From Candidatus Bathyarchaeota archaeon (GTDB lineage: Archaea; Thermoproteota; Bathyarchaeia; Bathyarchaeales; Bathycorpusculaceae), in contig JACAEK010000013.1 of the NCBI GenBank assembly GCA_013388895.1, positions 1-64,000 on the forward strand: 64,000 nucleotides of DNA. Reading direction: 5' to 3'. Positions 1 through 64,000 of the stretch are shown here, piece after piece. Within the stretch, counting starts at the first letter, position 1, and every line of letters starts with the position of its first letter. Both the position numbers and the translations under genes were made by a program. The notes beneath the pieces are model-generated. The model worked only from the letters and a program-made list of their open reading frames with translations. It did no database searches and was not told the origin of the DNA.

Positions 1-534
1 ATAGCCTGCATAATAATGAAAACCAACATCACCCGTAAGAACACGCACATCAGCCTCAGCGAAAACACGATTCAAATAAACCTTCGTCCCATGCTTCGAA
101 GTAGTGCCCACATAAACTAAATCATCAGCCCTGCAATTGTGGCTTACGACTTTCACGCGGCTAAGGACCGCATCGCCCAAAAGCTGAACCGCTTCATCAC
201 GCGAAACCGCCTTGTGCGTGCCACAACCAAAAATAACCGTTACATTCTCATCTTTAACACCCGCAGAGTTAAGCTCGTCAAGAACTGGAGGCACCATCAG
301 ACTACTAGGCGCCGACCGCGTGGCATCATCAACAACAACCGCCACTTTATGTCCAGGCTTAACAATTTCACCCAGTCGTTTAGAACCAACTGGCTCCTTC
401 AAAGCCCGTTTAACCTCAGCCTCTGCATCTGCTACGCCAGGTTTTTCTTTAGGCTCTAGTGAACCCAAAAAATTCTGCGTCGGAATTCTCACGCAGACTT
501 CTGTTCTGCCATAGGGAAGCCAAACGTCAACCAT
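1..534 (-). CDS. LarA-like nickel-dependent lactate racemase family protein (partial, N-terminal 178 residues)
   Basis: Only the N-terminal part is in the window; the gene runs off the left edge. Translating the minus strand from the ATG at 534 gives an open frame to base 1. It begins MVDVWLPYGRTEVCVRIP and contains VVVDDATRSAP, FGCGTHKAVSRDE, VVSHNC and, at the edge, GDVGFHYYAGY. These are the order and spacing of the LarA N-terminal domain (DUF2088), whose histidines bind the pincer nickel cofactor. LarA relatives racemise or epimerise 2-hydroxy acids; the substrate here is unknown. A GTGA element lies about 10 bases before the ATG. No larB, larC or larE is visible. Confidence 0.85.
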   Translation of the reverse strand, partial: MVDVWLPYGRTEVCVRIPTQNFLGSLEPKEKPGVADAEAEVKRALKEPVGSKRLGEIVKPGHKVAVVVDDATRSAPSSLMVPPVLDELNSAGVKDENVTVIFGCGTHKAVSRDEAVQLLGDAVLSRVKVVSHNCRADDLVYVGTTSKHGTKVYLNRVFAEADVRVLTGDVGFHYYAGY

Positions 535-689
535 GCTCAATCACTTTGAATGGTTGAAACACGTAAACAGCCACTATTAAGTTTTATCAAAAGCATACAA
601 AAATATGCTAATGTTAATTTCTGTGCTGGCAGAAGCTAACCCTTAAATCTGAATGTCGAATGGTTTCGTAGAAAGAACAGTGAAGCTTA

Positions 690-1934
690 ATGGGGTTGCG
701 TGACTTTCTTAGAAATGAATTCGGTTTCATCAGCGGCAACTATCGCGTTCTCGTGACGAGTTGGATAATAATGGATCTAGCCATGGAAATGCCAGTTGTA
801 AACTTTCAGTATTACGTCCAAGACGTTTTAGGCGGAAGCCAGTTTCCCATGGCTTTAGGACTAATCGGCTTTGCTAGCTGGGTTGCAATGGCTGTAGTAG
901 CATTTCCAGGTGGCTACCTCGCAGACAAGTACGGCAGACGATGGCTAATCACAACCATGACTTTTGTAATGGCATTGTCAAACCTATTCTTCGCATTTGC
1001 CCTATCATGGCACTTCGTTCTATTTGGAACAATCGTGCATAGCCTCTGCCTAATCTATCAACCCGCATTATTCGCAATGGTTCAAGATTCGCTTCCTCCA
1101 GAACGAAGAGGAATGGGCTCCTCAATCATACAACTAATCCACGGAGCGTTCAACACGCCCGGTCCAATAATTGCAGGATTACTGCTGCTGGCGCTTGGGT
1201 TAGAATGGAGCATGAGAGTAATCTACATTATCGTAACAGTTCTCTACGTTATCGCAGAACTCTGGCGGCTGAGACTAAAGGAGACACTGACAAACGGAGA
1301 ACCTATCCGCTTCAGATACTTCATTTCTTCATACCCACAGGCAGTAAAGGAAAGCTTTCACGTGTGGAAAGTCGTCCCACGATCAGCACTGTGGCTCTTC
1401 GTAGTTCAAACACTCGTTATGTTCGGAATGTCGCTTACCAACGTAATGAACGCAATATACGCAAAAAATAACCTGGGAATACCTGAAGACCAATGGTGGC
1501 TCACCTTCATCCCACTACTCGTAACAATGATTATTGTTTCCATTCCAATTGGCAAAATGGTTGACAAAGTTGGAAGAAAAATTCCACTCACCCTCGGACT
1601 AATCGTCTTCGGCTCCGCAACGTTAATTTTTGTCATGGGCAACTTGGTAACTGTCATGATCGCCATGAGTCTATTCGCAATAGGCCAATTACTTGTAATG
1701 TCTGCAGCAATGGCGCTTTCAACAGACCTTATAGATCCAGAAAACCGGGGAAAAGCAGTTGGATTCAGAAACTTTGTGGGTTACATCTTCAACGGTTTAG
1801 GCATGTTATTGGGCAGCTTTCTCTATGTAAGTTTCTTTCCGCAATTGCCCTTCTACGTAACACTTGGATTAGTCGTTCCAGAACTCTTCATAGTCTTGTT
1901 TTTAATTCAAGAACAAAAAGTGAAAAAGGATTAG
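690..1934 (+). CDS. MFS transporter
   Basis: A 414-residue polytopic membrane protein with about twelve hydrophobic segments. The loop between TM2 and TM3 carries the major facilitator signature GGYLADKYGRR (about residues 73-83), and the second half repeats it as GKMVDKVGRK (about 289-298), so both six-helix halves are present. The substrate cannot be read from the sequence. It stands alone, transcribed towards the DUF885 gene, whose stop lies only 7 bases away on the other strand. MFS members of this size usually export drugs or carry sugars or organic acids by proton exchange. Confidence 0.85.
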   Translation: MGLRDFLRNEFGFISGNYRVLVTSWIIMDLAMEMPVVNFQYYVQDVLGGSQFPMALGLIGFASWVAMAVVAFPGGYLADKYGRRWLITTMTFVMALSNLFFAFALSWHFVLFGTIVHSLCLIYQPALFAMVQDSLPPERRGMGSSIIQLIHGAFNTPGPIIAGLLLLALGLEWSMRVIYIIVTVLYVIAELWRLRLKETLTNGEPIRFRYFISSYPQAVKESFHVWKVVPRSALWLFVVQTLVMFGMSLTNVMNAIYAKNNLGIPEDQWWLTFIPLLVTMIIVSIPIGKMVDKVGRKIPLTLGLIVFGSATLIFVMGNLVTVMIAMSLFAIGQLLVMSAAMALSTDLIDPENRGKAVGFRNFVGYIFNGLGMLLGSFLYVSFFPQLPFYVTLGLVVPELFIVLFLIQEQKVKKD

Positions 1935-1941
1935 GACTTGC

Positions 1942-3570
1942 CTATTTCTGGTTGAAGATTCTGCGCAGCATTGACATAGGCAAGTAGCCGTTTGCAGTTA
2001 TAGTGTCGTGGAAGAATTTTTCGTCAAATCTGCTGCCCATCTTCTGTTTCAGCTCTTCTTTAAGCCTCAGAATTAGATGCTTTCCAAGTAGGTAGGACAA
2101 TGGGTAGCCAGGCGTCTGCGTGTAACGTTTAACCTCGGCAGTAGCAGCTTCTTCTGACATTCCAGTTTCCTTCACAAGCATTTCAACAGCCTCATTAAAG
2201 CGCATTTCACCACATGAAAGCTTAACATCGACCATTATTCTGACAGCACGCCAAATCACATCATTGACCTGTATTAGGCGAGATTCCAAATCAGTTACAA
2301 AGCCTTTTTCCGCCATCATCTCTTCGCAGTAATGCGCCCAACCTTCCGTCGTTTCTGTTCCGTCTGCTAATAGGCGAACGAAGCTTCCACGATTTGAAAC
2401 CGTACCCTGCAGGAAGTGCCCAGGAAACGCTTCATGAACCGCAGTGTTCCGTATAGCTGCATAATTCAAATGCTTGCCCAAGTTTTTCGGGTCTTTTGGT
2501 CGTGTTACAATGTAGATGCCTATTTGTGGCTTGTCAAATTTGGCTGGCATCATCAAAGCTGCAAATGGAATAATAGGCACCAGAAAAGCTGGAGTCTCTT
2601 CTACTAGTAATATATCATCGGGTTGGACAGTTGCAATGTTTTTTTCTTGAATGAAATTTCTAGCCTCTTCCATCGCCTTCTTTGTATATTCAAGTGCTTC
2701 TTCAAAGGTCTTAGGGGATTTGCTTTCTATAACTTTAAGCACTTCTTCTGCGGATTTTCCAGGCGCTATCTGTTGTGCTAGTTGCTCTCTTTGGGATTTC
2801 AGTTCTTCTAGGTACTTGGCGCCTAGCTGATAGATTTCGTCTGAGTTCATGCCCAAATCTCGTAGCTGAATAAGCTTCTCGAATTTCGCTTTACCCAGCG
2901 CCCAGTCTTCCGTTGTTTTTGAGCTCAATTTCAGAAGCCAGTCCATATGCTCTTTCAAGGAAGGTTCAAGATTTCCAACGCTTCTGCCTAGTCGTTCGTA
3001 GACTTTGTCTGATACTTTTCCCTTCGCTACGAACAGAATGAACTGGAAAAGACCGCCTATCTGCTGAGCTTTTTCGATGGCTATTTCAGTCCAAAGTTTT
3101 ATGGGCTGCGAGTTTGCGAATCTGGAGCGAAATTCCTCTAGGTATTTGGGGATTTTCTCGACACGTGCCGCAATAGCGTCCAGTCTCTTTTCCAATGGTG
3201 CATAGTTTCTGGTAAACATGATAAAGATTAAGCCGCCTAGCTCTTCGAAGACATCTGGATTCAGTTCATGTGTGCGTCGCTCATAAAAGTCGAATTTTCC
3301 GCGTTCAAGGGTTTTTTCGATTACTTCCCAGTCTATTTTGTGTCCGGCGTTCAATTCGTTACGGTTCACAGTTTCGTTTAGGGTTTTAAGCCATTCTTCT
3401 GACAGGCGAAGGTTTTCAAGAAGTCTTGTTGATGACCCATTTGGCAACAAGTAATCGTAGGGTTCGTGCAATCCGAAAAAAGTGGCATAATCAGGATTTT
3501 TTTCCAGAAACTTGTTCAGCATTTGCTGGCTTAAATTTTCAAACATTTCGTCTGCATTCAACTTTTTCAC
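1942..3570 (-). CDS. DUF885 family zinc metallopeptidase-like protein
   Basis: A 542-residue soluble protein. The key motif AVHEAFPGHFLQG lies near residues 376-388, and HExxPGH is the hallmark of the DUF885 family, which resembles gluzincin metallopeptidases. EGWAHYCEEMM follows about 35 residues later and supplies the likely third zinc ligand. The N-terminal half is helical, as in family members. There is no signal peptide, so it probably acts in the cytoplasm on peptides. It is divergently transcribed from the MBL-fold gene across about 140 bases. The family assignment is firm; the peptidase activity is inferred. Confidence 0.85.
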   Translation of the reverse strand: MKKLNADEMFENLSQQMLNKFLEKNPDYATFFGLHEPYDYLLPNGSSTRLLENLRLSEEWLKTLNETVNRNELNAGHKIDWEVIEKTLERGKFDFYERRTHELNPDVFEELGGLIFIMFTRNYAPLEKRLDAIAARVEKIPKYLEEFRSRFANSQPIKLWTEIAIEKAQQIGGLFQFILFVAKGKVSDKVYERLGRSVGNLEPSLKEHMDWLLKLSSKTTEDWALGKAKFEKLIQLRDLGMNSDEIYQLGAKYLEELKSQREQLAQQIAPGKSAEEVLKVIESKSPKTFEEALEYTKKAMEEARNFIQEKNIATVQPDDILLVEETPAFLVPIIPFAALMMPAKFDKPQIGIYIVTRPKDPKNLGKHLNYAAIRNTAVHEAFPGHFLQGTVSNRGSFVRLLADGTETTEGWAHYCEEMMAEKGFVTDLESRLIQVNDVIWRAVRIMVDVKLSCGEMRFNEAVEMLVKETGMSEEAATAEVKRYTQTPGYPLSYLLGKHLILRLKEELKQKMGSRFDEKFFHDTITANGYLPMSMLRRIFNQK

Positions 3571-3710
3571 CTATTGTATGTGACGTTTTAATTGACTTGT
3601 TAAATAATTAAGTCTTAACTAAAACCGGGTCAAACTAGCTTGTTCAGCTTAAGTCAGCATAAGCTCTTTAAAACACAAAAGCAATAATATTCAAGCGCGA
3701 GGAAACAAGC

Positions 3711-4400
3711 ATGTCTATCGGAAAAAATCCTTCAAAAAACGAAGTCTTTTTCGTTTGGTTTAACCGTTACGCCGGAATAACCATTAAAACTCCCTCAAAA
3801 ACACTCATAATAGACCCAGTAGATGTTAAACCACGAGACTTTAAGAACGTGGACGCGATACTAATCAGCCACGAGCACTACGACCACTTGGATCAAGCTC
3901 TTGTTTCAGAAATCCATAAAAACACATTATGCGTGGTTGTGGCTGATCCAACGTCCACAAGACGACTGCAAAATGTAATCGCTCCAGAAAAATTACGCGA
4001 AATCCAAATAGGTTCAGAGGTGAAAGTTGGAGAAGTTTCTATTAGGGCAGAAAGAAGTAATCATCCAGCAGCTGCGCCCGTAACCTTCCTAATAACGAGC
4101 GAAGACGGAGTTAAAATCTTTCACACGTCAGACAGCCTGCCGTTCCCGGAAATGGCAACAATTGGCGAAAAAGAAAAACTTGATGTTGTTTTCTGCACTG
4201 TTGGAATTGCACCTGGCACGTCTCCAGAAACAGGTTTCGAAATTGCAAGATTAACAAAGTCCAAGGTGGCAGTTCCATACCACACAGGCTCACCATCAGA
4301 TCTGAAGAAGTTTGCGGAAATCTTGAAAAAAGAAATGCCGAAAGTTACGTGTCTAATACCTGAAGTGGGAAAGATTTACCAAGTTTCTAAAAGGGCGTGA
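3711..4400 (+). CDS. MBL-fold metal-dependent hydrolase (UlaG/YtkL-like)
   Basis: A 229-residue single-domain metallo-beta-lactamase fold protein. It has an early beta-strand region (VWFNRYAGITIKT), the metal motif ISHEHYDHLD (about residues 50-59), a later SNHPAAAPVTF and HTSDSLPFPE segment, and a C-terminal PYHTGSPSDL. This arrangement matches the L-ascorbate-6-phosphate lactonase-like branch, which is poorly characterised in archaea. A GAGG ribosome-binding site precedes the ATG and a TTTAAAA element lies about 40 bases upstream. pyrE begins 4 bases after its stop, so the two are probably cotranscribed. Confidence 0.85.
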   Translation: MSIGKNPSKNEVFFVWFNRYAGITIKTPSKTLIIDPVDVKPRDFKNVDAILISHEHYDHLDQALVSEIHKNTLCVVVADPTSTRRLQNVIAPEKLREIQIGSEVKVGEVSIRAERSNHPAAAPVTFLITSEDGVKIFHTSDSLPFPEMATIGEKEKLDVVFCTVGIAPGTSPETGFEIARLTKSKVAVPYHTGSPSDLKKFAEILKKEMPKVTCLIPEVGKIYQVSKRA

Positions 4401-4404
4401 AGTA

Positions 4405-5034
4405 TTGCCAACCGAAGAAAGCAGCGAAATTGTTAAAACAGAAATTTGCAAAGTTCTAAATAAGATCGGTTCGTTACAGTTTGGAGCTTTCAAACTCACA
4501 AGTGGAAAGATAAGCCCCTACTATATTGATTTGCGCATAGTGCCTAGCTTCCCAGATGCTTTTCAGAAAATCTGCAATTTCTGTATAGCCTTCATAAAAG
4601 ATGAAGTTGACGACAAAAGCTTTGAGAGAATAGCAGGCATACCGGTTGCGGGCATACCGTTTGCTTCATTGATCGCCTACAATTTACAAAAACCATTTCT
4701 ATACGTTCGTAAAGGCGTCCGCTTTCATGGAAGACAGAGAAGAATCGAAGGAGTCTTATCCCCAGGAGACCGTGTTCTGCTGATTGACGACTTAATCACC
4801 ACTGGTTTATCTCTCAAAAAGGCGGCAAAAGCCATTACTGCAGAAGGCGGAGTCGTCAATGACGCGGTTGTGCTTCTTGACAGAGAAGAAGGCGGAAAAG
4901 AAAAACTTGAAAAAAACGGAATAAAGGTTCACGCACTGCTGAGTGTTAGAGAAGTAGCCAACAGACTCTACGAACTAGACGTGATAGACGAGGAACAGTT
5001 GAAAACTATTTTGAAGCAGATAAAAAGGAAATAA
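4405..5034 (+). CDS. pyrE: Orotate phosphoribosyltransferase
   Basis: A 209-residue protein that makes orotidine 5'-phosphate from orotate and PRPP in pyrimidine synthesis. The PRPP-binding loop VLLIDDLITTG is at about residues 125-135. The N-terminal FGAFKLTSGKISPYYIDLR segment and GIPVAGIPFASLIAY are typical of OPRTases. Translation starts at TTG 4405, just after the MBL gene stop, which suggests translational coupling. No pyrF partner is nearby. The symbol rests on motif content and length, both usual for the family. Confidence 0.93.
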   Translation: MPTEESSEIVKTEICKVLNKIGSLQFGAFKLTSGKISPYYIDLRIVPSFPDAFQKICNFCIAFIKDEVDDKSFERIAGIPVAGIPFASLIAYNLQKPFLYVRKGVRFHGRQRRIEGVLSPGDRVLLIDDLITTGLSLKKAAKAITAEGGVVNDAVVLLDREEGGKEKLEKNGIKVHALLSVREVANRLYELDVIDEEQLKTILKQIKRK

Positions 5035-5042
5035 AGGCAGAG

Positions 5043-5603
5043 CTACTCGTAAAATATTAGCTCTTGCTCCTCCAATATCTTATGAAGCTTATGCACCGCA
5101 TCATACACATCTTGTTCCTTCTTTGCACCAGTGCAAACAAGTTTCCCGCTTGCAAACAATAGTATAACTACTTTGGGCTCGTCCATTCTGTAGATCAATC
5201 CTGGAAACTGTTCTGGTTCGTACATGGTTTTTCCAAGCGTATAAGCTGCCTTTTCCAAATCTATCATGCCGCCTAGGCTTGCAGAGGCAACAATGTTCTG
5301 GATTTTCAGCTCTGGCTTGCTGATAATGATTATTCCACCCTTTTTCAGTTCTTTTATGACTTTTATCACTGCTCTGCGAGCTTCTTTCTCCGATTTTGCT
5401 CCAGTGCAAACCATTTTTCCAGAGTTGAAAATTAACGTGGCAGTTTTCGGTCTCTTAAGTCTAAACACCAAACCAGGGAATTGTTCTGGACGATATTCTA
5501 CGCCTGGATAACCTTTCACGACAGCGTTTAAATCAACTTTCTGATTCAGAGTAGCGGAAGCAACAACATTTTCAATGTTTATTTGAGCTTTAACTTTTGG
5601 CAT
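5043..5603 (-). CDS. tbp: TATA-box-binding protein
   Basis: A 186-residue archaeal TBP made of two imperfect direct repeats of about 90 residues. Each repeat has IENVVASATL / IQNIVASASL, then EQFPGLVFRL / EQFPGLIYRM, then FNSGKMVCTGAK / FASGKLVCTGAK. It forms the saddle that bends TATA DNA and recruits TFB and RNA polymerase. The second repeat ends with a short acidic tail (EEQELIFYE). It is convergent with pyrE, separated by 8 bases. Its own promoter holds two adjacent TATA-like elements, described separately. Confidence 0.97.
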   Translation of the reverse strand: MPKVKAQINIENVVASATLNQKVDLNAVVKGYPGVEYRPEQFPGLVFRLKRPKTATLIFNSGKMVCTGAKSEKEARRAVIKVIKELKKGGIIIISKPELKIQNIVASASLGGMIDLEKAAYTLGKTMYEPEQFPGLIYRMDEPKVVILLFASGKLVCTGAKKEQDVYDAVHKLHKILEEQELIFYE

Positions 5604-5637
5604 GAGACATCACTCTCATAGTGAATGCTTAACAACC

Positions 5638-5657
5638 CTTTATAAGGCTTTATAAAG
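5638..5657 (-). promoter_or_regulatory. Tandem TATA-like elements upstream of tbp
   Basis: Two TATA-type boxes lie back to back upstream of tbp: CTTTATAA at 5638-5645 and CTTTATAAAG at 5648-5657 on the plus strand. Read on the minus strand they are TTATAAAG and CTTTATAAAG. Their centres are about one helical turn apart, 35-55 bases before the ATG. A normal archaeal start site would lie about 25 bases downstream of either. The second box is a perfect palindrome. Confidence 0.5.
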
Positions 5658-5669
5658 CATTTGTTTCCT

Positions 5670-7157
5670 TCAGGATAGTAAGATTCGCCTGCGGATTTTT
5701 ATCCTTGATTTTCTTTTATATAGGGAGAAAAGGAGAGCGAGAGAGACGGAGAGAAAGGCAAGAGGTAGACAGAGAAGAGAAAAAATAGAAACCAGAATCG
5801 TTGTCCATTTCCATGCTGAGCTTGTGGCAAATGTAAAATAAATCTGATGATGGTCATTGTCGCCAGAGGGCGCGTCTGAATATACTATGAAAAGATTGTC
5901 TTGGGAGTCAATAGCCATGTTAGGATCTGCATTGTTGACACTGTCAGCGGCAGAGTGAACGTCGTTGACTTTGATGTTCATTGAGAATTGTGTACCATCT
6001 TCTGAAGATGCGTAGTAAGTATCTCTACAGTAGGCAGTATCATCGACAAAGTTTCTAAAATCCTCCCAAACAACATGAACCCTAGACTCACTGTCAGCTA
6101 CAATTGATGGAGTTCCTTGTGCACCACGCGTGAAATGTGGATGTACATCTGGCGGAACTACAGCGAGATCATCGTTGACACGAGTGTTAGGACCAAAGGA
6201 TAAGCCGCCATCAGAAGATGTTGCAAAATATATGTCCAAATATTGGGTTCCATCTCCGGCTCTACCGTCAGTCCACACAACGTGGATCTTTCCATCAGGC
6301 GACACGACAACTTGTGCTCCTCCACGATATCTCGTTGTCGAATCGTCATTAACTTTCACAGCTGCCTCAAATGATTCCCCTCCATTCAAAGACTTTGCCA
6401 GAAAGACGCCGAAAAAAGTGGAATTCCTCTTTAGGTAGGCAACATAAAGAACATTTCCCACATCAACTGCGATCCATGGATGTGTGAAGCGCGCTCCTCC
6501 CTCTGCAGAATTGACGGTGGCTGGGCTGTTGAAAGTCTGACCGCCATCGTTGGAGCTTGCAAAGAAAATGTTGCAGTCCGTGTAACTGTCGCTGTAGTAA
6601 GCGATCCATGCAACGTAGATTTTCCCATCATCGCCGATCTCAATGTTAACTGTCTGCGGCAACCAGGTAGCCACATAATCGTAGGGCCAGTCATAGACCA
6701 TTACGTCAGAGCCAAAGGAAACTCCGCGGTCTATGGATTTGTCGATGTATGCTTTCGCAACTCCGGTTCTGTTGTCTTTCCAAGCAACGAACAAGTGTCC
6801 AGTATGCTTGTCAATTGATATGGTTGGGCTGTCACACTGAACCGAAGCCTTTCCATCATCATCAACTCTATAGCTCTCACTCCAGCTTTTTCCGTTATCA
6901 TGAGAATAAGCGAAATAAACATGCATATAGCTGCTGTTGCTTTCAGTCCAATGACTCTGATAAGCCACATAAACCCCGCCGACATCGTCAACAGCAACAA
7001 CAGCGAAGGCGCCTTCAACTCCAGGTATTCTGGTGCTGAATCCAAAACAGCTAGCATTCGGAGTTGCTACAATTTCAGAGCGGACAAGTTGAACGCCAAA
7101 AGACAGAATCAAAATGCCAATCCAAAACATTGCAGGCTTCAGTCGAGAAACCGCCAT
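5670..7157 (-). CDS. Exported, membrane-anchored BNR/Asp-box repeat (sialidase-fold) protein
   Basis: A 495-residue protein with an N-terminal signal segment (about residues 10-27) and a hydrophobic helix near the C-terminus followed by a basic tail (KRKSRIKIRRR). It is therefore probably anchored outside the cell. Between them are six or seven Asp-box-like repeats, such as SHDNGKSWSES, SSNDGGQTFNSP, SLNGGESFEAA and SSDGGLSFGPN, each followed by a strand like IHVVWTDGRAG. This predicts a six-bladed propeller. Asp boxes occur in sialidases but also in non-enzymatic propellers, and I see no sialidase arginine triad. Its start lies 6 bases after the CPBP-type gene stop. Confidence 0.75.
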   Translation of the reverse strand: MAVSRLKPAMFWIGILILSFGVQLVRSEIVATPNASCFGFSTRIPGVEGAFAVVAVDDVGGVYVAYQSHWTESNSSYMHVYFAYSHDNGKSWSESYRVDDDGKASVQCDSPTISIDKHTGHLFVAWKDNRTGVAKAYIDKSIDRGVSFGSDVMVYDWPYDYVATWLPQTVNIEIGDDGKIYVAWIAYYSDSYTDCNIFFASSNDGGQTFNSPATVNSAEGGARFTHPWIAVDVGNVLYVAYLKRNSTFFGVFLAKSLNGGESFEAAVKVNDDSTTRYRGGAQVVVSPDGKIHVVWTDGRAGDGTQYLDIYFATSSDGGLSFGPNTRVNDDLAVVPPDVHPHFTRGAQGTPSIVADSESRVHVVWEDFRNFVDDTAYCRDTYYASSEDGTQFSMNIKVNDVHSAADSVNNADPNMAIDSQDNLFIVYSDAPSGDNDHHQIYFTFATSSAWKWTTILVSIFSLLCLPLAFLSVSLALLFSLYKRKSRIKIRRRILLS

Positions 7158-7163
7158 CGGCGT

Positions 7164-8951
7164 CTATATCCCTCCTTGGTTGTTCGTTCCAGTTTCTACA
7201 CAGGCCTTTTTGGCCAAATATTTCGTGAAGATAGCTTGAATGATTAATCCTATTGAAACCGAAACTCCTAGGATGGTACTGAAAAAGGGTTCAGTTTCAT
7301 AAATTTCAAATCGATTTGTTACAAACAGAATAGTAGTATTCATGAACCCATTTGCAAGTATAAGAGGAATCAGGTTTCCTGACTTTTTATAGAATAACCC
7401 CGAAATCAAACCAAAAGCAAAAGTCTGCGAAATAGACACGATCATTCCAATAACGCTCAGGGGCAGGATAAAAATCGGTAGTTGCCAAGCTGCAAAAAGC
7501 ATGGCTTGAACCAGCAATCCTGTGTTTTTGCTGTAAGCTTTCGCTAATCTTGTCTGCATGAAACCTCGAAATAGCCCTTCCTCGCTTAAACCAACACATA
7601 ATATCATAAATGGAAGGTAGATTAAAGCTGAAGTGGCATTGTAGGCGCTGAAAACTATTTGCCCCGTAGATAAAAAGATAAGACTGGATAATGTTACAAA
7701 AAAGGGTAAACCATACGTGAGACAATAAGCTAGGCCGATTAGAAACGATTTTGCAAAACTTTTCATCTTGAAACCATAGGTGTCTAGTGTATTTCCTCTA
7801 ATCAAGACAATTGTTAGAATAACAAGATAAACAAGAGGTGTTTCCAAAGGTACTGAAATAGCAAAGGTAGCGACATAAAAGCGGATTGCTAGAGTAGATA
7901 AAAATAATACAAACACTTCAATCCAAACAAGTCTTTTCTGAACATTCAAAACGGATGAGAGCGAGGTAGAGACTCCTCGGTACCATAGGAAAAGCGGCAC
8001 TACTAAGGCTGTAGAAAGAAGAAAAGGCAGAAAGGATGACGTTCGAAAAGTGGTAGCATAGATTAAAATCGTGATTATGAAGTAGGCTAAAGCAACATTA
8101 AGGATTGCCCGTATTTTACTAGTAATACTGTAGATTGTGGCAAGTGAAAAGATTGACAGCAAGATAGTTGAGGCAAAATTTTCTGCAACCCAATCTTGAA
8201 TAGAAGAAATAAAGCCATAAGCTAAATCGATTATAGTTGGTGGAGGAGGAGGCGGAGGTGGTAAAGGTTCTTCCATTAGAAAACTTGCGTTTGGGTAAAG
8301 AAATCTTGTATCATTCACAATTCGAGCAAGATTTTCTATGTAGGCGGGATTAGTGAGTTCGTCAATCTCCCAAGAACAGTCTGGAACTGTGTCGCCTCCA
8401 ATCTTCAAAGTAGTTAGTTCTCTACCATAAATGTAGTAGCTGAGCATTTTGAGTCTTAACGCTCCTTTGATCGTCCCTCCCAAGTGGAAGGTCATCTGAC
8501 CTAAAGTTACATTCTCCTCTGTCTCTGCATCAAACAGACCTTTAGTAGTGGTCCAAGCACCATGATGGTAATACGACCGATTACTAGGCCGATAAAGATA
8601 ACAATATTCAAAAATGCTGCCTGTAATGGAGTTATATCCTTTACTATATTTTAAAATGACCTCTGTAATATTGTCAAAGTTTTCGTCGAAAAACAAAAGA
8701 AGATACCCCTCCCCTGAACGTATTATGCCGTTGCTCCTGATGGTTATCGCATCGTCTCCAATCAGTACCTCTCTTATTTCGCCCCACGGAAAATCCTCGG
8801 GTTTAGTCGAATCACCGATTGCATCTTTAAGGTACCGTATCTGTTCAGACGCAGCTGTTGTCTCCATTCCTATGGCAATAATCCAAAGCGCCAGCATTGA
8901 AATAACTATAAGCCAAACCAAAGAGGAATTAAGTTCTGTAGCAGACCTCAA
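7164..8951 (-). CDS. Membrane protein with CPBP (Abi/Rce1-like) domain lacking the metal-binding histidines
   Basis: A 595-residue protein. It has a signal-like N-terminal helix, an extracytoplasmic domain of about 210 residues, a linker of eight consecutive prolines, then about ten membrane helices. The C-terminal half has the CPBP motif EEGLFRG (about residues 457-463). The two motifs that normally supply His read FAAWQ (about 485-489) instead of FxxxH, and NGFMN (about 533-537) instead of HxxxN. Both histidines are therefore replaced, so proteolysis by the usual mechanism is doubtful. The BNR-repeat gene follows 6 bases downstream, suggesting a two-gene operon. Confidence 0.8.
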   Translation of the reverse strand: MRSATELNSSLVWLIVISMLALWIIAIGMETTAASEQIRYLKDAIGDSTKPEDFPWGEIREVLIGDDAITIRSNGIIRSGEGYLLLFFDENFDNITEVILKYSKGYNSITGSIFEYCYLYRPSNRSYYHHGAWTTTKGLFDAETEENVTLGQMTFHLGGTIKGALRLKMLSYYIYGRELTTLKIGGDTVPDCSWEIDELTNPAYIENLARIVNDTRFLYPNASFLMEEPLPPPPPPPPTIIDLAYGFISSIQDWVAENFASTILLSIFSLATIYSITSKIRAILNVALAYFIITILIYATTFRTSSFLPFLLSTALVVPLFLWYRGVSTSLSSVLNVQKRLVWIEVFVLFLSTLAIRFYVATFAISVPLETPLVYLVILTIVLIRGNTLDTYGFKMKSFAKSFLIGLAYCLTYGLPFFVTLSSLIFLSTGQIVFSAYNATSALIYLPFMILCVGLSEEGLFRGFMQTRLAKAYSKNTGLLVQAMLFAAWQLPIFILPLSVIGMIVSISQTFAFGLISGLFYKKSGNLIPLILANGFMNTTILFVTNRFEIYETEPFFSTILGVSVSIGLIIQAIFTKYLAKKACVETGTNNQGGI

Positions 8952-9103
8952 GGTCTCCGCCCTTCATAAGTGCTTGCGTAATAATGAGTCTTGTCGAAAA
9001 TTTAAGTGCTTGTATTACCATTCATGTCATATGATGAATACCAAGACAAGGACTTAAGTGTGACTATGAGAGTTAACCTTCATCAATTCTCGAGGCTCTG
9101 CAC

Positions 9104-10992
9104 ATGAGTTTGCGCAAATACATAATCAAAAGAACCTTGGATAGTTTGATCACTATTTTTCTCGTATTTATGTTGAATTTCTTCATCTGTTATCAAAACC
9201 TTAGCGAAGCTAGGGGATTGCCTGAAAGTGAACAATTTACGAACTATATTAGGTTCGTGTTTTTTGACAGATTTGGAACGCTTGCCCTGCCGGGGTCTCC
9301 AAACACGTTGGATTACGTATTCGAGAGGTTGTCGTATAGTTTGATTATTCTGACAGTCTCGGCGATTTTTGCCATTTTGGTCGGAGTCGCTTCTGGTGCC
9401 TTAGCTTCTTTTAAGCGTGGATCAAAAACAGATTTTCTGTTTTCAGCATTTTTCATAACGTTGATAATGGTGCCCAACTGGTGGTCTGCCTTTGTTCTCT
9501 TAGCTACTTTTACCCCACCATTTCCTGTTGGAAAGTGGCATAGCTTCGAGTGGATAAATGTTCCTTTTCTTTCAGATCCTGTTGGAAAAACTCGAGATTT
9601 TCTCTGGCATACCACTCTTCCGATGGTTTGTTTAACGCTTAGTATGGTTGGAGTCTACTTTCTAGTTTCCAGAAGCTGCATTGCAGCAACTTTCAGTGAA
9701 CCCTACTTAATTACTGCCAAGGCTAAGGGACTAAGACGGCGTTCGATTATTTTCAGGCACGCTTTTAGAAACGCCATAGTTCCTATTGCTGCTGGTGCTG
9801 CCCTCATACCTGTATTCTTAATAAATGCAAGCATTTCAGTGGAACGAGTGTTTTCGCTTAAGGGTATAGGTGATGCTATTTATCATTCACTCATAAGTGA
9901 GAGTGAACTACCTCGCGTAGACGTTCTTCCAACATTGCCTGCGATTTTCCTACTCGTTTCTATAATCACAATAGCAATTCAATATGCCTTGGATCTTCTC
10001 AACTACCAGCTGGATCCTAGACTTGGAAGAAGCATGACTGATGGCGCTGGTCTTACTTTTTCTCTCAAAAGTCGACGCTGGAAATCCCGGAAAGTAAGAC
10101 TCAAAAGGTTTATGTCTTCTTTTATGAAAGGAAGTTCTGGAAAACTTGGCTTAGCAATAATATTGACTCTTATTGCTTTTGCAGCTTATCGCCCATCCTT
10201 CCATTGGCAGATCCAGAAGTGATAAATCCAGTCTTGAGAAACCAGCCGCCATCTCTAGAGCACCTATTTGGAACTGACGAGTATGGAAGGGATGTGCTAT
10301 CCCGTACAATATGGGCTTCGCGAGTTTCATTATTAGAATCGTTAGGAGCGCTATTTGTTGCGATATTGGCCGGGACAGCTATAGGCATGATTTCAGGCTA
10401 CTACAGAGACCAACCAGTTGGTTACATGTTAGATAGAGTCACGGACGTGTTCTTGTCTGTTCCCGTAATCTTTGTTATTGTGTTTTTCCCTATCGAAACA
10501 GGATCTTTAAAATGGATCTTAGCAGTGGGCCTTTCAACCTGGGCTATAATGGCTAAAATCGTAAGGTCACAGGTTCTAGTTACTAGAGAGAAGACATATA
10601 TTGAATCTGCAAAGGCCTTGGGAGCAAGCGATTCTAGAATATTTCTGAGTTATATTTTGCCTGATGTGATGGGAGTAATTGCTGCGAACATGGTGTACAT
10701 AGCTGGTCTTGTTATTTTAATACAGACGACCTTGGACTTTTTTGGTTTTAAACGTTTTCTTTGGAGCAAAGATCCTGGTCTTCCGCCAGTGACAGTAGCA
10801 CCGACACTTAGCTGGGGAAGCATACTCGCATACAATATGCCTACATTCCTTTCTTTGGATACATGGTGGGTTGTACTACCGCCTTTATCTTGCATTGTTC
10901 TGCTAGGTTTGTCCTTAATACTGGTAGGCAACAAAGTTACTGAATTGTTGAATCCTCATGTTAGAAGCGCATATGAATTGATTGGAGAAATA
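9104..10992 (+). pseudogene. Fused DppB-DppC type ABC transporter permease, split by a frameshift
   Basis: The 5' frame (9104-10222) is a DppB-type permease (about residues 1-310). Its loop motif is EPYLITAKAKGLRRR and it ends in the usual YQLDPRLG. It then continues without a stop into DppC-like N-terminal sequence (RLKRFMSSF, GKLGLAIILTLIAFAA). Near 10187 the DppC reading jumps frame: SPILPLADPEV, then FGTDEYGRDVLSRTIW and ALGASDSRIFLSYILPD continue to about 10992. One extra T at the CTTATCG there would restore one fused protein. The second frame's only start is an internal TTG at 10204. No binding protein or ATPase gene is adjacent, so substrate (peptide, sugar or nickel) is unknown. Confidence 0.75.
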
Positions 10993-11090
10993 TAGCTGTG
11001 AACCAAAAAAAGTGGCGCGCACTCTATCTACTCAATAAGGACACATAAATCTCCAATAAATGCATTCTAAGAGGCGTTAAACAGAAAAGG

Positions 11091-12071
11091 CTACGTCGGT
11101 TTGCGTTTTAACATCTGCACAATTCTCTTGTCTAAATGCAGAAATTTGGCTAATATCCAAAAGTCGAACAGCAAAAGAACCAAGATTGAGGCTTGCAGCC
11201 ACGAAAATGCTGGAACACCAAAACGCACACTCCCATTTACTAGGCAATCAATCTGGTAAGTCATGAAATCATGAGAAAGAAAGGCTTGAGTAATCTCTCC
11301 ATAGTTAGATTGATATTGCAGATCAGGATACATCCCCCGAATCGTTACGTTTTGTGGCGGGTCAGCACCAATTTGCCAAAAAACGAAACTTCCAAAGAGA
11401 TTAAAAAGCACGAAGCCTAAGAGAAAGACGTTTATAATAATTAAAACGAGCATCTCCAAGCTTAGCTTTCCAAATAACTTTCTCTTTTCGCGAGGAGCCT
11501 TTTCTTCTCCAGCCTTCTTTTCTTCTTCGCCACTGGGAACCAACGAAAACAAGATATTAACTATAATTATTATCACGATGATAAAGTAGTAGAAACTGCC
11601 TAATGCGTTTACGAATAAGGCAAAGTTGCCTATGTATGGAATTCTCACCACTACTTTTCCGATTAAGTAGCTTTCATGAAATGTTTCTGTTGCTTCGTAG
11701 GGGTTATTGTCTCCATGAGTAGTAATTACATAGTAGCCAGAGCCAGAGCTGTTAACCCACTTTATCTCAACTGCTCTGTGAACTATGCGATAATCTGGAT
11801 TGCTTGGACTTCGGAAAACAACAACGTCGCCTGTTGAATAATCAGCTCTTATTTCAGATGCGGGTACTCCTTGAACTATTATCACGTCGCCCACATTCAG
11901 CGTGGGTAGCATGCTTCCGGAAACCACGGCTAAAGCGGGATACTGCGTCCTTAGAGCAACTTGTGAGCCAAACCAGAAACCGAAGACTATTGCTATCATT
12001 GCAACAGTCAGTAGAATTGCTTGGAAATACTCGTTTTTCCAAATTTGTTTCAGCGTCTTCATTTCTGCCAA
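11091..12071 (-). CDS. Signal peptidase I with C-terminal membrane extension
   Basis: A 326-residue membrane protein. After TM1 (about residues 15-35) comes the catalytic domain: SGSMLPTLNVGD with the nucleophile Ser, then GDVVVFRSP and RIVHRAVE with the His that archaeal and ER enzymes use in place of Lys, then TTHGDNNPYEA with the conserved Asp. A second TM follows, then a charged linker (EEEKKAGEEKAPREKRK) and two more helices, which makes it longer than typical archaeal homologues. It removes signal peptides of Sec-exported proteins, such as the surface proteins in this window. Confidence 0.9.
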   Translation of the reverse strand: MAEMKTLKQIWKNEYFQAILLTVAMIAIVFGFWFGSQVALRTQYPALAVVSGSMLPTLNVGDVIIVQGVPASEIRADYSTGDVVVFRSPSNPDYRIVHRAVEIKWVNSSGSGYYVITTHGDNNPYEATETFHESYLIGKVVVRIPYIGNFALFVNALGSFYYFIIVIIIIVNILFSLVPSGEEEKKAGEEKAPREKRKLFGKLSLEMLVLIIINVFLLGFVLFNLFGSFVFWQIGADPPQNVTIRGMYPDLQYQSNYGEITQAFLSHDFMTYQIDCLVNGSVRFGVPAFSWLQASILVLLLFDFWILAKFLHLDKRIVQMLKRKPT

Positions 12072-12198
12072 TTTTCTGCCTTCTGTTAGATGAAGAGTTC
12101 TTGTTCAATTAGGCTTACATGTTTTAAAACTTAACGCTCTGAAAATTGGAAAAATAGGGGGAAAGAGGTAAAGCCTAAAGTCCGCTTTTGCTGCGTGC

Positions 12199-12369
12199 CT
12201 AAATCTTCTTTTTGCTTAATACTTCGCGGAATGGTTTGTGGCACTTCGGGCATTCAAAGAGTCCGATTTCTAGTTGCATGCGTTTTCCTGATTTGTCTGG
12301 GCGACCAGCCATCGTCCACTTCTTCTTAGGCGATGAAACTACGGTTCCGCATTTTGGACATTTAGCCAT
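12199..12369 (-). CDS. Small zinc-ribbon protein with Cren7-like core
   Basis: A 56-residue protein starting at ATG 12369. It has CPKC at residues 4-7 and CPKC at 40-43, which could form one zinc ribbon. Between and after them, the pattern W-T-M-A-G...K-R-M-Q-L-E-I-G-L-F, then F-R-E-V-L, resembles the chromatin protein Cren7 (W-x-x-A, x-I-G-L-F, F-R-x-K-L, recalled from memory). Basic residues are abundant, ending SKKKI. Similar small proteins in Thaumarchaeota carry assorted automatic names. A nucleic-acid-binding chromatin role is inference; a plain zinc ribbon is the alternative. It is separate from its neighbours. Confidence 0.75.
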   Translation of the reverse strand: MAKCPKCGTVVSSPKKKWTMAGRPDKSGKRMQLEIGLFECPKCHKPFREVLSKKKI

Positions 12370-12920
12370 TCAATTTCCTCCAACATTCTCAATATCCATG
12401 GTTCATATGATGATAGATAAAAAACTTTCCATTGTTTTCGAATAGAAAAACTCTGCCTTAACATTGGCTTTAGACATATTCTTGGCAAAAGAATGAAACC
12501 CCCGTTACATAAACTTTATAGTTAAAGCCTAAAAGCTGCAACATGATAGAAAAAACTAGTTGTTGGAGAGAAATGTTGCTTTATTTATGGTCAGACGCTC
12601 TTGGAATGTTACCTTTTTCATGTTGTTTTATGGTTAAAGACAGTATTTGATGAGATTTCTAAAAAAAACCGCCAATCGATTATGAAAACGAACATTCATC
12701 CATTGACAAATTCGATAAAACAAGATGTCTATTCCATAATAGAAATTGATGTAAAAGTGGCAAAAACAACATCAGAAATTACCATCACATCGCAATCAAA
12801 TTCTAGCAGAACACTGCTTCCTGCTCAACCAAAAATTCGACTTGAAACATTCAGAAACGGTTTCCAAAACGCTTTTACCTATGGCTTCTGCTTATTCCTT
12901 CAGCATCGAGGCTAGCCAGC
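12370..12920. other. 550-base gap without a convincing gene
   Basis: This stretch between the zinc-ribbon gene and the Lhr helicase is A/T-rich and has no family match I recognise. A 104-codon plus-strand frame from TTG 12601 (or ATG 12682) ends at TAG 12915. It has no recognisable motif and unremarkable composition. A short frame from ATG 12542 stops after 35 codons. It may hold the promoter of the helicase or an untranslated RNA, but I see no hairpin or box that supports either. Confidence 0.4.
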
Positions 12921-15800
12921 GTGAAAGATTCTCAGAAAAATGCTTTTGACTTGCTTGTTAAGCCCGTTCGAAGGCTCATTGAGCAGAGAGGATTCTCGAA
13001 ACCGACAGAACCGCAGGAGAAGGCCATTCCAAAAATTCTTGAAGGAAAAAACGTTCTTCTCATATCGCCGACAGCCAGCGGCAAAACAGAGGCAGCGTTT
13101 CTACCAGTCTTAAGCATGCTTCTTCAAGGACAACAGGGAACACCAGGTATTAAAGCACTGTACATCACGCCTCTGCGAGCCTTAAACCGAGACATGCTGG
13201 AAAGGCTTGAGTGGTGGTGCAACAATCTCGACATAAAATTAGCCGTAAGACACGGTGACACAGAAACAAAAGAGCGGACAAGACAAGCCATAAGTCCCCC
13301 AGACATGCTAATCACAACACCTGAGACTTTGCAGGCAATATTGCCAGGCTGGATCATGCGCCAGCATCTGCAACAAGTGCGATGGGTAATAACCGACGAA
13401 GTACATGAAATGGCGGACAGCAAACGAGGAAGCCAACTGGCCTTAGCGTTGGAAAGGCTTAGGTCCATGATGGGTCGAGACTTCCAAACAATAGGTTTAT
13501 CAGCGACTATTGGAAGCCCCGAAAAAATTGCCCAATTTCTTGTTGGAAACGGACGAAGAGTTGAAATCGTCCGCGTTCCAGTTGCGAGGATGATGCGGCT
13601 GAACATTGTTTATCCAAAGCCAGAATCTGAGGATTTGAAGCTGTCTGAGCGGCTTTACACTCATCCCGAAGTTGCCGCTAGATTGCGGTTAATTCGGGAG
13701 TACATAAGCAAACACAAGTCAGTTTTGTTGTTTACTAACACTAGGGCTATATCTGAGGTTTTGGCAAGCAGATTCAAAGTTTGGGACGTAGACTTTCCAG
13801 TTTCAATACATCATGGTTCTCTTGCCAAACCATCACGAATAGCGGCTGAAAAAGGTTTGAAAAGCGGTGAACTAAAAGGGCTTGTAGCAACAAGCAGCCT
13901 AGAATTGGGCATAGATGTGGGCAGAATAGACCTTGTTATACAGTACATGAGCCCTAGACAAGTAACGCGGCTTATACAGCGTGTCGGTAGGAGCGGTCAC
14001 AGAATAGGTCTCATCGCAGAAGGATTGATCGTCACAATGGATTCAGACGACGCGCTAGAAGCATTAGTCATAGCTCGTAGAGCCTTGAAAGAAGATTTGG
14101 AACCTGTTGAAATTCCACCTAAACCTTATGATGCTTTGGCGCATCAAATCGCTGGTTTGCTGCTTAAGAATAGAAGGTTAGAGTTCAACGAAATATTAGA
14201 AGTGTTCAAGAATGCTTATCCCTACGAGGATTTAACACTAGCAGATGTCGAAAAGATTCTTCGTTATATGCATCAACGATTTCCACGCTTAGCATGGGTC
14301 TCCTTCGAAGACAAAGTGGTTTTGAAACCGCGCAGAACAACAGCACTTTTCGAATACTATTTTGACAATTTGTCGATGATTCCTGAAGAAAAGCAGTTTC
14401 TTGTGGTTGACGATTCAAGCGATTCTGCAATAGGAGTCTTAGACGAAGCATTTATGGCTGAGTATGGCAAACCGGGAACAAAATTCATTATCCGCGGAAG
14501 CCCATGGCGAATCTTGCACGTATCAGAGGAAAAAGTCCACGTAACGCCCGTTGATGACCCTACTGGAGCCATACCGAGTTGGATTGGAGAGGAGATTCCA
14601 GTTCCGTTTGAAGTGACGCAAGAAGTCGCCTCAATTAGAGGTTTCGTTGAGGAACAAATGCAAAAAGGACTTTCACAAGAAGAAATAGCTGCTAAATTGA
14701 GTGAGCAATATCCATCTAACAAAGACACTATTCTGCGGGCTTTAACTGAAACAATAGAACAAGTAAGCGCTAACGTTCCAGTTCCAACTGAAAAACGAAT
14801 AATCTTCGAAGACTGGGAAGACTTCGTAATAATTCACGCCAACTTCGGTTCGCTTGCTAACAGAGCCCTAGCTCAACTATTGGGGCAGTTGCTTTCCGAA
14901 AAAATAGGATACGCCATTGTGGTTCAACACGACCCATACCGCATTTTCGTACAAACAATGGGCGCTGCAAACGCAAACCGAATAATTACGTCATTTGATG
15001 AAATGAAAGCAATGACAGAGCAAGCAGTCAAAGATGCTCTGATAAGAGCTACTGTGAAAACTGGGCTTTTTAAGCGCAGAATGATTCATGTGGCACGACG
15101 CTTCGGAGCCTTGAAAAAGTGGGCTGACTTCAGCAGTGTAAGTCTTCAAAGGCTGGTAAAAAGTTTCGAAGACACACCAATTTACGATGAGGCTTTGAAA
15201 GAAGTTTTCACAAAAGATTTAGACATTGAAAGACTTGTTTTTGTTCTCGGCAAAATTCGAGAGGGCAAAATTCAACTGCAGAAAGTGGAGACTGCTGGAT
15301 ATGCAACTCCTGTTGCCCGTGTAGGCATTGAACGTGTGAGTATGAAAACCGATTTGATTCCGCCTGAACGAATGCGAGCCGTACTAATAGAGTCTGCAAA
15401 GGTGCGGCTGCTTAGCGAAACATCTGGTTTTGTGTGCACAAACTGCTGGAATTACATGGAAATGATACACATTAAGGATTTACCAGACAAACCAAAATGT
15501 CCGAGATGCAGTTCTCAAGCGTTAGGGCTTCTAAAAGTGGAGGAAGAAAAAATTCTTCCACTTATTGAAAAGAAAGGCGAAAAACTGACGAAAAACGAAG
15601 AAAAATTGCATATACAAGCACTACAAACTGCAAAGCTAATAGCTAAATATGGCAAAGCGGCAATGCTTGCCTTGTCCGCTAGAAGAATCCACACGTCAGA
15701 TGTTGGACAAGTGCTTAAAGAAGAATCGAAGATAAATGACAGATTCTATGAACTTGTTCTTGAAGCAGAACGCAAAGCCATCAGCAGACGATTCGGGTAG
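12921..15800 (+). CDS. lhr: Lhr-type DEAD/DEAH-box helicase
   Basis: A 959-residue superfamily 2 helicase. Residues 50-57 are the Walker A SPTASGKT, the Walker B is TDEVHEM (about 157-163), motif III is LSATIG and motif VI is QRVGRSGHR. The long C-terminal region has the Lhr-core layout and a late FVCTNCWNY...CPRCSS four-cysteine knuckle (about 836-862), as in archaeal Lhr proteins. It probably translocates 3'-5' on single-stranded DNA at stalled forks or R-loops. The start is GTG 12921, since the frame is closed upstream by TAG 12913. It is followed by a run of small plus-strand genes. Confidence 0.92.
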   Translation: MKDSQKNAFDLLVKPVRRLIEQRGFSKPTEPQEKAIPKILEGKNVLLISPTASGKTEAAFLPVLSMLLQGQQGTPGIKALYITPLRALNRDMLERLEWWCNNLDIKLAVRHGDTETKERTRQAISPPDMLITTPETLQAILPGWIMRQHLQQVRWVITDEVHEMADSKRGSQLALALERLRSMMGRDFQTIGLSATIGSPEKIAQFLVGNGRRVEIVRVPVARMMRLNIVYPKPESEDLKLSERLYTHPEVAARLRLIREYISKHKSVLLFTNTRAISEVLASRFKVWDVDFPVSIHHGSLAKPSRIAAEKGLKSGELKGLVATSSLELGIDVGRIDLVIQYMSPRQVTRLIQRVGRSGHRIGLIAEGLIVTMDSDDALEALVIARRALKEDLEPVEIPPKPYDALAHQIAGLLLKNRRLEFNEILEVFKNAYPYEDLTLADVEKILRYMHQRFPRLAWVSFEDKVVLKPRRTTALFEYYFDNLSMIPEEKQFLVVDDSSDSAIGVLDEAFMAEYGKPGTKFIIRGSPWRILHVSEEKVHVTPVDDPTGAIPSWIGEEIPVPFEVTQEVASIRGFVEEQMQKGLSQEEIAAKLSEQYPSNKDTILRALTETIEQVSANVPVPTEKRIIFEDWEDFVIIHANFGSLANRALAQLLGQLLSEKIGYAIVVQHDPYRIFVQTMGAANANRIITSFDEMKAMTEQAVKDALIRATVKTGLFKRRMIHVARRFGALKKWADFSSVSLQRLVKSFEDTPIYDEALKEVFTKDLDIERLVFVLGKIREGKIQLQKVETAGYATPVARVGIERVSMKTDLIPPERMRAVLIESAKVRLLSETSGFVCTNCWNYMEMIHIKDLPDKPKCPRCSSQALGLLKVEEEKILPLIEKKGEKLTKNEEKLHIQALQTAKLIAKYGKAAMLALSARRIHTSDVGQVLKEESKINDRFYELVLEAERKAISRRFG

Positions 15801-15886
15801 ATGGCTGAGACTTACAACAACTTTTAAATGAAAGACTACCTTATTGTGCGTAAGCATTCTACTGTTGTCGCTAGGAGAATACAAAC

Positions 15887-16213
15887 GTGGAAATTAGTCG
15901 AAAGAAACTCCGCGAAGAAGTTCTCGAAAGAATAAAATATGTTCAAACATGCGTTCTAGCACGGGAAATCTGCCTACTTGTTCGTACAAACAGAGCCGTA
16001 TTAGACCCGAAAGATGTGCAGGAAATCTGCAAATCCATATCAAACCTCTGCAAACAATGCGGATGCGAAGAAACAAGCGAACTGTGTCGCAAAGCATCTG
16101 AAGCTGTCGGTTCAAAAGAGGAAGAGAAGTATTTAGAGCTATGCGCTCAAAGCTGTGTAAAATGTGGAGAAGCAAAAAGACCAGCACCAAAAAAAGCCAC
16201 ATATGTGGCCTAG
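15887..16213 (+). CDS. Cysteine-rich helical protein, function unknown
   Basis: A 108-residue protein, predicted all-helical, with about ten cysteines. They occur as C-x5-C near residues 17-23 (QTCVLAREIC), then ICKSISNLCKQCGCEE around 45-58, and LCAQSCVKCGEA at 81-92. Helices with regularly spaced Cys recall four-helix-bundle copper-binding proteins of the DUF326/Csp type, but the match is only in style. An Fe-S or zinc role is equally possible. It has a GTG start, no signal peptide, and lies between the helicase and the methyltransferase genes. Confidence 0.6.
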   Translation: MEISRKKLREEVLERIKYVQTCVLAREICLLVRTNRAVLDPKDVQEICKSISNLCKQCGCEETSELCRKASEAVGSKEEEKYLELCAQSCVKCGEAKRPAPKKATYVA

Positions 16214-16294
16214 AAATTCAGAAAGTCTTTAAAAGAATTCAAGTATTTGATAAATCAAAAGAAGATTTAGGTCATGATAAACGAGGGTTCATGA

Positions 16295-16771
16295 ATGTAT
16301 GTAGCGCCGTATGTTCCAAGTCCACCGCAAGTAATCCGCCAAATGCTCATCCTATCAGAACTTAAACCGGGCGAAGTTTTCTTTGACTTAGGAGCCGGCG
16401 ACGGCAGAACAGTCGTAATGGCTGCAAAAGATTTTGGAGCAAGAGCCGTCGGAGTTGAACTGCGTGAAGACCTTGTGAAAAAGGCTTTAGGCACAGTTTA
16501 CGAGAGTGGTCTCCAAGACCGAGTAACAATAGTCAACGGCGACATGTTCAATGTTGACCTAACATCAGCAGACGTTATCTTTCTTTATTTGACAACAAGC
16601 GCAAATGAAAAAGTCAAGCCTAAACTCGAATCTGAACTTAAACGTGGCGTGCGTGTGGTTTCGCATGACTACGAAATCATCGGATGGAAACCAGTCAAAG
16701 TTGAGAATTTCTGCGAAAATCAAACGTTGGGTTATCCTTCTCACACAATTTATTTGTACAAGAAAAGCTAA
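16295..16771 (+). CDS. Class I SAM-dependent methyltransferase, aKMT-like
   Basis: A 158-residue single-domain Rossmann methyltransferase. An N-terminal YVPSPPQVIRQML leads into the SAM-binding motif FDLGAGDGRTVVMAA (about residues 29-43) and the acidic end of beta-2, AVGVELREDLV. Motif post-I, VNGDMFNVDL, and VIFLYLTT follow. The short length and the Y-V-P-(S/T)-P lead-in resemble the archaeal protein lysine methyltransferase aKMT, which in Sulfolobus modifies Cren7 among many targets. Substrate cannot be read here, so a general protein methyltransferase is inferred. Confidence 0.8.
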   Translation: MYVAPYVPSPPQVIRQMLILSELKPGEVFFDLGAGDGRTVVMAAKDFGARAVGVELREDLVKKALGTVYESGLQDRVTIVNGDMFNVDLTSADVIFLYLTTSANEKVKPKLESELKRGVRVVSHDYEIIGWKPVKVENFCENQTLGYPSHTIYLYKKS

Positions 16772-16783
16772 ATTTCTCACATA

Positions 16784-17209
16784 GTGAACAGTATGGCTTC
16801 GACTGCTTTTAAGACGTCTTTTAGAGTTTCATGGGCAGACACCGACGCCGCTCAAGTGGTGCATTTCTCCAATTACTTCAAATTTTTCGAAAAGACAGAA
16901 GAAGAATTCTACAGGCATCTGGGTTTTACGTTCACTGATGCGCACAAGAGAGGTTTGTGGTTTCCAAGAGTTGAGGCCTTTTGCCAGTTTAAGAAGCCAG
17001 CACGATTCAATGATTTAGTTGAAGTGGAATTAACTATAGAAGAACTGAAAGAGAAATCAGTAAAATACAGCTTCAGAATCTTCAATAAGGAAACGTCTGA
17101 TTTGCTAGCAAACGGTTACATAATTGTTGTGGCTGCAGACAAGCAAACGGGAAAAGCTGCGCAGATTCCGACGGACATTGTTGAAAAATTGAAATCGCAT
17201 ATCAAATAA
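16784..17209 (+). CDS. Hotdog-fold acyl-CoA thioesterase (4HBT, YbgC/FadM-like)
   Basis: A 141-residue hotdog-domain protein. The diagnostic WADTDAAQVVHFSNYFKFFE (about residues 16-35) includes the catalytic Asp and the Asn-Tyr of the 4-hydroxybenzoyl-CoA thioesterase family. The remaining strands are typical. It probably hydrolyses an acyl-CoA in the cytoplasm, substrate unknown. It starts at GTG 16784, with ATG 16793 possible. It lies 13 bases after the methyltransferase gene and may be cotranscribed with it. Confidence 0.85.
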   Translation: MNSMASTAFKTSFRVSWADTDAAQVVHFSNYFKFFEKTEEEFYRHLGFTFTDAHKRGLWFPRVEAFCQFKKPARFNDLVEVELTIEELKEKSVKYSFRIFNKETSDLLANGYIIVVAADKQTGKAAQIPTDIVEKLKSHIK

Positions 17210-17267
17210 GTTTTTAAAGAAAGGATAACCTCTAAAAATTTTAGAACTCTTCCAGTGGACACGTGAC

Positions 17268-17759
17268 ATGATGTTTGTTCCATGGCGACACATTGCAGAC
17301 TGGAAATGCAATGCATGTGGTTTATGTTGCAGAGCCTACAGCGTCGTCTTAAATTTTCAAGAATGGCTAAAAATCGTCAAAAACTACGGTGTAGAATCAA
17401 CAGCGTCCAGCTTGGATAAACTGTTTATACAGAGAAAAAGCGATGGTTCATGCGCTTTTCTACACAGTTTTTATGGCACGCATCTTTGTGGACTTCAGCA
17501 GACAAAACCTAAGGCATGTAAGCTTTGGCCATTCAAAATCGTGAGCAAACCAGAATACGGGTATGCTGATGATGCAGTTTATAGCTATGGTGAAAAAAGG
17601 CTTTTTGTTTATGCAGATTCTGCATGTAGTGGACTTAGATACGGAAATCCAACGTGGGAATTCAGCAATCTTGTTCTTAAAGAATTCACGGAAATTGCCC
17701 TAAATCTCCGTGTTGGACAGCATAAAACAACCGGAAACATTAATCTACTTGAGCTATAA
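17268..17759 (+). CDS. YkgJ-family cysteine-cluster protein
   Basis: A 163-residue protein of the YkgJ/CxxCxxCC family. CNACGLCC lies at residues 15-22 and a second cysteine set follows around GSCAFL, HLCGLQQTKPKACKLWPFKI (about 56-87). The four-Cys cluster is thought to bind a metal or Fe-S centre; no function is established. The start is ATG 17268 or the next codon. The 3' end overlaps by a few bases a short minus-strand reading frame. Confidence 0.82.
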   Translation: MMFVPWRHIADWKCNACGLCCRAYSVVLNFQEWLKIVKNYGVESTASSLDKLFIQRKSDGSCAFLHSFYGTHLCGLQQTKPKACKLWPFKIVSKPEYGYADDAVYSYGEKRLFVYADSACSGLRYGNPTWEFSNLVLKEFTEIALNLRVGQHKTTGNINLLEL

Positions 17760-17855
17760 CAAATTAGTTGGACAGCATTCATATTGCACTTTGTATAGCG
17801 TCTTCAATCTTTCAACAATCTCAATCTCGTCAACAGTCTTATCATCTTCAACCAT
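17754..17855 (-). CDS. Possible 33-residue acidic small protein
   Basis: A minus-strand frame from ATG 17855 to TAG 17754 encodes an acidic 33-residue peptide beginning MVEDDKTVDEIEIVERL with a CC pair near its end. It lies in the small gap between the YkgJ gene and the Dph6 gene and would precede nothing else on its strand. The composition looks protein-like (amphipathic helix), but there is no family match, and the call rests on composition alone. Confidence 0.25.
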   Translation of the reverse strand: MVEDDKTVDEIEIVERLKTLYKVQYECCPTNLL

Positions 17856-17907
17856 AAACAACCCAAATTAGAACAGTAACAGAAACTATAAAACTCACGT
17901 TTCCAGC

Positions 17908-18582
17908 CTACTCTTTGCTTTCGAGTTTTGCTTTCTTAACCAAAAAGTAGCCACTTTGATCCTTCCAAATTGCTTCTGCCTCAACAATTTTTATTCTTTT
18001 TTTGAAGAATTGAGCATCAAGAACGAGGCTTTCGTATTCGCCGCCTTCGCCGACAAGAGAAACACCATATTGACTATTCAATTTTTTCAAATCTTCTATT
18101 GCGGTTTCATCGATTTTTCTTCCAAGCCATTCCTTGCCGAAGACATGGGCGCAGACTCCACTTATGATTGCTTCAAATTTTAGGTCTAAAATTTCCTTCA
18201 GAATTGTCAACGGCTCTTCGCGCCAAAGAGGCGCGATACATTTTAGTTTTAGTTGTTGGCAGATTTTTTCGATTCGTGTTTTTTGGTAGGTTGAGGCTAT
18301 CGCGCCAGAAACTACTGCATCTACGTCAAGGGTTTCGATTAATCGTTTGAGGTCTTCAACTTCCTTTTCTTTCATTCCAGAAGTTTCGGCATTTATGAGT
18401 GGAATTTCAACAGCTTCGGCAAATAAGTCGACTAAGTGTATGTTGGGGTAATGGAACATCCAGCTTTCTTCACTCAATGGAATCATGCTCACTAAATATT
18501 CTATTTCGTAGCCAACTTTCATAACCTTGTAAAGAGCTAAAGCAGAATCTTTTCCGCCTGTGGCTAACACTGCAACACGCAT
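17908..18582 (-). CDS. dph6: Diphthine-ammonia ligase family ATPase
   Basis: A 224-residue ATP-pyrophosphatase (ATP_bind_4) protein. It opens with MRVAVLATGGKDSALALYK, the PP-loop SGGKDS variant, and continues LVSMIPLSEESWMFHYPN, then VSGAIASTYQKTRIEKIC and a C-terminal GEGGEYESLVLDAQFF, all hallmarks of Dph6. This enzyme amidates diphthine on elongation factor 2. I chose ATG 18582 because a longer frame to 18669 would add 29 unconserved residues and overlap the reductase gene. It is likely cotranscribed with that gene upstream. Confidence 0.9.
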   Translation of the reverse strand: MRVAVLATGGKDSALALYKVMKVGYEIEYLVSMIPLSEESWMFHYPNIHLVDLFAEAVEIPLINAETSGMKEKEVEDLKRLIETLDVDAVVSGAIASTYQKTRIEKICQQLKLKCIAPLWREEPLTILKEILDLKFEAIISGVCAHVFGKEWLGRKIDETAIEDLKKLNSQYGVSLVGEGGEYESLVLDAQFFKKRIKIVEAEAIWKDQSGYFLVKKAKLESKE

Positions 18583-18611
18583 AGAGCCAACACTTCTATT
18601 CTTGCCGCTGT

Positions 18612-19973
18612 TTATTCCATGATTTTTGATTTCGCCTCTTTGAACAACGCGTCCGTTTCCAGTTGCCATTCTTTGAAGTTTTTGGGCGATTCAGGATAGT
18701 GTTTATAATGAGCTTTAACCTGTTTCATGAAATTGACGGTAATCCTAAGCTTGTTTAGAAAACGTATTCGCTTTAGTCCTCTGAAGACTCGTTTTGCAGT
18801 GTCAGTTACTGTTATATGGAATTCTTCGCCTAAACCTGCTTTTAGAACGTCTTCTTCCATCAGAAGCCTATATTTCATTCCGTAGTTCAAGTCTTCATCA
18901 CGGCATGTTAAAAGCAGCATACGGAAAATGTCCAGTCCAGCCTGTTTTACGCCGTACGATTCCATATATCTGCAGTTGTAAGGCCAAAGTGATTTTTGGC
19001 TGACATCACCCTTCTGCAAAGCTTCAATTATCGTTTTTCCAGCTAACTGACCGCTAAGCATTGAGGGCCCTATTCCGCCGCCATGAATGGGGTTTACCAA
19101 ACATGCAGCATCGCCAGCGATTATGACTCCATTTCCAACCATATTATCTACTGGTTTACGTGTTGGATCATACCATGCACCGCCTTGCAGAAGCAACGAA
19201 CCTTCAAAAAGTGATCTTGTTAAAATGTGTTTGTAAAACTGACTTTTGGGATTCGGGAATTTCCCCCGCATGCAGATGCCTAATCCAGCATTGACTTTTG
19301 CTCCGCCTTTAGGAAAAATCCATGTGTAACCACCAGGAGTGACCTTTTGGTTTAGATAGATTTCGCAATATCCTTCATTTTTAGTTTCTTGTTTAAGCTG
19401 TCTTATTTCCCGATAACAAGCCTCCACATCCTCATTTGCAACTTCGTTCTCGATTCCCATTTTCCTCGGGAGCTTTCGCCGAAGCACAGCCAGAAAACCG
19501 CTTGCATCAACAACAATCCTTGCCTTTAAATGAATATTCTTGCCAGTTTTCAAATTTTTAGCTTGAAGTCCATTTACGAAGCTCTTCTCAATAATCGGCT
19601 CCAAACATTGTGTGGAATCAGCAAGAACCGTGCCTTCGTCAAGAGCCTTTTTCAAAAGCCATTGTCCAAAAAGGCGCCTGTTAAGCAGGTAACCTACAAA
19701 ATCTTCATGGGCAATTGCGAAAATAGTTTCTAAATCTGGCGAGTAAATTTTGATGCCTTCAATTCTTTTTTCCAACTCGCCACCTTGAGGTTTTTCCAAA
19801 CCCAAATTTTTCAGATGATGCTCTCCAAGAGCGTCTCCACATATTTTCTCTCCAATTTCTTCTCTTCTCTTTCTATCAATCAGGCATGTTTTAAGCCCAG
19901 CTTCAGCTGTTGTTTTTGCCGCTAGGCATCCTGCAGTTCCAGCTCCGACTACAATAACATCATAATTATTCAT
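18612..19973 (-). CDS. Geranylgeranyl reductase family protein (ether-lipid saturation)
   Basis: A 453-residue FAD flavoprotein. The dinucleotide-binding motif VIVVGAGTAGCLAAKTT is at residues 5-21. GEKICGDALGEHHL (about 41-54) is typical of geranylgeranyl reductases, and NPIHGGGIGPSMLSG (about 292-306) is the second FAD motif. In archaea this family reduces double bonds of the digeranylgeranyl glycerophospholipid chains; some paralogues act on menaquinone or other isoprenoids. It is divergent from the HxlR-type regulator across about 100 bases with TATA-like and palindromic elements. Confidence 0.88.
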   Translation of the reverse strand: MNNYDVIVVGAGTAGCLAAKTTAEAGLKTCLIDRKRREEIGEKICGDALGEHHLKNLGLEKPQGGELEKRIEGIKIYSPDLETIFAIAHEDFVGYLLNRRLFGQWLLKKALDEGTVLADSTQCLEPIIEKSFVNGLQAKNLKTGKNIHLKARIVVDASGFLAVLRRKLPRKMGIENEVANEDVEACYREIRQLKQETKNEGYCEIYLNQKVTPGGYTWIFPKGGAKVNAGLGICMRGKFPNPKSQFYKHILTRSLFEGSLLLQGGAWYDPTRKPVDNMVGNGVIIAGDAACLVNPIHGGGIGPSMLSGQLAGKTIIEALQKGDVSQKSLWPYNCRYMESYGVKQAGLDIFRMLLLTCRDEDLNYGMKYRLLMEEDVLKAGLGEEFHITVTDTAKRVFRGLKRIRFLNKLRITVNFMKQVKAHYKHYPESPKNFKEWQLETDALFKEAKSKIME

Positions 19974-20006
19974 GGCTTTATCTCTCCATACGTCTGATAT
20001 GTTTTC

Positions 20007-20069
20007 TATACTTTGTTGTATAAGTAAACCTTTATAAATTGTGAAGTAAGCTTCTACACACTAAGTGTA
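20007..20069. promoter_or_regulatory. Divergent promoter with TATA box and two inverted repeats
   Basis: Between the reductase gene and the HxlR-type gene, CTTTATAAATT (about 20030-20040) is a good TATA box for the regulator gene. Two related inverted repeats flank it: TATAC...GTATA at 20007-20022 and TACAC...GTGTA at 20055-20069, the latter ending 5 bases before the regulator's ATG. HxlR proteins bind such short palindromes as dimers, so these could be autoregulatory operators. The repeats are short and the claim is inferential. Confidence 0.35.
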
Positions 20070-20074
20070 TCTTA

Positions 20075-20530
20075 ATGGGTCCAAAATTGACATTGAGCAC
20101 TGAGCTTCGCAGAATTGTAGAGGCACGTATAGAACACACGCTCAAAGGAATCGAAGACACGCTTCAACAGATAACAGAAAATCAAGAAGTAAGCTTAAGA
20201 GACTTGAAGGAAGACATACAAAGCCTCGAAGAAAGCTTCAATTTGCTGTCTCAAAAATGGAATCTTGGAATACTCTATACGCTCTTTTTGAAAAGCACCG
20301 CTGGCTTCAGTGACTTAAAGAAAATTCTTGGAGTAAACTCCCGCACACTTTCGGACAAACTCAAAAGCTTGAAAGAGCATGGATACGTTGACAGAACAGT
20401 TGAAACAGGACCACCGCTAAGAGTAGAATATGCGTTGACGATGAAAGGAAAAAACGTGGTACTTTTGGCTTTGCCTTTATTATACTACTCAAGCAGTTTA
20501 GATTCACCTAAAACCTTTCAAAATCTATGA
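20075..20530 (+). CDS. HxlR-type winged-helix transcriptional regulator
   Basis: A 151-residue protein. A basic, helical N-terminus (about residues 1-55, possible coiled coil, rich in Glu) precedes an HxlR domain: LSQKWNLGILYTLFLKS, FSDLKKILGVNSRTLSDKLKSL as recognition helix region, and HGYVDRTVETGPPLRVEYALT as wing. The extended N-terminal helix is unusual for the family. The last residues (SSSLDSPKTFQNL) look unlike HxlR and run into the adjoining pseudogene, so the C-terminus may have been altered when that gene decayed. It may control itself and the divergent lipid reductase gene. Confidence 0.82.
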   Translation: MGPKLTLSTELRRIVEARIEHTLKGIEDTLQQITENQEVSLRDLKEDIQSLEESFNLLSQKWNLGILYTLFLKSTAGFSDLKKILGVNSRTLSDKLKSLKEHGYVDRTVETGPPLRVEYALTMKGKNVVLLALPLLYYSSSLDSPKTFQNL

Positions 20531-20901
20531 CAGAAAGAAGCTTGAAGAAGAACACGAGAAGATGTGGGAAACCCAAATTCTTTCTGATATTAATGATCCA
20601 GTTTGGATTACAAACATTCCAAGAGAATTCTAAGACTTGCTCCTAACCGAATATGGTGAGGTTCTATCAGGTGGTAGACGAGAATGGGAATACCCTAAAA
20701 TAGTGAGAAAAATGGAAAGAGATAACGTTAAAAAGGATAACTTCAAACTGTTGCTAAGGCTAGCGAGAGAAGGAAAATTGAGACCCTCGGGGGGGAGCGG
20801 GAATAGACATAGAAAAATTCGTCGCATGGATTTCAGGAGCCAACCATGTCGGAGAAACACAACTGTTTCCCAAAGTGCCTGGAATAGTTTACGATTTGTA
20901 A
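20502..20901 (+). pseudogene. Remnant of AsnRS-like/asparagine synthetase A-like gene
   Basis: Three-frame reading recovers the C-terminal third of a class II aminoacyl-tRNA-synthetase-like protein. ILSDINDPVWITNIPREF ends at an in-frame TAA (20631-20633). The same frame continues LLLTEYGEVLSGGRREWEY and LAREGKLRPSGG. At a run of seven G (20789-20795) the frame shifts to GIDIEKFVAWISGANHVG, then QLFPKVPG, ending at TAA 20901. This fits the archaeal asparagine-synthetase (AS-AR) type of AsnRS paralogue. The N-terminal two-thirds are missing, replaced by the HxlR gene, and residues between PREF and LLLTEYGE also seem deleted. Decay is real even if the G7 shift is a sequencing error. Confidence 0.75.
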
Positions 20902-20907
20902 CTTCCG

Positions 20908-22572
20908 GTGAATGTGATGCAGATCCTAGAAAATATCCAGTATGATACTGATGCTTTGTTCAAGTCGATATTAGAAACTATGAAAAGCCTACATAATGCA
21001 GAAAATGTCGCCCATCCATTTCCGGAGGAGTTGAGATTATCTGCTGAGCGATATGGCTCACGAACAGTTTATGGCAACTACAACTTTGTTTCAACCGTGA
21101 AAAATAGAAGTGCATGGCTGACAGTGTACATCGGAACCGAAAAGGTTCTTCAGCGTAAACTAAGTCAAAGACAAAAAGAAATTCTCAGAGACACTCCAAA
21201 GACTGCGGAGTTGATCCATCAATACGTGAAATCAGCACCAATTGTATGCGTTAAAAGAACAATGGGAAACAATTCATACTTTAACCCTCAATGCACGCTT
21301 TATGTTTCTGTCTATAGGAAAGAAATGATACGTCTCGCATATATGATTGGGCAGACCCTTTTCACCTTCAGAGAAAAAGCGCCAGGACCAGAATTGTACT
21401 TACTTCATATACCGGAATGGCAAGAAAAAGACAGGCAAATACTTGTCTTTCCTGAAATAGGAGTTACCTACGTTCTCGGTTCAGACTACTACGGAGAAGA
21501 CAAGAAAGGCTTTCTAAGAATGGCCATGTGGATGGCGAAACAAAAAGGAATGCTAGGTCTTCACGCAGGAGCAAAAATCGTCAAGGCAAAAGACAACGCA
21601 GGAAAAATCAAAAGATACGGTATGATTCTTTTTGGACTTAGCGCCACAGGCAAAACTACACACGCTTGTCACAACCATGGTTTGCTAGATGACGGAGAAG
21701 GACAAGAAATAATTCAAGACGACGTAATCTTTCTAAGACCAGATGGTTCAGCGCTCGGAAGCGAAAAAGGATTCTATCTCAAAACAGGATATCTCAACCC
21801 AAAAGTTCAGCCTATAATATTTAGAGCAGCCATAAGTCACAACACGATTTTTGAGAACGTGATGATCGATCATCTTGGCAACGTCCATTTCGACGATATA
21901 ACATTAACAGAAAATGGAAGAGCAATAATTCAAAGAGAAGACTTAGGAGCAGACAAATCTGAAAGTGTAAATTTACCGCCCCTCAAAGAAATGGATGAAA
22001 TGGTTATCATCTTTATCACTAGACGAAATACAGTAGTACCCATCGCATCAAAGTTGACCATTGAACAAGCCGCATCAGCTTTTATGTTGGGCGAGTCTGT
22101 AGAAACATCAGCAGGCGACCCGCGTCGAACAGGTGAATCAGTGAGGGAAGTCGGAACAAATCCTTTCATTGTCGGCGATGAGACTCTAGAAGGAAACTGG
22201 TTCTACGATTTTCTGAAAAAACACAATGACAAGGTTCAATGCTACCTCCTTAATACAGGCGGTGTAGGAGAAAACAGAAAAGAAGATGTTAGCAACGAAA
22301 TCCTCAGAAAACCTGTTAGAGTAGAGATACCGGAGATGGCGGCAATCATAAGAGGAATAGTTAAAGGCTCCATAGAATGGATACGTGAGCCATACTTCAA
22401 TACATTCGTTCCTAAGAAAGTAAATGGAATGCAAATGACAAGATTTGATCCTTCCGAATACTACTCTAGGGAGCAAATTGATGCATATGTTGTAAAGCTG
22501 AAACAGGAAAGATTTACGCGGCTAAAGGAATTTAGGAACTTAAATCAAGCGATATTTGATGCCACAAAATGA
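20908..22572 (+). CDS. pckA: Phosphoenolpyruvate carboxykinase (ATP)
   Basis: A 554-residue protein of the ATP-dependent PEPCK family. The P-loop is GLSATGKTTHACHN (about residues 242-255). The metal site region EIIQDDVIFL follows, then a lid-like TRRNTVVPIASKL and the family's LLNTGGVGE. It interconverts oxaloacetate and PEP with ATP/ADP, linking C4 acids to gluconeogenesis. Start is GTG 20908, close behind the AsnA-like remnant; ATG 20917 is an alternative. The length is close to family norm. Sequence details (short N-terminal domain) suggest a divergent archaeal clade. Confidence 0.85.
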   Translation: MNVMQILENIQYDTDALFKSILETMKSLHNAENVAHPFPEELRLSAERYGSRTVYGNYNFVSTVKNRSAWLTVYIGTEKVLQRKLSQRQKEILRDTPKTAELIHQYVKSAPIVCVKRTMGNNSYFNPQCTLYVSVYRKEMIRLAYMIGQTLFTFREKAPGPELYLLHIPEWQEKDRQILVFPEIGVTYVLGSDYYGEDKKGFLRMAMWMAKQKGMLGLHAGAKIVKAKDNAGKIKRYGMILFGLSATGKTTHACHNHGLLDDGEGQEIIQDDVIFLRPDGSALGSEKGFYLKTGYLNPKVQPIIFRAAISHNTIFENVMIDHLGNVHFDDITLTENGRAIIQREDLGADKSESVNLPPLKEMDEMVIIFITRRNTVVPIASKLTIEQAASAFMLGESVETSAGDPRRTGESVREVGTNPFIVGDETLEGNWFYDFLKKHNDKVQCYLLNTGGVGENRKEDVSNEILRKPVRVEIPEMAAIIRGIVKGSIEWIREPYFNTFVPKKVNGMQMTRFDPSEYYSREQIDAYVVKLKQERFTRLKEFRNLNQAIFDATK

Positions 22573-22741
22573 AACATGTCCAGTTTTTAGAAGTATTACA
22601 CAGTTCCGTTTTTACAAAAATTAAAAAGACTAGAGACCACAATCTTTGAAAAATGAATTCTGCATCCATATTAGCGATTCATAATTGTTAATTATATTCT
22701 GGGCTAACCATGGAAAACAAGCTTAAAAGGTGTATTCAAGA

Positions 22742-22990
22742 ATGATGAAAAAAGAAGCTGTTAAAAAAAATATGACGTACACAGTTGATTTGACGAAAAT
22801 TGATGGAGATGGAGCTTTTCCATGCCCCAAATGCGGATCGATAATATCACCAGACGACGAAAGTGAAGAAACCTATCAAATCATCGAAACAAAAGTCAAA
22901 GACGACGAATTGGCAGAATTGATGCTTACATGCAACAAATGTGGAAGTGCAATCAAACTAACGGGCTTTTTATCGCAACCGGAAAGCTAA
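22742..22990 (+). CDS. Small zinc-ribbon protein, function unknown
   Basis: An 82-residue protein (start at ATG 22742 preferred; GTG 22730 is possible). It has FPCPKCGSIISPDD and, about 40 residues later, LTCNKCGSAIKLTG, two CxxCG knuckles that should bind one zinc. Between them is an acidic strand region. Such proteins often bind nucleic acid or act as adaptors, but nothing identifies a partner. It is monocistronic between the PEPCK gene and a minus-strand gene. Confidence 0.65.
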   Translation: MMKKEAVKKNMTYTVDLTKIDGDGAFPCPKCGSIISPDDESEETYQIIETKVKDDELAELMLTCNKCGSAIKLTGFLSQPES

Positions 22991-23002
22991 AATTACTTTT
23001 GA

Positions 23003-23203
23003 CTACCTTTCTCCCTCGAGTCTCTTGTTTATTGCAATAAAAACTAGCCACAAGATTACGCCATAAAAAACTCCGTTGAAAATAGCGCTCAGAAAGTCTG
23101 TATATTGACTGGCTCCTTGTCCGGTTAAAGCGCAGAAGAAAATTCCCGGAAACATTGGCGAAGGAATTAGCAGTGACGCAGCTGTGAACATGGAAAAGAA
23201 CAC
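23003..23203 (-). CDS. Small membrane protein, function unknown
   Basis: About 66 residues from GTG 23203. Two hydrophobic segments (FFSMFTAASLLIPSPMFPGI and FNGVFYGVILWLVFIAI) flank a short loop, and a charged tail (NKRLEGER) ends it. The open frame extends upstream with protein-like, hydrophobic codons but has no ATG, GTG or TTG there, so the true start may be non-standard or further residues may precede. No family is recognised. Confidence 0.5.
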   Translation of the reverse strand: MFFSMFTAASLLIPSPMFPGIFFCALTGQGASQYTDFLSAIFNGVFYGVILWLVFIAINKRLEGER

Positions 23204-23353
23204 TATTAGAATCAGTATTCCCCTCTTACAGATCCACCAACGTTGAGATTTTAGCTATTGTTTTGTAATTCTTACTATAAGAAAGTCGAGTATAGCAATA
23301 TTTAATAAACGTTGCTGTCTATTTGCTCAACACAAATACAAAACCATAGGCAA

Positions 23354-24445
23354 CTAAAGCTCTATTGGGGGAAATGAACATAAGATGAAAATGGCTATTA
23401 GAAGAAATATGAATGCTTTTCTGCTTACAGACAAGCTTGAGACATCATCTAATGGGCCTGGATGCCTATACATTGAAATGAAAAGCACAAAGAAAGCCAT
23501 CGGCCAGAAGCCTTCAACAATTAGTAATAAGACTGAGAGAAAGGTCAAGATGGTAGTCATTTTCTCACTTGCGATTGAACGAGCTACGTGACCGCCGTCA
23601 AGCATCGCAGCAGGCAATAGATTAAGCATTGTAACTAGCATGCCAACCCAACCAGCAAAAGCCACAGGATGCAACATTATATAAGCGTACTGACCTGAAG
23701 GAGGAATTGGAACCGGGACAAGAACCCTAGCCAATAGCATAAACAACAAAGGAACCTGAAGAGTAGGCAGCTGTTCAGAGCTGTAGGTTATGGGAGAAAA
23801 AACAAAACCAATTGCAGTAAATACCGCCGCTAAGACGAAACTCATAATCGGCCCACTTGACCCTATATCAAACAGAGCATCCTTGTTAGGCGGCAAAGAT
23901 TTCTGCATTATCACGGCTCCAAACGTCCCTATTCCCAAAAAACCGCCTATAGGTGGAGGCCCGGGAATAAAGTATGGCGGAGTTGCGTCTACTCCTTTTT
24001 TGTTTGCAGCTATTTTATGGCCAAGCTCATGCAGGCCAAGAATCATAAGCAAAGCGATAGTGAAGGCTGCTCCTCCAAATATTGGATCAGTAATATCTCC
24101 TGAAAGAATGTATCCGGTTAGGAAAGTCGTTGCTATCGTAGCGAAAAAAAGTATCCAATTTATGAGCACGTTGCTTTTTTTTATTGGAAGCTTTGCAATG
24201 ACTTTTAAAACGACTCGCCCACTTTGTCTGCGTAGAATGGGTATCAAATTCATCGCTTCGAGATTTTTCAGCAGTTTAAGAAAAGCCTGTTTTGTTTCTT
24301 GTGGTTGTTTCAGGTAAAAGGTTGGAATGTTGTGTTCCATTAGAGCTTCTTCTATTTGAAACTCTGTGGATACCAGTGTACTTATTCGTTCGAAATTAGC
24401 TTGTACGAATGGTGCCCCTGCTGTTCCGCTGGGTGCTTCGTTCAT
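23354..24445 (-). CDS. Site-2 protease family intramembrane metalloprotease (M50)
   Basis: A 363-residue multi-pass protein. A soluble N-terminal region of about 100 residues is followed by membrane helices containing LHELGHKIAANKKG, the HExxH zinc motif (about residues 137-141). It also has GTFGAVIMQ and the partner motif LLPAAMLDGGHVARSI with the third zinc ligand Asp (about 290-305). It cleaves membrane-embedded substrates, often anti-sigma or regulator anchors in bacteria; archaeal targets are unknown. It stands alone on the minus strand. Confidence 0.92.
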   Translation of the reverse strand: MNEAPSGTAGAPFVQANFERISTLVSTEFQIEEALMEHNIPTFYLKQPQETKQAFLKLLKNLEAMNLIPILRRQSGRVVLKVIAKLPIKKSNVLINWILFFATIATTFLTGYILSGDITDPIFGGAAFTIALLMILGLHELGHKIAANKKGVDATPPYFIPGPPPIGGFLGIGTFGAVIMQKSLPPNKDALFDIGSSGPIMSFVLAAVFTAIGFVFSPITYSSEQLPTLQVPLLFMLLARVLVPVPIPPSGQYAYIMLHPVAFAGWVGMLVTMLNLLPAAMLDGGHVARSIASEKMTTILTFLSVLLLIVEGFWPMAFFVLFISMYRHPGPLDDVSSLSVSRKAFIFLLIAIFILCSFPPIEL

Positions 24446-24670
24446 GTATCCCTTATCCTCATGTTAGTTGCAGTATTAAATTGCGAGGAAGTAGAAAAGT
24501 TTATTGGAATTTGACGTATGTTTTGTTCGGAATCTGAACTCCTAAAAACTTTTTAATAATTCTTTAAAGACACACCCTCACGCAAAGCCAAAACAAACAC
24601 GAACATGGCAAAATAAAATGGAGAATCACAGACTCCAACCTTAGAACATAACAAAAAGGATGTAAAATCC

Positions 24671-25870
24671 TTGAAAATAGCCATACTTTATAGTCACCTG
24701 AAAGAGTTAGGAGGAGCCGAAAGAGTAATTCTAAAACAGGTCGAATTATTCCACCAAAAAGGCTATGACGCAGAATGTTTCTTCGCTTACGTTGATAAAA
24801 ATTTACGCAAAGAAACAAACAATCCTCACTGCTACACAAAAAGCTTTTTCACTTCTTTCATCCCCAATAACTTGGCAACACGCGTTATATTGTCCGTGCC
24901 TTTAGCGCCCCTAGCTTTACAGGCATTTAGTGAAGAAGATGTCCTAATCTGCCACGGTTATGGCCCTGCTCCATGGATTGGCTATTTAAATAAGAAATTT
25001 AGAGGCAAAAAATATGTGAGTTATATTCATTCGCCTCCAAGATTTCTCTATCTCAATGATGAGGAAAGGGCGTTATGGAGATTTAATGATGTTCGAGAAG
25101 TAATTTTCAAGTTGAGCAAAATTGCCGGTCCAATTTTGAAAGAAATGGATTATCATGGCGTTGTAAATTCAGATATTGTTCTGGCAAACAGTTATTTCAC
25201 TGCCAAACGTATTCAAGCCATTTACGGACTGAAGTCGAAAGTTTGTTATCCACCAGTGGATATGGAAACCTTTAGAATTCTCGGACAAAACCTATCTAAA
25301 GAGTCTCGTAAAGATTTCGGTTGGCCTCTTATTCTCTCAACAGGAAGAATTGTTGCAGTGAAGCGTTGGGAATGGCTACTAGAAATAATGAGCCACATAG
25401 CCAGAGAATTTTCTTCTGCAACCCTTGCCATAACGGGCGAAATTTCGAAAGAAAATGCCAAGTACATAAAGAAACTGTTGAAAACTGCTAAAAAGTTGAA
25501 AATAAAGAATAATGTAAGATTTCTGGGATTTCAATCTCAAAAAGAGCTTGTGAGACTTTACAACACTGCAGATGTTTACGTATACTCTGTTCCTCGAGAA
25601 GATTTCGGATTGGGTCCTGTTGAAGCAATGGCTTGTGGAACTCCTTCAGTCGTCTGGAATGATGGAGGAGGTCCATGTGAAACTGTTATTGACGGTGAAA
25701 CAGGCTTCAGAGCTCATCCCTATGACATGAAAGATTTTGCACAAAAAACTCTGAAAGCTGTTGATTTAAAGGAAGAAGTCTCTTCAAAGACAAGAAGGTT
25801 TGTTGAAGAGAACTTCTCATGCAAAAGGCACTTGCAGGTTCTGGAGGAAAACATTCGAAGTTTAAGATGA
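24671..25870 (+). CDS. GT4-family glycosyltransferase (ALG2/ALG11-like)
   Basis: A 399-residue GT-B glycosyltransferase. It starts at TTG 24671 with IAILYSHLKELGGAERVIL, the GGAE nucleotide-sugar acceptor loop. The C-terminal domain has STGRIVAVKRWEWLLE and EDFGLGPVEAMACGTPSVVW, the E-x7-E retaining motif of GT4. Mid-region SYIHSPPRFLY recalls the ALG11-like mannosyltransferases, so a role in N-glycan or cell-surface glycan assembly is likely. A decayed relative follows after 1 base. Confidence 0.85.
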   Translation: MKIAILYSHLKELGGAERVILKQVELFHQKGYDAECFFAYVDKNLRKETNNPHCYTKSFFTSFIPNNLATRVILSVPLAPLALQAFSEEDVLICHGYGPAPWIGYLNKKFRGKKYVSYIHSPPRFLYLNDEERALWRFNDVREVIFKLSKIAGPILKEMDYHGVVNSDIVLANSYFTAKRIQAIYGLKSKVCYPPVDMETFRILGQNLSKESRKDFGWPLILSTGRIVAVKRWEWLLEIMSHIAREFSSATLAITGEISKENAKYIKKLLKTAKKLKIKNNVRFLGFQSQKELVRLYNTADVYVYSVPREDFGLGPVEAMACGTPSVVWNDGGGPCETVIDGETGFRAHPYDMKDFAQKTLKAVDLKEEVSSKTRRFVEENFSCKRHLQVLEENIRSLR

Positions 25871-25871
25871 C

Positions 25872-26372
25872 ATGGGAATGAAAATTGTGGAAAACATGCA
25901 GGAAATAGGCGTTGACAAAAACCGAGACAAAAGAATAAAGCCACGTTTTCCTCTCAGGATTCTTGCAGTTTTTTTTCATCCATCAACGCACGTAACCGCT
26001 GTAGGTAGCGTTGAAAAAAGATTTATTGAAACTCTCAAAATTTTCTGCAATCAGAATAACATGAAAATAACTGTTTGGGAATCTTTCCCAAGTCTTTTAG
26101 ACACATCAAAAATTGCATGCGAAAAATATTCGCTATCTCCAGGTTTTCAAGGAAACAGGTGGCTAGGCATCTATCTTGAATGGGGATTCTGGATTGTTAA
26201 GGCACTTTTTAAGAGCTTCCGCATCTTTCGCCTTGAAAGACCAGATGTAATCCTTGCCACAAATAATACCTTGCCAAACCTTGCATTGGGTTAGATGGTG
26301 GGTTTAATCTTTAACCGACCAACATGCACGGTTGTTCATCACATTGACGTAACATCTGCAGGAACTGGAGCA
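25872..26372 (+). pseudogene. Truncated GT4-like glycosyltransferase remnant
   Basis: From ATG 25872 a frame encodes a GT-B N-terminal domain (LRILAVFFHPSTHVTAVGS, VEKRFIETLK, RPDVILATNNTLPNLALG) and stops at TAG 26292-26294. The same frame continues with MVGLIFNRPTCTVVHHID before losing similarity near 26370. A TGG to TAG change would explain the stop. The whole nucleotide-sugar-binding C-terminal half is missing, so this is not a functional transferase. It begins 1 base after the intact GT4 gene and was probably its cotranscribed partner. Confidence 0.7.
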
Positions 26373-26586
26373 AAAGTGTGCTTCGTTCTTCAGTTACATA
26401 CAACAGTTTTGTCTTATACTTTTTTGCGATTTGTATTGTTTGGTCTTTGCTGTGGCGGTCTATCACTATTGTTTCTATTTCTTTGTAGGTTTGGTTCTTG
26501 ATTGATTGCAAGCATTGTTTGATTGTTTTCTGTGAGTTGTATGTTGGCACAATTACTGATACGAGTGGTTGCTTGGGACTGTCCAC
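26372..26586 (-). pseudogene. Truncated GT2-family glycosyltransferase remnant
   Basis: A minus-strand frame from GTG 26586, with a strong GAGGAGG ribosome-binding site, encodes about 70 residues of a GT-A family 2 glycosyltransferase: PLVSVIVPTYNSQKTIKQCL, QSIKNQTYKEIETIVIDRHS and KKYKTKLLYVTEERS. Family members continue with an ARNxG block, but here similarity ends just after ERS and the frame runs into unrelated antisense of the GT4 remnant. It is therefore cut at the junction near 26370, and the catalytic DxD region is absent. Confidence 0.7.
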
Positions 26587-26681
26587 TGAAGCCTCCTCAT
26601 TAGCGAGTGCAAGATGTGTTGTTTATCAATCTTCTTTCAAAAATTGAATATCATTCAGTTTCAGAATTAGAACCCACGTGT

Positions 26682-26906
26682 CTACAGCTTAAGAAAACTG
26701 AAAAGTCCAGTTTTGCGTTTGCTATTGCCATTTATTGGGTAAACCTTGTGAAGTTCAAATTTTGTGCCACAATCTTTGCATTGAACATAGGCACAACTAG
26801 ATTTTGCTCCAAGCCAAAAATGTTTACAGTTGCATTTTGGGCATATCTTGAAGTGACTAAACGCCTCTTCCATTTCCTGCAGTTTCAAGCTCTCTCCAAT
26901 CTCCAT
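26682..26906 (-). CDS. Small zinc-ribbon protein, function unknown
   Basis: A 74-residue protein from ATG 26906, preferred over an upstream ATG at 26960 whose extra 18 residues look unstructured. It contains KICPKCNCKHFWLG and YVQCKDCGTKFELHK, two CxxC pairs that fit one zinc ribbon. The acidic N-terminal helix (LQEMEEAFSHF) and the basic C-terminus (NSKRKTGLFSFLKL) suggest an adaptor or nucleic-acid contact. No family name can be given. It is divergent from the glyoxalase-like gene. Confidence 0.6.
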   Translation of the reverse strand: MEIGESLKLQEMEEAFSHFKICPKCNCKHFWLGAKSSCAYVQCKDCGTKFELHKVYPINGNSKRKTGLFSFLKL

Positions 26907-27009
26907 AATTATGCTTCTTTCTGAAAATTTAATGGTTTTGGTATAATAATTAATACCCATGAACGAAACAGTTTATCTACATTGCATCCATTTGCAATGG
27001 CTGACAAAT

Positions 27010-27645
27010 ATGATAGTAAAGATGTGCACTGTTGGCGCATTCTCAACAAACTGTTACGTTGCGAGTTGCAAACAAACTAGAGAAGCAGCCATCATCGACC
27101 CTAGTTTCAACAGCAAGTTCGAAGCAGAGAAAATTTTCAAATTCACCGACGAAAATGCCTTAACAATAAAACTTGTTTTAAACACCCATGGACATCCTGA
27201 TCACACCTGTGGAAATAGGATAATAAAGGAAAAATTTTGCACACCTATCTTGATTCACGAAAATGATGCACATATGCTCGGCGAATCAGGCAAAGGTCTT
27301 GCGAAATTTTTCGGCTTTGAGAACTCTTCACCGCCAGCAGATGTTCTATTGCGTGATGGAGATTTAGTCAGATTTGGAAAGATAGTCTTACGAGTGGTTC
27401 ATACTCCAGGTCACAGCGGCGGCAGCATATCACTTTTGGGAACAAAAGAAGCTTTTACAGGTGACACATTGTTTCTCAGTTCTATTGGAAGAACAGATTT
27501 CCCAGAGAGCTCTGAACAGAACATGAAAGCGTCCTTAAAGAAGTTGGCAACTTTGCCAGATGTCTTTGTCGTTTATCCTGGGCATGGACCAATAACAACT
27601 GTTGGAGAAGAAAAACGCAATAATCCTTTTCTGCAGTCAGCATAA
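27010..27645 (+). CDS. MBL-fold hydrolase, glyoxalase II/persulfide-dioxygenase-like
   Basis: A 211-residue metallo-beta-lactamase from ATG 27010; the 17 residues encoded upstream from 26959 do not resemble the family. It has CTVGAFSTNCYV, NTHGHPDHTCGN (metal motif), HTPGHSGGSISLL and FTGDTLFLSSIGRTDFP, then VYPGHGPITTVGEEK. This order matches the glyoxalase-II subfamily, which hydrolyses thioesters; archaeal substrates are unknown. It is convergent with cofE, ending one base before it. Confidence 0.87.
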   Translation: MIVKMCTVGAFSTNCYVASCKQTREAAIIDPSFNSKFEAEKIFKFTDENALTIKLVLNTHGHPDHTCGNRIIKEKFCTPILIHENDAHMLGESGKGLAKFFGFENSSPPADVLLRDGDLVRFGKIVLRVVHTPGHSGGSISLLGTKEAFTGDTLFLSSIGRTDFPESSEQNMKASLKKLATLPDVFVVYPGHGPITTVGEEKRNNPFLQSA

Positions 27646-28419
27646 TTACAGTGTGTCTTTGAACAGGTCTTCTTCGCTTGAAATTCGCAGTTGCTTCATG
27701 TTACATTCATCGCAAAACTCGATAATTTTACTTAAACCCTTGAAGATAACGACCGGCGTCGCTTCTTTGCCTTGTCCCATAAGCAATTCTGCAGCAGCTG
27801 CAATCTCATCTGCAACTGCAATATTTTTCACATGCAGAGTTTGGCCGAAAAGGTCTTTCTTCCCTCTGTAATCTCTAAACAGTTGGATTCCAGCAGTGCC
27901 AATAGCGAAATTCACTTGCGCCCTCCTAAAAGGGCGGCTGTAAGTATCACACACTATCACAACGACACTCTTGCCTGTTAACTTCTTAATCTCCGCACGA
28001 CATTTTCGTGCTGATTCATCCGGTTTTTCGGGTAATAATGCAAAGTTTCCTCTGCCTTTTACGTTTGATTTGTCTATTCCAGCGTTTATGCAGATTAAAC
28101 CACGTTTATCTTCCACGAGCAATATTCCGTTTGAGGCCTTCAGTATTTTGTTTGTTTCTCTCAAGACAAGTTCGACAAATTCTGGATCTTTCCGAGTGAT
28201 TTGTGCAATTTCTTCCGCTTTTTTAGAAGGAACAACATCTTTTAGGTTTACTACTCGTTTTTCAGTTTTGGAAAAAATTTTCTGCGCAATTGATATTACA
28301 TCTCCATTCTCAATTTTTAATCCGTTTCTTTTTGCTGTTTCAACAATAATTTTGGCTATATTATCGCCAGATTTTATCAAAGGAAATTTTTCTAAAGCAA
28401 ACGCTGTGTAATTTTTCAA
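27646..28419 (-). CDS. cofE: Coenzyme F420-0:L-glutamate ligase
   Basis: A 257-residue protein of the CofE family, which adds the gamma-glutamyl tail to F420-0 with GTP. Visible motifs include ENGDVISIAQKIFSKTEKRVV, LLVEDKRGLICINAGIDKSN, VVIVCDTYSRPFRRAQVNF and GIQLFRDYRGKKDLFGQ. Translation starts at TTG 28419 preceded by GGAGG. F420 is the hydride carrier of archaeal C1 metabolism and complements the ACDS operon in this window. No other cof gene is in view. A stand-alone homologue of uncertain specificity is less likely. Confidence 0.9.
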   Translation of the reverse strand: MKNYTAFALEKFPLIKSGDNIAKIIVETAKRNGLKIENGDVISIAQKIFSKTEKRVVNLKDVVPSKKAEEIAQITRKDPEFVELVLRETNKILKASNGILLVEDKRGLICINAGIDKSNVKGRGNFALLPEKPDESARKCRAEIKKLTGKSVVVIVCDTYSRPFRRAQVNFAIGTAGIQLFRDYRGKKDLFGQTLHVKNIAVADEIAAAAELLMGQGKEATPVVIFKGLSKIIEFCDECNMKQLRISSEEDLFKDTL

Positions 28420-28596
28420 TTATTTTCCTCCGCGTTTCTTTCTATTGTCTGCTTCGTTTCTCGGTTAAATCTCTTACTCATTACCCTTGCTATGTGAAAT
28501 GCATCTAGATTTGGAAGTTTAATTTTGGATTCATAACCCTTAAACTAACTTTGGCATGAGGATATGCTGATATTAAGTGCAAGCGGTTGAATCTGT

Positions 28597-31314
28597 ATGA
28601 AGAGACAAATTTGCGCATTTATGATACTAATGACTATGATTTTTGGCATTTTTAATTCTGCAAGTAGAATATTTCCTGCTGTGAGGGCTACTTATGTAGA
28701 AGACCCCATTACAAAAGATACTATCTGGACACTTGTTGACAGTCCCTTTGTAGTTTCAAACAATATTGCGGTTTATCCAAATGCGACATTAACTATAGAG
28801 CCTGGTGTTGAGGTAAGGTTTGGAGGAGCTTTCTCTCTAACGATTTCTGGAAAATTATTTGCCAACGGAATAGCAAAGCCAATTACGTTTACTTCGAATG
28901 ATTTAGAGCCGCAAACCGGAGACTGGAACTCCGTTATATTTAATGGAATCGAAAAGTCCACGTTGATAAATTGCTACGTGAAATATGCGATTAACGGAAT
29001 TTTTGTGACTAACGGCGATGTGGAAATAACAAATAGTTTCATAAGCTACTCGCAGAACGGGATTACGGCGGAATATGGAAAATTAGATGTACAGAGCACT
29101 AGTGTAAGCTATTGTTTGCAGAACGGAATCACTGTAGACAACAGCAATGTAACTATTCAAAATTGCTCAATCATGCAAAATGAAGGAAACGGCATATCCG
29201 TAACTGGGGACGGACCAGCCATTATTCAATGGAACGAAATATGGGCAAACGGAAACGGTATTCTATTAACAGGAGTACAAACCTCAACGGTTGACATAGA
29301 TCACAACAAAATATCAGCGAATAGTGGAAATGGAATACGGATTGACGCAGAAAGCCATTCGGACATAAGCATCTTGTATAACAATATCTCATCGAACGAT
29401 AAAGGATTTTACATTTCAAGCCCCACAAGCACATACATCACAAATAACTCAATCGGTCCCTACAATGGCATGGGAATGTTGTATGACCAAGGAAGCCACG
29501 TAGCGAACTATAATGACATCTATGGCAACGGAATGGGCATGAACGTGGAATCTGGAGCAATTGTGACTGCAGAATACAATTATTGGGGTGACAAAAGCGG
29601 ACCATACCATGAAAAGATGAATCCTACTGGACGAGGCAACGAAGTCGGTGGCGACGGCGTTGATCTCGATTTCATATTCTACTTAACCAAACCTATTGGA
29701 TATATCAACGTTCGCCCAACGGCAATGCTTTTAGCAGACAGAATTCTTATTCCGCCTAATGAAGATGTAGTGTTTTTTGCTACAGAATCATTTGACACTG
29801 ATGGACGTGTTGACAAGTATCTTTTCAATTTTGGGGATGGAGACAGCAGTGACTGGACAACACTATCAGTTTTCCCGCACAAATATTCCACAAATGGAAC
29901 ATACTCCGCAAACTTAACGGTCATGGATGACTATGGTACCACAAGCGATGTCGCATTTGCGACAGTAGAAGTTCAATACCTTCCGCCATTACGAGCTAGT
30001 GCTAGTCTAAGTAATTCCACTATTCATGAAGGAGAACAAGTTACAATAACTGTTTACGTGACAGACGGAATCAACGTTGTGGAAAACGCAACAATAACCA
30101 TGTTTTCAGTCGTAGGTGGAAACTTTTCACAGCCTTCAGGGCTTACTAGCGCAACTGGCTACTTTGTTACAACATTCACAGCTCCTGACATAGCCGATAA
30201 AGCGAACATTAGGGTTGTTGCAAGAGCCTCTAAAGAAGGATATGCAGATGGCTCAGCTCATGAGTATTTGGAAGTTTCGCCATTCCTCTCAGTTGAAATA
30301 GACGCTAACCCAGATGTCGTCAAATCTGAGGAGACTTCAGAAGTTGCAATCTACGTCAGAAGCAACGATGAACCAGTCGCTAACGCAAGCGTTATCTTGA
30401 CTTCTAGCATAGGAAACCTATCTTCTTACATAGGAGTGACTGAGTCGGACGGAGTTTTTTCAGTCATCCTCACGACGCCACAAACAACGACACTCCTAAA
30501 CGCTATTATAACCGCACAGGCTATGAAAGGTGGCTACATGGACGGAACAGGACAAACTACAATAGTCATAGAACCCAAAATCCTTAACGTTCAGATTAAT
30601 GCTCAACCAAACACAACAATTTCTGAGGCAAACGTGAACGTAACCGTTCATGTGGAATACGAAACTATCCCAATAAGAGACGCAAACGTCACAATAACAG
30701 CTGAAGACGGAAACTTCACAGCTATCAGCGGATTGACAAACTCGTATGGCAATATAACATTCGTTTTCACAGCGCCACCAGTTAACGCACAATCAAAAAT
30801 CACTATCACAGCAGAAGCTTCACAGACTGGATATGCAACAGGTCAAAACCAGTTGGAAGTAACAGTCAATCCACGAACATTTATAGTTAGAATATACGCG
30901 CCCACTGCCGAGTCAGAGGAAAATGCAAACGTTATAGTGCAAGTAACATGCAATGAAGATGCAACTTCCGTTGCTGGCGCAAATGTCACGATTGTAGCCA
31001 CTGTTGGAAGCTTCAATGCTACAAGCAGAATTACTGACGCTACAGGCGCCTGCAATTTCGTCTTCAATGCTCCTTACACGACTGCACAAATATTCGTAAC
31101 GATAACTGCAAACGTCACCAAGAATGGATACGTCAATGGAGGAAACCAAACAGAAATAATAGTGACTCCAAAAACACAGCAAGAAGGTGGTTGGCCACTT
31201 ACAACAATCCTTCTAATCGCCCTAATTCCAGTAATAATCGCTGTTGTGGTTGTTGTTTTGGTTAAGCTTAAGGTTATCAGTGTTTCCTCGAGTGAGGAGG
31301 CAGAAGAGGCATAA
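28597..31314 (+). CDS. Large surface protein: beta-helix, PKD and four Ig-like repeats, C-terminal anchor
   Basis: A 905-residue exported protein. A signal peptide (about residues 1-30) is followed by a right-handed parallel beta-helix (about 40-365) with NosD-like coils such as ITNSFISYSQNGI and IWANGNGILLTG. A PKD domain (about 372-460) contains FNFGDGDSSDW. Four tandem Ig-like/Big repeats of about 98 residues follow (about 462-860), each with a core such as NATITM, ASVILTS, ANVTITAE or ANVTIVAT and a closing Y-A/V-x-G segment. A TM helix and acidic tail end it (about 865-905). Many NxS/T sites suggest glycosylation. The pilus ATPase gene starts 70 bases downstream. Confidence 0.85.
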   Translation: MKRQICAFMILMTMIFGIFNSASRIFPAVRATYVEDPITKDTIWTLVDSPFVVSNNIAVYPNATLTIEPGVEVRFGGAFSLTISGKLFANGIAKPITFTSNDLEPQTGDWNSVIFNGIEKSTLINCYVKYAINGIFVTNGDVEITNSFISYSQNGITAEYGKLDVQSTSVSYCLQNGITVDNSNVTIQNCSIMQNEGNGISVTGDGPAIIQWNEIWANGNGILLTGVQTSTVDIDHNKISANSGNGIRIDAESHSDISILYNNISSNDKGFYISSPTSTYITNNSIGPYNGMGMLYDQGSHVANYNDIYGNGMGMNVESGAIVTAEYNYWGDKSGPYHEKMNPTGRGNEVGGDGVDLDFIFYLTKPIGYINVRPTAMLLADRILIPPNEDVVFFATESFDTDGRVDKYLFNFGDGDSSDWTTLSVFPHKYSTNGTYSANLTVMDDYGTTSDVAFATVEVQYLPPLRASASLSNSTIHEGEQVTITVYVTDGINVVENATITMFSVVGGNFSQPSGLTSATGYFVTTFTAPDIADKANIRVVARASKEGYADGSAHEYLEVSPFLSVEIDANPDVVKSEETSEVAIYVRSNDEPVANASVILTSSIGNLSSYIGVTESDGVFSVILTTPQTTTLLNAIITAQAMKGGYMDGTGQTTIVIEPKILNVQINAQPNTTISEANVNVTVHVEYETIPIRDANVTITAEDGNFTAISGLTNSYGNITFVFTAPPVNAQSKITITAEASQTGYATGQNQLEVTVNPRTFIVRIYAPTAESEENANVIVQVTCNEDATSVAGANVTIVATVGSFNATSRITDATGACNFVFNAPYTTAQIFVTITANVTKNGYVNGGNQTEIIVTPKTQQEGGWPLTTILLIALIPVIIAVVVVVLVKLKVISVSSSEEAEEA

Positions 31315-31333
31315 GTAGTGTGTCGTGAGACGC

Positions 31334-31376
31334 AATATTTAATAGTTTGGACATATCACTATAAGTAGATAGGAGA
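31334..31376 (+). promoter_or_regulatory. Promoter and ribosome-binding site of pilus operon
   Basis: AATATTTAATAG (31334-31345) is a TATA-like element, and AGGAGA (31371-31376) is a Shine-Dalgarno site 7 bases before the ATPase ATG at 31384. The spacing gives a start site near 31370. The next genes to 38620 overlap or lie within 25 bases of one another, so this promoter could serve most of the pilus cluster. Confidence 0.4.
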
Positions 31377-31383
31377 AAACGCT

Positions 31384-33012
31384 ATGGCAAAGCTGCAGCT
31401 TAAAGAAACCCTTGTCAAACTGAAGAAAGTAAGAATTAGAATTAACCGAGGAAAGAAAGAGCAGGTTGCTATTCCGCCGCCTCCGCCGAAGCCCGTGCCG
31501 AGAGGATTCAAGGTTGTGGACAAGTATCCCCTCTATGAGCCTTTTGCCCATGTTGCCATTGTGCAGAATCCGAAGATAGGAGAATATAAATACGTCTTAG
31601 ACGAGCTTCAATTAGACCCGTTGGAAAGAGGCGTTTACAACCGCATCTTGGAAATATTACTTGCAGAAATAGAATCACCAAAAGAGGAAATTCTCGATCC
31701 AAGGAAATTCTTTGCTGAAGAAGCAAAAAAAATTGTGGATAAATATCGCATCAGCCTAGGCTGGCTACCAGATGTCTCATGGTACAAGATCCTATATCAT
31801 GCAGAAAGAGACCTCGTTGGTTTCGGTCGCATCGATCCCTTAATGCGAGACCCTAACATAGAAGATATTTCATGCGACGGAGTCAATAGGGCAGTCTACA
31901 TTTGGCATAGAAACTACGAGAGCATTGAAACAAATCTGGAATTTGAAAACGACGAAGAACTCGACAACATGGTTGTCAAGCTTGTACACATGGCTGGCAA
32001 ACATGTCAGCTCAGCCTTCCCAATCGTAGATGCTTCATTGCCAGGCAAACACAGGTTGGCAGTATGCTATAGGCGTGAGGTTACGCCTTTTGGAACTGCA
32101 TTCACCATCAGAAAATTCAGGGAAGACCCCTACTCAATAGTAGACCTAATAAATCTAGGCACATTCTCGGAGGAAATGGCAGCATATTTCTGGCTATGTC
32201 TTGAGAACAGAGCCTCTGTCATGGTTTTGGGTGGAACAGCATCAGGAAAAACGACAGCGCTTAATGCTCTAGGATGCTTAATCAAGCCAGGAAGCAAAAT
32301 AATCACAATAGAAGAGACAGCAGAGCTTAACTTGCCACACGAAAACTGGGTTTCGTTAATTGCCAGACAAAGCTATGGTCTAGGCGGAAGCAGTGTAGGT
32401 GAAGTAACACTATTCGACCTCGTGAAAACGTCAATGAGGCATCGTCCAGACGTATTAATTGTAGGCGAGGTCCGCGGTCAAGAAGCCTATGTGCTTTTCC
32501 AGGCTCTAGCCACTGGTCACGGAGGCTTGTGCACTATGCACGCTGAAAATCTGGATTCGGCAGTAAAACGTTTAACACAAAAACCCATGGACATTGCGCC
32601 TGCATATATTCCTTTGATGAATATAGTCTTGTCGATACAAAGAGTTCATCTCGTGAAAGGCATCGAGAAAAAGGCGTATAGGCGTGTCATGAACGTTAAT
32701 GAGATTGCGGATTATGAAGATTACAGAAATGTTCTGAAATGGAACCCAACGGAAGACAATCAACTGCAACAATTCAATAAGAGTCTTATGTTAACGGGGA
32801 TTTCCGACCGCATAGGCGCCAGCAAGAAGGATCTGATGGACGAACTGGAAAGACGTAGGAATGTCTTGCATTGGATGCGGGAACGTAACATCAGAAGCTA
32901 CAGAGATGTGGCTGCAATAATTGCTGAGTATTACGCCAGACCAAAACAGATTTACGAGAAAGTTCTTGCTGGTGAAGAGGTGAAGGTCATTGCCCCTTCT
33001 GGAAACCCTTGA
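31384..33012 (+). CDS. Type IV pilus/secretion ATPase (TadA/GspE/ArlI family)
   Basis: A 542-residue hexameric-type ATPase. The N-terminal domain has PLYEPFAHVAIVQNP. The core has Walker A GGTASGKTTALNAL (about residues 281-294), the Asp box IITIEETAELNL, Walker B DVLIVGEVRGQEAYVLF (about 357-373) and the His box TGHGGLCTMHAEN. It powers assembly of a pilus or pilus-like filament at the inner face of the membrane. The 3' end overlaps the membrane-platform gene by 23 bases. It resembles archaeal adhesion-pilus ATPases; no archaellum genes such as arlH are nearby. Confidence 0.93.
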   Translation: MAKLQLKETLVKLKKVRIRINRGKKEQVAIPPPPPKPVPRGFKVVDKYPLYEPFAHVAIVQNPKIGEYKYVLDELQLDPLERGVYNRILEILLAEIESPKEEILDPRKFFAEEAKKIVDKYRISLGWLPDVSWYKILYHAERDLVGFGRIDPLMRDPNIEDISCDGVNRAVYIWHRNYESIETNLEFENDEELDNMVVKLVHMAGKHVSSAFPIVDASLPGKHRLAVCYRREVTPFGTAFTIRKFREDPYSIVDLINLGTFSEEMAAYFWLCLENRASVMVLGGTASGKTTALNALGCLIKPGSKIITIEETAELNLPHENWVSLIARQSYGLGGSSVGEVTLFDLVKTSMRHRPDVLIVGEVRGQEAYVLFQALATGHGGLCTMHAENLDSAVKRLTQKPMDIAPAYIPLMNIVLSIQRVHLVKGIEKKAYRRVMNVNEIADYEDYRNVLKWNPTEDNQLQQFNKSLMLTGISDRIGASKKDLMDELERRRNVLHWMRERNIRSYRDVAAIIAEYYARPKQIYEKVLAGEEVKVIAPSGNP

Positions 33013-34693
33013 GGCATGGTCATTCCGCATCTTCGGAAGGATCGCGCCTTCCTTTCTGAAAAACGTTTTCGAGTTTAAGGACTATCTAGAGAGGGCAAAG
33101 ATCAAGATTTATCCTGAAACCTATGTTTCACTGATGTTTTTCACCGCTGTCTTAACGCTTCCAGCGTCGATAATAGCCATTACTCTTCTGTTTCTTTTCA
33201 GTTTTATTCCAATCATTTTCTTAGTGCCGCTTCCATTCTACGTAATGATAGGCTTTCTTTTAATACCCATGTCTAGGGCAGGTGAAAGGGCAAGTAATTT
33301 AGAAAGGGAAATGCCATTTGCGTCAGCCTACATTAGTGTTATGGCTTCGGGAGGTATAGCGCCCTATACAAGTTTTAAGCGTCTCGCAGAAGTTGAATTG
33401 ATGCCAGCAATGAGAGGCGAAGCTAGGGAAATCATAAAGGACGTTGAAATCTTTGGAATAGACCCGCTTTCGGCTATCGAAAATGCTGCGAAGAAAAACC
33501 CACTAGACACTTACAAAGATTTTCTGTCTGGTTACGCTTCGACAGTGATAATCGGCGGTGACATTGGACACTTCCTGGAGAGAAAAGCCGAAGACATCTT
33601 CAAAACAAGAGCCTTAAGGGTGAAAGCAGCGGCAGAAAGGCTAGGTATGCTTCTGGAAACTTTCATAATTGTAATGGTTCTAATGTCCCTTTGCTTCTAC
33701 ATTCTGTTCAGCGTGGAATCCATTTACAGCGTGGGAATGTCGAATTTCTCAGGCATAATTCTTTACACCTCTCTGTTTACGCCTATGCTTTCGCTGATGT
33801 TCATTTATCTGGCACATAGTATGCAGCCTAAAACACCAGTCGTGGAGATGCGTCCTTACAAGGTTTTCGGACTATGCAGCATAATCGCCATAATAATATT
33901 CTTGCTGCTGACAAATTTCATGGGATACATACAAGTTCCCTTCTTCGGTTCATTCCAAACAATAATTGATCTACCTGTAGCAATCGCCATGACTCTATTT
34001 ATTGCAACGGCACCAGCCGCAGTGGTAAACAGTAAACTCTCAAAGAAAAAAGCAAGCATTGAACAAGGCATCAACAGTTTTCTCAGAGACTTGACAGAAG
34101 TCAGAAAAACAGGTCTATCACCAGAAAAATGTATCGAAAGCCTCAGCAGTCGTGACTACGGCGAATTCACCAAAGAATTGCGAAAAATAAGTTCCGAGAT
34201 TTCATGGGGAGTCCCCGTAAGGAAAGTGATAATGGATTTTGTAAAGCGTATGCGAAGCTGGATGGCGCAGATCGTCATGTTTCTACTTGTCGAAACAATA
34301 GATGTAGGTGGCGGAACAATTGCGATGATTGAGTCACTAGCGAGGTTCAATAACCTAACTCAGGAAGTTGAAAAGGAAAAGAAGATGGCTGTTCGCCCGT
34401 ACATCTTGATGCCCTATTTTGCTGCGATTTTGCTTGTGGCAACAACAACAATGATGATAGGATTCACCACAGGCACCCTCGGCGTTGCTTCAGACACTGG
34501 CGAAACGAAAGACCTAAGTGGAATGATAACCACATTCGTGACCTCGGCTATTTTCCACAGTTACCTCATAGGTATCGTAGCTGGCAAAATAAGCGAAGAA
34601 TCTATTGCTGCAGGTTTCAAGCACGCATCCCTTCTGGTGATAATTGCCGTTTTAGCTGCAAAACTTGTGCCTGCATTCATAAGCTTTGGATAG
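32990..34693 (+). CDS. Type IV pilus membrane platform protein (TadC/ArlJ/GspF family)
   Basis: A 567-residue polytopic protein with two GspF-type cytoplasmic domains. The first is around residues 90-220 (EREMPFASAYISVMASGGIAP, AAKKNPLDTYKDFLSGYAST) and the second around 350-460 (INSFLRDLTEVRKTGLSPEKC, VETIDVGGGTIAMIESLARF). Membrane segments lie at about 45-90, 225-345 and 465-567. It forms the core on which the ATPase assembles pilins. Translation begins at TTG 32990, inside the end of the ATPase gene, suggesting coupling. Confidence 0.9.
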   Translation: MPLLETLEAWSFRIFGRIAPSFLKNVFEFKDYLERAKIKIYPETYVSLMFFTAVLTLPASIIAITLLFLFSFIPIIFLVPLPFYVMIGFLLIPMSRAGERASNLEREMPFASAYISVMASGGIAPYTSFKRLAEVELMPAMRGEAREIIKDVEIFGIDPLSAIENAAKKNPLDTYKDFLSGYASTVIIGGDIGHFLERKAEDIFKTRALRVKAAAERLGMLLETFIIVMVLMSLCFYILFSVESIYSVGMSNFSGIILYTSLFTPMLSLMFIYLAHSMQPKTPVVEMRPYKVFGLCSIIAIIIFLLLTNFMGYIQVPFFGSFQTIIDLPVAIAMTLFIATAPAAVVNSKLSKKKASIEQGINSFLRDLTEVRKTGLSPEKCIESLSSRDYGEFTKELRKISSEISWGVPVRKVIMDFVKRMRSWMAQIVMFLLVETIDVGGGTIAMIESLARFNNLTQEVEKEKKMAVRPYILMPYFAAILLVATTTMMIGFTTGTLGVASDTGETKDLSGMITTFVTSAIFHSYLIGIVAGKISEESIAAGFKHASLLVIIAVLAAKLVPAFISFG

Positions 34694-34695
34694 GA

Positions 34696-35565
34696 ATGAA
34701 AAAAATGTCTGGAAAAAGATCTTCGCTTTACAGCTTAAGAAAAGATAAGAGAGCGATTAGCCCAGCTATTTCCACAGTCATCTTAACAAGCGCAGTTGTT
34801 ACGCTTCTCCTTGTAGCAATAGTATTTGCAAACAATTTCTTAGATGCGCGATTAGCAGAGAACGAGTTTAGCGCCATGAAACAGTTCACGCAGACAGTAG
34901 GCCTACAGATGGATGATGTAGCGTGGACAATTGGACGCACACAAACAATTCGATATGCAAGCAAATATGGACAAGTAAACTTTGAGTCTTTAGCGTTAAC
35001 TTACACTGTTTACGTGAATACTGGTGGAGGATACACTTACCTCGCCAACTACAGTGCAGGCATTCTCCTGTACAACATGCCAGTGAGCAAATACTCTCTT
35101 GGAAACAATTACCACGAACGCATATTTCCCTCTACAGACCGCTCTTTTCTTCAGATGGGGACGTCAGCACCAATAAGCCATGTTTATGTTATGGAAAAAT
35201 TACCAATGAATGATGGCGAGTATATCCGTATCGTTGTAGCTCCAACTGTAAGAATGTTGAATTCGAAAATATCCACTGGCGGAGAAATCAAGAATTACTA
35301 CAAATTTTATCTGCCCCTTCTATCTTCAGGAGACAATCCGCGTCTTTCACAGTCAGTGACACTTACTGGAAAAACTGTTTCTGTTGAAACTGCTGGAAGC
35401 ATAAATTTGATTAGAATAAATGTTACGTTTCCGAAGTCTAGTTTGGGATTTGACACAAGCTTCTTCAATTTTGACAATACCGCTGAAATAGTGGACATTC
35501 CAGATGGTTCTATCATCGAGTTTTACACTGGAGAGGTGGTCGTCTCATTAGGGCTGCATCTCTAG
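34696..35565 (+). CDS. Type IV pilin-like protein with class III signal peptide
   Basis: A 289-residue protein. The N-terminus has a basic stretch (LRKDKR) followed by AISPAISTVILTSAVVTLLLVAI, a typical archaeal prepilin signal cut by an A24 peptidase before the hydrophobic helix. The rest is beta-rich with aromatic and Thr/Ser residues and no known domain. It starts 2 bases after the platform gene stop. Its size makes it a minor or tip pilin candidate rather than a standard major pilin. Confidence 0.78.
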   Translation: MKKMSGKRSSLYSLRKDKRAISPAISTVILTSAVVTLLLVAIVFANNFLDARLAENEFSAMKQFTQTVGLQMDDVAWTIGRTQTIRYASKYGQVNFESLALTYTVYVNTGGGYTYLANYSAGILLYNMPVSKYSLGNNYHERIFPSTDRSFLQMGTSAPISHVYVMEKLPMNDGEYIRIVVAPTVRMLNSKISTGGEIKNYYKFYLPLLSSGDNPRLSQSVTLTGKTVSVETAGSINLIRINVTFPKSSLGFDTSFFNFDNTAEIVDIPDGSIIEFYTGEVVVSLGLHL

Positions 35566-35587
35566 ATGTCGCCAAGGAGAATTATGT

Positions 35588-36073
35588 ATGCCGCATGTAA
35601 CTATTGAGTATGTCATTATGGTTCCAGTTCTTATTTTACAGATTTTTCTCTTTCCTTTCGCTGCAAATTGGCTCATGAATATTTGGGTAGATTCCCGCAG
35701 AACACTTGCTCTTCAAGAAGCAGGAAGCAATCTTGGAAGCACACTACAGCAAATATACTTCGCATTAAACCACGAAACGATTTCCGCTGGAACTGTAACG
35801 CAAAAAACAAGTGTTCCGCCTCTTATAGAGAACTATCCTTACAATGGAACAGCTACGCTAAAAGCAGTGTCAGAATCAGCTCTGAACTCGAGCAAAATCT
35901 TGACAATTACGCTAAGGCTGAAAACTATTGGCACCATCGTGAGTACATCAGTGATTCTGGGCGACAATGTTCAGTGGCAAGAATCAACTTTTGTAAGCAA
36001 TTCGACAAACGCAAGTATAATAGCTGCGAAGAACGCTACGGATGGAACTATAACATTGGCTTTTGGAGGGTAA
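35588..36073 (+). CDS. Single-TM exported pilin-like protein
   Basis: A 161-residue protein beginning with MPHVTIEYVIMVPVLILQIF, a short polar N-terminus, then a long hydrophobic helix, with a Glu near position 7. It recalls TadE-type pseudopilins and pilin Glu-5, although no clear basic cleavage site precedes the helix. The remainder has NxT/S sequons and beta-strand patterns (ATLKAVSESALNSSK). It overlaps the next gene's ribosome-binding site. Assignment as a pseudopilin comes from context and shape. Confidence 0.65.
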   Translation: MPHVTIEYVIMVPVLILQIFLFPFAANWLMNIWVDSRRTLALQEAGSNLGSTLQQIYFALNHETISAGTVTQKTSVPPLIENYPYNGTATLKAVSESALNSSKILTITLRLKTIGTIVSTSVILGDNVQWQESTFVSNSTNASIIAAKNATDGTITLAFGG

Positions 36074-36080
36074 GCAGAAA

Positions 36081-37307
36081 ATGGCAGGTTCAACTATAGA
36101 CCATTTGGTTTCGGTGATAATGTTCATAGGCGCCATACTGCTTTTCATAAGCCTTTTCAACCAAACTCTGCAAACAGCAATATTGTATCAGCGCCACAGA
36201 AATCTTGCAACAAAATGCAGCGATTTACTTGATAACATGTTATTAAATCCGGGAATTCCTACCGATTGGTCAACGACGAATTACATTCCAACTGGTTTCG
36301 GCTTGCAGGACCCAGAATTCACCCAATACAGGCTCAGTCCTTTTTCGCTTATGCGGTTGAATTATTCGGAAGGAGAACTGGTTTACTATGATAAGACTGG
36401 AGAATGGTACAGCAACATAACGATTGGATTTGGAAAATTTCTGCTTGTTCCTATGGGGAAAGCAGTGAACTATTCAACTGCAACGAAATTGCTTGGTGTA
36501 AACGGCACGTATGGATTCAGACTCACAATAACCCCAATTGTAACAGTTTTGATATCTGAGGTGCAGTCTAACCCTTTGACATTAAATGTGGAAGTCGTGG
36601 GAACTGGTTTTCCTCTTGCAAATGCCAATCTGAGTTACTGTTTCTTGACTGTTGAAGGGACGGGAGGTGAAGGCTCCTATCCAGCATACACTGTAGAGTA
36701 TGGTACTAATACAACGGATGCCGAAGGCTCTGCGTTGTTAAGTTTTCCAGGTTTTGACGGAGCAACTGAGTCTTACGTTTTCATAGTATACGCTTATCTC
36801 AGTGGATTAATGGGTGTGGGCTATCACGAGCACGTAAGATATGATGAGAATTATGTTGTACCCTTTATCTCTGATTTCGCGACTGGACAAGTACTTCTTG
36901 CACACAGTTGGGATGTGCATCACGGCGATAATCCTGCAGCCATAACATATAACGCAACTTTCGTCATGTTGACTGAAGACTTTACACTACGAGAAATGCC
37001 ATTAGGTGAAGGAAAAGTTGGCATGCTAAACTATGGTCAAGATCCACAGCACGCCTATGAAAATGTAACAATTTCCACTCATAATCCAGGCATCCTAATA
37101 GTCACGTACAGGAAGAGTGCAATACAAAGTGGTGTTGTTTTGATGCCATGGGGTATAAGCTCTCTGGCTTTTCCAGTGTCCTTCGGAGATGACCCATTTG
37201 GCAGAGAATGGGTTGCCACCGAAATACGCCAAGTTACAGTTAACAACATCGCCTATCAGGCAAAGCTTGCCCTGTGGAGTTTAGAAGGCTATGAGGTGAT
37301 TGACTAA
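36081..37307 (+). CDS. N-terminally anchored exported protein of pilus operon (408 residues)
   Basis: Start chosen at ATG 36081, which has a GGAGGGT site 10 bases upstream; a TTG at 36063 is poorer. MAGSTIDHLVSVIMFIGAIL begins an N-terminal helix of pilin type, followed by a helical stretch (RHRNLATKCSDLLDNML) and a large beta-rich ectodomain. The middle (about residues 150-240) looks like an Ig-like or CarboxypepD-type sandwich (SNPLTLNVEVVGTGFPLANA, TTDAEGSALLSFPG). Function unknown; a minor pilin or filament-associated adhesin fits its position. Confidence 0.65.
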   Translation: MAGSTIDHLVSVIMFIGAILLFISLFNQTLQTAILYQRHRNLATKCSDLLDNMLLNPGIPTDWSTTNYIPTGFGLQDPEFTQYRLSPFSLMRLNYSEGELVYYDKTGEWYSNITIGFGKFLLVPMGKAVNYSTATKLLGVNGTYGFRLTITPIVTVLISEVQSNPLTLNVEVVGTGFPLANANLSYCFLTVEGTGGEGSYPAYTVEYGTNTTDAEGSALLSFPGFDGATESYVFIVYAYLSGLMGVGYHEHVRYDENYVVPFISDFATGQVLLAHSWDVHHGDNPAAITYNATFVMLTEDFTLREMPLGEGKVGMLNYGQDPQHAYENVTISTHNPGILIVTYRKSAIQSGVVLMPWGISSLAFPVSFGDDPFGREWVATEIRQVTVNNIAYQAKLALWSLEGYEVID

Positions 37308-37309
37308 AA

Positions 37310-38617
37310 ATGATGCGCACAATTGAAATATTCCTTGTAATAATGATCATAACCTCAGCCTTCATAATATCCTCTTTCTTTGCAGTTTTACCTCAGCCAC
37401 GACAAGTTTCGCCACTCAACCTAAGAAGGCTCGCATTAACTACTCTCCAAGTACTAGACGTGAATTACGCCTTAAGTGAGACAATATTTAAGGCGGAAGA
37501 CGACCCAGCGTGGGGTGAACTTCAGATAGCGCTTTCCGCATGTCTACCCCCAAATATTGTTTATAATCTCACTGTTTATGAAGTAATCAGCGGAAGCAAT
37601 GGAGAACTTTACAGGCCCATGAACTTATCAATTTCAAACGCCCAAAGCTTAGGAGTGAGTTCTGATGCTTCTTCTTATCTGGTTGCTTCTTCTAACGTGA
37701 CTTTTAATGTGATTCCGGAGAAAATTGGAGACCGCACAGGTGGAGGAACCTTGTATATACTTAATTGTAGCGACGCAAATGGCTGGTGGATTACTGGATA
37801 TACAGCCCACAGTCTGGCGGAAGACCTGTATAATCTGCTTTCACCATACTTCAAAACCACAATAATGATTCAGAACACGGCGCAACTCGCGCAGATTCTG
37901 AACGGCACGTCAATACAGGGGGAAACTGTACAAAACGCCACAGTCATAAACACTGTTGGAGAAGCAGTGCCAATACCTTCGGGATACTACGCAAGCTTAG
38001 GCGTGGGATATGACGGCTCTTCTTACGCCAGATATTGCCACACTTTAGGGCTGAGAGTGCGACAGTATAACTGGACTTGGGCGAGCATAGTTGGATATCC
38101 ACTGTATTATGTCAGCAATATAGGTCTCTTTCCAGACAATCAGAACGGATATGGTATTTACGGAATGAGAAATGTCGGACCTGCGGGGCTCAATGCTTTC
38201 CTCAGAGGCTTAGACAATCAAGCCTACGTATATGATGGCAACTGGATTACTGACAGCCTCGATGAACCTGTTCCTCTCTCATCCGAAGCTCTGTATTACT
38301 GCAACTACTACGGTATTTATCCATATCCTTATCATATGGCTACAAGAGCCCTACCACAATCAATAAGAACCACGTACCATCTGACAGTAACATCATACAT
38401 TTTCAACCAAGTTGGTAACTATCTAGCAGGCGCAGTTTACAGAAACAGTTATAGAGGCTCGTTTCTTGCTTTAGGCTTGACAAGAACTCCGGACATCAGA
38501 CTCACAGCCCTTGGTCTATTGTGTGCTTTCAAACCAAGGCTTTACAGGTCGGAATATACCGCAAGTGGGACTTCAAGGCTTGTTGTTTTGCAGCTTGGGC
38601 AGGTGGGAGGTGTCTAG
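37310..38617 (+). CDS. N-terminally anchored exported protein of pilus operon (435 residues)
   Basis: Begins MMRTIEIFLVIMIITSAFII, an N-terminal helix with a Glu at about position 6, followed by PLNLRRLALTTLQVLDVNY, a layout shared with the preceding gene product. The ectodomain is rich in Tyr, Asn and Ser. No domain name can be assigned. It starts 2 bases after the previous stop, and its last codons contain the GGAGGTG ribosome-binding site of the giant pilin-like gene. Confidence 0.62.
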   Translation: MMRTIEIFLVIMIITSAFIISSFFAVLPQPRQVSPLNLRRLALTTLQVLDVNYALSETIFKAEDDPAWGELQIALSACLPPNIVYNLTVYEVISGSNGELYRPMNLSISNAQSLGVSSDASSYLVASSNVTFNVIPEKIGDRTGGGTLYILNCSDANGWWITGYTAHSLAEDLYNLLSPYFKTTIMIQNTAQLAQILNGTSIQGETVQNATVINTVGEAVPIPSGYYASLGVGYDGSSYARYCHTLGLRVRQYNWTWASIVGYPLYYVSNIGLFPDNQNGYGIYGMRNVGPAGLNAFLRGLDNQAYVYDGNWITDSLDEPVPLSSEALYYCNYYGIYPYPYHMATRALPQSIRTTYHLTVTSYIFNQVGNYLAGAVYRNSYRGSFLALGLTRTPDIRLTALGLLCAFKPRLYRSEYTASGTSRLVVLQLGQVGGV

Positions 38618-38619
38618 GA

Positions 38620-41037
38620 TTGAACAACAAGGGTCAATTTTCGATCATTGCTGCTTTGCTTGTTGCGATAATCCTCATAGCCACTGTTGTTGTCACTTAC
38701 TCTACAATACGCAACAGCTCAACGCTAGATCAACCACAAGTTCTAAGCGCAATAGACGAAACCAATTTCGCTATTAAACAGATATTGGGTTTCACTGTAG
38801 GCTATTATGGTTCAGTGTTAAAAGTCACTGGAAACTCGTCATACGCAAAGATGCTTGCGACAAACTATCTTCACAGCGGATTAGTAAACATAGCGAACAT
38901 GCGCCCTGAATGGGGAACATCCTTCAACGTGAGCAATATAGACATGCGCACGTTTTGGTTTACGAACACAAGCTATAGCACGGGAAACTTGGCTGTAAAC
39001 TACAGCTTAACAGGTCTCGGAATATATGGAATGATGTATGAAGCTTCTTGTGTACTATCAGTCAAAGTTGAAGAGACTGTCTCAGGCAATCAGACAAAGC
39101 TTATGGTAACAAAGGATGGAAATGAATCACTCGTAAATCTTGGGAAACAAAACTTCAAATTCTTCCGCTATGATTACGCGAGCTCAACATGGGAACTGAC
39201 TAGTCCAAGCACTGAGCCAGTAGCGTTTGCAAACGGCACATATTTAATCGACATCCCATCCGATGTAGATCCATACTCCTATGTCATTCAGGTGGAGGAT
39301 TCGAGAGGCATAATTGTTGTGGCTTCATCATTCAGTCGCTACGCATGCACCTTAACATGGAACTCCACACTGTATGCGTCTCTAGGTGTAACTAACAGAA
39401 CACTAATTAATCAAGAATCTTTCGAAGGAAGTTGGCCTCCATCACAACCGTCTAGCTGGACAGAAACTGGAAATTGGAACAAAGAAAGCAATCAAAAATA
39501 TGGAAGTGGGACATATTCAGCGGACTTTGACGGTAGCAGCTCAGGAGTTTCGGGAGACTTAACTACTTGTGACCTTAGTTGCGTTGACACGTCGGGTGCG
39601 ATATACGTGGATTTTTGGTATAGAGATGAAGGCCTCGACTCTGGTGAATTTATGCTTTGCTATTATGACGGAACCTCATGGGACACTATAGTCGATTTAG
39701 GAACAGGACTTGAGAACCAGTGGCTTCACTATCAACAGACGATTACAGACATTCAATATTTTAAGTCGAATTTTAGAATCCAATGGTCTGCAGTTGACGT
39801 CGAGGATGGCGAACATGCTTATGTTGATTATGTGACAGTGAAAAAAGAAGTAAATCTATCGATGGAAGGCGCAACAATTGTTGTGGAACTGTTGCAGAAT
39901 GGCACAATGCGATGGCTGGGACAAAATCTACAATTGACAACGCAAGCCAAGCCTATTCCTCCGATTCCAACAAAAGCGATTCATGTTAACCAAACAATAG
40001 AAGGCACAAACCGTGAAGTGCCATTTCAAATAGAAGATTGGGCTTCTGACTACAAAATTCCGTTAGGATTGACCAACAACGCGAGCGTGTTTAGCAGTAG
40101 GACGATGTTAGTTTTTCTGGTGAACAGCAAAGCTTCAAAAGTCGTAATCTGGTGGAACGGAAGCGATACTGCCATCCAAACATCCTACGCATATGTGAAT
40201 CAACATTTCACCGTTGACACTGTTCAGAGAACACTGACAAACGGAATCTTGGACTTAACAATTGACTTCTCACAGCGTTCAGGCGTATATTCTTTTAAAG
40301 TCGTATCAACAATCGGAGTGTCCACAAGCACAGCAGAGTTTATACGAATCAACAACAAAGTGGCAGATTATGGCAACTCTGAACCCGCTTATGCAATTAC
40401 CGAAGGCACCGTAAGAGTGATCATACATCACGAAGTTGAATGGGATGACGGTATTACTAGTCCTCTGTGTCCCAACGTTTATGCACATATAGTTCTGACG
40501 CTTCCAGCAAACGCAACATATTACACTTATCAACTCCACTTCATGTTCGTAAGCACACAGAAAAGCAGAACCATTACAGACTTGTGCCCAATCAAATTGA
40601 TGGCTTCCACAGGAACACCACAAACCGAAAATGGAACATCAAGCGGCTATCCAATAGTTTCAAACACAACTAGCCTATTCTACAATTTCTCGGCTTCAAC
40701 CTGGAAACACCATTGGAGCCAACTGGTTTCGGGAGCAAAGGGGACAGGAATTATGTTTACAGACAGTTCAAACCAGCAACTCTACGTCTTCGATGCCATT
40801 GCGTCAAGCAAGACAGGAGGCATCAGAGCGGATGGCACTAACAGAGCAATTGATCTGCTTCCAGTATCATCAATGGCTCAAGTGCAATTCCAGTATGCAC
40901 TAGACGTCATGTGGTACGGTGCAGTAGTAACATTCGACTCAACAACGCCAATATATGAAGTTGTAAACGGTCAAAAAACGGGTCTGTGGATAACTGTTGA
41001 ACATCCACCAACAATTACAGTAGCCACAGAAAATTGA
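38620..41037 (+). CDS. Giant pilin-like adhesin (about 805 residues) with inserted MAM-like domain
   Basis: Start set at TTG 38620 because GGAGGTG (38606-38612) lies 7 bases upstream and the protein then begins LNNKGQFSIIAALLVAIIL, a pilin-type signal followed by the usual helix. An upstream frame to 38521 would overlap the previous gene without reason. Residues about 265-410 form a MAM/jelly-roll-like domain (SFEGSWPPSQPSSWTETGNW, YVDFWYRDEGLDSGEF, WLHYQQTITDIQYF), a layout seen in adhesion domains. The rest is beta-rich with many sequons. It may sit at the pilus tip. No homologue is recognised. Confidence 0.7.
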   Translation: MNNKGQFSIIAALLVAIILIATVVVTYSTIRNSSTLDQPQVLSAIDETNFAIKQILGFTVGYYGSVLKVTGNSSYAKMLATNYLHSGLVNIANMRPEWGTSFNVSNIDMRTFWFTNTSYSTGNLAVNYSLTGLGIYGMMYEASCVLSVKVEETVSGNQTKLMVTKDGNESLVNLGKQNFKFFRYDYASSTWELTSPSTEPVAFANGTYLIDIPSDVDPYSYVIQVEDSRGIIVVASSFSRYACTLTWNSTLYASLGVTNRTLINQESFEGSWPPSQPSSWTETGNWNKESNQKYGSGTYSADFDGSSSGVSGDLTTCDLSCVDTSGAIYVDFWYRDEGLDSGEFMLCYYDGTSWDTIVDLGTGLENQWLHYQQTITDIQYFKSNFRIQWSAVDVEDGEHAYVDYVTVKKEVNLSMEGATIVVELLQNGTMRWLGQNLQLTTQAKPIPPIPTKAIHVNQTIEGTNREVPFQIEDWASDYKIPLGLTNNASVFSSRTMLVFLVNSKASKVVIWWNGSDTAIQTSYAYVNQHFTVDTVQRTLTNGILDLTIDFSQRSGVYSFKVVSTIGVSTSTAEFIRINNKVADYGNSEPAYAITEGTVRVIIHHEVEWDDGITSPLCPNVYAHIVLTLPANATYYTYQLHFMFVSTQKSRTITDLCPIKLMASTGTPQTENGTSSGYPIVSNTTSLFYNFSASTWKHHWSQLVSGAKGTGIMFTDSSNQQLYVFDAIASSKTGGIRADGTNRAIDLLPVSSMAQVQFQYALDVMWYGAVVTFDSTTPIYEVVNGQKTGLWITVEHPPTITVATEN

Positions 41038-41129
41038 TAATACCATAATCATCCAGAATGTGGATTTAGGGTTCATACAAGTTAAATAAGTAATCCGGAG
41101 ATTTCCTAACATACAATAAAGGTGAAGCT

Positions 41130-41594
41130 ATGTTAACCAAAAACGTGTTAAAATCCAGAAAAGCCATATCGCCTATACTAGCGACGCTACTGTTGATTGT
41201 TATAGCTGTAGCCGCTATTGTTGTAACGTACGCTTGGATAATGACCTACATGAGTAGCGCAGGACAACAAGCAGGAGTGCTTCTGTACAAAGAAAATGTT
41301 TATTGGAATTCAACGGAAAAGAAGACGTATATAACCATTGGCAACTCTGGAACCTCAGATGCAAAAATCGTAAGGCTCTATCTAGGAACATCACAGGGCA
41401 ACCTCCTAAACGTGACTGCATACACAAATATTGGCACAGGAAAAATCTTAAGCGCAAAGTCAGTCATGGTAATAACGCTATCTTGGCCAAACAACGTAGC
41501 AAGCACGTGGACCGCTGGAGATTACTACTATTTCAAAATAGTGTCTGAAACAGGACAAGAGCTAGGACCATTTCCTGAGCAAGCAGCTCAGTAA
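41130..41594 (+). CDS. Type IV pilin (archaeal, DUF1628-like)
   Basis: A 154-residue protein with a canonical archaeal prepilin N-terminus: SRKAISPILATLLLIVIAVA, basic residues immediately before the helix. The C-terminal region is a small beta domain (KKTYITIGNSGTSDAKIVRLYL). Its size and textbook signal make it the best candidate for the major pilin. A separate TATA-like region and 92-base gap suggest its own promoter, which would fit higher expression. Confidence 0.82.
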   Translation: MLTKNVLKSRKAISPILATLLLIVIAVAAIVVTYAWIMTYMSSAGQQAGVLLYKENVYWNSTEKKTYITIGNSGTSDAKIVRLYLGTSQGNLLNVTAYTNIGTGKILSAKSVMVITLSWPNNVASTWTAGDYYYFKIVSETGQELGPFPEQAAQ

Positions 41595-41671
41595 GCAGAA
41601 TTCTTTAGTGCTTACCCAATTTTTATTAACACTTCCCACCTAACCAAGTAGACAACATAAATCCCTCTCCA

Positions 41672-42493
41672 ATGGTGCCGGATGTGCAGATAATACTTAG
41701 CACGCTTAGAATCTCAGTTGCCCTAATCTTTCTTTTATATGCGTCGTTCAGTGACTACAAAACACGCGAAGTAAGCAACAAAGTCTGGGTATTCTTTGCA
41801 CTATCCGCTCTTGCATTAACAGTTGTGGAATTGCCCTATTACTGGAGTATGCCAGATATCCTTTCTTATGGATTATGTTTTGGCTTGACAGCTGCTTTTG
41901 CTGTAATCCTCTTTTATTCAGGAGGTTTCGGAGGTGCAGATGCAAAAGCCTTGATGTGTCTAGCACTTGTTTTGCCCTTTTATCCAGAAATCTTGCTAAC
42001 ACCTCTTTCGGGAACAATTTCATTAATTTCGGAAAAATTCTTCCCAATATCCGTTTTCAGCAACTCGGTTTTACTTGCGGCAGCAACTGCAATCTACATT
42101 TTTTTGCGCAATATAACTTGGCGCATAAGAACAAGCAGAGAACTTTTCGAACAAAGCCAAAAAAATGAATCTTTTGGGAAAAAAGCGCTAGTTCTGATAA
42201 CGGGATACAAAATTTCGGTTAACAAACTGAAGGAAAAATGGCACGTGTATCCTTTGGAGGACATAGAAGAAACCGGGAACGAGTTAAAAAGGAAACTTTT
42301 GCTTGTGCCTAAAGACGAGAGCAGAGAAGCCATCGTTGAAAGATTAGCCAAAGCCGTTGAAGCAAAAAAGATTCAGGACATGGTTTGGGCGACCCCTGGT
42401 TTACCAATGCTCATCTTCATAACAGCCGGTTTAATCATAGCCTTATTCTTAGGCGACATTGTCTGGATTTTTGTTCGCTTCTTGCTTGCATAA
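41672..42493 (+). CDS. A24 prepilin peptidase (FlaK/PibD-like)
   Basis: A 273-residue membrane aspartic protease. The first catalytic Asp is in FSDYKTREVSN (Asp28) and the second in GGFGGADAKAL (about residues 85-95), the standard pair of type IV prepilin peptidases. About six membrane helices surround a cytoplasmic segment near residues 150-240. It removes class III signal peptides of the pilins encoded just upstream and may methylate poorly, as archaeal enzymes lack the methyltransferase domain. Position at the end of the cluster supports a dedicated role. Confidence 0.9.
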   Translation: MVPDVQIILSTLRISVALIFLLYASFSDYKTREVSNKVWVFFALSALALTVVELPYYWSMPDILSYGLCFGLTAAFAVILFYSGGFGGADAKALMCLALVLPFYPEILLTPLSGTISLISEKFFPISVFSNSVLLAAATAIYIFLRNITWRIRTSRELFEQSQKNESFGKKALVLITGYKISVNKLKEKWHVYPLEDIEETGNELKRKLLLVPKDESREAIVERLAKAVEAKKIQDMVWATPGLPMLIFITAGLIIALFLGDIVWIFVRFLLA

Positions 42494-42510
42494 TGTGAAA
42501 AAATTCTCGA

Positions 42511-42645
42511 TTATAAATGAAAGGATAACGGAACATATGTGATTTGTAAACTGCGCTTGGAATTTGCCAGCATCGCTAGGACAAACAGAAGCTGGGTGAT
42601 AACGCCTAACGCAATTAATTGATAGACATTTAACTGCAAATACAC
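42511..42645 (-). CDS. Possible small membrane protein (44 residues)
   Basis: A minus-strand frame from GTG 42645 to TAA 42511 encodes YQLIALGVITQLLFVLAMLA, a plausible single membrane helix, followed by a basic NSKRS. It is out of frame with a longer overlapping frame that has no such hydrophobic block. No family match, and the ribosome-binding site is weak. It lies 48 bases downstream of another small membrane gene on the same strand. Confidence 0.3.
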   Translation of the reverse strand: MYLQLNVYQLIALGVITQLLFVLAMLANSKRSLQITYVPLSFHL

Positions 42646-42692
42646 CAGAGAATATTTTCCTGTTCTGCAGCATCTCTTTTCCTTGCAGAATT

Positions 42693-42881
42693 TTATCGTC
42701 GCTTTGAATATAAAATCGCTCCGATAGCTAAGAGTACCGAGGCAATTACAGTCAATAGAATGGTGTATGGAAGCCAGTCCTGCGGTTCATAAAAATAACA
42801 AAAGGCACTTGCAATGTACAAGGTCATTGCCAAAAGAAGCAAGATAATTTCAGTTTTAAATCTCAAATAGCATTTCCTCAC
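42693..42881 (-). CDS. Small two-helix membrane protein, function unknown
   Basis: A 62-residue protein from ATG 42881. A basic N-terminus (MRKCYLRFKTE) leads to two hydrophobic helices (IILLLLAMTLYIASAFC and YTILLTVIASVLLAIGAIL) separated by a short polar turn, ending YSKRR. The positive-inside pattern is consistent with both ends in the cytoplasm. It sits in the gap between the prepilin peptidase and the PfkB gene, on the opposite strand. No family recognised. Confidence 0.5.
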   Translation of the reverse strand: MRKCYLRFKTEIILLLLAMTLYIASAFCYFYEPQDWLPYTILLTVIASVLLAIGAILYSKRR

Positions 42882-42992
42882 TGAGCGCGTTTTTCATGAA
42901 GCCTAACCATATTACATTGTACTTGCTAAAATATTTTATGAAAAAATGTTATTTGCACTCAGTAATCATTTTGTCTTAAGGTGTAACAAAAC

Positions 42993-44078
42993 TTGCGGGA
43001 TGACTTTCTGAAAGAAGTAATAAGTTTTTTGAAGAGCAATATTGGAGAGCTTAGTGTAGTTGTTATGCCAGACTTCTTCCTCGACAGGCTAATAAACTTG
43101 GATTGTGATGTGCAGACTTTCTCAAAGAATATTGAGCAAGTAGCTAAGAGAAAAGGCGGCAGCATAGACCGAATAAACCAGACTGAACTTAGAGGAGGAA
43201 ACGCAGTTAACACGGCTTCCGCTTTAGCTACCTTAAACGCAAAAGTCACACCCATTGTGTGTGCGGACAAGCGTGGAATGCAACTCCTCAGATACTATCT
43301 AAAGCCGCTAAAAGCGAGTCTCTCCCACATCAAAATTTTGGATGGCTTGCCGATGACTACTGCGATTGAGCTTAAGACAGAAAAAGGGAAGATTAATGTA
43401 ATGCTTAGAGATTTAGGTGCACTTGCTGATTTCGGACCTCAGAATCTGGATAAAAATGATCTTGAGATTGCTGAAAAAGCAGATTACGTTTGCGTGTTCA
43501 ACTGGGCGGGAACCAGAAGATTCGGGACGCAGTTAGTGAAAAGAGTTTTTCAACATGTAAAGACTAAAGGAAGGGGCAAAACTTACTATGACACTGCTGA
43601 TCCAATCCCTAACATCGCCAAGATTCCTGAATTAGTTAAGAACGTTCTGCAAAGCAAATGTGTGGACATTTTAAGTGTCAACGAGAACGAAGCAGTGTGC
43701 TATGCATCACAACTAAGCACTGAAATAGCCAGACTCGAAAAGAAGTTGAAGTTTGACGAGTTAGCAATGGAATCCGCAAGGATTTTGGCATCCCGTTTAT
43801 CAGCAAGAATAGATCTGCATACTACAGGCTTTTCAGCGACATTCACCAAAAGGAGCGAAACAATTGTTTCAGCCTTCAAAGTTCAAGAGTTAAGAGCAAC
43901 TGGTGCGGGCGATGCTTGGAATGCCGGAAACATCATAGGAGACGCTTATGGACTTTCGGATGGCAGCAGACTGACATTAGCCAATGCAGTTGCAGCCTAC
44001 TACATCTCCAGTTTGAATGGAACGCATCCAACGAAAGCGCAGCTGATAAAATTCTGCGGAAAGATAAGAAAAGACTAG
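42993..44078 (+). CDS. PfkB/ribokinase-family sugar kinase
   Basis: A 361-residue kinase of the ribokinase fold. It has the substrate-binding RGGNAVNTASALATLNAKV (about residues 66-84) and the anion-hole signature LRATGAGDAWNAGNI (about 298-312) with the catalytic Asp. There is no evidence for the specific sugar. An insertion around residues 240-260 (ARLEKKLKFDELAMESAR) is unusual. It starts at TTG 42993, and the glmM gene follows after 88 bases with its own TATA box, so coexpression is not assured. Confidence 0.85.
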   Translation: MRDDFLKEVISFLKSNIGELSVVVMPDFFLDRLINLDCDVQTFSKNIEQVAKRKGGSIDRINQTELRGGNAVNTASALATLNAKVTPIVCADKRGMQLLRYYLKPLKASLSHIKILDGLPMTTAIELKTEKGKINVMLRDLGALADFGPQNLDKNDLEIAEKADYVCVFNWAGTRRFGTQLVKRVFQHVKTKGRGKTYYDTADPIPNIAKIPELVKNVLQSKCVDILSVNENEAVCYASQLSTEIARLEKKLKFDELAMESARILASRLSARIDLHTTGFSATFTKRSETIVSAFKVQELRATGAGDAWNAGNIIGDAYGLSDGSRLTLANAVAAYYISSLNGTHPTKAQLIKFCGKIRKD

Positions 44079-44126
44079 TTTCAACCTCTCAAGTATACAC
44101 GAAAATTTGTCACTAGACTTTGCATA

Positions 44127-44137
44127 ATTATTTAAAT
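44127..44137 (+). promoter_or_regulatory. TATA box of glmM-glmU
   Basis: ATTATTTAAAT and flanking bases at 44127-44137 form a strong archaeal TATA element about 35 bases before the glmM ATG at 44167. A transcription start about 25 bases downstream would leave only a very short leader. It is the best-looking TATA box in this part of the window. Confidence 0.45.
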
Positions 44138-44166
44138 ACGCTCTCCGCTTTAACCATGGAACATAC

Positions 44167-45555
44167 ATGCTGGTGAATAAGAGTTTGAAGGCGAAACTCT
44201 TTGGCAGTTCAGGCGTACGAGGCGTGGTTAACGTCGATTTAACGCCTATTTTAGCGACTAAGATAGGATTGGCTGTTGTAACGTTTTCTAAGGCGAAAAA
44301 AGTGCTTGTAGCCCGTGATACTCGAGTTTCAGGATTGATGCTTGAAAACGCTTTGGTTTCTGGTCTGTTAGCAGTAGGTGCAACTGTTCATTGCTTGGGA
44401 ACTGTGCCCACGCCTGTTTTGGCATACTTAACTAGAAAACTCGGTGCTGATTCTGGATTAATGATTACGGCTTCCCATAATCCGCCTCAATATAATGGGA
44501 TAAAAATTTTCGGTGCAAATGGTTTGGCTTATGGTGACGAAAGTCAAGATAAAGTTGAAAAGATTATTGAGAATGGAAGTTTTGGGTTGACTGTTTGGCG
44601 AAACATTGGCGAAGCAGTTTATTTTAATGAAAGCAGTCACTACGTTGACCTGATTCAGAAAAAAGTGAAATTGCACAAGAAATGGCATGTTATAGTCGAC
44701 CTAGGATGCGGAGCAACATACAACCTCGCACCAACAATTCTCAAAAACTTAGGATGCAAAGCAACAGCAATAAACGCTCAACCAGACGGGTTCTTCCCGG
44801 CAAGAAGTTCTGAACCGAACGAGGAATCTTTAGAACTACTGGCAAGAATTGTTCGAGAATTGAAAGCAGATGTAGGAATAGCCTATGATGGCGACGGCGA
44901 CAGAGTAGCTTTTATTAATGAAAAAGGAGAATTTGCAAATTTAGACCATGTTTTAGCGGCTTACGCCGCATACGCCATACAAAAGAGTGGGAAGAGAAGA
45001 ACAGTGGTGACGAATGTTGAGGCATCTATGTGCTTTGAAAAAATGGTGGAAGCGCATGGCGGAAAAGTTGTTAGGACGAAAGTTGGCGATGTATATGTTG
45101 CAGAAGCTATGAGAAGGCATGAGGCTGTTTTTGGCGGAGAGCCTTGTGGCGCTTGGATACATCCCAAATTTCATTACTGCCCTGATGGAATACTTTCATC
45201 TGTAATGCTTCTGAAAGTCTTAGAAGAAAAGGGCGAACTGTTGTCAGAATTTATCAGTAAAGTTCCCAGATACTCAACACTCAGAGAAAACATCGTCTGC
45301 AAAAATCAAGCAAAACGCAAAGTTGTCGAGAGAACTGGAGAACAACTGAAAACCGTTTTTCCAAAGTATAAGGAATATTCCACTGTTGATGGTATCCGCC
45401 TTGCTTTGCAAAATGGATGGATTTTGGTTAGGGCTTCAGGCACCGAACCTCTTGTGAGACTGACAGTTGAGGGTGAATCATTAAAAGCTGCAAAAGAGAT
45501 AATGGCTAGGGGAGTGCCTCTCGTTAGAAAGTTGGCCGGTGATTTGGAGAAATGA
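44167..45555 (+). CDS. glmM: Phosphoglucosamine mutase/phosphohexomutase
   Basis: A 462-residue alpha-D-phosphohexomutase. The phospho-serine loop is TASHNPPQYNGIK (Ser at about residue 102), the metal loop AYDGDGDRVAF (about 239-249), the sugar loop GGEPCGAW and the phosphate loop RASGTEPLVR. It converts glucosamine-6-phosphate to glucosamine-1-phosphate; related enzymes take mannose or glucose phosphates. The adjoining glmU-like gene, overlapping by ATGA, supports the glucosamine assignment. Confidence 0.88.
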   Translation: MLVNKSLKAKLFGSSGVRGVVNVDLTPILATKIGLAVVTFSKAKKVLVARDTRVSGLMLENALVSGLLAVGATVHCLGTVPTPVLAYLTRKLGADSGLMITASHNPPQYNGIKIFGANGLAYGDESQDKVEKIIENGSFGLTVWRNIGEAVYFNESSHYVDLIQKKVKLHKKWHVIVDLGCGATYNLAPTILKNLGCKATAINAQPDGFFPARSSEPNEESLELLARIVRELKADVGIAYDGDGDRVAFINEKGEFANLDHVLAAYAAYAIQKSGKRRTVVTNVEASMCFEKMVEAHGGKVVRTKVGDVYVAEAMRRHEAVFGGEPCGAWIHPKFHYCPDGILSSVMLLKVLEEKGELLSEFISKVPRYSTLRENIVCKNQAKRKVVERTGEQLKTVFPKYKEYSTVDGIRLALQNGWILVRASGTEPLVRLTVEGESLKAAKEIMARGVPLVRKLAGDLEK

Positions 45556-46832
45556 AGGCTGTAATTTTAGCTGCTGGTGAAGGCGTAAGGCTTCAACCGA
45601 TTACGTCGACAAGACCGAAGCATTTGATAAAAGTTGGCGGGAAGCCTATACTTGAGTATTGTTTGAATGCTGTGAGAAACGCTGGAATAGACGAGGCGTT
45701 AATAGTTGTTCACTACATGGAAGAAGCTATACGAGAATATTTTGGCGACGTCAAGAAAATCGGATTAAAAATCGATTACGCGAAGCAAGAAGCCATGATT
45801 GGAACAGGCAACGCCGTAAGCGTTGCTGAACCACATGTAAGCGAGGATTTTCTTCTCGTCAATGGCGATTTATTGTTCTCGGCAGAAGCAGTAAAGAATG
45901 TCATAGATATGCATAATAAGGAGAAACCAGCCGCAACGATGGCTGTTGTTCCAGTTGAAAATCCAGAAGATTACGGCATAATAGAACTTGAACAGGAAAA
46001 ACGTATTAAGCGCATAGTTGAGAAGCCCAACCGCCAAGAAGCGCCGACGAACTTGGCAAATGCAGGCATTTACACTCTCTCAATAGAAATTTTTGACAAA
46101 ATAAAGAAGACGTCAACTTCAGCTCGAGGCGAATGGGAAATTACAGATGCCATATCGCAACTGTCAAAAGAAGAAAGAACCGTCTTAGCCGTTGCAATTT
46201 CACGGGATGAGTGGGCTGATACTGGCAGACCTTGGAATCTACTTGAAGCGAATCACTGGGCGCTGACACGGATGGGGCATAAGGTTCGTGGGCTTATAGA
46301 AGACGGTGCCCACCTCATTGGGCCAGTAACTGTGGCGGAAACTGCGCGTATACGTTCTGGCGTGTATATTGAAGGTCCAGCTTTTATTGATGAGAACAGT
46401 GACATAGGACCGAACTGTTACATTCGTCCATACACAAGTATTGGCAGAAAAGTTCGCGTAGGGAATGCTTGTGAAATCAAGAACAGCATAATAATGGATA
46501 AAGCGCATATTGGTCATCTGTCGTATGTTGGCGACAGCATAATAGGCGAACATTGCAATTTGGGCGCTGGCACTGTGACGGCTAATTATAGGCTTGATGC
46601 GGGCACAATAAAGATGCTGGTAAAGGATAAGGTTGTAGACAGTGGCAGAACAAAGCTTGGCGTGGTTTTGGGTGATAATGTTAAGGCGGGGATAAACACG
46701 CTTTTCAATCCAGGCGTCAAAGTTGGAGTGAACAGTTGGATTGGACCAAACGTTGTTGTTTACCGCGATGTACCAGCAAACGCTATAGTTGTGCTTAAAC
46801 AAAATCTGGAAGAGAAGAAAATGAGTTCTTAA
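45552..46832 (+). CDS. glmU: Bifunctional sugar-phosphate nucleotidyltransferase/acetyltransferase (GlmU-like)
   Basis: A 426-residue two-domain enzyme. The N-terminal nucleotidyltransferase has LAAGEGVRLQPITSTRPKHL (about residues 6-25) and VNGDLLFS with the metal Asp. The C-terminal left-handed beta-helix has hexapeptide repeats (IGPNCYIRPYTSIG, VGDSIIGEHCNLGAGTV). It should acetylate glucosamine-1-P and form UDP-GlcNAc, the sugar donor for N-glycans and surface polymers, like the Sulfolobus ST0452 enzyme. Coupled to glmM by a 4-base overlap. Confidence 0.88.
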   Translation: MKAVILAAGEGVRLQPITSTRPKHLIKVGGKPILEYCLNAVRNAGIDEALIVVHYMEEAIREYFGDVKKIGLKIDYAKQEAMIGTGNAVSVAEPHVSEDFLLVNGDLLFSAEAVKNVIDMHNKEKPAATMAVVPVENPEDYGIIELEQEKRIKRIVEKPNRQEAPTNLANAGIYTLSIEIFDKIKKTSTSARGEWEITDAISQLSKEERTVLAVAISRDEWADTGRPWNLLEANHWALTRMGHKVRGLIEDGAHLIGPVTVAETARIRSGVYIEGPAFIDENSDIGPNCYIRPYTSIGRKVRVGNACEIKNSIIMDKAHIGHLSYVGDSIIGEHCNLGAGTVTANYRLDAGTIKMLVKDKVVDSGRTKLGVVLGDNVKAGINTLFNPGVKVGVNSWIGPNVVVYRDVPANAIVVLKQNLEEKKMSS

Positions 46833-46924
46833 TGATAAACTACATCTAGTTTTATGCTTAATTCTGTTAAAATCCTAAATATGTGTGTTCACAACTGTAT
46901 GGGCGGTAATGGAGGTTTAGAAGA

Positions 46925-47347
46925 GTGTCCGTAGCACAGAGAAGATTCTTTACAGAGATTACAGCCTTAGCGGATAAACACGTGATTGTTTCAACCACAA
47001 CTGGAAAAACCTTCACAGGAACAATGGTTGGCATTAACCCTGACAATTTAAGCCTATGCTTAGCAGATGCAAAAGATGAAGAAGGAAAAATTTTGCACAG
47101 AGTATTCCTCAACGGAAATGTAGTGGCGCAAATATTAAGCGTAGAAAAACCATTCGACATCAAAGCCTTGGCTGATCGCCTTGAAAAAGTGTTTCCAACA
47201 ATGATTAAGCTTTACGAGGACAAGGGATTCATTTGGGTCATGGACAAAGTGAAAGTTACTGAGAAGGGCGTTGTGGAAGGGTCAGGTCCCGCAGCAGAAC
47301 GAGTGCAGAAAGTTTACGACCAGTTCATAAGCGAAGTAAAAGGCTAA
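46925..47347 (+). CDS. Sm-like archaeal protein with C-terminal domain (SmAP3-type)
   Basis: A 140-residue protein. The Sm1 and Sm2 segments are visible as DKHVIVSTTTGKTFTGTMVG and HRVFLNGNVVAQILSVE (about residues 19-75). A C-terminal domain of about 60 residues follows (VFPTMIKLYEDKGFIWVMDKV), an architecture matching the SmAP3 group. Sm-like rings bind U-rich RNA. The start is GTG 46925 with an upstream GGAGGT. It ends convergently with the PAC2 gene, overlapping by 4 bases. Confidence 0.85.
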   Translation: MSVAQRRFFTEITALADKHVIVSTTTGKTFTGTMVGINPDNLSLCLADAKDEEGKILHRVFLNGNVVAQILSVEKPFDIKALADRLEKVFPTMIKLYEDKGFIWVMDKVKVTEKGVVEGSGPAAERVQKVYDQFISEVKG

Positions 47348-48096
47348 ATGAACCATCGAAGCTGTTGTCCCTCTTTCTTCTTTTCTTCTTGACCGCCTCT
47401 AACCAGACCAAACGATTCCAAAATTTTCTGAGTCTTTTCAGTAGCTAAATCCAGCCTTGACAAATCCACGTTCAAGTTTAGGAACTTGTTTAAAGCCAGC
47501 AGGGCAGAACGTGCGGCGTTCGCGTCAGGGTAAGTGCCTAATGTTTCTATAAGAAGCGAAAATCCTTTAAATCCTCTAAGCTTGCCTAACCCGACTAATA
47601 AGCCGGCTACTCCAAAAATTTGTCCAACCATTATTTTTGCTCCAAGGCTCACGGCATCGTTCAAGGTTTCATGGTCTGAAGCTGCGCAATAGACTTCTGG
47701 AGGTGTTTTTATTTCGTCTTTTTTGAACCCGCCTATAGTAATGAGGTATTGGCAGCCTAGCTCTTGCGCTATGTCTAAGACGCGACCGCAGAGTTCGTAT
47801 TGACCAAAAGTTGTTAGGGCTTGTGTGTTTCCATACCAGATGATTAAGTCGCGTCCGCCGTTGTCGCTTTTGTAATAGTAGAGTTCGTTTATGGGAGAAC
47901 GTGCTCCGCCTTTTTCGGTGATAAGTGCCAAATCTTGGAAGGACGCGGACACGATTTCGGCGAAGAGTTTGACTTTTAATTCATGGATTAAGTGAAGCGT
48001 TGCAATGTTGGCAACGAAACCTATACCGGGTAATCCTTCGATTAACACTGGGTTTTTCAGTTTTGGCTTTTCGTAGATTTCAATCGTGCAAACCAT
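47344..48096 (-). CDS. PAC2/proteasome assembly chaperone-like protein
   Basis: A 250-residue protein of the PAC2 family (DUF75). Visible features are VLIEGLPGIGFVANIATLHLI (about residues 18-38), LIVWYGN-like strands, TIGGFKKDEIKTPPEVYC and a GLLVGLGKLRGFKGFSLLIETLG segment. Eukaryotic PAC2 helps assemble the 20S proteasome; archaeal relatives are common but their clients are untested. It is divergent from tgtA across about 80 bases. Confidence 0.88.
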   Translation of the reverse strand: MVCTIEIYEKPKLKNPVLIEGLPGIGFVANIATLHLIHELKVKLFAEIVSASFQDLALITEKGGARSPINELYYYKSDNGGRDLIIWYGNTQALTTFGQYELCGRVLDIAQELGCQYLITIGGFKKDEIKTPPEVYCAASDHETLNDAVSLGAKIMVGQIFGVAGLLVGLGKLRGFKGFSLLIETLGTYPDANAARSALLALNKFLNLNVDLSRLDLATEKTQKILESFGLVRGGQEEKKKEGQQLRWFI

Positions 48097-48182
48097 GCTT
48101 GTTAGTTCCTTTTGTTGTCAAGTTAGATTTAGAGAAAATCATAATATAAGTGTGTTTAGCTGATTCTGTTTAGGTTCTGTTG

Positions 48183-49760
48183 ATGACTTTCGAAGTTAAA
48201 GAAAAAGATTTGCTTGCGAGAATTGGAAGGCTTAAGACTAAAAGCGGCACTGCTGAAACGCCGTTGCTTTTTCCCGTCATAAACCCATCCATACAGCCTA
48301 TTTCACCTAAGAGGATTAAGGAGGAGTTTGGTTTTGAGGCGTTGATAACTAATGCGTATGTTTTAAAGAAGCGTTTCCAGAATCAGCCAGCTAATGAAGG
48401 GTTGCACAAGTTTTTGGACTATGACGGTGTTGTTATGACTGATTCTGGCGCTTATCAAATCCTAGTTTATGGCGACATAGAAGCAACGTCAAAAGAAATT
48501 GTGGAATATCAAGAACGCATCGGCTCAGACATAGCCACAATTTTGGATATACCGACAGGTTGGAAGGTCTCAGAAGACTATGCAGAACAGACAGTGAAAG
48601 AGACGCTAAAGAGGGCAAAAGAATTTTTTACAATTAAAACTCGAGATGACATACTCTGGGTGGGTCCAGTTCAAGGAGGACGCTATCTAAACCTCGTGGC
48701 AAAATCTGCAAAAGAAATGGGAAAATTGCCATTTGAAATCCACGCTTTAGGCAGTCCAACAGAAGTTATGGAACGCTACCGTTTTGACGTGCTGGTTGAC
48801 ATGATTATGACTGCCAAAATGAATTTGCCACTTGGCAGACCTCTCCACCTTTTTGGGGCTGGGCATCCATTCATGTTTTCTTTGGCAATAGCCCTCGGAT
48901 GCGACCTTTTTGATTCAGCCGCCTACACAATATATGCAAAACAAAACCGCTATATGACAGAAAACGGAACCTACCGACTCAACGAATTGGACTATTTTCC
49001 ATGCGTATGTCCCAAATGCTCAAAAGCAAATCCAAAACAAGCTTCAGAACTGCCACAAAAAGAGAGACAAATTTTCCTCGCAGAACACAATCTTTATGTT
49101 TGCGCTGCTGAACTGAAGCGCATAAAACAAGCCATCAAAGACGGCAGGCTTTGGGAACATCTGGAAATGCGAGCGCACACGCATCCAGCACTGCTCAGCG
49201 CTGTGAAAATTCTCGGCAAATACAAGGAATATATAGAAAAACATGCGCCAACTGTGAAAAGCAGTGGACTATTTTTCTTTAGTTCACTTGGGCTAGTCAG
49301 ATCTGAAGTTGTTCATTACCGAAAAAATCTAGCTGAACACTATACAAAACCCAAAGAAACCAACACTCTTCTACTTATGCCTCAAACTCAAACGAAGCCG
49401 TTCCACAAGTCACATGGATATAAGCAAATAACAAAATTACTCAACAACAGACTAAGCAAGGTTCACGTGTGTTTTTATGCCGCACCGTTCGGTGTAATCC
49501 CAATCGAACTTGACGAGGTTTATCCATTATCCCAACATGAAACAGCGATGCCGCTCGACAAAGAAACAATAGCATATGTAGCTAACCAAATAGTGGATTA
49601 CATCAACCGAACAAACTACAAAAAAGTCATAGTGCTAAACGACCAAGAAAACTGGAACAAAACCATAAGCAATGCATGCAAAAAAGCATGCCAGCAGAAG
49701 AATATCAAACTCAAAACAGTCAACAACATAAAACACCTTCTACCAGCACTAGAAAACTAA
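48183..49760 (+). CDS. tgtA: tRNA-guanine(15) transglycosylase, archaeosine synthesis
   Basis: About 525 residues from ATG 48183 (TTG 48180 just upstream is also possible). The catalytic half has VVMTDSGAYQILVYGD with the nucleophile Asp, VQGGRYLNLV, and the zinc site CVCPKCSKANPK plus later HNLYVCA. It exchanges guanine-15 for preQ0 in tRNA. The C-terminal part has an ArcS-like segment (LLLMPQTQTKPFHKSHGY) but ends soon after without a recognisable PUA domain, shorter than the roughly 580-residue euryarchaeal enzymes I recall. The PUA could be encoded elsewhere. Confidence 0.9.
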   Translation: MTFEVKEKDLLARIGRLKTKSGTAETPLLFPVINPSIQPISPKRIKEEFGFEALITNAYVLKKRFQNQPANEGLHKFLDYDGVVMTDSGAYQILVYGDIEATSKEIVEYQERIGSDIATILDIPTGWKVSEDYAEQTVKETLKRAKEFFTIKTRDDILWVGPVQGGRYLNLVAKSAKEMGKLPFEIHALGSPTEVMERYRFDVLVDMIMTAKMNLPLGRPLHLFGAGHPFMFSLAIALGCDLFDSAAYTIYAKQNRYMTENGTYRLNELDYFPCVCPKCSKANPKQASELPQKERQIFLAEHNLYVCAAELKRIKQAIKDGRLWEHLEMRAHTHPALLSAVKILGKYKEYIEKHAPTVKSSGLFFFSSLGLVRSEVVHYRKNLAEHYTKPKETNTLLLMPQTQTKPFHKSHGYKQITKLLNNRLSKVHVCFYAAPFGVIPIELDEVYPLSQHETAMPLDKETIAYVANQIVDYINRTNYKKVIVLNDQENWNKTISNACKKACQQKNIKLKTVNNIKHLLPALEN

Positions 49761-49862
49761 GTTCAATCTATTAATAGGGGGGTCTAGACGCAGTGGGGAG
49801 ACAGAGGCAAACCACTAATAACCGCATCACACAAGTTTTCACTTAACAAGAGCGAATCAAAC

Positions 49863-50468
49863 ATGATTTACGCAGATCTGCACGTCCACACAAAATACTC
49901 AGCAGATGCATCAATTAATCCAAAAGCCATAGTTGACCAGCTCTACGCTCATCCCATAATAAAAGTCGTGGCTATAACAGACCACAACACAGTTGAAGGC
50001 TACCATAAAGTGCAGGAATTAGCTTCTACATATGAAGACATCCTAGTAATTCCAGCAGTTGAAATCAGCGCAATTGGAGGCGACATAATAATCTTGGGCA
50101 GTGCAGAACTGCCACCTGAACCGTGGACCGTTAAAAACGTCATAGCCTTCGCAACAGAAAGACAAGCCTTAGCCATAGTCGCCCATCCATACAGAGCCTA
50201 TGGCTTAGGCGATTCCGCAAAAAACTATGCCTTCGACGCTGTAGAAACCCTAAACGGCGCATCAGCATCCAACGTGAGTAAATTGGCTGAAAACTTGGCT
50301 AGAGAAATGGATTTGCCAGGAGTAGCAGGCAGTGACGCGCACCAAACTGATGAGTTGTGGAGTGCTTACACAGAAATTCAAGCTTCGCCTAGAGTTGACG
50401 AAATTTTGAAAGCCATAAAGAAAGGGTTAATTAGAACTATTTCAGCGGGAAAGTCAATACATTTTTAA
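49863..50468 (+). CDS. PHP-domain phosphoesterase
   Basis: A 201-residue PHP protein. DLHVHTKYSADASI (residues 5-18), AITDHNTVEGY (about 37-47), PAVEISAIGGDI, VAHPYRAYG and GSDAHQTDEL are the metal-binding motifs of the PHP superfamily, all intact. These enzymes hydrolyse phosphomonoesters or nucleotides. Substrate is unknown; archaeal stand-alone PHP proteins are often misnamed as histidinol phosphatase or polymerase fragments. It is followed 42 bases later by the beta-CASP nuclease gene. Confidence 0.88.
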   Translation: MIYADLHVHTKYSADASINPKAIVDQLYAHPIIKVVAITDHNTVEGYHKVQELASTYEDILVIPAVEISAIGGDIIILGSAELPPEPWTVKNVIAFATERQALAIVAHPYRAYGLGDSAKNYAFDAVETLNGASASNVSKLAENLAREMDLPGVAGSDAHQTDELWSAYTEIQASPRVDEILKAIKKGLIRTISAGKSIHF

Positions 50469-50510
50469 AACAGCAATATGCATGATTAATGAAACAGCAG
50501 ATGAACGAGC

Positions 50511-51776
50511 ATGAACGATTTACAAGTCAAGTTTTTAGGTGGAACTCGGGAAGTTGGCAGAATAGCCATAGCAGTCAAAGCAGAGAAGACACAGGTTTTG
50601 TTAGACTGCGGCGTTATGCTCGACCATGAACCCGGATTTCCAATGCACATGCCACCAAAAGAAGTTGACGCGCTCATTCTAACTCACAGCCATCTTGACC
50701 ATTCAGGCGCCATTCCCATCTATTACATTCACGGAAAAAAACCCTTATACACAAACAGGCTAAATTTGGAATTGACGCAAATACTCATTTCAGATTTTAT
50801 CCACCTTTCAAGCTATTACCTACCATTCGAGTATCTCGAGTTAAAATCAATGATGAGAAGTAACAAACACATAGACTTCGGCGTGGCAGAACAAGTTGGC
50901 GACATCAAATTTCAGCTAATAAATGCTGGACACACACCGGGAAGTGCACAGGTGTTAATTGAGGCTGGAGGAAAACACATTCTATACACTGGCGATTTCA
51001 ACATCACAGACACGAGACTCTTGTCTGGCGCAAGAATGGAACACAACAACTTGGACGCAATTATCATTGAAAGCACATATGCCAACGAAGACCATACAGA
51101 ACGTTTAGAATTAGAAAAACGCTTCGTAGACGAAGTAACCGATGTCGTAGAAAAAGGCGGCACCGTTCTCGTCCCCGCCTTCGGAGTCGGCAGATCACAA
51201 GAAATCGCTTGCGTTTTGACTGCACATCATTTTGAACACCCCGTCACCATAGACGGGATGGCACGTGAGGCCAGCCGAATAATGCTGAATTATAAGGAAT
51301 TTCTCAAAGACCCTAGAATGTTTTCAGATGCCATGCGTTCTGTTGATTGGGTTGAGGGTTGGCGAGACCGCAGAAAAGCCATGAAAACTCCAGGCGTTGT
51401 GATTTCACCAGCGGGCATGCTGAAAGGCGGCCCTGCAGTATTTTACCTCTCAAAAATTGGAAAGAAGACACACAACGCAGTATTTCTTGTAAGCTATCAG
51501 ATTCCAAGCACGCCAGGAAGAGAGCTATTAGAGAAAGGTGTATGTCTAATTGATGGAAAAATGCGCAAAGTCAAAGCGCAGGTTGCACATTTCGACTTTT
51601 CTTCACACTGTGGCGCAAGCGAGCTGAAAGAATCTTTGAAGCGTTTGGGTGGTAAGCCTAAAGTTTTTGTGGTTCACGGTGCAGAGGGCAATTGTGAACT
51701 TCTGGCGAAATGGGCCTGGAACGAGTTAGGTTTGGAGGCTACGGCTCCTAAGACCGGAGACGTAGTTCAAATTTAA
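50511..51776 (+). CDS. Beta-CASP MBL ribonuclease (aCPSF2-like)
   Basis: A 421-residue nuclease with MBL and beta-CASP domains. LTHSHLDHSGAIPI (about residues 61-74) is the metal motif, NAGHTPGSAQVLIEAGG and YTGDFNITDT complete the MBL part, and PAFGVGRSQEIA, ISPAGMLKGGPA and HFDFSSHCGASEL are beta-CASP motifs. With no N-terminal KH domain it resembles archaeal aCPSF2 (mRNA 3'-end factor and 5' exonuclease group). Four downstream genes may share its transcript. Confidence 0.9.
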   Translation: MNDLQVKFLGGTREVGRIAIAVKAEKTQVLLDCGVMLDHEPGFPMHMPPKEVDALILTHSHLDHSGAIPIYYIHGKKPLYTNRLNLELTQILISDFIHLSSYYLPFEYLELKSMMRSNKHIDFGVAEQVGDIKFQLINAGHTPGSAQVLIEAGGKHILYTGDFNITDTRLLSGARMEHNNLDAIIIESTYANEDHTERLELEKRFVDEVTDVVEKGGTVLVPAFGVGRSQEIACVLTAHHFEHPVTIDGMAREASRIMLNYKEFLKDPRMFSDAMRSVDWVEGWRDRRKAMKTPGVVISPAGMLKGGPAVFYLSKIGKKTHNAVFLVSYQIPSTPGRELLEKGVCLIDGKMRKVKAQVAHFDFSSHCGASELKESLKRLGGKPKVFVVHGAEGNCELLAKWAWNELGLEATAPKTGDVVQI

Positions 51777-51788
51777 AGTGAAAGCACT

Positions 51789-52346
51789 ATGAAAATTGGA
51801 ATTTTGCAGTTCGGGCAAGTAGATTCCGCTGTGCTAGGCAGACTTCTGGAAAATTTAAACATGACTTTTCAAAAGGCAACATGCGAGATGGTCAGTGAAG
51901 CGCTGCAGATTCCGAAAGAAGCTTTTGATGAGGAGAGACAGCAGTATCGCTCAAACGTCATTTTGGGCAAGATTCATCATCTTGCAGAAAAAGAGAAGAT
52001 GCGTGATTTTGTTCTAGGAGTTATTGATGCAGACATTTTTGCTCATGGACTGAATTTTGTTTTCGGAGAGGCTGAATGCCCTGGAAAAGCGGCATTGATC
52101 TCTTTGTGGAGGCTTAAACCAGAGTTCTATGGGAAGAAGCCTAACTTGGAGATTCTTGTGGAAAGAAGCGTGAAGGAAGCGGTTCATGAGCTTGGACATG
52201 CGCTAGGTTTGAGGCATTGTTCTAACCCGTTTTGCGTTATGTATTTTTCGAATTCGATTTTCGAAACGGATAGGAAACAAAGTTTATTCTGTAATAAATG
52301 CTACGTGAAAGCAGAAGTGGTTGTTGGTAAGCTTGGGGGAGAATGA
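51789..52346 (+). CDS. amzA: Archaemetzincin
   Basis: A 185-residue zinc metalloprotease. The core VHELGHALGLRHCSNPFCVMYFSN (about residues 132-155, quoted in two parts: HELGHALGLRHC and CVMYFSN) and a later CNKCYVK (second CxxC) are the full archaemetzincin signature with an extra structural zinc site. The natural substrate is unknown. Its stop overlaps the presenilin-type gene start by ATGA, so the two are coupled. Confidence 0.93.
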   Translation: MKIGILQFGQVDSAVLGRLLENLNMTFQKATCEMVSEALQIPKEAFDEERQQYRSNVILGKIHHLAEKEKMRDFVLGVIDADIFAHGLNFVFGEAECPGKAALISLWRLKPEFYGKKPNLEILVERSVKEAVHELGHALGLRHCSNPFCVMYFSNSIFETDRKQSLFCNKCYVKAEVVVGKLGGE

Positions 52347-53167
52347 TGGGCGACCGCTTTGAAGCGAGAATTGTGTATTTAGCGCCTATTCTTGCGAGCT
52401 TGCTTGTTGGCATGTTTTGTGCGTTTTTGATTTTGAATTCTGCTATTGAGCTTTATGAAGTTACGCCTTTTCCAGAAGGCGTCGCTGGTTCTTTTGGTAA
52501 TGCTTTTTATTTTGTTATCCTTGTTGGTGTTGGTGCGTCGTTGATTTATTTGCTCTTAAAGTGGAAGGGTCGTAAATTGATTAATTGGATTACGGGTTTT
52601 GTTTTGACGATTGCGGTTTTCATGCTTTCAGTTGTCTACTTGTTTGCGGTGTTTTCACAGTTTACCTTTTTTGGTTTAGACGTTTTCGTCGTCGCTTTGG
52701 CTTTGGCTATTACTGCCTTAGCTGATGTTGCGATTTTTCAGAATCATACAAAAACGGCTGACTTCGTGATTCTCTGTTTAGGTGGAGCCTTAGGCACGTT
52801 TTTGGGCGCTTCTATTCCCAGTTTGAGTGCATTTTTGATTTTGGGTTTTCTGGCGGTTTATGATGTATTTGCGGTTTATCACGGTCCTGTGGGCAAGATT
52901 GCGCGGAGTGGGTTGGAGCATTTGCGTGGTTTGAGTTTTTCGTTTCGGGATATTCAGATGGGTTTAGGGGATTTGACGTTTTATTCTATGCTTTCGGGGC
53001 ATATGCTTTTGTTTTTTGGTTTTTTTTCGTGTTTGGCTTCGGTTGTTGGGATTTTGGTGGGTTGTTTGTTGGCTTTTAAAATGTTGGAGAGGAAGGGCAT
53101 GTTTCCTGGTTTGCCGTTTCCGATATTTTTCGGTTTAGTGTTGGGTTTGGCTGCTTCGTTGCTGTAG
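52343..53167 (+). CDS. Presenilin/signal-peptide-peptidase-like aspartic membrane protease
   Basis: A 274-residue protein with about nine membrane helices. Catalytic motifs are LAVYDVFAVYHGPV (YD, about residue 172) and QMGLGDLTFYSML (GxGD, about 206), and the third motif reads GLPFPIFFG in place of PAL. It is an intramembrane protease of the A22 family. Coupled to archaemetzincin by overlap, it could process membrane or secreted proteins. The coding strand is notably rich in T and G, unlike most neighbours. Confidence 0.88.
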   Translation: MMGDRFEARIVYLAPILASLLVGMFCAFLILNSAIELYEVTPFPEGVAGSFGNAFYFVILVGVGASLIYLLLKWKGRKLINWITGFVLTIAVFMLSVVYLFAVFSQFTFFGLDVFVVALALAITALADVAIFQNHTKTADFVILCLGGALGTFLGASIPSLSAFLILGFLAVYDVFAVYHGPVGKIARSGLEHLRGLSFSFRDIQMGLGDLTFYSMLSGHMLLFFGFFSCLASVVGILVGCLLAFKMLERKGMFPGLPFPIFFGLVLGLAASLL

Positions 53168-53169
53168 GT

Positions 53170-53349
53170 TCATGCAGACGTTAGGGTTAGGCGTGTTGCG
53201 TTTACGTCTATTTCTGTGATTTTGCAGTTTCTGAATTGTTTGGTTTCGCCGAGGACGTTTTTGACTGTTACAGTGTTGGTTTCGACTTTGGCGTAGATTA
53301 CGTCGTTGAAAACTGTTTTTCCGTTAAGTATTACATTAAATTCACACAT
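53170..53349 (-). CDS. CooT-family nickel-binding protein
   Basis: A 59-residue protein on the minus strand starting MCEFNVILNG, with V-x-N-V-L-G-E and the closing I-T-E-I-D-V-N-A-T-R-L-T-L pattern of CooT. CooT, first known from the CO-oxidation gene cluster of Rhodospirillum rubrum, is a small dimeric nickel protein whose Cys2 is essential for nickel binding; here Cys2 is present. It ends 3 bases from the presenilin gene on the other strand and lies about 2.2 kb from the ACDS operon. It is not in the same transcript, but the function fits. Confidence 0.8.
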   Translation of the reverse strand: MCEFNVILNGKTVFNDVIYAKVETNTVTVKNVLGETKQFRNCKITEIDVNATRLTLTSA

Positions 53350-53554
53350 TCTGTCATTCCAACCGATTGTGTATGAAGATATTCAGCTTAGTTATAAACT
53401 TCCCTTCGAATGCAGGCTTAGTTTTGTTTAACGAGTGGAAATTTCTTTTGTTTAACAAATTTGGCTGTCGGGTTCTCGTTTATGTGGATTTTAGATAAGT
53501 AATATAATTTGGAAGTGTTATTATTTTTAGAGCTAATAGCATGTTGAAAGATGA
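53350..53554. other. Gap between CooT-like gene and ferredoxin gene
   Basis: About 200 bases of A/T-rich sequence without a gene. It holds the divergent promoters: TAAGTAATATAATTT near 53485-53500 may serve the ferredoxin gene. Nothing else is recognisable. Confidence 0.4.
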
Positions 53555-53560
53555 ATGTTA

Positions 53561-54034
53561 ATGCCGAAGAAACGTAAGACACGTGGGTCGAAGGCTGATT
53601 CTGCGGTTGACATATTCCAAATTTTGTCGGAATCGTCGGAGAAGGCGAAAAAGAAGCGTAGAGCGGAGCTTTTGGCGCCTTTGGGGGTTGAAGAGTTTTT
53701 TGTTGAAGGAAGCATCAGTTTGGATAAGCGTACGTGTAAGGGTGTGGAGTGTAAGTTATGTATTAAGGCGTGTCCGACTAATGCTTTGTTTTGGCGGGCT
53801 GGCGAGGTAGATATTATTGAGGATTTGTGTGTTTTCTGTGGTGCTTGTGTTTTGAGTTGTATTGTGGATGATTGTATTAGGGTTGAGAGGAAGAGAGCGG
53901 ACGGTGTGATAGAAAGGTTCAGCACACCAAGGGATTTCACCAACCTTCAACATGGCATTAGCAGAAAGAAGCGTTGTGGTGGGATTCTTGATATTTATCG
54001 TCATCCTAAGAAGTATCTCAAGTCGGGTAAGTGA
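53561..54034 (+). CDS. 2[4Fe-4S] ferredoxin-domain protein with basic extension
   Basis: A 157-residue protein (ATG 53561; ATG 53555 also in frame). A basic N-terminal region (PKKRKTRGSK, EKAKKKRR) of about 50 residues precedes CKLCIKACPTNALFW and CVFCGACVLSCIVDDC, cysteine sets for two [4Fe-4S] clusters (about residues 62-105). In the second cluster the cysteine usually followed by Pro is followed by Ile. The C-terminus (about 115-157) has no domain I know. It probably carries electrons; partner unknown. The coding strand is T/G-rich like the presenilin gene. Confidence 0.8.
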   Translation: MPKKRKTRGSKADSAVDIFQILSESSEKAKKKRRAELLAPLGVEEFFVEGSISLDKRTCKGVECKLCIKACPTNALFWRAGEVDIIEDLCVFCGACVLSCIVDDCIRVERKRADGVIERFSTPRDFTNLQHGISRKKRCGGILDIYRHPKKYLKSGK

Positions 54035-54096
54035 TTGTTGCTTGGTAGTAAATGATTTATAGTCTATGTGATTAATGGTTAGAATGGTGTTAGCTT

Positions 54097-54339
54097 ATGG
54101 TGCAAGCATTTGTGTTGGTTCGTTTGGGTTCCAGTGAGGCTTTGAATTTTATGAAGAGTGTTAAGGAGAAGTTGTGTGCGGTTAAGGGTGTTAAGGAAGT
54201 TTATGGCGTGTTTGGACGTGTGGATTTTGTGATTAGGGTGGAGACGAAGTCGCTTGAGGAATTGGGTAACTTGATTACTGATTGTATACGGGGCATTGAA
54301 GGAGTACAAACAACAGAAACTTTAGTAATAGGGTTCTAG
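54097..54339 (+). CDS. Stand-alone Lrp/AsnC ligand-binding (RAM) domain
   Basis: An 80-residue protein equal to the C-terminal RAM domain of Lrp/AsnC regulators: VQAFVLVRLGSSEALNFMK, VKGVKEVYGVFGRVDFVIRV and ITDCIRGIEGVQTTETLVI. There is no helix-turn-helix. Such proteins form ring oligomers and bind amino acids, perhaps modulating full-length Lrp family members. No partner is adjacent. Confidence 0.88.
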   Translation: MVQAFVLVRLGSSEALNFMKSVKEKLCAVKGVKEVYGVFGRVDFVIRVETKSLEELGNLITDCIRGIEGVQTTETLVIGF

Positions 54340-54549
54340 TGGTCTGTGAGCTATCTAGATCCCCCTTATAAATAGATTGAACTTTTTCTTCCAATCATGT
54401 TTTGGGACTGCGGTTTAGTAGGACGATATCTATTAGTTTCGCGGTTGGTTTGCTCAAAAACTGGATGCCACGTCAAAACTCTCCGAAATGCGGAAAAGTT
54501 ATAGCTGAACCGAATCCACATTAAATTATCCCAACCTACGGTGTCGAAA

Positions 54550-55094
54550 ATGACTGAAAAAGTTCATTTTCTACCAGTCGATTTGAGCATTCACAGATCC
54601 CAAGTAATCGATTTGAACGTGGAACACATGGAGTGGGTAGCAAAAGAGGCTAGTAAGCACTTCAAAATCGACATTTTCGCCATTGTGGGGAGTTCACCCC
54701 GTGAATACATAGCAAACACCATTGACAAAATGCTGTCCGACATCTCATCACATGGAATCTACTATTTGGTCGAACTTGAAGGCACAATAATCAGCATGGG
54801 CGCACTCCGACAAATAAAAGAAAAAACAGGCGAAATAAAACGAATGTACATTCGACTCTCACATCGAGGAAAAGGCTACGGCAAAGCCCTATTGCAGCAG
54901 CTACTGCAAAAAGCGAAGGAATTTGGATACATACCATCTATCTCGATTCTGCACGATTCATGACTACTGCGCAAAACCTCCACCGCTCTTTCGGATTTAT
55001 TGAACGCACTGAATATCCCGAAACAGAAGTCCCATCACAACTCAGGTCTCAATGGCTTTTTATGGAAAAACCCCTAGAAGACACAACTAAATGA
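54550..55094 (+). pseudogene. GNAT acetyltransferase with a frameshift
   Basis: ATG 54550 is preferred over GTG 54541 because a TATA-like TTAAATTAT near 54522-54530 would put the start site at the ATG (leaderless). The N-terminal frame holds GNAT motifs: VELEGTIISMGALRQIK and IKRMYIRLSHRGKGYGKALLQ (acetyl-CoA loop). It stops at TGA 54961 after GYIPSISILHDS. From about 54940 a different frame continues LDSARFMTTAQNLHRSFGF, then RTEYPETEVP and FMEK, to TGA 55094. That tail is exactly the GNAT C-terminal strand region. A single-base indel near 54935-54945 separates them. Confidence 0.8.
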
Positions 55095-55297
55095 AAACAG
55101 CTTCTTTCTGTCTAAAATGTGAAAGAAACGCAAACTAGAAGTGCAAGCACAGTCATTATGATAAATGTGAACTACTTGTGAGTAGAAGTAGGCGCAGACT
55201 TTTTGACAGAACCGAATGTCAAAACTGCATTTACAAAGGAAGCACATACTGCTGGAACCAGTGCCCATACAACATATGGAAAAAAGAACAATTCTAA
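55091..55297 (+). pseudogene. Cys-rich small ORF with an in-frame TAG, coupled to the GNAT gene
   Basis: The ATG at 55091 overlaps the GNAT TGA (ATGA). Sixteen codons in, TAG (55136-55138) interrupts, and the frame then runs to TAA 55297. Cysteines sit on both sides with paired spacing: C7-x2-C10 before the TAG, then C18, H20 and H22, C26, C43-x2-C46 and C54-x3-C58. That pattern is unlikely by chance and argues that the halves were one zinc-binding protein of about 67 residues. TAG is an ordinary stop elsewhere here (ends of the MFS, DUF885 and tbp genes), so readthrough is not assumed. A second start at GTG 55178 could make a 38-residue version. Confidence 0.4.
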
Positions 55298-55554
55298 ACC
55301 AAAACAAGCAAACTAACCTTGTTGATGACGTAAACTGACATGCGACAAAAATCAGCACAAACACAAATCATCGCAATCAAGCGTTACTTTCCAATTTTTT
55401 CCGCATGTTTCTTCTTCTTTTGAACATTCTTCTTTTTTAACGAAGGCACACATTCATCTCCACAAAGCAACACATACACTAAAAATAGTATCATAAGAAG
55501 TTTCTAAAAAGCTTTTCAGCAATCAAGACTCAGCGAGTTAAAAAAAAAAGAAAA
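55298..55554. other. Gap downstream of the Cys-rich ORF and cdhE
   Basis: About 250 A/T-rich bases with no convincing reading frame on either strand. Several short runs of T (for example near 55396-55402) could end transcription from either side, since the flanking genes converge here. No further feature is recognised. Confidence 0.4.
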
Positions 55555-56994
55555 CTACGCTTGCTTTTGCCATTTTTCCAGCAGAAATTTCGGAATATCC
55601 GAAGAGTCTCTTGGTCCCACGAGCACTTGCCAACCACTCAATTCTTCAATTTCGCCACTTAAGCGTGCAGACTTGCCCGGAATTATAAGCTTCCTATGCT
55701 TAACCTTATCCTCAATTCCAGAAGCCTTAATGGCATCAGCAACTTTTTCCGCTGTCAATTTTCTGCCAGCAACCGCGCTGTCCACAGCTATGCCTTCCGT
55801 GTCCACAACCAGCAAATACGTATTCAACTTCGCATTCTCAATGTCCGACGCAACAGTGTAATACGTCAACGCAAAATTCGTCGTAAACATCACAGGCGAA
55901 TCAGCATCAGGCGAACCAAACACTTTCAAACCAGCTTCAACAGCCACAGGCTTACGAGGATCAGTGTAAATATTCTGACGCAAAACAGCATCTGGCAAAA
56001 GCGCCCAACCATCCACACTATGCATCACAACTGCATCTGCATACCGCACAATCAGCATAGCCGCCGTATAAGCCTCCTTCCACTTCACAACTTCTTCAGG
56101 CGCATCACCACGGTCCATCCAAGCAGTCATCGGCACACCCAAAAGCGGAAAACCCAAAAGCTCATCACCGCGTTTACAACCAGCTCTTCGAATCATAGTG
56201 AAATTGTTCAAAGTATCCGCTAAACCATCACCAGCAAAAGTGCCTGGGTCTAGAACTAAATCCTCAACGCCATAAGCCGTCAGCGTTTTCGCCAAAGACC
56301 GCAGAAGCTTCAGATTATTTGGCGCAGAAACTGCCAACGGGCAGTAATACATTAGCGCAAGCTCAGCCATTTCGCGCCAGTTGTCTTTCGTAGCAGCATA
56401 CAGAAGCGGCTTAGCCTTTGGAACAGCCATCAAACCCGCTTCCAAAACATTCGAATTCAAAGAGCACAAAATCAACGGCAAACTAGTGTTTTCAGCCACT
56501 TTTTTAACCAATGCTTTAAACTTGTCCGCATCATTCGACACGGAACGAACCGCAACCATGTCCAATCGTAAAATCTGTCCAATATACTCAAAACTAAACT
56601 TTTCCGCTCGCTTTATACGGTCCAGCACCTCGTCATCAGCCATCTCGTCAGTAACGTCAATCGCAATGGCAGTCGGATTGAAATATGCAAACTCGTGACG
56701 ATATTGGACAAGCTTACCGCCAAGCTTAACGGCACGGTCGCCAACACCCACAACCACTTCACGAATGGGCGGCTTCAGCAACTCCTTCAACTGCTTATAC
56801 GCTTTCTCGTTCTCCTTCTTCAACAACGGCGGACACTGCTCAAGTGAAACTTCACGGTTCACAAGCTTCGTGGCAAAAGCCATACAATTCTCTTCACCGC
56901 ATTCTTTACAGTTTGTCCGTGGAAGAAGCTTATACACATCAATAGGGCTTAATTCTCGAATGCTGCCTTTTGTTTTAGTTTCTCTTTCGCTCAT
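55555..56994 (-). CDS. cdhE: ACDS subunit gamma, corrinoid/Fe-S protein large subunit
   Basis: About 479 residues from ATG 56994 (GTG 57006 would add four residues). The N-terminal CKECGEENCMAFATKLVN with downstream QCPPL binds the [4Fe-4S] cluster. A TIM-barrel region follows (GLMAVPKAKPLLYAATK, DLVLDPGTFAGDGLADTLNN), then the C-terminal corrinoid-binding part. With the delta subunit it takes the methyl group from tetrahydropterin carrier to the ACS A-cluster. It is the last gene of the operon. Confidence 0.93.
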   Translation of the reverse strand: MSERETKTKGSIRELSPIDVYKLLPRTNCKECGEENCMAFATKLVNREVSLEQCPPLLKKENEKAYKQLKELLKPPIREVVVGVGDRAVKLGGKLVQYRHEFAYFNPTAIAIDVTDEMADDEVLDRIKRAEKFSFEYIGQILRLDMVAVRSVSNDADKFKALVKKVAENTSLPLILCSLNSNVLEAGLMAVPKAKPLLYAATKDNWREMAELALMYYCPLAVSAPNNLKLLRSLAKTLTAYGVEDLVLDPGTFAGDGLADTLNNFTMIRRAGCKRGDELLGFPLLGVPMTAWMDRGDAPEEVVKWKEAYTAAMLIVRYADAVVMHSVDGWALLPDAVLRQNIYTDPRKPVAVEAGLKVFGSPDADSPVMFTTNFALTYYTVASDIENAKLNTYLLVVDTEGIAVDSAVAGRKLTAEKVADAIKASGIEDKVKHRKLIIPGKSARLSGEIEELSGWQVLVGPRDSSDIPKFLLEKWQKQA

Positions 56995-57006
56995 GTCTGC
57001 ACGCAC

Positions 57007-58236
57007 CTAAGTTTTCATGGAAACCCATTCAACAAGCCTATCAGCGTTCCCACTGCTTCCACCCAACAACTGCTTAGTAATGTCCTTCAACGTTTTCACA
57101 GCAGCAGGATGCATCATCATAAACAAATCCACACCCGCCAACAACAGCGTTAAGGCGGTAGTGACTTCCCACAAAGGACCACGCAACTCACGAGGCTCCC
57201 ACTCAGGCGCCATCTCCAACCACGCTTCACGCGCAGCCCAAGCATTAGTCGTCCCAGAAGACATCGGATGCGCCAGTTCAGGATCGCCCATCAAACCCGC
57301 AAGCCTAGCCCGCTCCATATTCGTAAACGCATAATCCAGACCATAACCCAACGCAGCAGTCGTCAAATCCATCACAATATCTTCCTTCGGCAAATAATCA
57401 TACAAGATGCGGTTAAGCTCTCTGGCAAGATTCAAATCCATAGGCGTAAAAGACAACGCAGCATGCCCATGTTTTTTGACAAATTTGGCACAACGCTCAA
57501 CATCCATATCCTTCGTAAGCGAACTCATCAGGAAGCGTTCACCGGCAAAAGTCTCAGCAACAGCCTCAAAAACGTCCGCATCCTTCTTCGGATCACCGCA
57601 ACCACCAATCACCAGGGGCACGTCAACAGCCTGCAAAACCTCCTCAACAGTCTTGACAGCTTCTTTCGGCGAAGCATCCTTAACAAGAGGATCAATACTA
57701 ATCAAATGCACAGTCAACAAGTCAGCACCAAACTTCTTAACAGCCAATTTAGCCCATGCCGCGGGGTCTTCTAAAACATCTTTCACATGCATTTTCACAG
57801 CCTTTGCAAGGGGTACTTTCATGTCAAAAACGTCAACTGAAATGACAGGCGGATGAAGTATAGGCTGCTCAAAAGTGTAGAATGGCGGCGCTGTCTCGCC
57901 TCCAATAGTGATTGCTTTTCCGCGGCTTCCACCCTTCTTCTTAGTAGCGCCAAGCGTAACCTCAACTACTTTACCAAGATAGGATTCAACGGGCGGAAAG
58001 AATTCTGCCTCGATAATCTGAGTGGGCTTAGCTTTTGCGGGCGGAGCAAGCTTCGGCATAGCAACGCCGGGAGCAGCAACAGCGCCTGGTTGCAACCAGA
58101 TTTCTAAATCTCCGACTTCCATTTCGAAGTCTTCAAGTTCAATTTCCTGAAGTTTGGCGAGAAGCTCAAGCAAACGCGGATTAAGTTTTAACCCGAATGC
58201 TGATTCGTCTTTCTCATTTTTTGGCAATGCTTTCAC
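57007..58236 (-). CDS. cdhD: ACDS subunit delta, corrinoid/Fe-S protein small subunit
   Basis: A 409-residue protein with a TIM-barrel core: ISVDVFDMKVPLAKAVKMHV, LVIGGCGDPKKDADVFEAV, MDLTTAALGYGLDYAFTNME and PMSSGTTNAWAAREAWLEM are typical of CdhD. An N-terminal segment of about 80 residues, rich in Ala and Pro (VAAPGVAMPKLAPPAKAKP), acts as a linker. It pairs with CdhE. Its start lies inside the 3' end of cdhC (23-base overlap), indicating coupling. Confidence 0.94.
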   Translation of the reverse strand: MKALPKNEKDESAFGLKLNPRLLELLAKLQEIELEDFEMEVGDLEIWLQPGAVAAPGVAMPKLAPPAKAKPTQIIEAEFFPPVESYLGKVVEVTLGATKKKGGSRGKAITIGGETAPPFYTFEQPILHPPVISVDVFDMKVPLAKAVKMHVKDVLEDPAAWAKLAVKKFGADLLTVHLISIDPLVKDASPKEAVKTVEEVLQAVDVPLVIGGCGDPKKDADVFEAVAETFAGERFLMSSLTKDMDVERCAKFVKKHGHAALSFTPMDLNLARELNRILYDYLPKEDIVMDLTTAALGYGLDYAFTNMERARLAGLMGDPELAHPMSSGTTNAWAAREAWLEMAPEWEPRELRGPLWEVTTALTLLLAGVDLFMMMHPAAVKTLKDITKQLLGGSSGNADRLVEWVSMKT

Positions 58237-59635
58237 CTTTTTTCTCGGTTTTTTCTGAGTGAATTATGACTTTTTTGGCGTAGATTTTGGCGTCTTTGAG
58301 GATTATTTTGAATCCGCCAGCAGTTAGTGGCAGAGTTGACGCTGTGATAACGGGAACAGCAGGCGCTTCTTCTCGTGTTTCAGTTGGTGTAGCTTCTGCT
58401 ATGACCACTGCCGCTTCTTTCCAATGCTCTACAACTGGGTGATTATGCTCTTTCAGAAACGCTTTCAAATCGTCAACTGTTTTCGCATTTTCTTCTGTGG
58501 CGATTTTGTCCACAAGCTCGGCTGGAATGAAGTCTTTAACCCTCTCCTTTACCTCTTTCGGAAGCCAAACTACACGTTTCCAGCCGCCGTCAGCCTGCAA
58601 AAACTTTGGCGAACGCATGTATTCAATAGATAACCCGTGGAACCCGTCTACTTGGCGACCGCCAGCAGTGGAATCTGCAATCGTTGAGAAGGCTAAGCCG
58701 TTAACTGATGCCTCCTTATAGCCTCGGTGAACTATGCCGAAACCGTCCACTTCTGGAATGTAGAAGGCTACACCTTCGAAACAGCCACAAGAGGTGTGCG
58801 GATAACCGAAACTTGTGTAGAGCCACACTCTAGTGATTTCGCCTAGAGACTTCTTTTTCACGGCTTCGTTTACGCCGGAAAATTCGCCTTTCTCAGCGTC
58901 AACCAACTCTCCTTTTTCGATGGCGAATACAGGTCCTTTGGGGTCGATGCTGGCTGCTGCTCTTCCGTCAAACCAGCTTATGGCACCACAATTCGAGTAG
59001 CGCTGAGGCGTGATTACGCAAACGTGAGTAGGCGCAAAAGATTGGCATAGGGCGCATCCGTAAAACCTGTCAACTTCCTCGTCTTTCAGTCCCCTTGCCC
59101 TGGCATCTCTTGCCTCGTAGATTCCCAAAGCTTCATTATAGAGCGGTTTCACTTTTTCAGGGTCTGTGAAGAAGGTTACTTGCATTTTTTCAATTATGGG
59201 CAGTTCGCTTTTGAAAAGTCTATGCAGAACCTTTCCGATATATTCAAACGAGTTTAAGCCTTTTTGGAACGATTTTTTGCTCAATCGCATCCAAATGTCA
59301 TAACGCTGGTTAAGGTGCATAAAGCCCTCGATGAAGTTGCAGTATGCGTGGATGCGCCTTTCTACGACTCCTTCAAGTTCTGGCTCAAGCTGTGGCCCAG
59401 CTACTTCGATGAGTATGCCGAAGCTGTAGCTTTTGCCTTCTTGCATGTCTTTTAAGTCAGGTCTAACTATGGTTATTTTTCCGTCTTCAATTTCTTCAGG
59501 TTTTTTCACTCTTGCCAGTTCGAATTTTTCTTTGATGTCTGGTCCGCCTAGTTCAATGTGCATGTCGTTTCTGCGGATTCTTTCGCCTTCGTAGATTACG
59601 CCTACGTCGACTGGTATGTCTTCAAACATTGACAT
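58214..59635 (-). CDS. cdhC: ACDS subunit beta, acetyl-CoA synthase
   Basis: A 473-residue subunit. FYGCALCQSFAPTHVCVITP and HTSCGCFEGVAFYIPEVDG (about residues 193-295) supply the cysteines of the A-cluster, including the CGC pair that binds the two nickel atoms. STIADSTAGGRQVDGFHG is another signature. It condenses methyl, CO and CoA to acetyl-CoA, or cleaves it. A C-terminal tail rich in Glu and Lys extends about 40 residues after the last core strand. It starts at ATG 59635 and follows cdhB by 3 bases. Confidence 0.95.
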   Translation of the reverse strand: MSMFEDIPVDVGVIYEGERIRRNDMHIELGGPDIKEKFELARVKKPEEIEDGKITIVRPDLKDMQEGKSYSFGILIEVAGPQLEPELEGVVERRIHAYCNFIEGFMHLNQRYDIWMRLSKKSFQKGLNSFEYIGKVLHRLFKSELPIIEKMQVTFFTDPEKVKPLYNEALGIYEARDARARGLKDEEVDRFYGCALCQSFAPTHVCVITPQRYSNCGAISWFDGRAAASIDPKGPVFAIEKGELVDAEKGEFSGVNEAVKKKSLGEITRVWLYTSFGYPHTSCGCFEGVAFYIPEVDGFGIVHRGYKEASVNGLAFSTIADSTAGGRQVDGFHGLSIEYMRSPKFLQADGGWKRVVWLPKEVKERVKDFIPAELVDKIATEENAKTVDDLKAFLKEHNHPVVEHWKEAAVVIAEATPTETREEAPAVPVITASTLPLTAGGFKIILKDAKIYAKKVIIHSEKTEKKGESIAKK

Positions 59636-59638
59636 TTT

Positions 59639-60184
59639 CTAGTTTCCTCCAAGTTTGTTTACTATAATTTCTATATTGTCTTTCCAATCTTTGATTGAGA
59701 GGTTTGGAAATGACCATGATGCATGTGGGTTGTAAAATCTGTCGAGGCTTATGGTTTTAAGATTTGTGGAGAAATGCTTCAGCCCAGACAATATGACAAA
59801 TTCCATGTAGTAGGGCAATCCCATGAATAATGCTAAATCGTAAGGTCCGTTTCCATCTAAACCCTTCCATTCAGAATCTGCAAGTCTGTCGCCTATGTCC
59901 ATGGCAGGCATGTGAGTCGCAGAACTGAAACCTCTCTTGATAAATTCGCTCACTACGTGTGCTGTTGCTACTACTGGGATTCCAGCTGCATTGCTCATGC
60001 GAATAGCGTAGTCAATCATTTTGGCATCTTCTGAATAATCTTCAGCAGCCAAATGCCCAACAACAATAAGCGGACGCTTAGCTTTCTTCACCATTGCAGC
60101 AACCACCTCAGGTTTCAAGATGAGTAAAGCTTTCTTTGGGCCTGCAATTTCGGCTGTCTGCCAAGGTTCTTCCTTCACACCCAT
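59639..60184 (-). CDS. cdhB: ACDS subunit epsilon
   Basis: A 181-residue protein of the CdhB family. PLIVVGHLAAEDYSEDAKMI, AAGIPVVATAHVVSEFIKRG and HFSTNLKTISLDRFYNPHA (about residues 38-165) are typical. It associates with the alpha subunit, where it may support electron transfer or docking. Its gene lies between cdhA and cdhC with 2-3 base gaps, in the usual order. Confidence 0.93.
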   Translation of the reverse strand: MGVKEEPWQTAEIAGPKKALLILKPEVVAAMVKKAKRPLIVVGHLAAEDYSEDAKMIDYAIRMSNAAGIPVVATAHVVSEFIKRGFSSATHMPAMDIGDRLADSEWKGLDGNGPYDLALFMGLPYYMEFVILSGLKHFSTNLKTISLDRFYNPHASWSFPNLSIKDWKDNIEIIVNKLGGN

Positions 60185-60186
60185 GT

Positions 60187-62538
60187 TTATTCACCTTTAG
60201 TTTTTCTGATAAGTCTAGGAAGAAGCGTTGGATCTGGAATTCCCATCTCCTTCCATTCCTTCTTTTCCAGAATTTTGAGAATTTCATCTTTCATCGTAAT
60301 CGGTATATCGGCCTGATTTCTGACATATAGGTGAATATCATCTGGCATAACGCTGTAAAGACGCTTGTGCAAATCAATGTAATGGGTCAATTTTACAGCG
60401 CGCCCCTTGCTTGTGTCATTGGGTCTCATGCAAAGTTTTGCTATAAGCACCATGGCTTCTTCTTTGGTCTCAGCGGCAGTGAACAAATGCTCTGGAGTTG
60501 GACCCACGTAGACTTTTTCCCCAGTTCTGGCGTTATACACGTACCAATCTTCATCTATATCCTTTCTTCCAAGCAGCATTCGACGATATTTTGAACCGTG
60601 AGGCCCAACGATTACTGGCACGCCAAGCCTCCAGAAGCCAGAAGCTATTGAGGCTGCCTTCTGCGACATAGCGCCCCAAGCCAGTCCAACTGCTCCCACT
60701 CGGTTAAGAATGTAATCAGCTATTTCTTCATAATTAGCCCGCAGCTTTCTTTTCGCAAATATGCTGGCAATTTTGATGGCAGCACCGGCTATGTGAGGGT
60801 TGGAGACACATGAACCAACATTGAGGATGCCGCCTGCATCAAAAGCGCCTGGATATTTCTCGTATATGGTTTTTCCTTCCTCATCTTTGACCATGGCCAT
60901 TGACATAGCTGCACACCCAGACGTGACGACGATAAACCTACGTTTGGCAAACTCTTCGGCAATCTCTGCAACTTCTTTTCCGCCTTTTGGATAGTTTGCG
61001 CATCCCACTAACGCAACTACTCCAGGAATTTCACCCAAGACTATGGGTCCGCCGACATTTCTTATCTCTACGTCTTGAATTGCTCCACGTCCGACCCGCA
61101 TCTTGAATTTTTCCTTTAGCAACTGTTCTTCTCCAGCTTTTACAATGAAGCTATGAAGCGGAAAGTCGTTGGGGCAAGCGCTGTCACAACGACCGCAGCC
61201 AATACAATCCTCAAGAATGTCGGCTAAAGGATTAAGGTCTCCTTTTGCAGCAGCCTTCATTGCTTTGGGAATAGGCATGTTATTTGGACATGCCCGCATA
61301 CACTCGTTACATTCTGTGCACTCTTGAGCATCCTTAATGATTTCTTCTTTTTTTGGAATAATGCTGAATTTGTTCCTTTTCGGAGCCACCTTCAACACAG
61401 TTTCAACTGCAACTTCGCCTACCTTGTCTGGGTTTAAAATTAACGCTCCTGGAACTTTTCCTTCAACCAAGTCTGATATGACCTGTTCTGACGGATTTTC
61501 TGTTCTATTTTCAAGTCCAAGACAGTTTTTGGGACTGGAAGCAATTACGGGCGCTTTGACTTTTTGGGCTTCCACCAGTGCGTCTGCGCGGATGCATTGC
61601 TCATCTACTACGATGAGGTCTGCTAACCCGCTTCGTATATAACGCAACTGCCAAGATATGGGACCAACTATTTTCGCCATCGAACTATACCGTGTAATGT
61701 CGTGAGCCGTGCAGCATATACCTACCACCTCCACTTTTCCAAGTAATCCCTTATCAGTCAAATAGTCAATTATTCCAACAGAAGAAGGCACATTATGCCC
61801 AATAACCAAAATTGTAGGTTTGGATACGTCTGCTGCAGCGAAGCCTAAATCTGTCAACGGTGCTTCAGGGTCAGCCTTTGGAAAACCCAGCACCGAAATC
61901 TGCGCCAGATCCGCAATTTCCATGCCAACCTGATCAACCATCCCAGCGTGAAGAACCTTCGATTCAAAATCTAAATTGCTTCCCTCTTGTCCAGTGTGAG
62001 TAGCAGAAAGAAGATGGGTAACTTGCTTTTCGCAATACTCTAGAGCGTCCTCCAAATCCTTCAGCCTTTCAGCTTTGATACCGCAAACTAAACGAGTTAC
62101 GGGAGCTTCTATGTCTATGTTCAAGCCACCTACATTAAGGGGAGTATTTCGATCATATTTCTCCATGAGGTGTTCCACCAGATGCCTTGCATGTGCAATA
62201 TGTGTAGCAGCTCCAATGCAGCATGCGAGAAGAACAATGCGCGATTGCTGTGCGGCCATATTTAATCCACAAGCACCTCGTTTATCGCCAGTCAAGTCGC
62301 ATTTTCCGAAAGTGCAAAGACAACAGACGTCGCAGAAGGGTAAGTAAAATGGTTTGTAGCGTTGAAGCAGTTTCATGTCCCAATCTCTTAGTGTGGTTAT
62401 TTCTGGAAAGGGTGTTGGACCCATCGGCTCCGCCCATTTCTCCTCAACAATCCTGCCGATAGAAAGTTCAAGATTCTTGAAAAGACCAACATCAGTCTTA
62501 AACTCGTCAACTTTAACGTGTACGCCTTTTTTGCTCAA
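60187..62538 (-). CDS. cdhA: ACDS subunit alpha, nickel carbon monoxide dehydrogenase
   Basis: A 783-residue CODH. The N-terminal CDVCCLCTFGKCDLTG (about residues 68-83) binds the B- and D-clusters. Two ferredoxin-type sets, CTECNECMRACPNNMP and CIGCGRCDSACPNDFP (about 408-465), are specific to the archaeal subunit. The C-cluster region includes VALVGCANYPKGGK and LNVGSCVSNPHIAG. It interconverts CO2 and CO with reduced ferredoxin. The first gene of the cdhABCDE cluster; the CooC-type genes lie upstream after a 114-base gap. Confidence 0.96.
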   Translation of the reverse strand: MSKKGVHVKVDEFKTDVGLFKNLELSIGRIVEEKWAEPMGPTPFPEITTLRDWDMKLLQRYKPFYLPFCDVCCLCTFGKCDLTGDKRGACGLNMAAQQSRIVLLACCIGAATHIAHARHLVEHLMEKYDRNTPLNVGGLNIDIEAPVTRLVCGIKAERLKDLEDALEYCEKQVTHLLSATHTGQEGSNLDFESKVLHAGMVDQVGMEIADLAQISVLGFPKADPEAPLTDLGFAAADVSKPTILVIGHNVPSSVGIIDYLTDKGLLGKVEVVGICCTAHDITRYSSMAKIVGPISWQLRYIRSGLADLIVVDEQCIRADALVEAQKVKAPVIASSPKNCLGLENRTENPSEQVISDLVEGKVPGALILNPDKVGEVAVETVLKVAPKRNKFSIIPKKEEIIKDAQECTECNECMRACPNNMPIPKAMKAAAKGDLNPLADILEDCIGCGRCDSACPNDFPLHSFIVKAGEEQLLKEKFKMRVGRGAIQDVEIRNVGGPIVLGEIPGVVALVGCANYPKGGKEVAEIAEEFAKRRFIVVTSGCAAMSMAMVKDEEGKTIYEKYPGAFDAGGILNVGSCVSNPHIAGAAIKIASIFAKRKLRANYEEIADYILNRVGAVGLAWGAMSQKAASIASGFWRLGVPVIVGPHGSKYRRMLLGRKDIDEDWYVYNARTGEKVYVGPTPEHLFTAAETKEEAMVLIAKLCMRPNDTSKGRAVKLTHYIDLHKRLYSVMPDDIHLYVRNQADIPITMKDEILKILEKKEWKEMGIPDPTLLPRLIRKTKGE

Positions 62539-62652
62539 AGTTTAAGCACGATCCAAAGGTTTAGAAGTAATATGGTTGATGATGTTTGATTTTAAGTTTT
62601 CTAGAACAGCTTTCTATTAAGCATGAACCAAACCTAACAGACAAAAACCCAA
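62539..62652 (-). promoter_or_regulatory. Intergenic region upstream of cdhA
   Basis: A 114-base A/T-rich region between the CooC-type gene and cdhA. On the minus strand AACTTAAAATC (about 62590-62600) is a weak TATA-like element about 55 bases upstream of the cdhA start. It could allow the structural genes to be expressed separately from the maturation genes. No operator is recognisable. Confidence 0.3.
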
Positions 62653-63423
62653 TCACAGCCTAACGTAGCCAGCCTTTCGCATGATCTCCCTAACAGAAGC
62701 ATAAGCTGGAGAATCAAGGGGCAAATCAAGCAACGATTTCCCAGCCAAAACATGCTCCTCAACCATTTTATCATGGGCTATCTTGCCCAGAAACTCGAAT
62801 CTTAAAGCTTTTTTGGCTTGCTCTTCTAGGCTTGTTGGGAACCTGAAACCGCCAACAACATAGAATGTTTTGAAGTCTATTTTGACTTCTTGGGCAATAC
62901 GATATGCACGTTCAACATGGTCAAACGATTTTTTAGACGGGTCAATAACGTCGAATATGTCGTCTACTTTTGACGTGATTCTGCGGTTTAGATGCTCTAA
63001 GCCTGCGGGCGAGTCTATAAGCACGTACTTGTAGGTTTTGGTTAAGGATTCTAAGGCGCCTTTTAATGCGGCGTTTGGCATGCAGTAGCATCCTTCAACC
63101 CACTTCGTTCCGAGAGCTAGAAAATCGAAGAAATTGCCTTCATACATGCCGTAAGTCCAAATTTTGTTTTCAATGCGTTCAGTGGGCGCTATGCCAACAG
63201 TTGTTCCGCCCTGCTCCAAAAAAGTCTCCACAAGAAGCTCCGAAATCGTTTTCTTCCCCTCTTGTTTGAGGTCTACGCCAACCATTTCAGCCAAGTTCTG
63301 GTCTGGGTCAGCATCCACCAAAAGCAAAGGCGTATCGCCTGCCTCGATTAAGTGTTTAGCCATTAAAGCCACGAAGCTTGTTTTGCCAGTTCCCCCGCGA
63401 CCTATTGTAACAATTGTCTTCAT
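62653..63423 (-). CDS. CooC-type CODH maturation ATPase (paralogue 1)
   Basis: A 256-residue SIMIBI-class ATPase from ATG 63423 (an upstream in-frame start at 63444 would overlap the preceding gene). The deviant P-loop TIGRGGTGKTSFVALMA opens the protein, LLVDADPDQNLAEMVG follows, and EGCYCMPNAALK (about residues 116-127) carries the Cys-x-Cys that binds nickel in CooC dimers. YVLIDSPAGLEHLNRRI is the switch. It inserts nickel into CODH or ACS. Located just upstream of cdhA on the same strand. Confidence 0.88.
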   Translation of the reverse strand: MKTIVTIGRGGTGKTSFVALMAKHLIEAGDTPLLLVDADPDQNLAEMVGVDLKQEGKKTISELLVETFLEQGGTTVGIAPTERIENKIWTYGMYEGNFFDFLALGTKWVEGCYCMPNAALKGALESLTKTYKYVLIDSPAGLEHLNRRITSKVDDIFDVIDPSKKSFDHVERAYRIAQEVKIDFKTFYVVGGFRFPTSLEEQAKKALRFEFLGKIAHDKMVEEHVLAGKSLLDLPLDSPAYASVREIMRKAGYVRL

Positions 63424-63440
63424 GTTTCTTCTTACTCCTT

Positions 63441-64000
63441 TCATGCGAGTTTTGTGTGTAATTTGCCTATTACTTGCATAGCTGCGGAATCTTCATATTT
63501 AAGTGGTGTTTCTCCCCGCATTTCAGCCTCTACAACTTTGGAGTCATAGGGCACAAAATCCAAAATCTGCAAGTTATTTTTCTCGGCAAATCTTTCCACG
63601 GTTTCTTTTTGAATGTTATTGGCTATTTTGTTTGCGATGAGGAGAGCTTGCTTGATGTCGGTTTTTGTGGCTAAATCATGTATGTGTTTGGCTGTTTCTA
63701 AGGCTTTCACGTTTGCATCTGCCACAATGAGCAGCGTGTCTACGTGTTTTGCTGTTCCTCTACCCATATGCTCAACACCTGCTTCCATGTCGAGAATAAC
63801 CGCTTCGTCCCGCTCAACTACCAGATGGAGAAGCAAAGAACGAACAACAGCGTTGGCTGGGCAAGTGCAGCCAGAACCCGCCGATTTCACAGTACCCATA
63901 ACTATGAGGTTTACGCCGAAAGAAGTTTGCACAGAATATTCACGAACAATATCGTCAACGGTGAAGGAAAGCCTGTAAACGCCCGAATAGTCTGTAGTTG
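63441..64000 (-). CDS. CooC-type maturation ATPase (paralogue 2, partial)
   Basis: The 5' end lies beyond the right edge of the window; reading continues from base 64000 as DYSGVYRLSFTVDDIVREYS. The core has VMGTVKSAGSGCTCPANAVV with the Cys-x-Cys pair, EAVILDMEAGVEHMGRGTAK (switch II) and LLIVADANVKALETAKHIHD. It is related to, but distinct from, paralogue 1, which lacks its MEAGVEH sequence. Two CooC-type genes suggest one for the CODH C-cluster and one for the ACS A-cluster. The two genes are 17 bases apart. Confidence 0.88.
   Translation of the reverse strand, partial: TTDYSGVYRLSFTVDDIVREYSVQTSFGVNLIVMGTVKSAGSGCTCPANAVVRSLLLHLVVERDEAVILDMEAGVEHMGRGTAKHVDTLLIVADANVKALETAKHIHDLATKTDIKQALLIANKIANNIQKETVERFAEKNNLQILDFVPYDSKVVEAEMRGETPLKYEDSAAMQVIGKLHTKLA

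Follow-up and report, generated by a model that had tools for sequence, protein, structure and literature searches.

A modular pilin-like protein with a variable domain slot in a conserved pilus operon of Bathyarchaeia

Results

A large pilin-like gene in a conserved pilus operon

We analysed a 64,000-nucleotide stretch of DNA (hereafter the window; positions 1 to 64,000 of contig JACAEK010000013.1) from a Candidatus Bathyarchaeota archaeon, in which an operon encodes a set of pilus assembly genes together with an unusually large pilin-like protein of 805 aa (Table 1). The gene for this protein is the fifth and final member of a consecutive run of pilin-like genes located 3′ of the assembly ATPase and the membrane platform, and a 154-aa pilin and a prepilin peptidase are encoded downstream. 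This order (ATPase, platform, pilin-like genes, peptidase) is kept across dozens of genomes, and in being co-encoded with an assembly ATPase, a TadC/PilC platform and a prepilin peptidase the 805-aa gene has the genomic setting of an archaeal type IV pilin. The closest relatives of its product with named records belong to Candidatus Bathyarchaeota. Among the other pilin-like genes of the operon, the ortholog of the 289-aa gene in another genome matches DUF7289 weakly (0.0015, below the cut-off).

Table 1 Features of the pilus operon and of the 805-aa protein, in window coordinates
Feature	Position	Strand	Basis and remarks
Secretion/assembly ATPase (T2SSE, PilB3-type C-terminus), 542 aa	31384..33012	+	Pfam PF00437 1e-36, PF23989 3e-8; constant neighbour
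TadC/PilC-type membrane platform (T2SSF), 567 aa	32990..34693	+	Pfam PF00482 5e-24; constant neighbour
Pilin-like gene, 289 aa	34696..35565	+	RAIS/P-type leader read directly; position conserved
Pilin-like gene, 161 aa	35588..36073	+	N-terminal hydrophobic helix read directly; length and position conserved
Pilin-like gene, 414 aa	36063..37307	+	N-terminal hydrophobic helix read directly; length and position conserved
Pilin-like gene, 435 aa	37310..38617	+	~440 aa with the big scaffold beside it; ~150 aa where the bare pilin stands alone
Ribosome-binding site GGTGGGAGGTG, within the preceding gene's final codons	38602..38612	+	Read directly
Modular pilin-like display protein, 805 aa	38620..41037	+	~60 orthologs at matching operon position
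Class III (prepilin) leader MNNKG/Q and hydrophobic helix, residues 1-32	38620..38715	+	Q6/G5 conservation; modelled helix 4-32
Pilin module, residues ~1-250	38620..39369	+	Stand-alone gene in other Bathyarchaeia; helices 4-94, then strands
Inserted MAM/CBM-like jelly-roll domain, residues ~262-411, main slot here	39403..39852	+	Models, Foldseek; slot filled differently or empty in relatives
C-terminal beta-rich scaffold module, residues ~415-805	39862..41034	+	Ortholog alignment, structure model
Small pilin, 154 aa, candidate major pilin	41130..41594	+	AISPILATLLLIVIAVAA leader; Pilin_N 0.14, below cut-off
Prepilin peptidase (A24), 273 aa	41672..42493	+	Pfam PF06847 2e-23, PF01478 2e-12

An earlier note on this DNA, made by a model from the letters and their open reading frames, had read positions 38620-41037 as a single pilin-like protein, and this reading held: the frame opens at a TTG codon that lies 7 bases beyond the ribosome-binding site, and the aligned orthologs start at the same M/L-N-x-KGQF leader. 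A mechanical ORF finder preferred a GTG at 38521 as the start, against which both the ortholog leaders and the ribosome-binding site support the TTG at 38620. The note had also proposed that expression is tied to the operon, as a strong ribosome-binding site falls within the end of the gene before it; as read from the sequence, this site does precede the stop codon TAG of that gene (38615-38617), and the proposed coupling is supported. An assembly chimera was considered as the source of the gene and rejected, the frame being open without stops and the arrangement recurring in several independent genomes.

At the N-terminus of the protein, MNNKG/QFSIIAALLVAIILIATVVVTYSTIR, a class III (prepilin-type) leader runs into a hydrophobic helix, and the leader motif (MNNKG/QFSIIAALLVAIILIATVVVTYS) is of the kind that characterizes archaeal type IV pilins. 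In an alignment of 20 orthologs Q6 is invariant and G5 nearly so (>90%), and a helix is predicted over residues 4-32, such that the pilin-type signal helix of the earlier note is borne out by both the leader and the structure model. The 805-aa protein contains 19 N-glycosylation sequons, whereas the ATPase has 1 and the platform protein 2, and this abundance fits an extracellular and exposed location.

The full-length model (20 sequences in the alignment, mean pLDDT 77.5) has helices at residues 4-32, 38-70 and 73-94 and strands onward to 246, with low pLDDT at 1-6 and 31-37; this predicted arrangement of an extended N-terminal helix followed by a beta domain is that of an archaeal pilin. Searches with the whole 805-aa protein returned no match over the cut-off in Pfam or NCBIfam, named pilin family models included; for the N-terminal module, weak, sub-threshold matches to DUF7261 were obtained in 3 of 10 relatives. 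Archaeal pilins have little sequence in common, so a match to a family model is helpful but not required. A profile search against PDB sequences gave no useful solved relative of the constant parts of the protein, including the N-terminal module; with this, and with DUF7261 appearing only below threshold, the assignment of a pilin fold rests on the leader, the helix, the operon and the peptidase.

The protein had been described as five times the size of a normal pilin with an inserted MAM-like block. The comparison of lengths is apt (805 aa against the 154 aa of the gene at 41130), but the MAM-like block accounts for only ~150-160 residues, and the bulk of the extra mass is a second beta-rich module (residues ~415-805) that was absent from the earlier note. 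Foldseek searches with the full model against PDB and viral libraries returned generic beta-rich matches with TM by query <0.3, and we therefore leave the fold of this C-terminal module unclaimed.

A constant scaffold with variable insertion sites

Across the ~60 orthologs collected, a few of them clipped by contig ends, residues 1-250 and 415-805 are constant: these flanks align, whereas the middle does not. Lengths range from 625 to 1459 aa for this scaffold, compared with 149-168, 385-450 and 143-156 aa for three of its operon siblings. High length variability is confined to the scaffold gene within the operon; in this comparison the wider spreads of some other genes represent truncated or mis-assigned ORFs, and the scaffold-gene row includes four proteins that share only the insert. 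Within the order, up to ~70 of 163 genomes have the scaffold (71 pass E<=1e-5, a number that includes some with the pilin module only); elsewhere in the class it was found in just two genomes. In the longest ortholog (1459-1461 aa; locus L127, 8995-13380), Ig-like and internal repeats make up a C-terminal tail of 825 residues.

We mapped inserts in 61 proteins on a profile built from insert-free orthologs. The main site is the linker that joins the two constant modules (profile positions ~248-257), where ~28 of the proteins carry an insert of 130-550 aa; ~20 have no insert at all. Other sites are used more sparsely, with one protein each at profile positions 281, 393, 406, 452 and 504, three at 576 and five at the C-terminus, and in the numbering of the query the insertion points of relatives within the C-terminal module fall at residues ~441, 557, 570, 619, 668 and 740 in addition to the C-terminus. 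The inserts are of several kinds: a MAM-like domain, a second sandwich (‘YAVAGS’), a third sandwich, multi-domain blocks, 450-550 aa long, in which a DYVDN...DTLTE / ELDLEVQWTN frame recurs, and an F5/8-type C (discoidin) domain. The last of these, inserted at position 576, is a bona fide member of its family (Pfam 5e-11 and 2.5e-12, above the cut-off). The kind of domain is not bound to the site, as species differ in whether the third sandwich family is found at 393, 406 or 452, and the MAM-like domain is found at both the linker and the C-terminus. Among close relatives the domain seen in the window is kept in some and missing or replaced in others, as would be expected of the display domain that the earlier note had envisaged.

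A jelly-roll domain in the linker of the window protein

When folded alone with 20 relatives, the insert of the window protein gave a model of high confidence (pLDDT 95.1, pTM 0.90), and in the full-length model it is bordered by low-confidence linkers at residues 249-277 and 412-414. The separate beta-sandwich that had been placed at residues 265-410 is thus recovered as a unit predicted to fold independently. Foldseek searches against PDB matched it to carbohydrate-binding modules (CBM16, TM 0.75 by target; CBM22, 0.59; CBM61, 0.66) and to MAM domains (promeprin beta MAM region, TM 0.71 by query; insect SR-C MAM, 0.64), as well as to Eph ligand-binding domains, reelin repeats and the gingipain K2 cleaved-adhesin domain. 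The predicted fold is therefore the jelly-roll of MAM and of CBM16/22/61, although one common to CBMs, Eph and reelin is not specific to MAM.

At the sequence level, none of 20 insert-family members matches the Pfam MAM model at E<=1 or the NCBIfam choice-of-anchor J model at E<=10; a single weak match to choice_anch_F was found (0.036), and two further matches, each for one member, were to a reelin subrepeat (1e-4) and to a GH114-associated domain (5e-4). The insert thus shares its jelly-roll fold with the MAM, choice-of-anchor J, cleaved-adhesin and CBM16/CBM22/CBM61 families while having no significant Pfam or NCBIfam match to them, and the MAM-like label of the earlier note is apt for the fold but does not extend to membership in the MAM or choice-of-anchor J families. 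Instead, the insert forms a sequence family of its own, found mainly in Bathyarchaeia, in which 14 residues are invariant over 20 sequences. A search of the insert profile against PDB sequences retrieved nothing beyond antibody light chains and Eph receptors, with E values of 0.1-1, which we did not count as evidence. The base composition of the insert is near that of the rest of the gene (GC 41.5 compared with 42.4 and 43.5; GC3 34.6 compared with 44.4 and 40.9), and a clear signal of recent import is accordingly absent.

The same domains in other pilus machines

The domain type of the window is also found beyond this operon. Genome G005 encodes a 607-aa pilin-like protein with a domain ~70% identical to that of the window, as part of a different machine that has its own ATPase and two platform proteins; in other families the same type occurs in 447-457 aa pilins of this second machine, and it is also present in 843-859 aa proteins beside a third kind of ATPase/platform set. 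These occurrences in the pilins of other machines suggest that several machines draw on one pool of domains. The window genome itself also encodes this second machine (locus L211, 4603-7071, on contig 27 of G000), whose 822-aa pilin combines the DYVDN/ELDLEVQW frame with other inserts; the content of this pilin is the same in the sister species, whereas the window slot differs between the sisters.

The persistence of the MAM-like domain in homologous display pilins of other machines, together with its invariant residues, bears on whether the inserts contribute anything at all. Jelly-rolls can serve purely structural roles, and one may postulate that the linker and surface loops merely tolerate inserted domains, with the jelly-roll adding no function; empty-slot orthologs are indeed common and apparently intact. 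As the inserts are nonetheless full in-frame domains of extracellular types, and as they cluster at the linker between the pilin and the beta-module, we regard such neutrality as very improbable.

Two further loci were observed in the course of this comparison. In one (L060, 5815-7761, on contig 31 of G012), the MAM-like domain and the ELDLEVQW block are found in a non-pilin membrane protein with a long predicted cytosolic C-terminal part. In the other (L214, 5391-6993, on contig 45 of G000), a third pilus-like locus of the window genome, the ATPase is split into two ORFs in overlapping frames by a frameshift or an assembly error; the gene is intact in the same-genus locus L223.

A bare pilin module in related operons

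In other Bathyarchaeia the equivalent position in the operon is taken by a bare pilin module of 241-272 aa alone (profile E 1e-13 to 1e-16), and the machine encoded by these operons is orthologous to that of the window, with ATPases 75-79% and platform proteins 64-75% identical. The gene before the bare pilin (loci L220-L225) encodes 143-160 aa, compared with ~440 aa before the scaffold. These operons point to an order of accretion in which a bare pilin came first, the two-module scaffold and its enlarged neighbour followed, and cargo domains were added last. The sequences further suggest that the two neighbouring pilins grew in parallel, and that their added parts may touch each other.

Exchange or divergence between sister species

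The contrast between a fixed machine and a variable slot is most evident in a species of the same genus (genome G001, locus L048). Its ATPase and platform protein are 95% identical to those of the window, compared with 78% for the pilin module and 61% for the C-terminal module; its linker holds the ‘YAVAGS’ domain, and an additional sandwich is inserted at 393. The machine-gene tree places the window and G001 as sisters (support 100). On this tree linker content must have changed 10 times or more, and grouping the six tested MAM-carriers into one clade is rejected (p-AU 0.0009). Trees of the scaffold, however, are compatible with a single origin of the MAM-carriers (p-AU 0.47 for the whole, 0.16 for the N- or C-terminal part alone), and the tree of the MAM-like domain is mostly unresolved. 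Because the rejection comes from the machine-gene tree only, an exchange that took in the gene's entire C-terminal part is indistinguishable from one of the insert alone, and it is possible that a longer gene segment was exchanged.

The residues left over from the linker provide another view of these events. In the window the leftover residues (WNSTLYASL) precede the insert, whereas in G012 and G001 they follow the ‘YAVAGS’ insert ((G)NYSTIPNET and DYSTIPDEN, respectively), as if domains had entered one short linker at different points. An alternative scenario is that the slot domain of the sister is a strongly diverged version of the window jelly-roll, produced by fast divergence with no exchange. 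The two linker-domain families show borderline similarity in hhalign (67% probability over 75 columns), such that they may be remote kin, and this scenario also agrees with the scaffold trees, in which the MAM-carrying genes may have arisen once. We nevertheless judge it unlikely: each family is ~44-75% identical to its own reference with nothing intermediate, the local alignment across families reaches ~35% where the flanking modules reach 78% and 61%, and the close relative of the window's domain in a different pilus machine comes from another genus. The position of the leftover residues on opposite sides of the insert (before it in the window, after it in G012) and the rejection of a single MAM-carrier clade by the machine-gene tree likewise speak for exchange.

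In the tree of the C-terminal module, the window sequence (39862-41034) groups with that of G024, which has an empty slot, with support of 99 rather than with its sister species, a placement hinting at mosaic exchange inside the scaffold itself.

Discussion

We consider it likely that the 805-aa protein serves as a modular minor pilin in a type IV pilus of this archaeon, probably located at the tip, and presents exchangeable ligand-binding domains. Of this reading, the leader, the operon, the modular build and the variation of the inserts are supported by sequence, comparison and structure prediction, while processing, the tip position and the ligand are what we infer. The protein combines a pilin module with a domain that is not specific to pili (a jelly-roll here, discoidin in relatives), which is the composition of a modular pilin as defined by Raynaud et al. 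2021. A role as a tip adhesin, as suggested in the earlier note, would be in keeping with this architecture and with bacterial modular pilins, and ligand binding by the jelly-roll insert is predicted from its fold. In the mechanism that we propose, the peptidase would trim the leader of the 805-aa protein, and the ATPase and platform would assemble it with the other minor pilins, probably first, such that it caps the filament tip. The jelly-roll, whose closest folds bind polysaccharides or extracellular proteins, would then hold a ligand outside the cell, candidates for which include a sediment polysaccharide, the surface of another cell or a matrix protein. Replacement of the domain would change the adhesion target of the pilus and leave the assembly interfaces undisturbed.

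An operon of an ATPase, one platform, several pilin-like proteins and a peptidase cannot by itself separate a pilus from a pseudopilus, and the large pilin could instead be the tip ‘piston’ or substrate adaptor of a secretion-type pseudopilus, with inserts that recognise secreted substrates; GspK and CofB are precedents as large minor pilins with extra domains (PMC8179133). The small pilin encoded downstream (41130-41594), however, is typical of filament subunits and is 92% identical in a species of the same genus, and the types of insert resemble glycan and adhesion modules (discoidin, CBM-like). Variation of the inserts between sisters whose machine is 95% identical also suits an outward-facing binder better than a conserved substrate adaptor, and we therefore find the pseudopilus an unlikely explanation relative to the display of binding domains on a pilus.

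A broader reading is that the gene encodes a multi-slot display scaffold served by a domain pool that is shared by at least two, and probably three, machines. Recombination would move domains from gene to gene and from lineage to lineage, such that specificity switches between sisters and the machine remains fixed. This interpretation is plausible, but we advance it only tentatively.

The protein can be placed among several known systems. In Streptococcus sanguinis PilB and PilC, a bulky pilin-borne module (vWA or lectin) gives adhesion; these are proven adhesins, and their tip placement is modelled from architecture (PMC8179133, PMC9934059). Like them, the window protein has a class III leader and a pilin module that bear an unrelated bulky domain, with a constant carrier and a variable effector. 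In PilB and PilC, however, the module is grafted C-terminally on a small pilin, whereas the window protein is archaeal, its main slot separates two constant modules, further slots lie in the second of these, inserts are both internal and C-terminal, and the domain pool spans several machines. The combination of a conserved carrier with a variable effector whose types recur is also that of the PilC/PilY1 tip adhesins; PilY1, though, does not belong to the pilins, and its carrier part is a beta-propeller. For archaea, DUF2341 proteins have been proposed as type IV pilus tip adhesins, and other large secreted proteins have been listed as ‘minor pilin or adhesin’ (Makarova 2016, PMC4858521). The window protein resembles the former as a large secreted protein in an archaeal pilus operon with several minor pilins and a predicted place at the tip, but differs in that it bears the pilin leader and module itself and in that domain insertion is documented across species. 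No Pfam match at threshold to a PilY beta-propeller or a DUF2341 domain was found here. Finally, GspK (T2SS) and CofB (T4bP) are minor pilins at the filament tip whose pilin module is interrupted or extended by extra domains; these domains are not described as an exchangeable set (PMC8179133), whereas in the window family both content and position change between sisters. In the open-access literature, to which our search extended (subscription papers being outside its scope), we found no description of archaeal pilins with exchangeable domain slots, nor any experiment on this protein or its lineage. The principle of the modular pilin is known from bacteria and the multi-slot archaeal form is new; no new kind of machine is involved, and the protein is a clear and testable case of exchangeable cargo carried by a pilus that otherwise stays constant.

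Bathyarchaeia occur widely in sediments, and little is known of their attachment to substrates or partners. A subunit of the pilus with a sister-specific binding domain provides a direct handle on the attachment target of each species, and it extends the bacterial idea of the modular pilin to archaea in a form in which genome sequence reveals carrier, slot and cargo. The order of accretion, from bare pilin to scaffold to cargo, is preserved in living relatives, and the empty-slot orthologs constitute natural controls for the function of the grafted domains.

A further large gene lies 5′ of the ATPase in the window (28597-31314) and encodes a 905-aa secreted protein with NosD/beta-helix, PKD and Ig-like repeats, a C-terminal membrane anchor and 21 sequons. 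Homologs of this protein occupy the equivalent place in many scaffold loci, and it is probably an S-layer-like or adhesin companion of the pilus.
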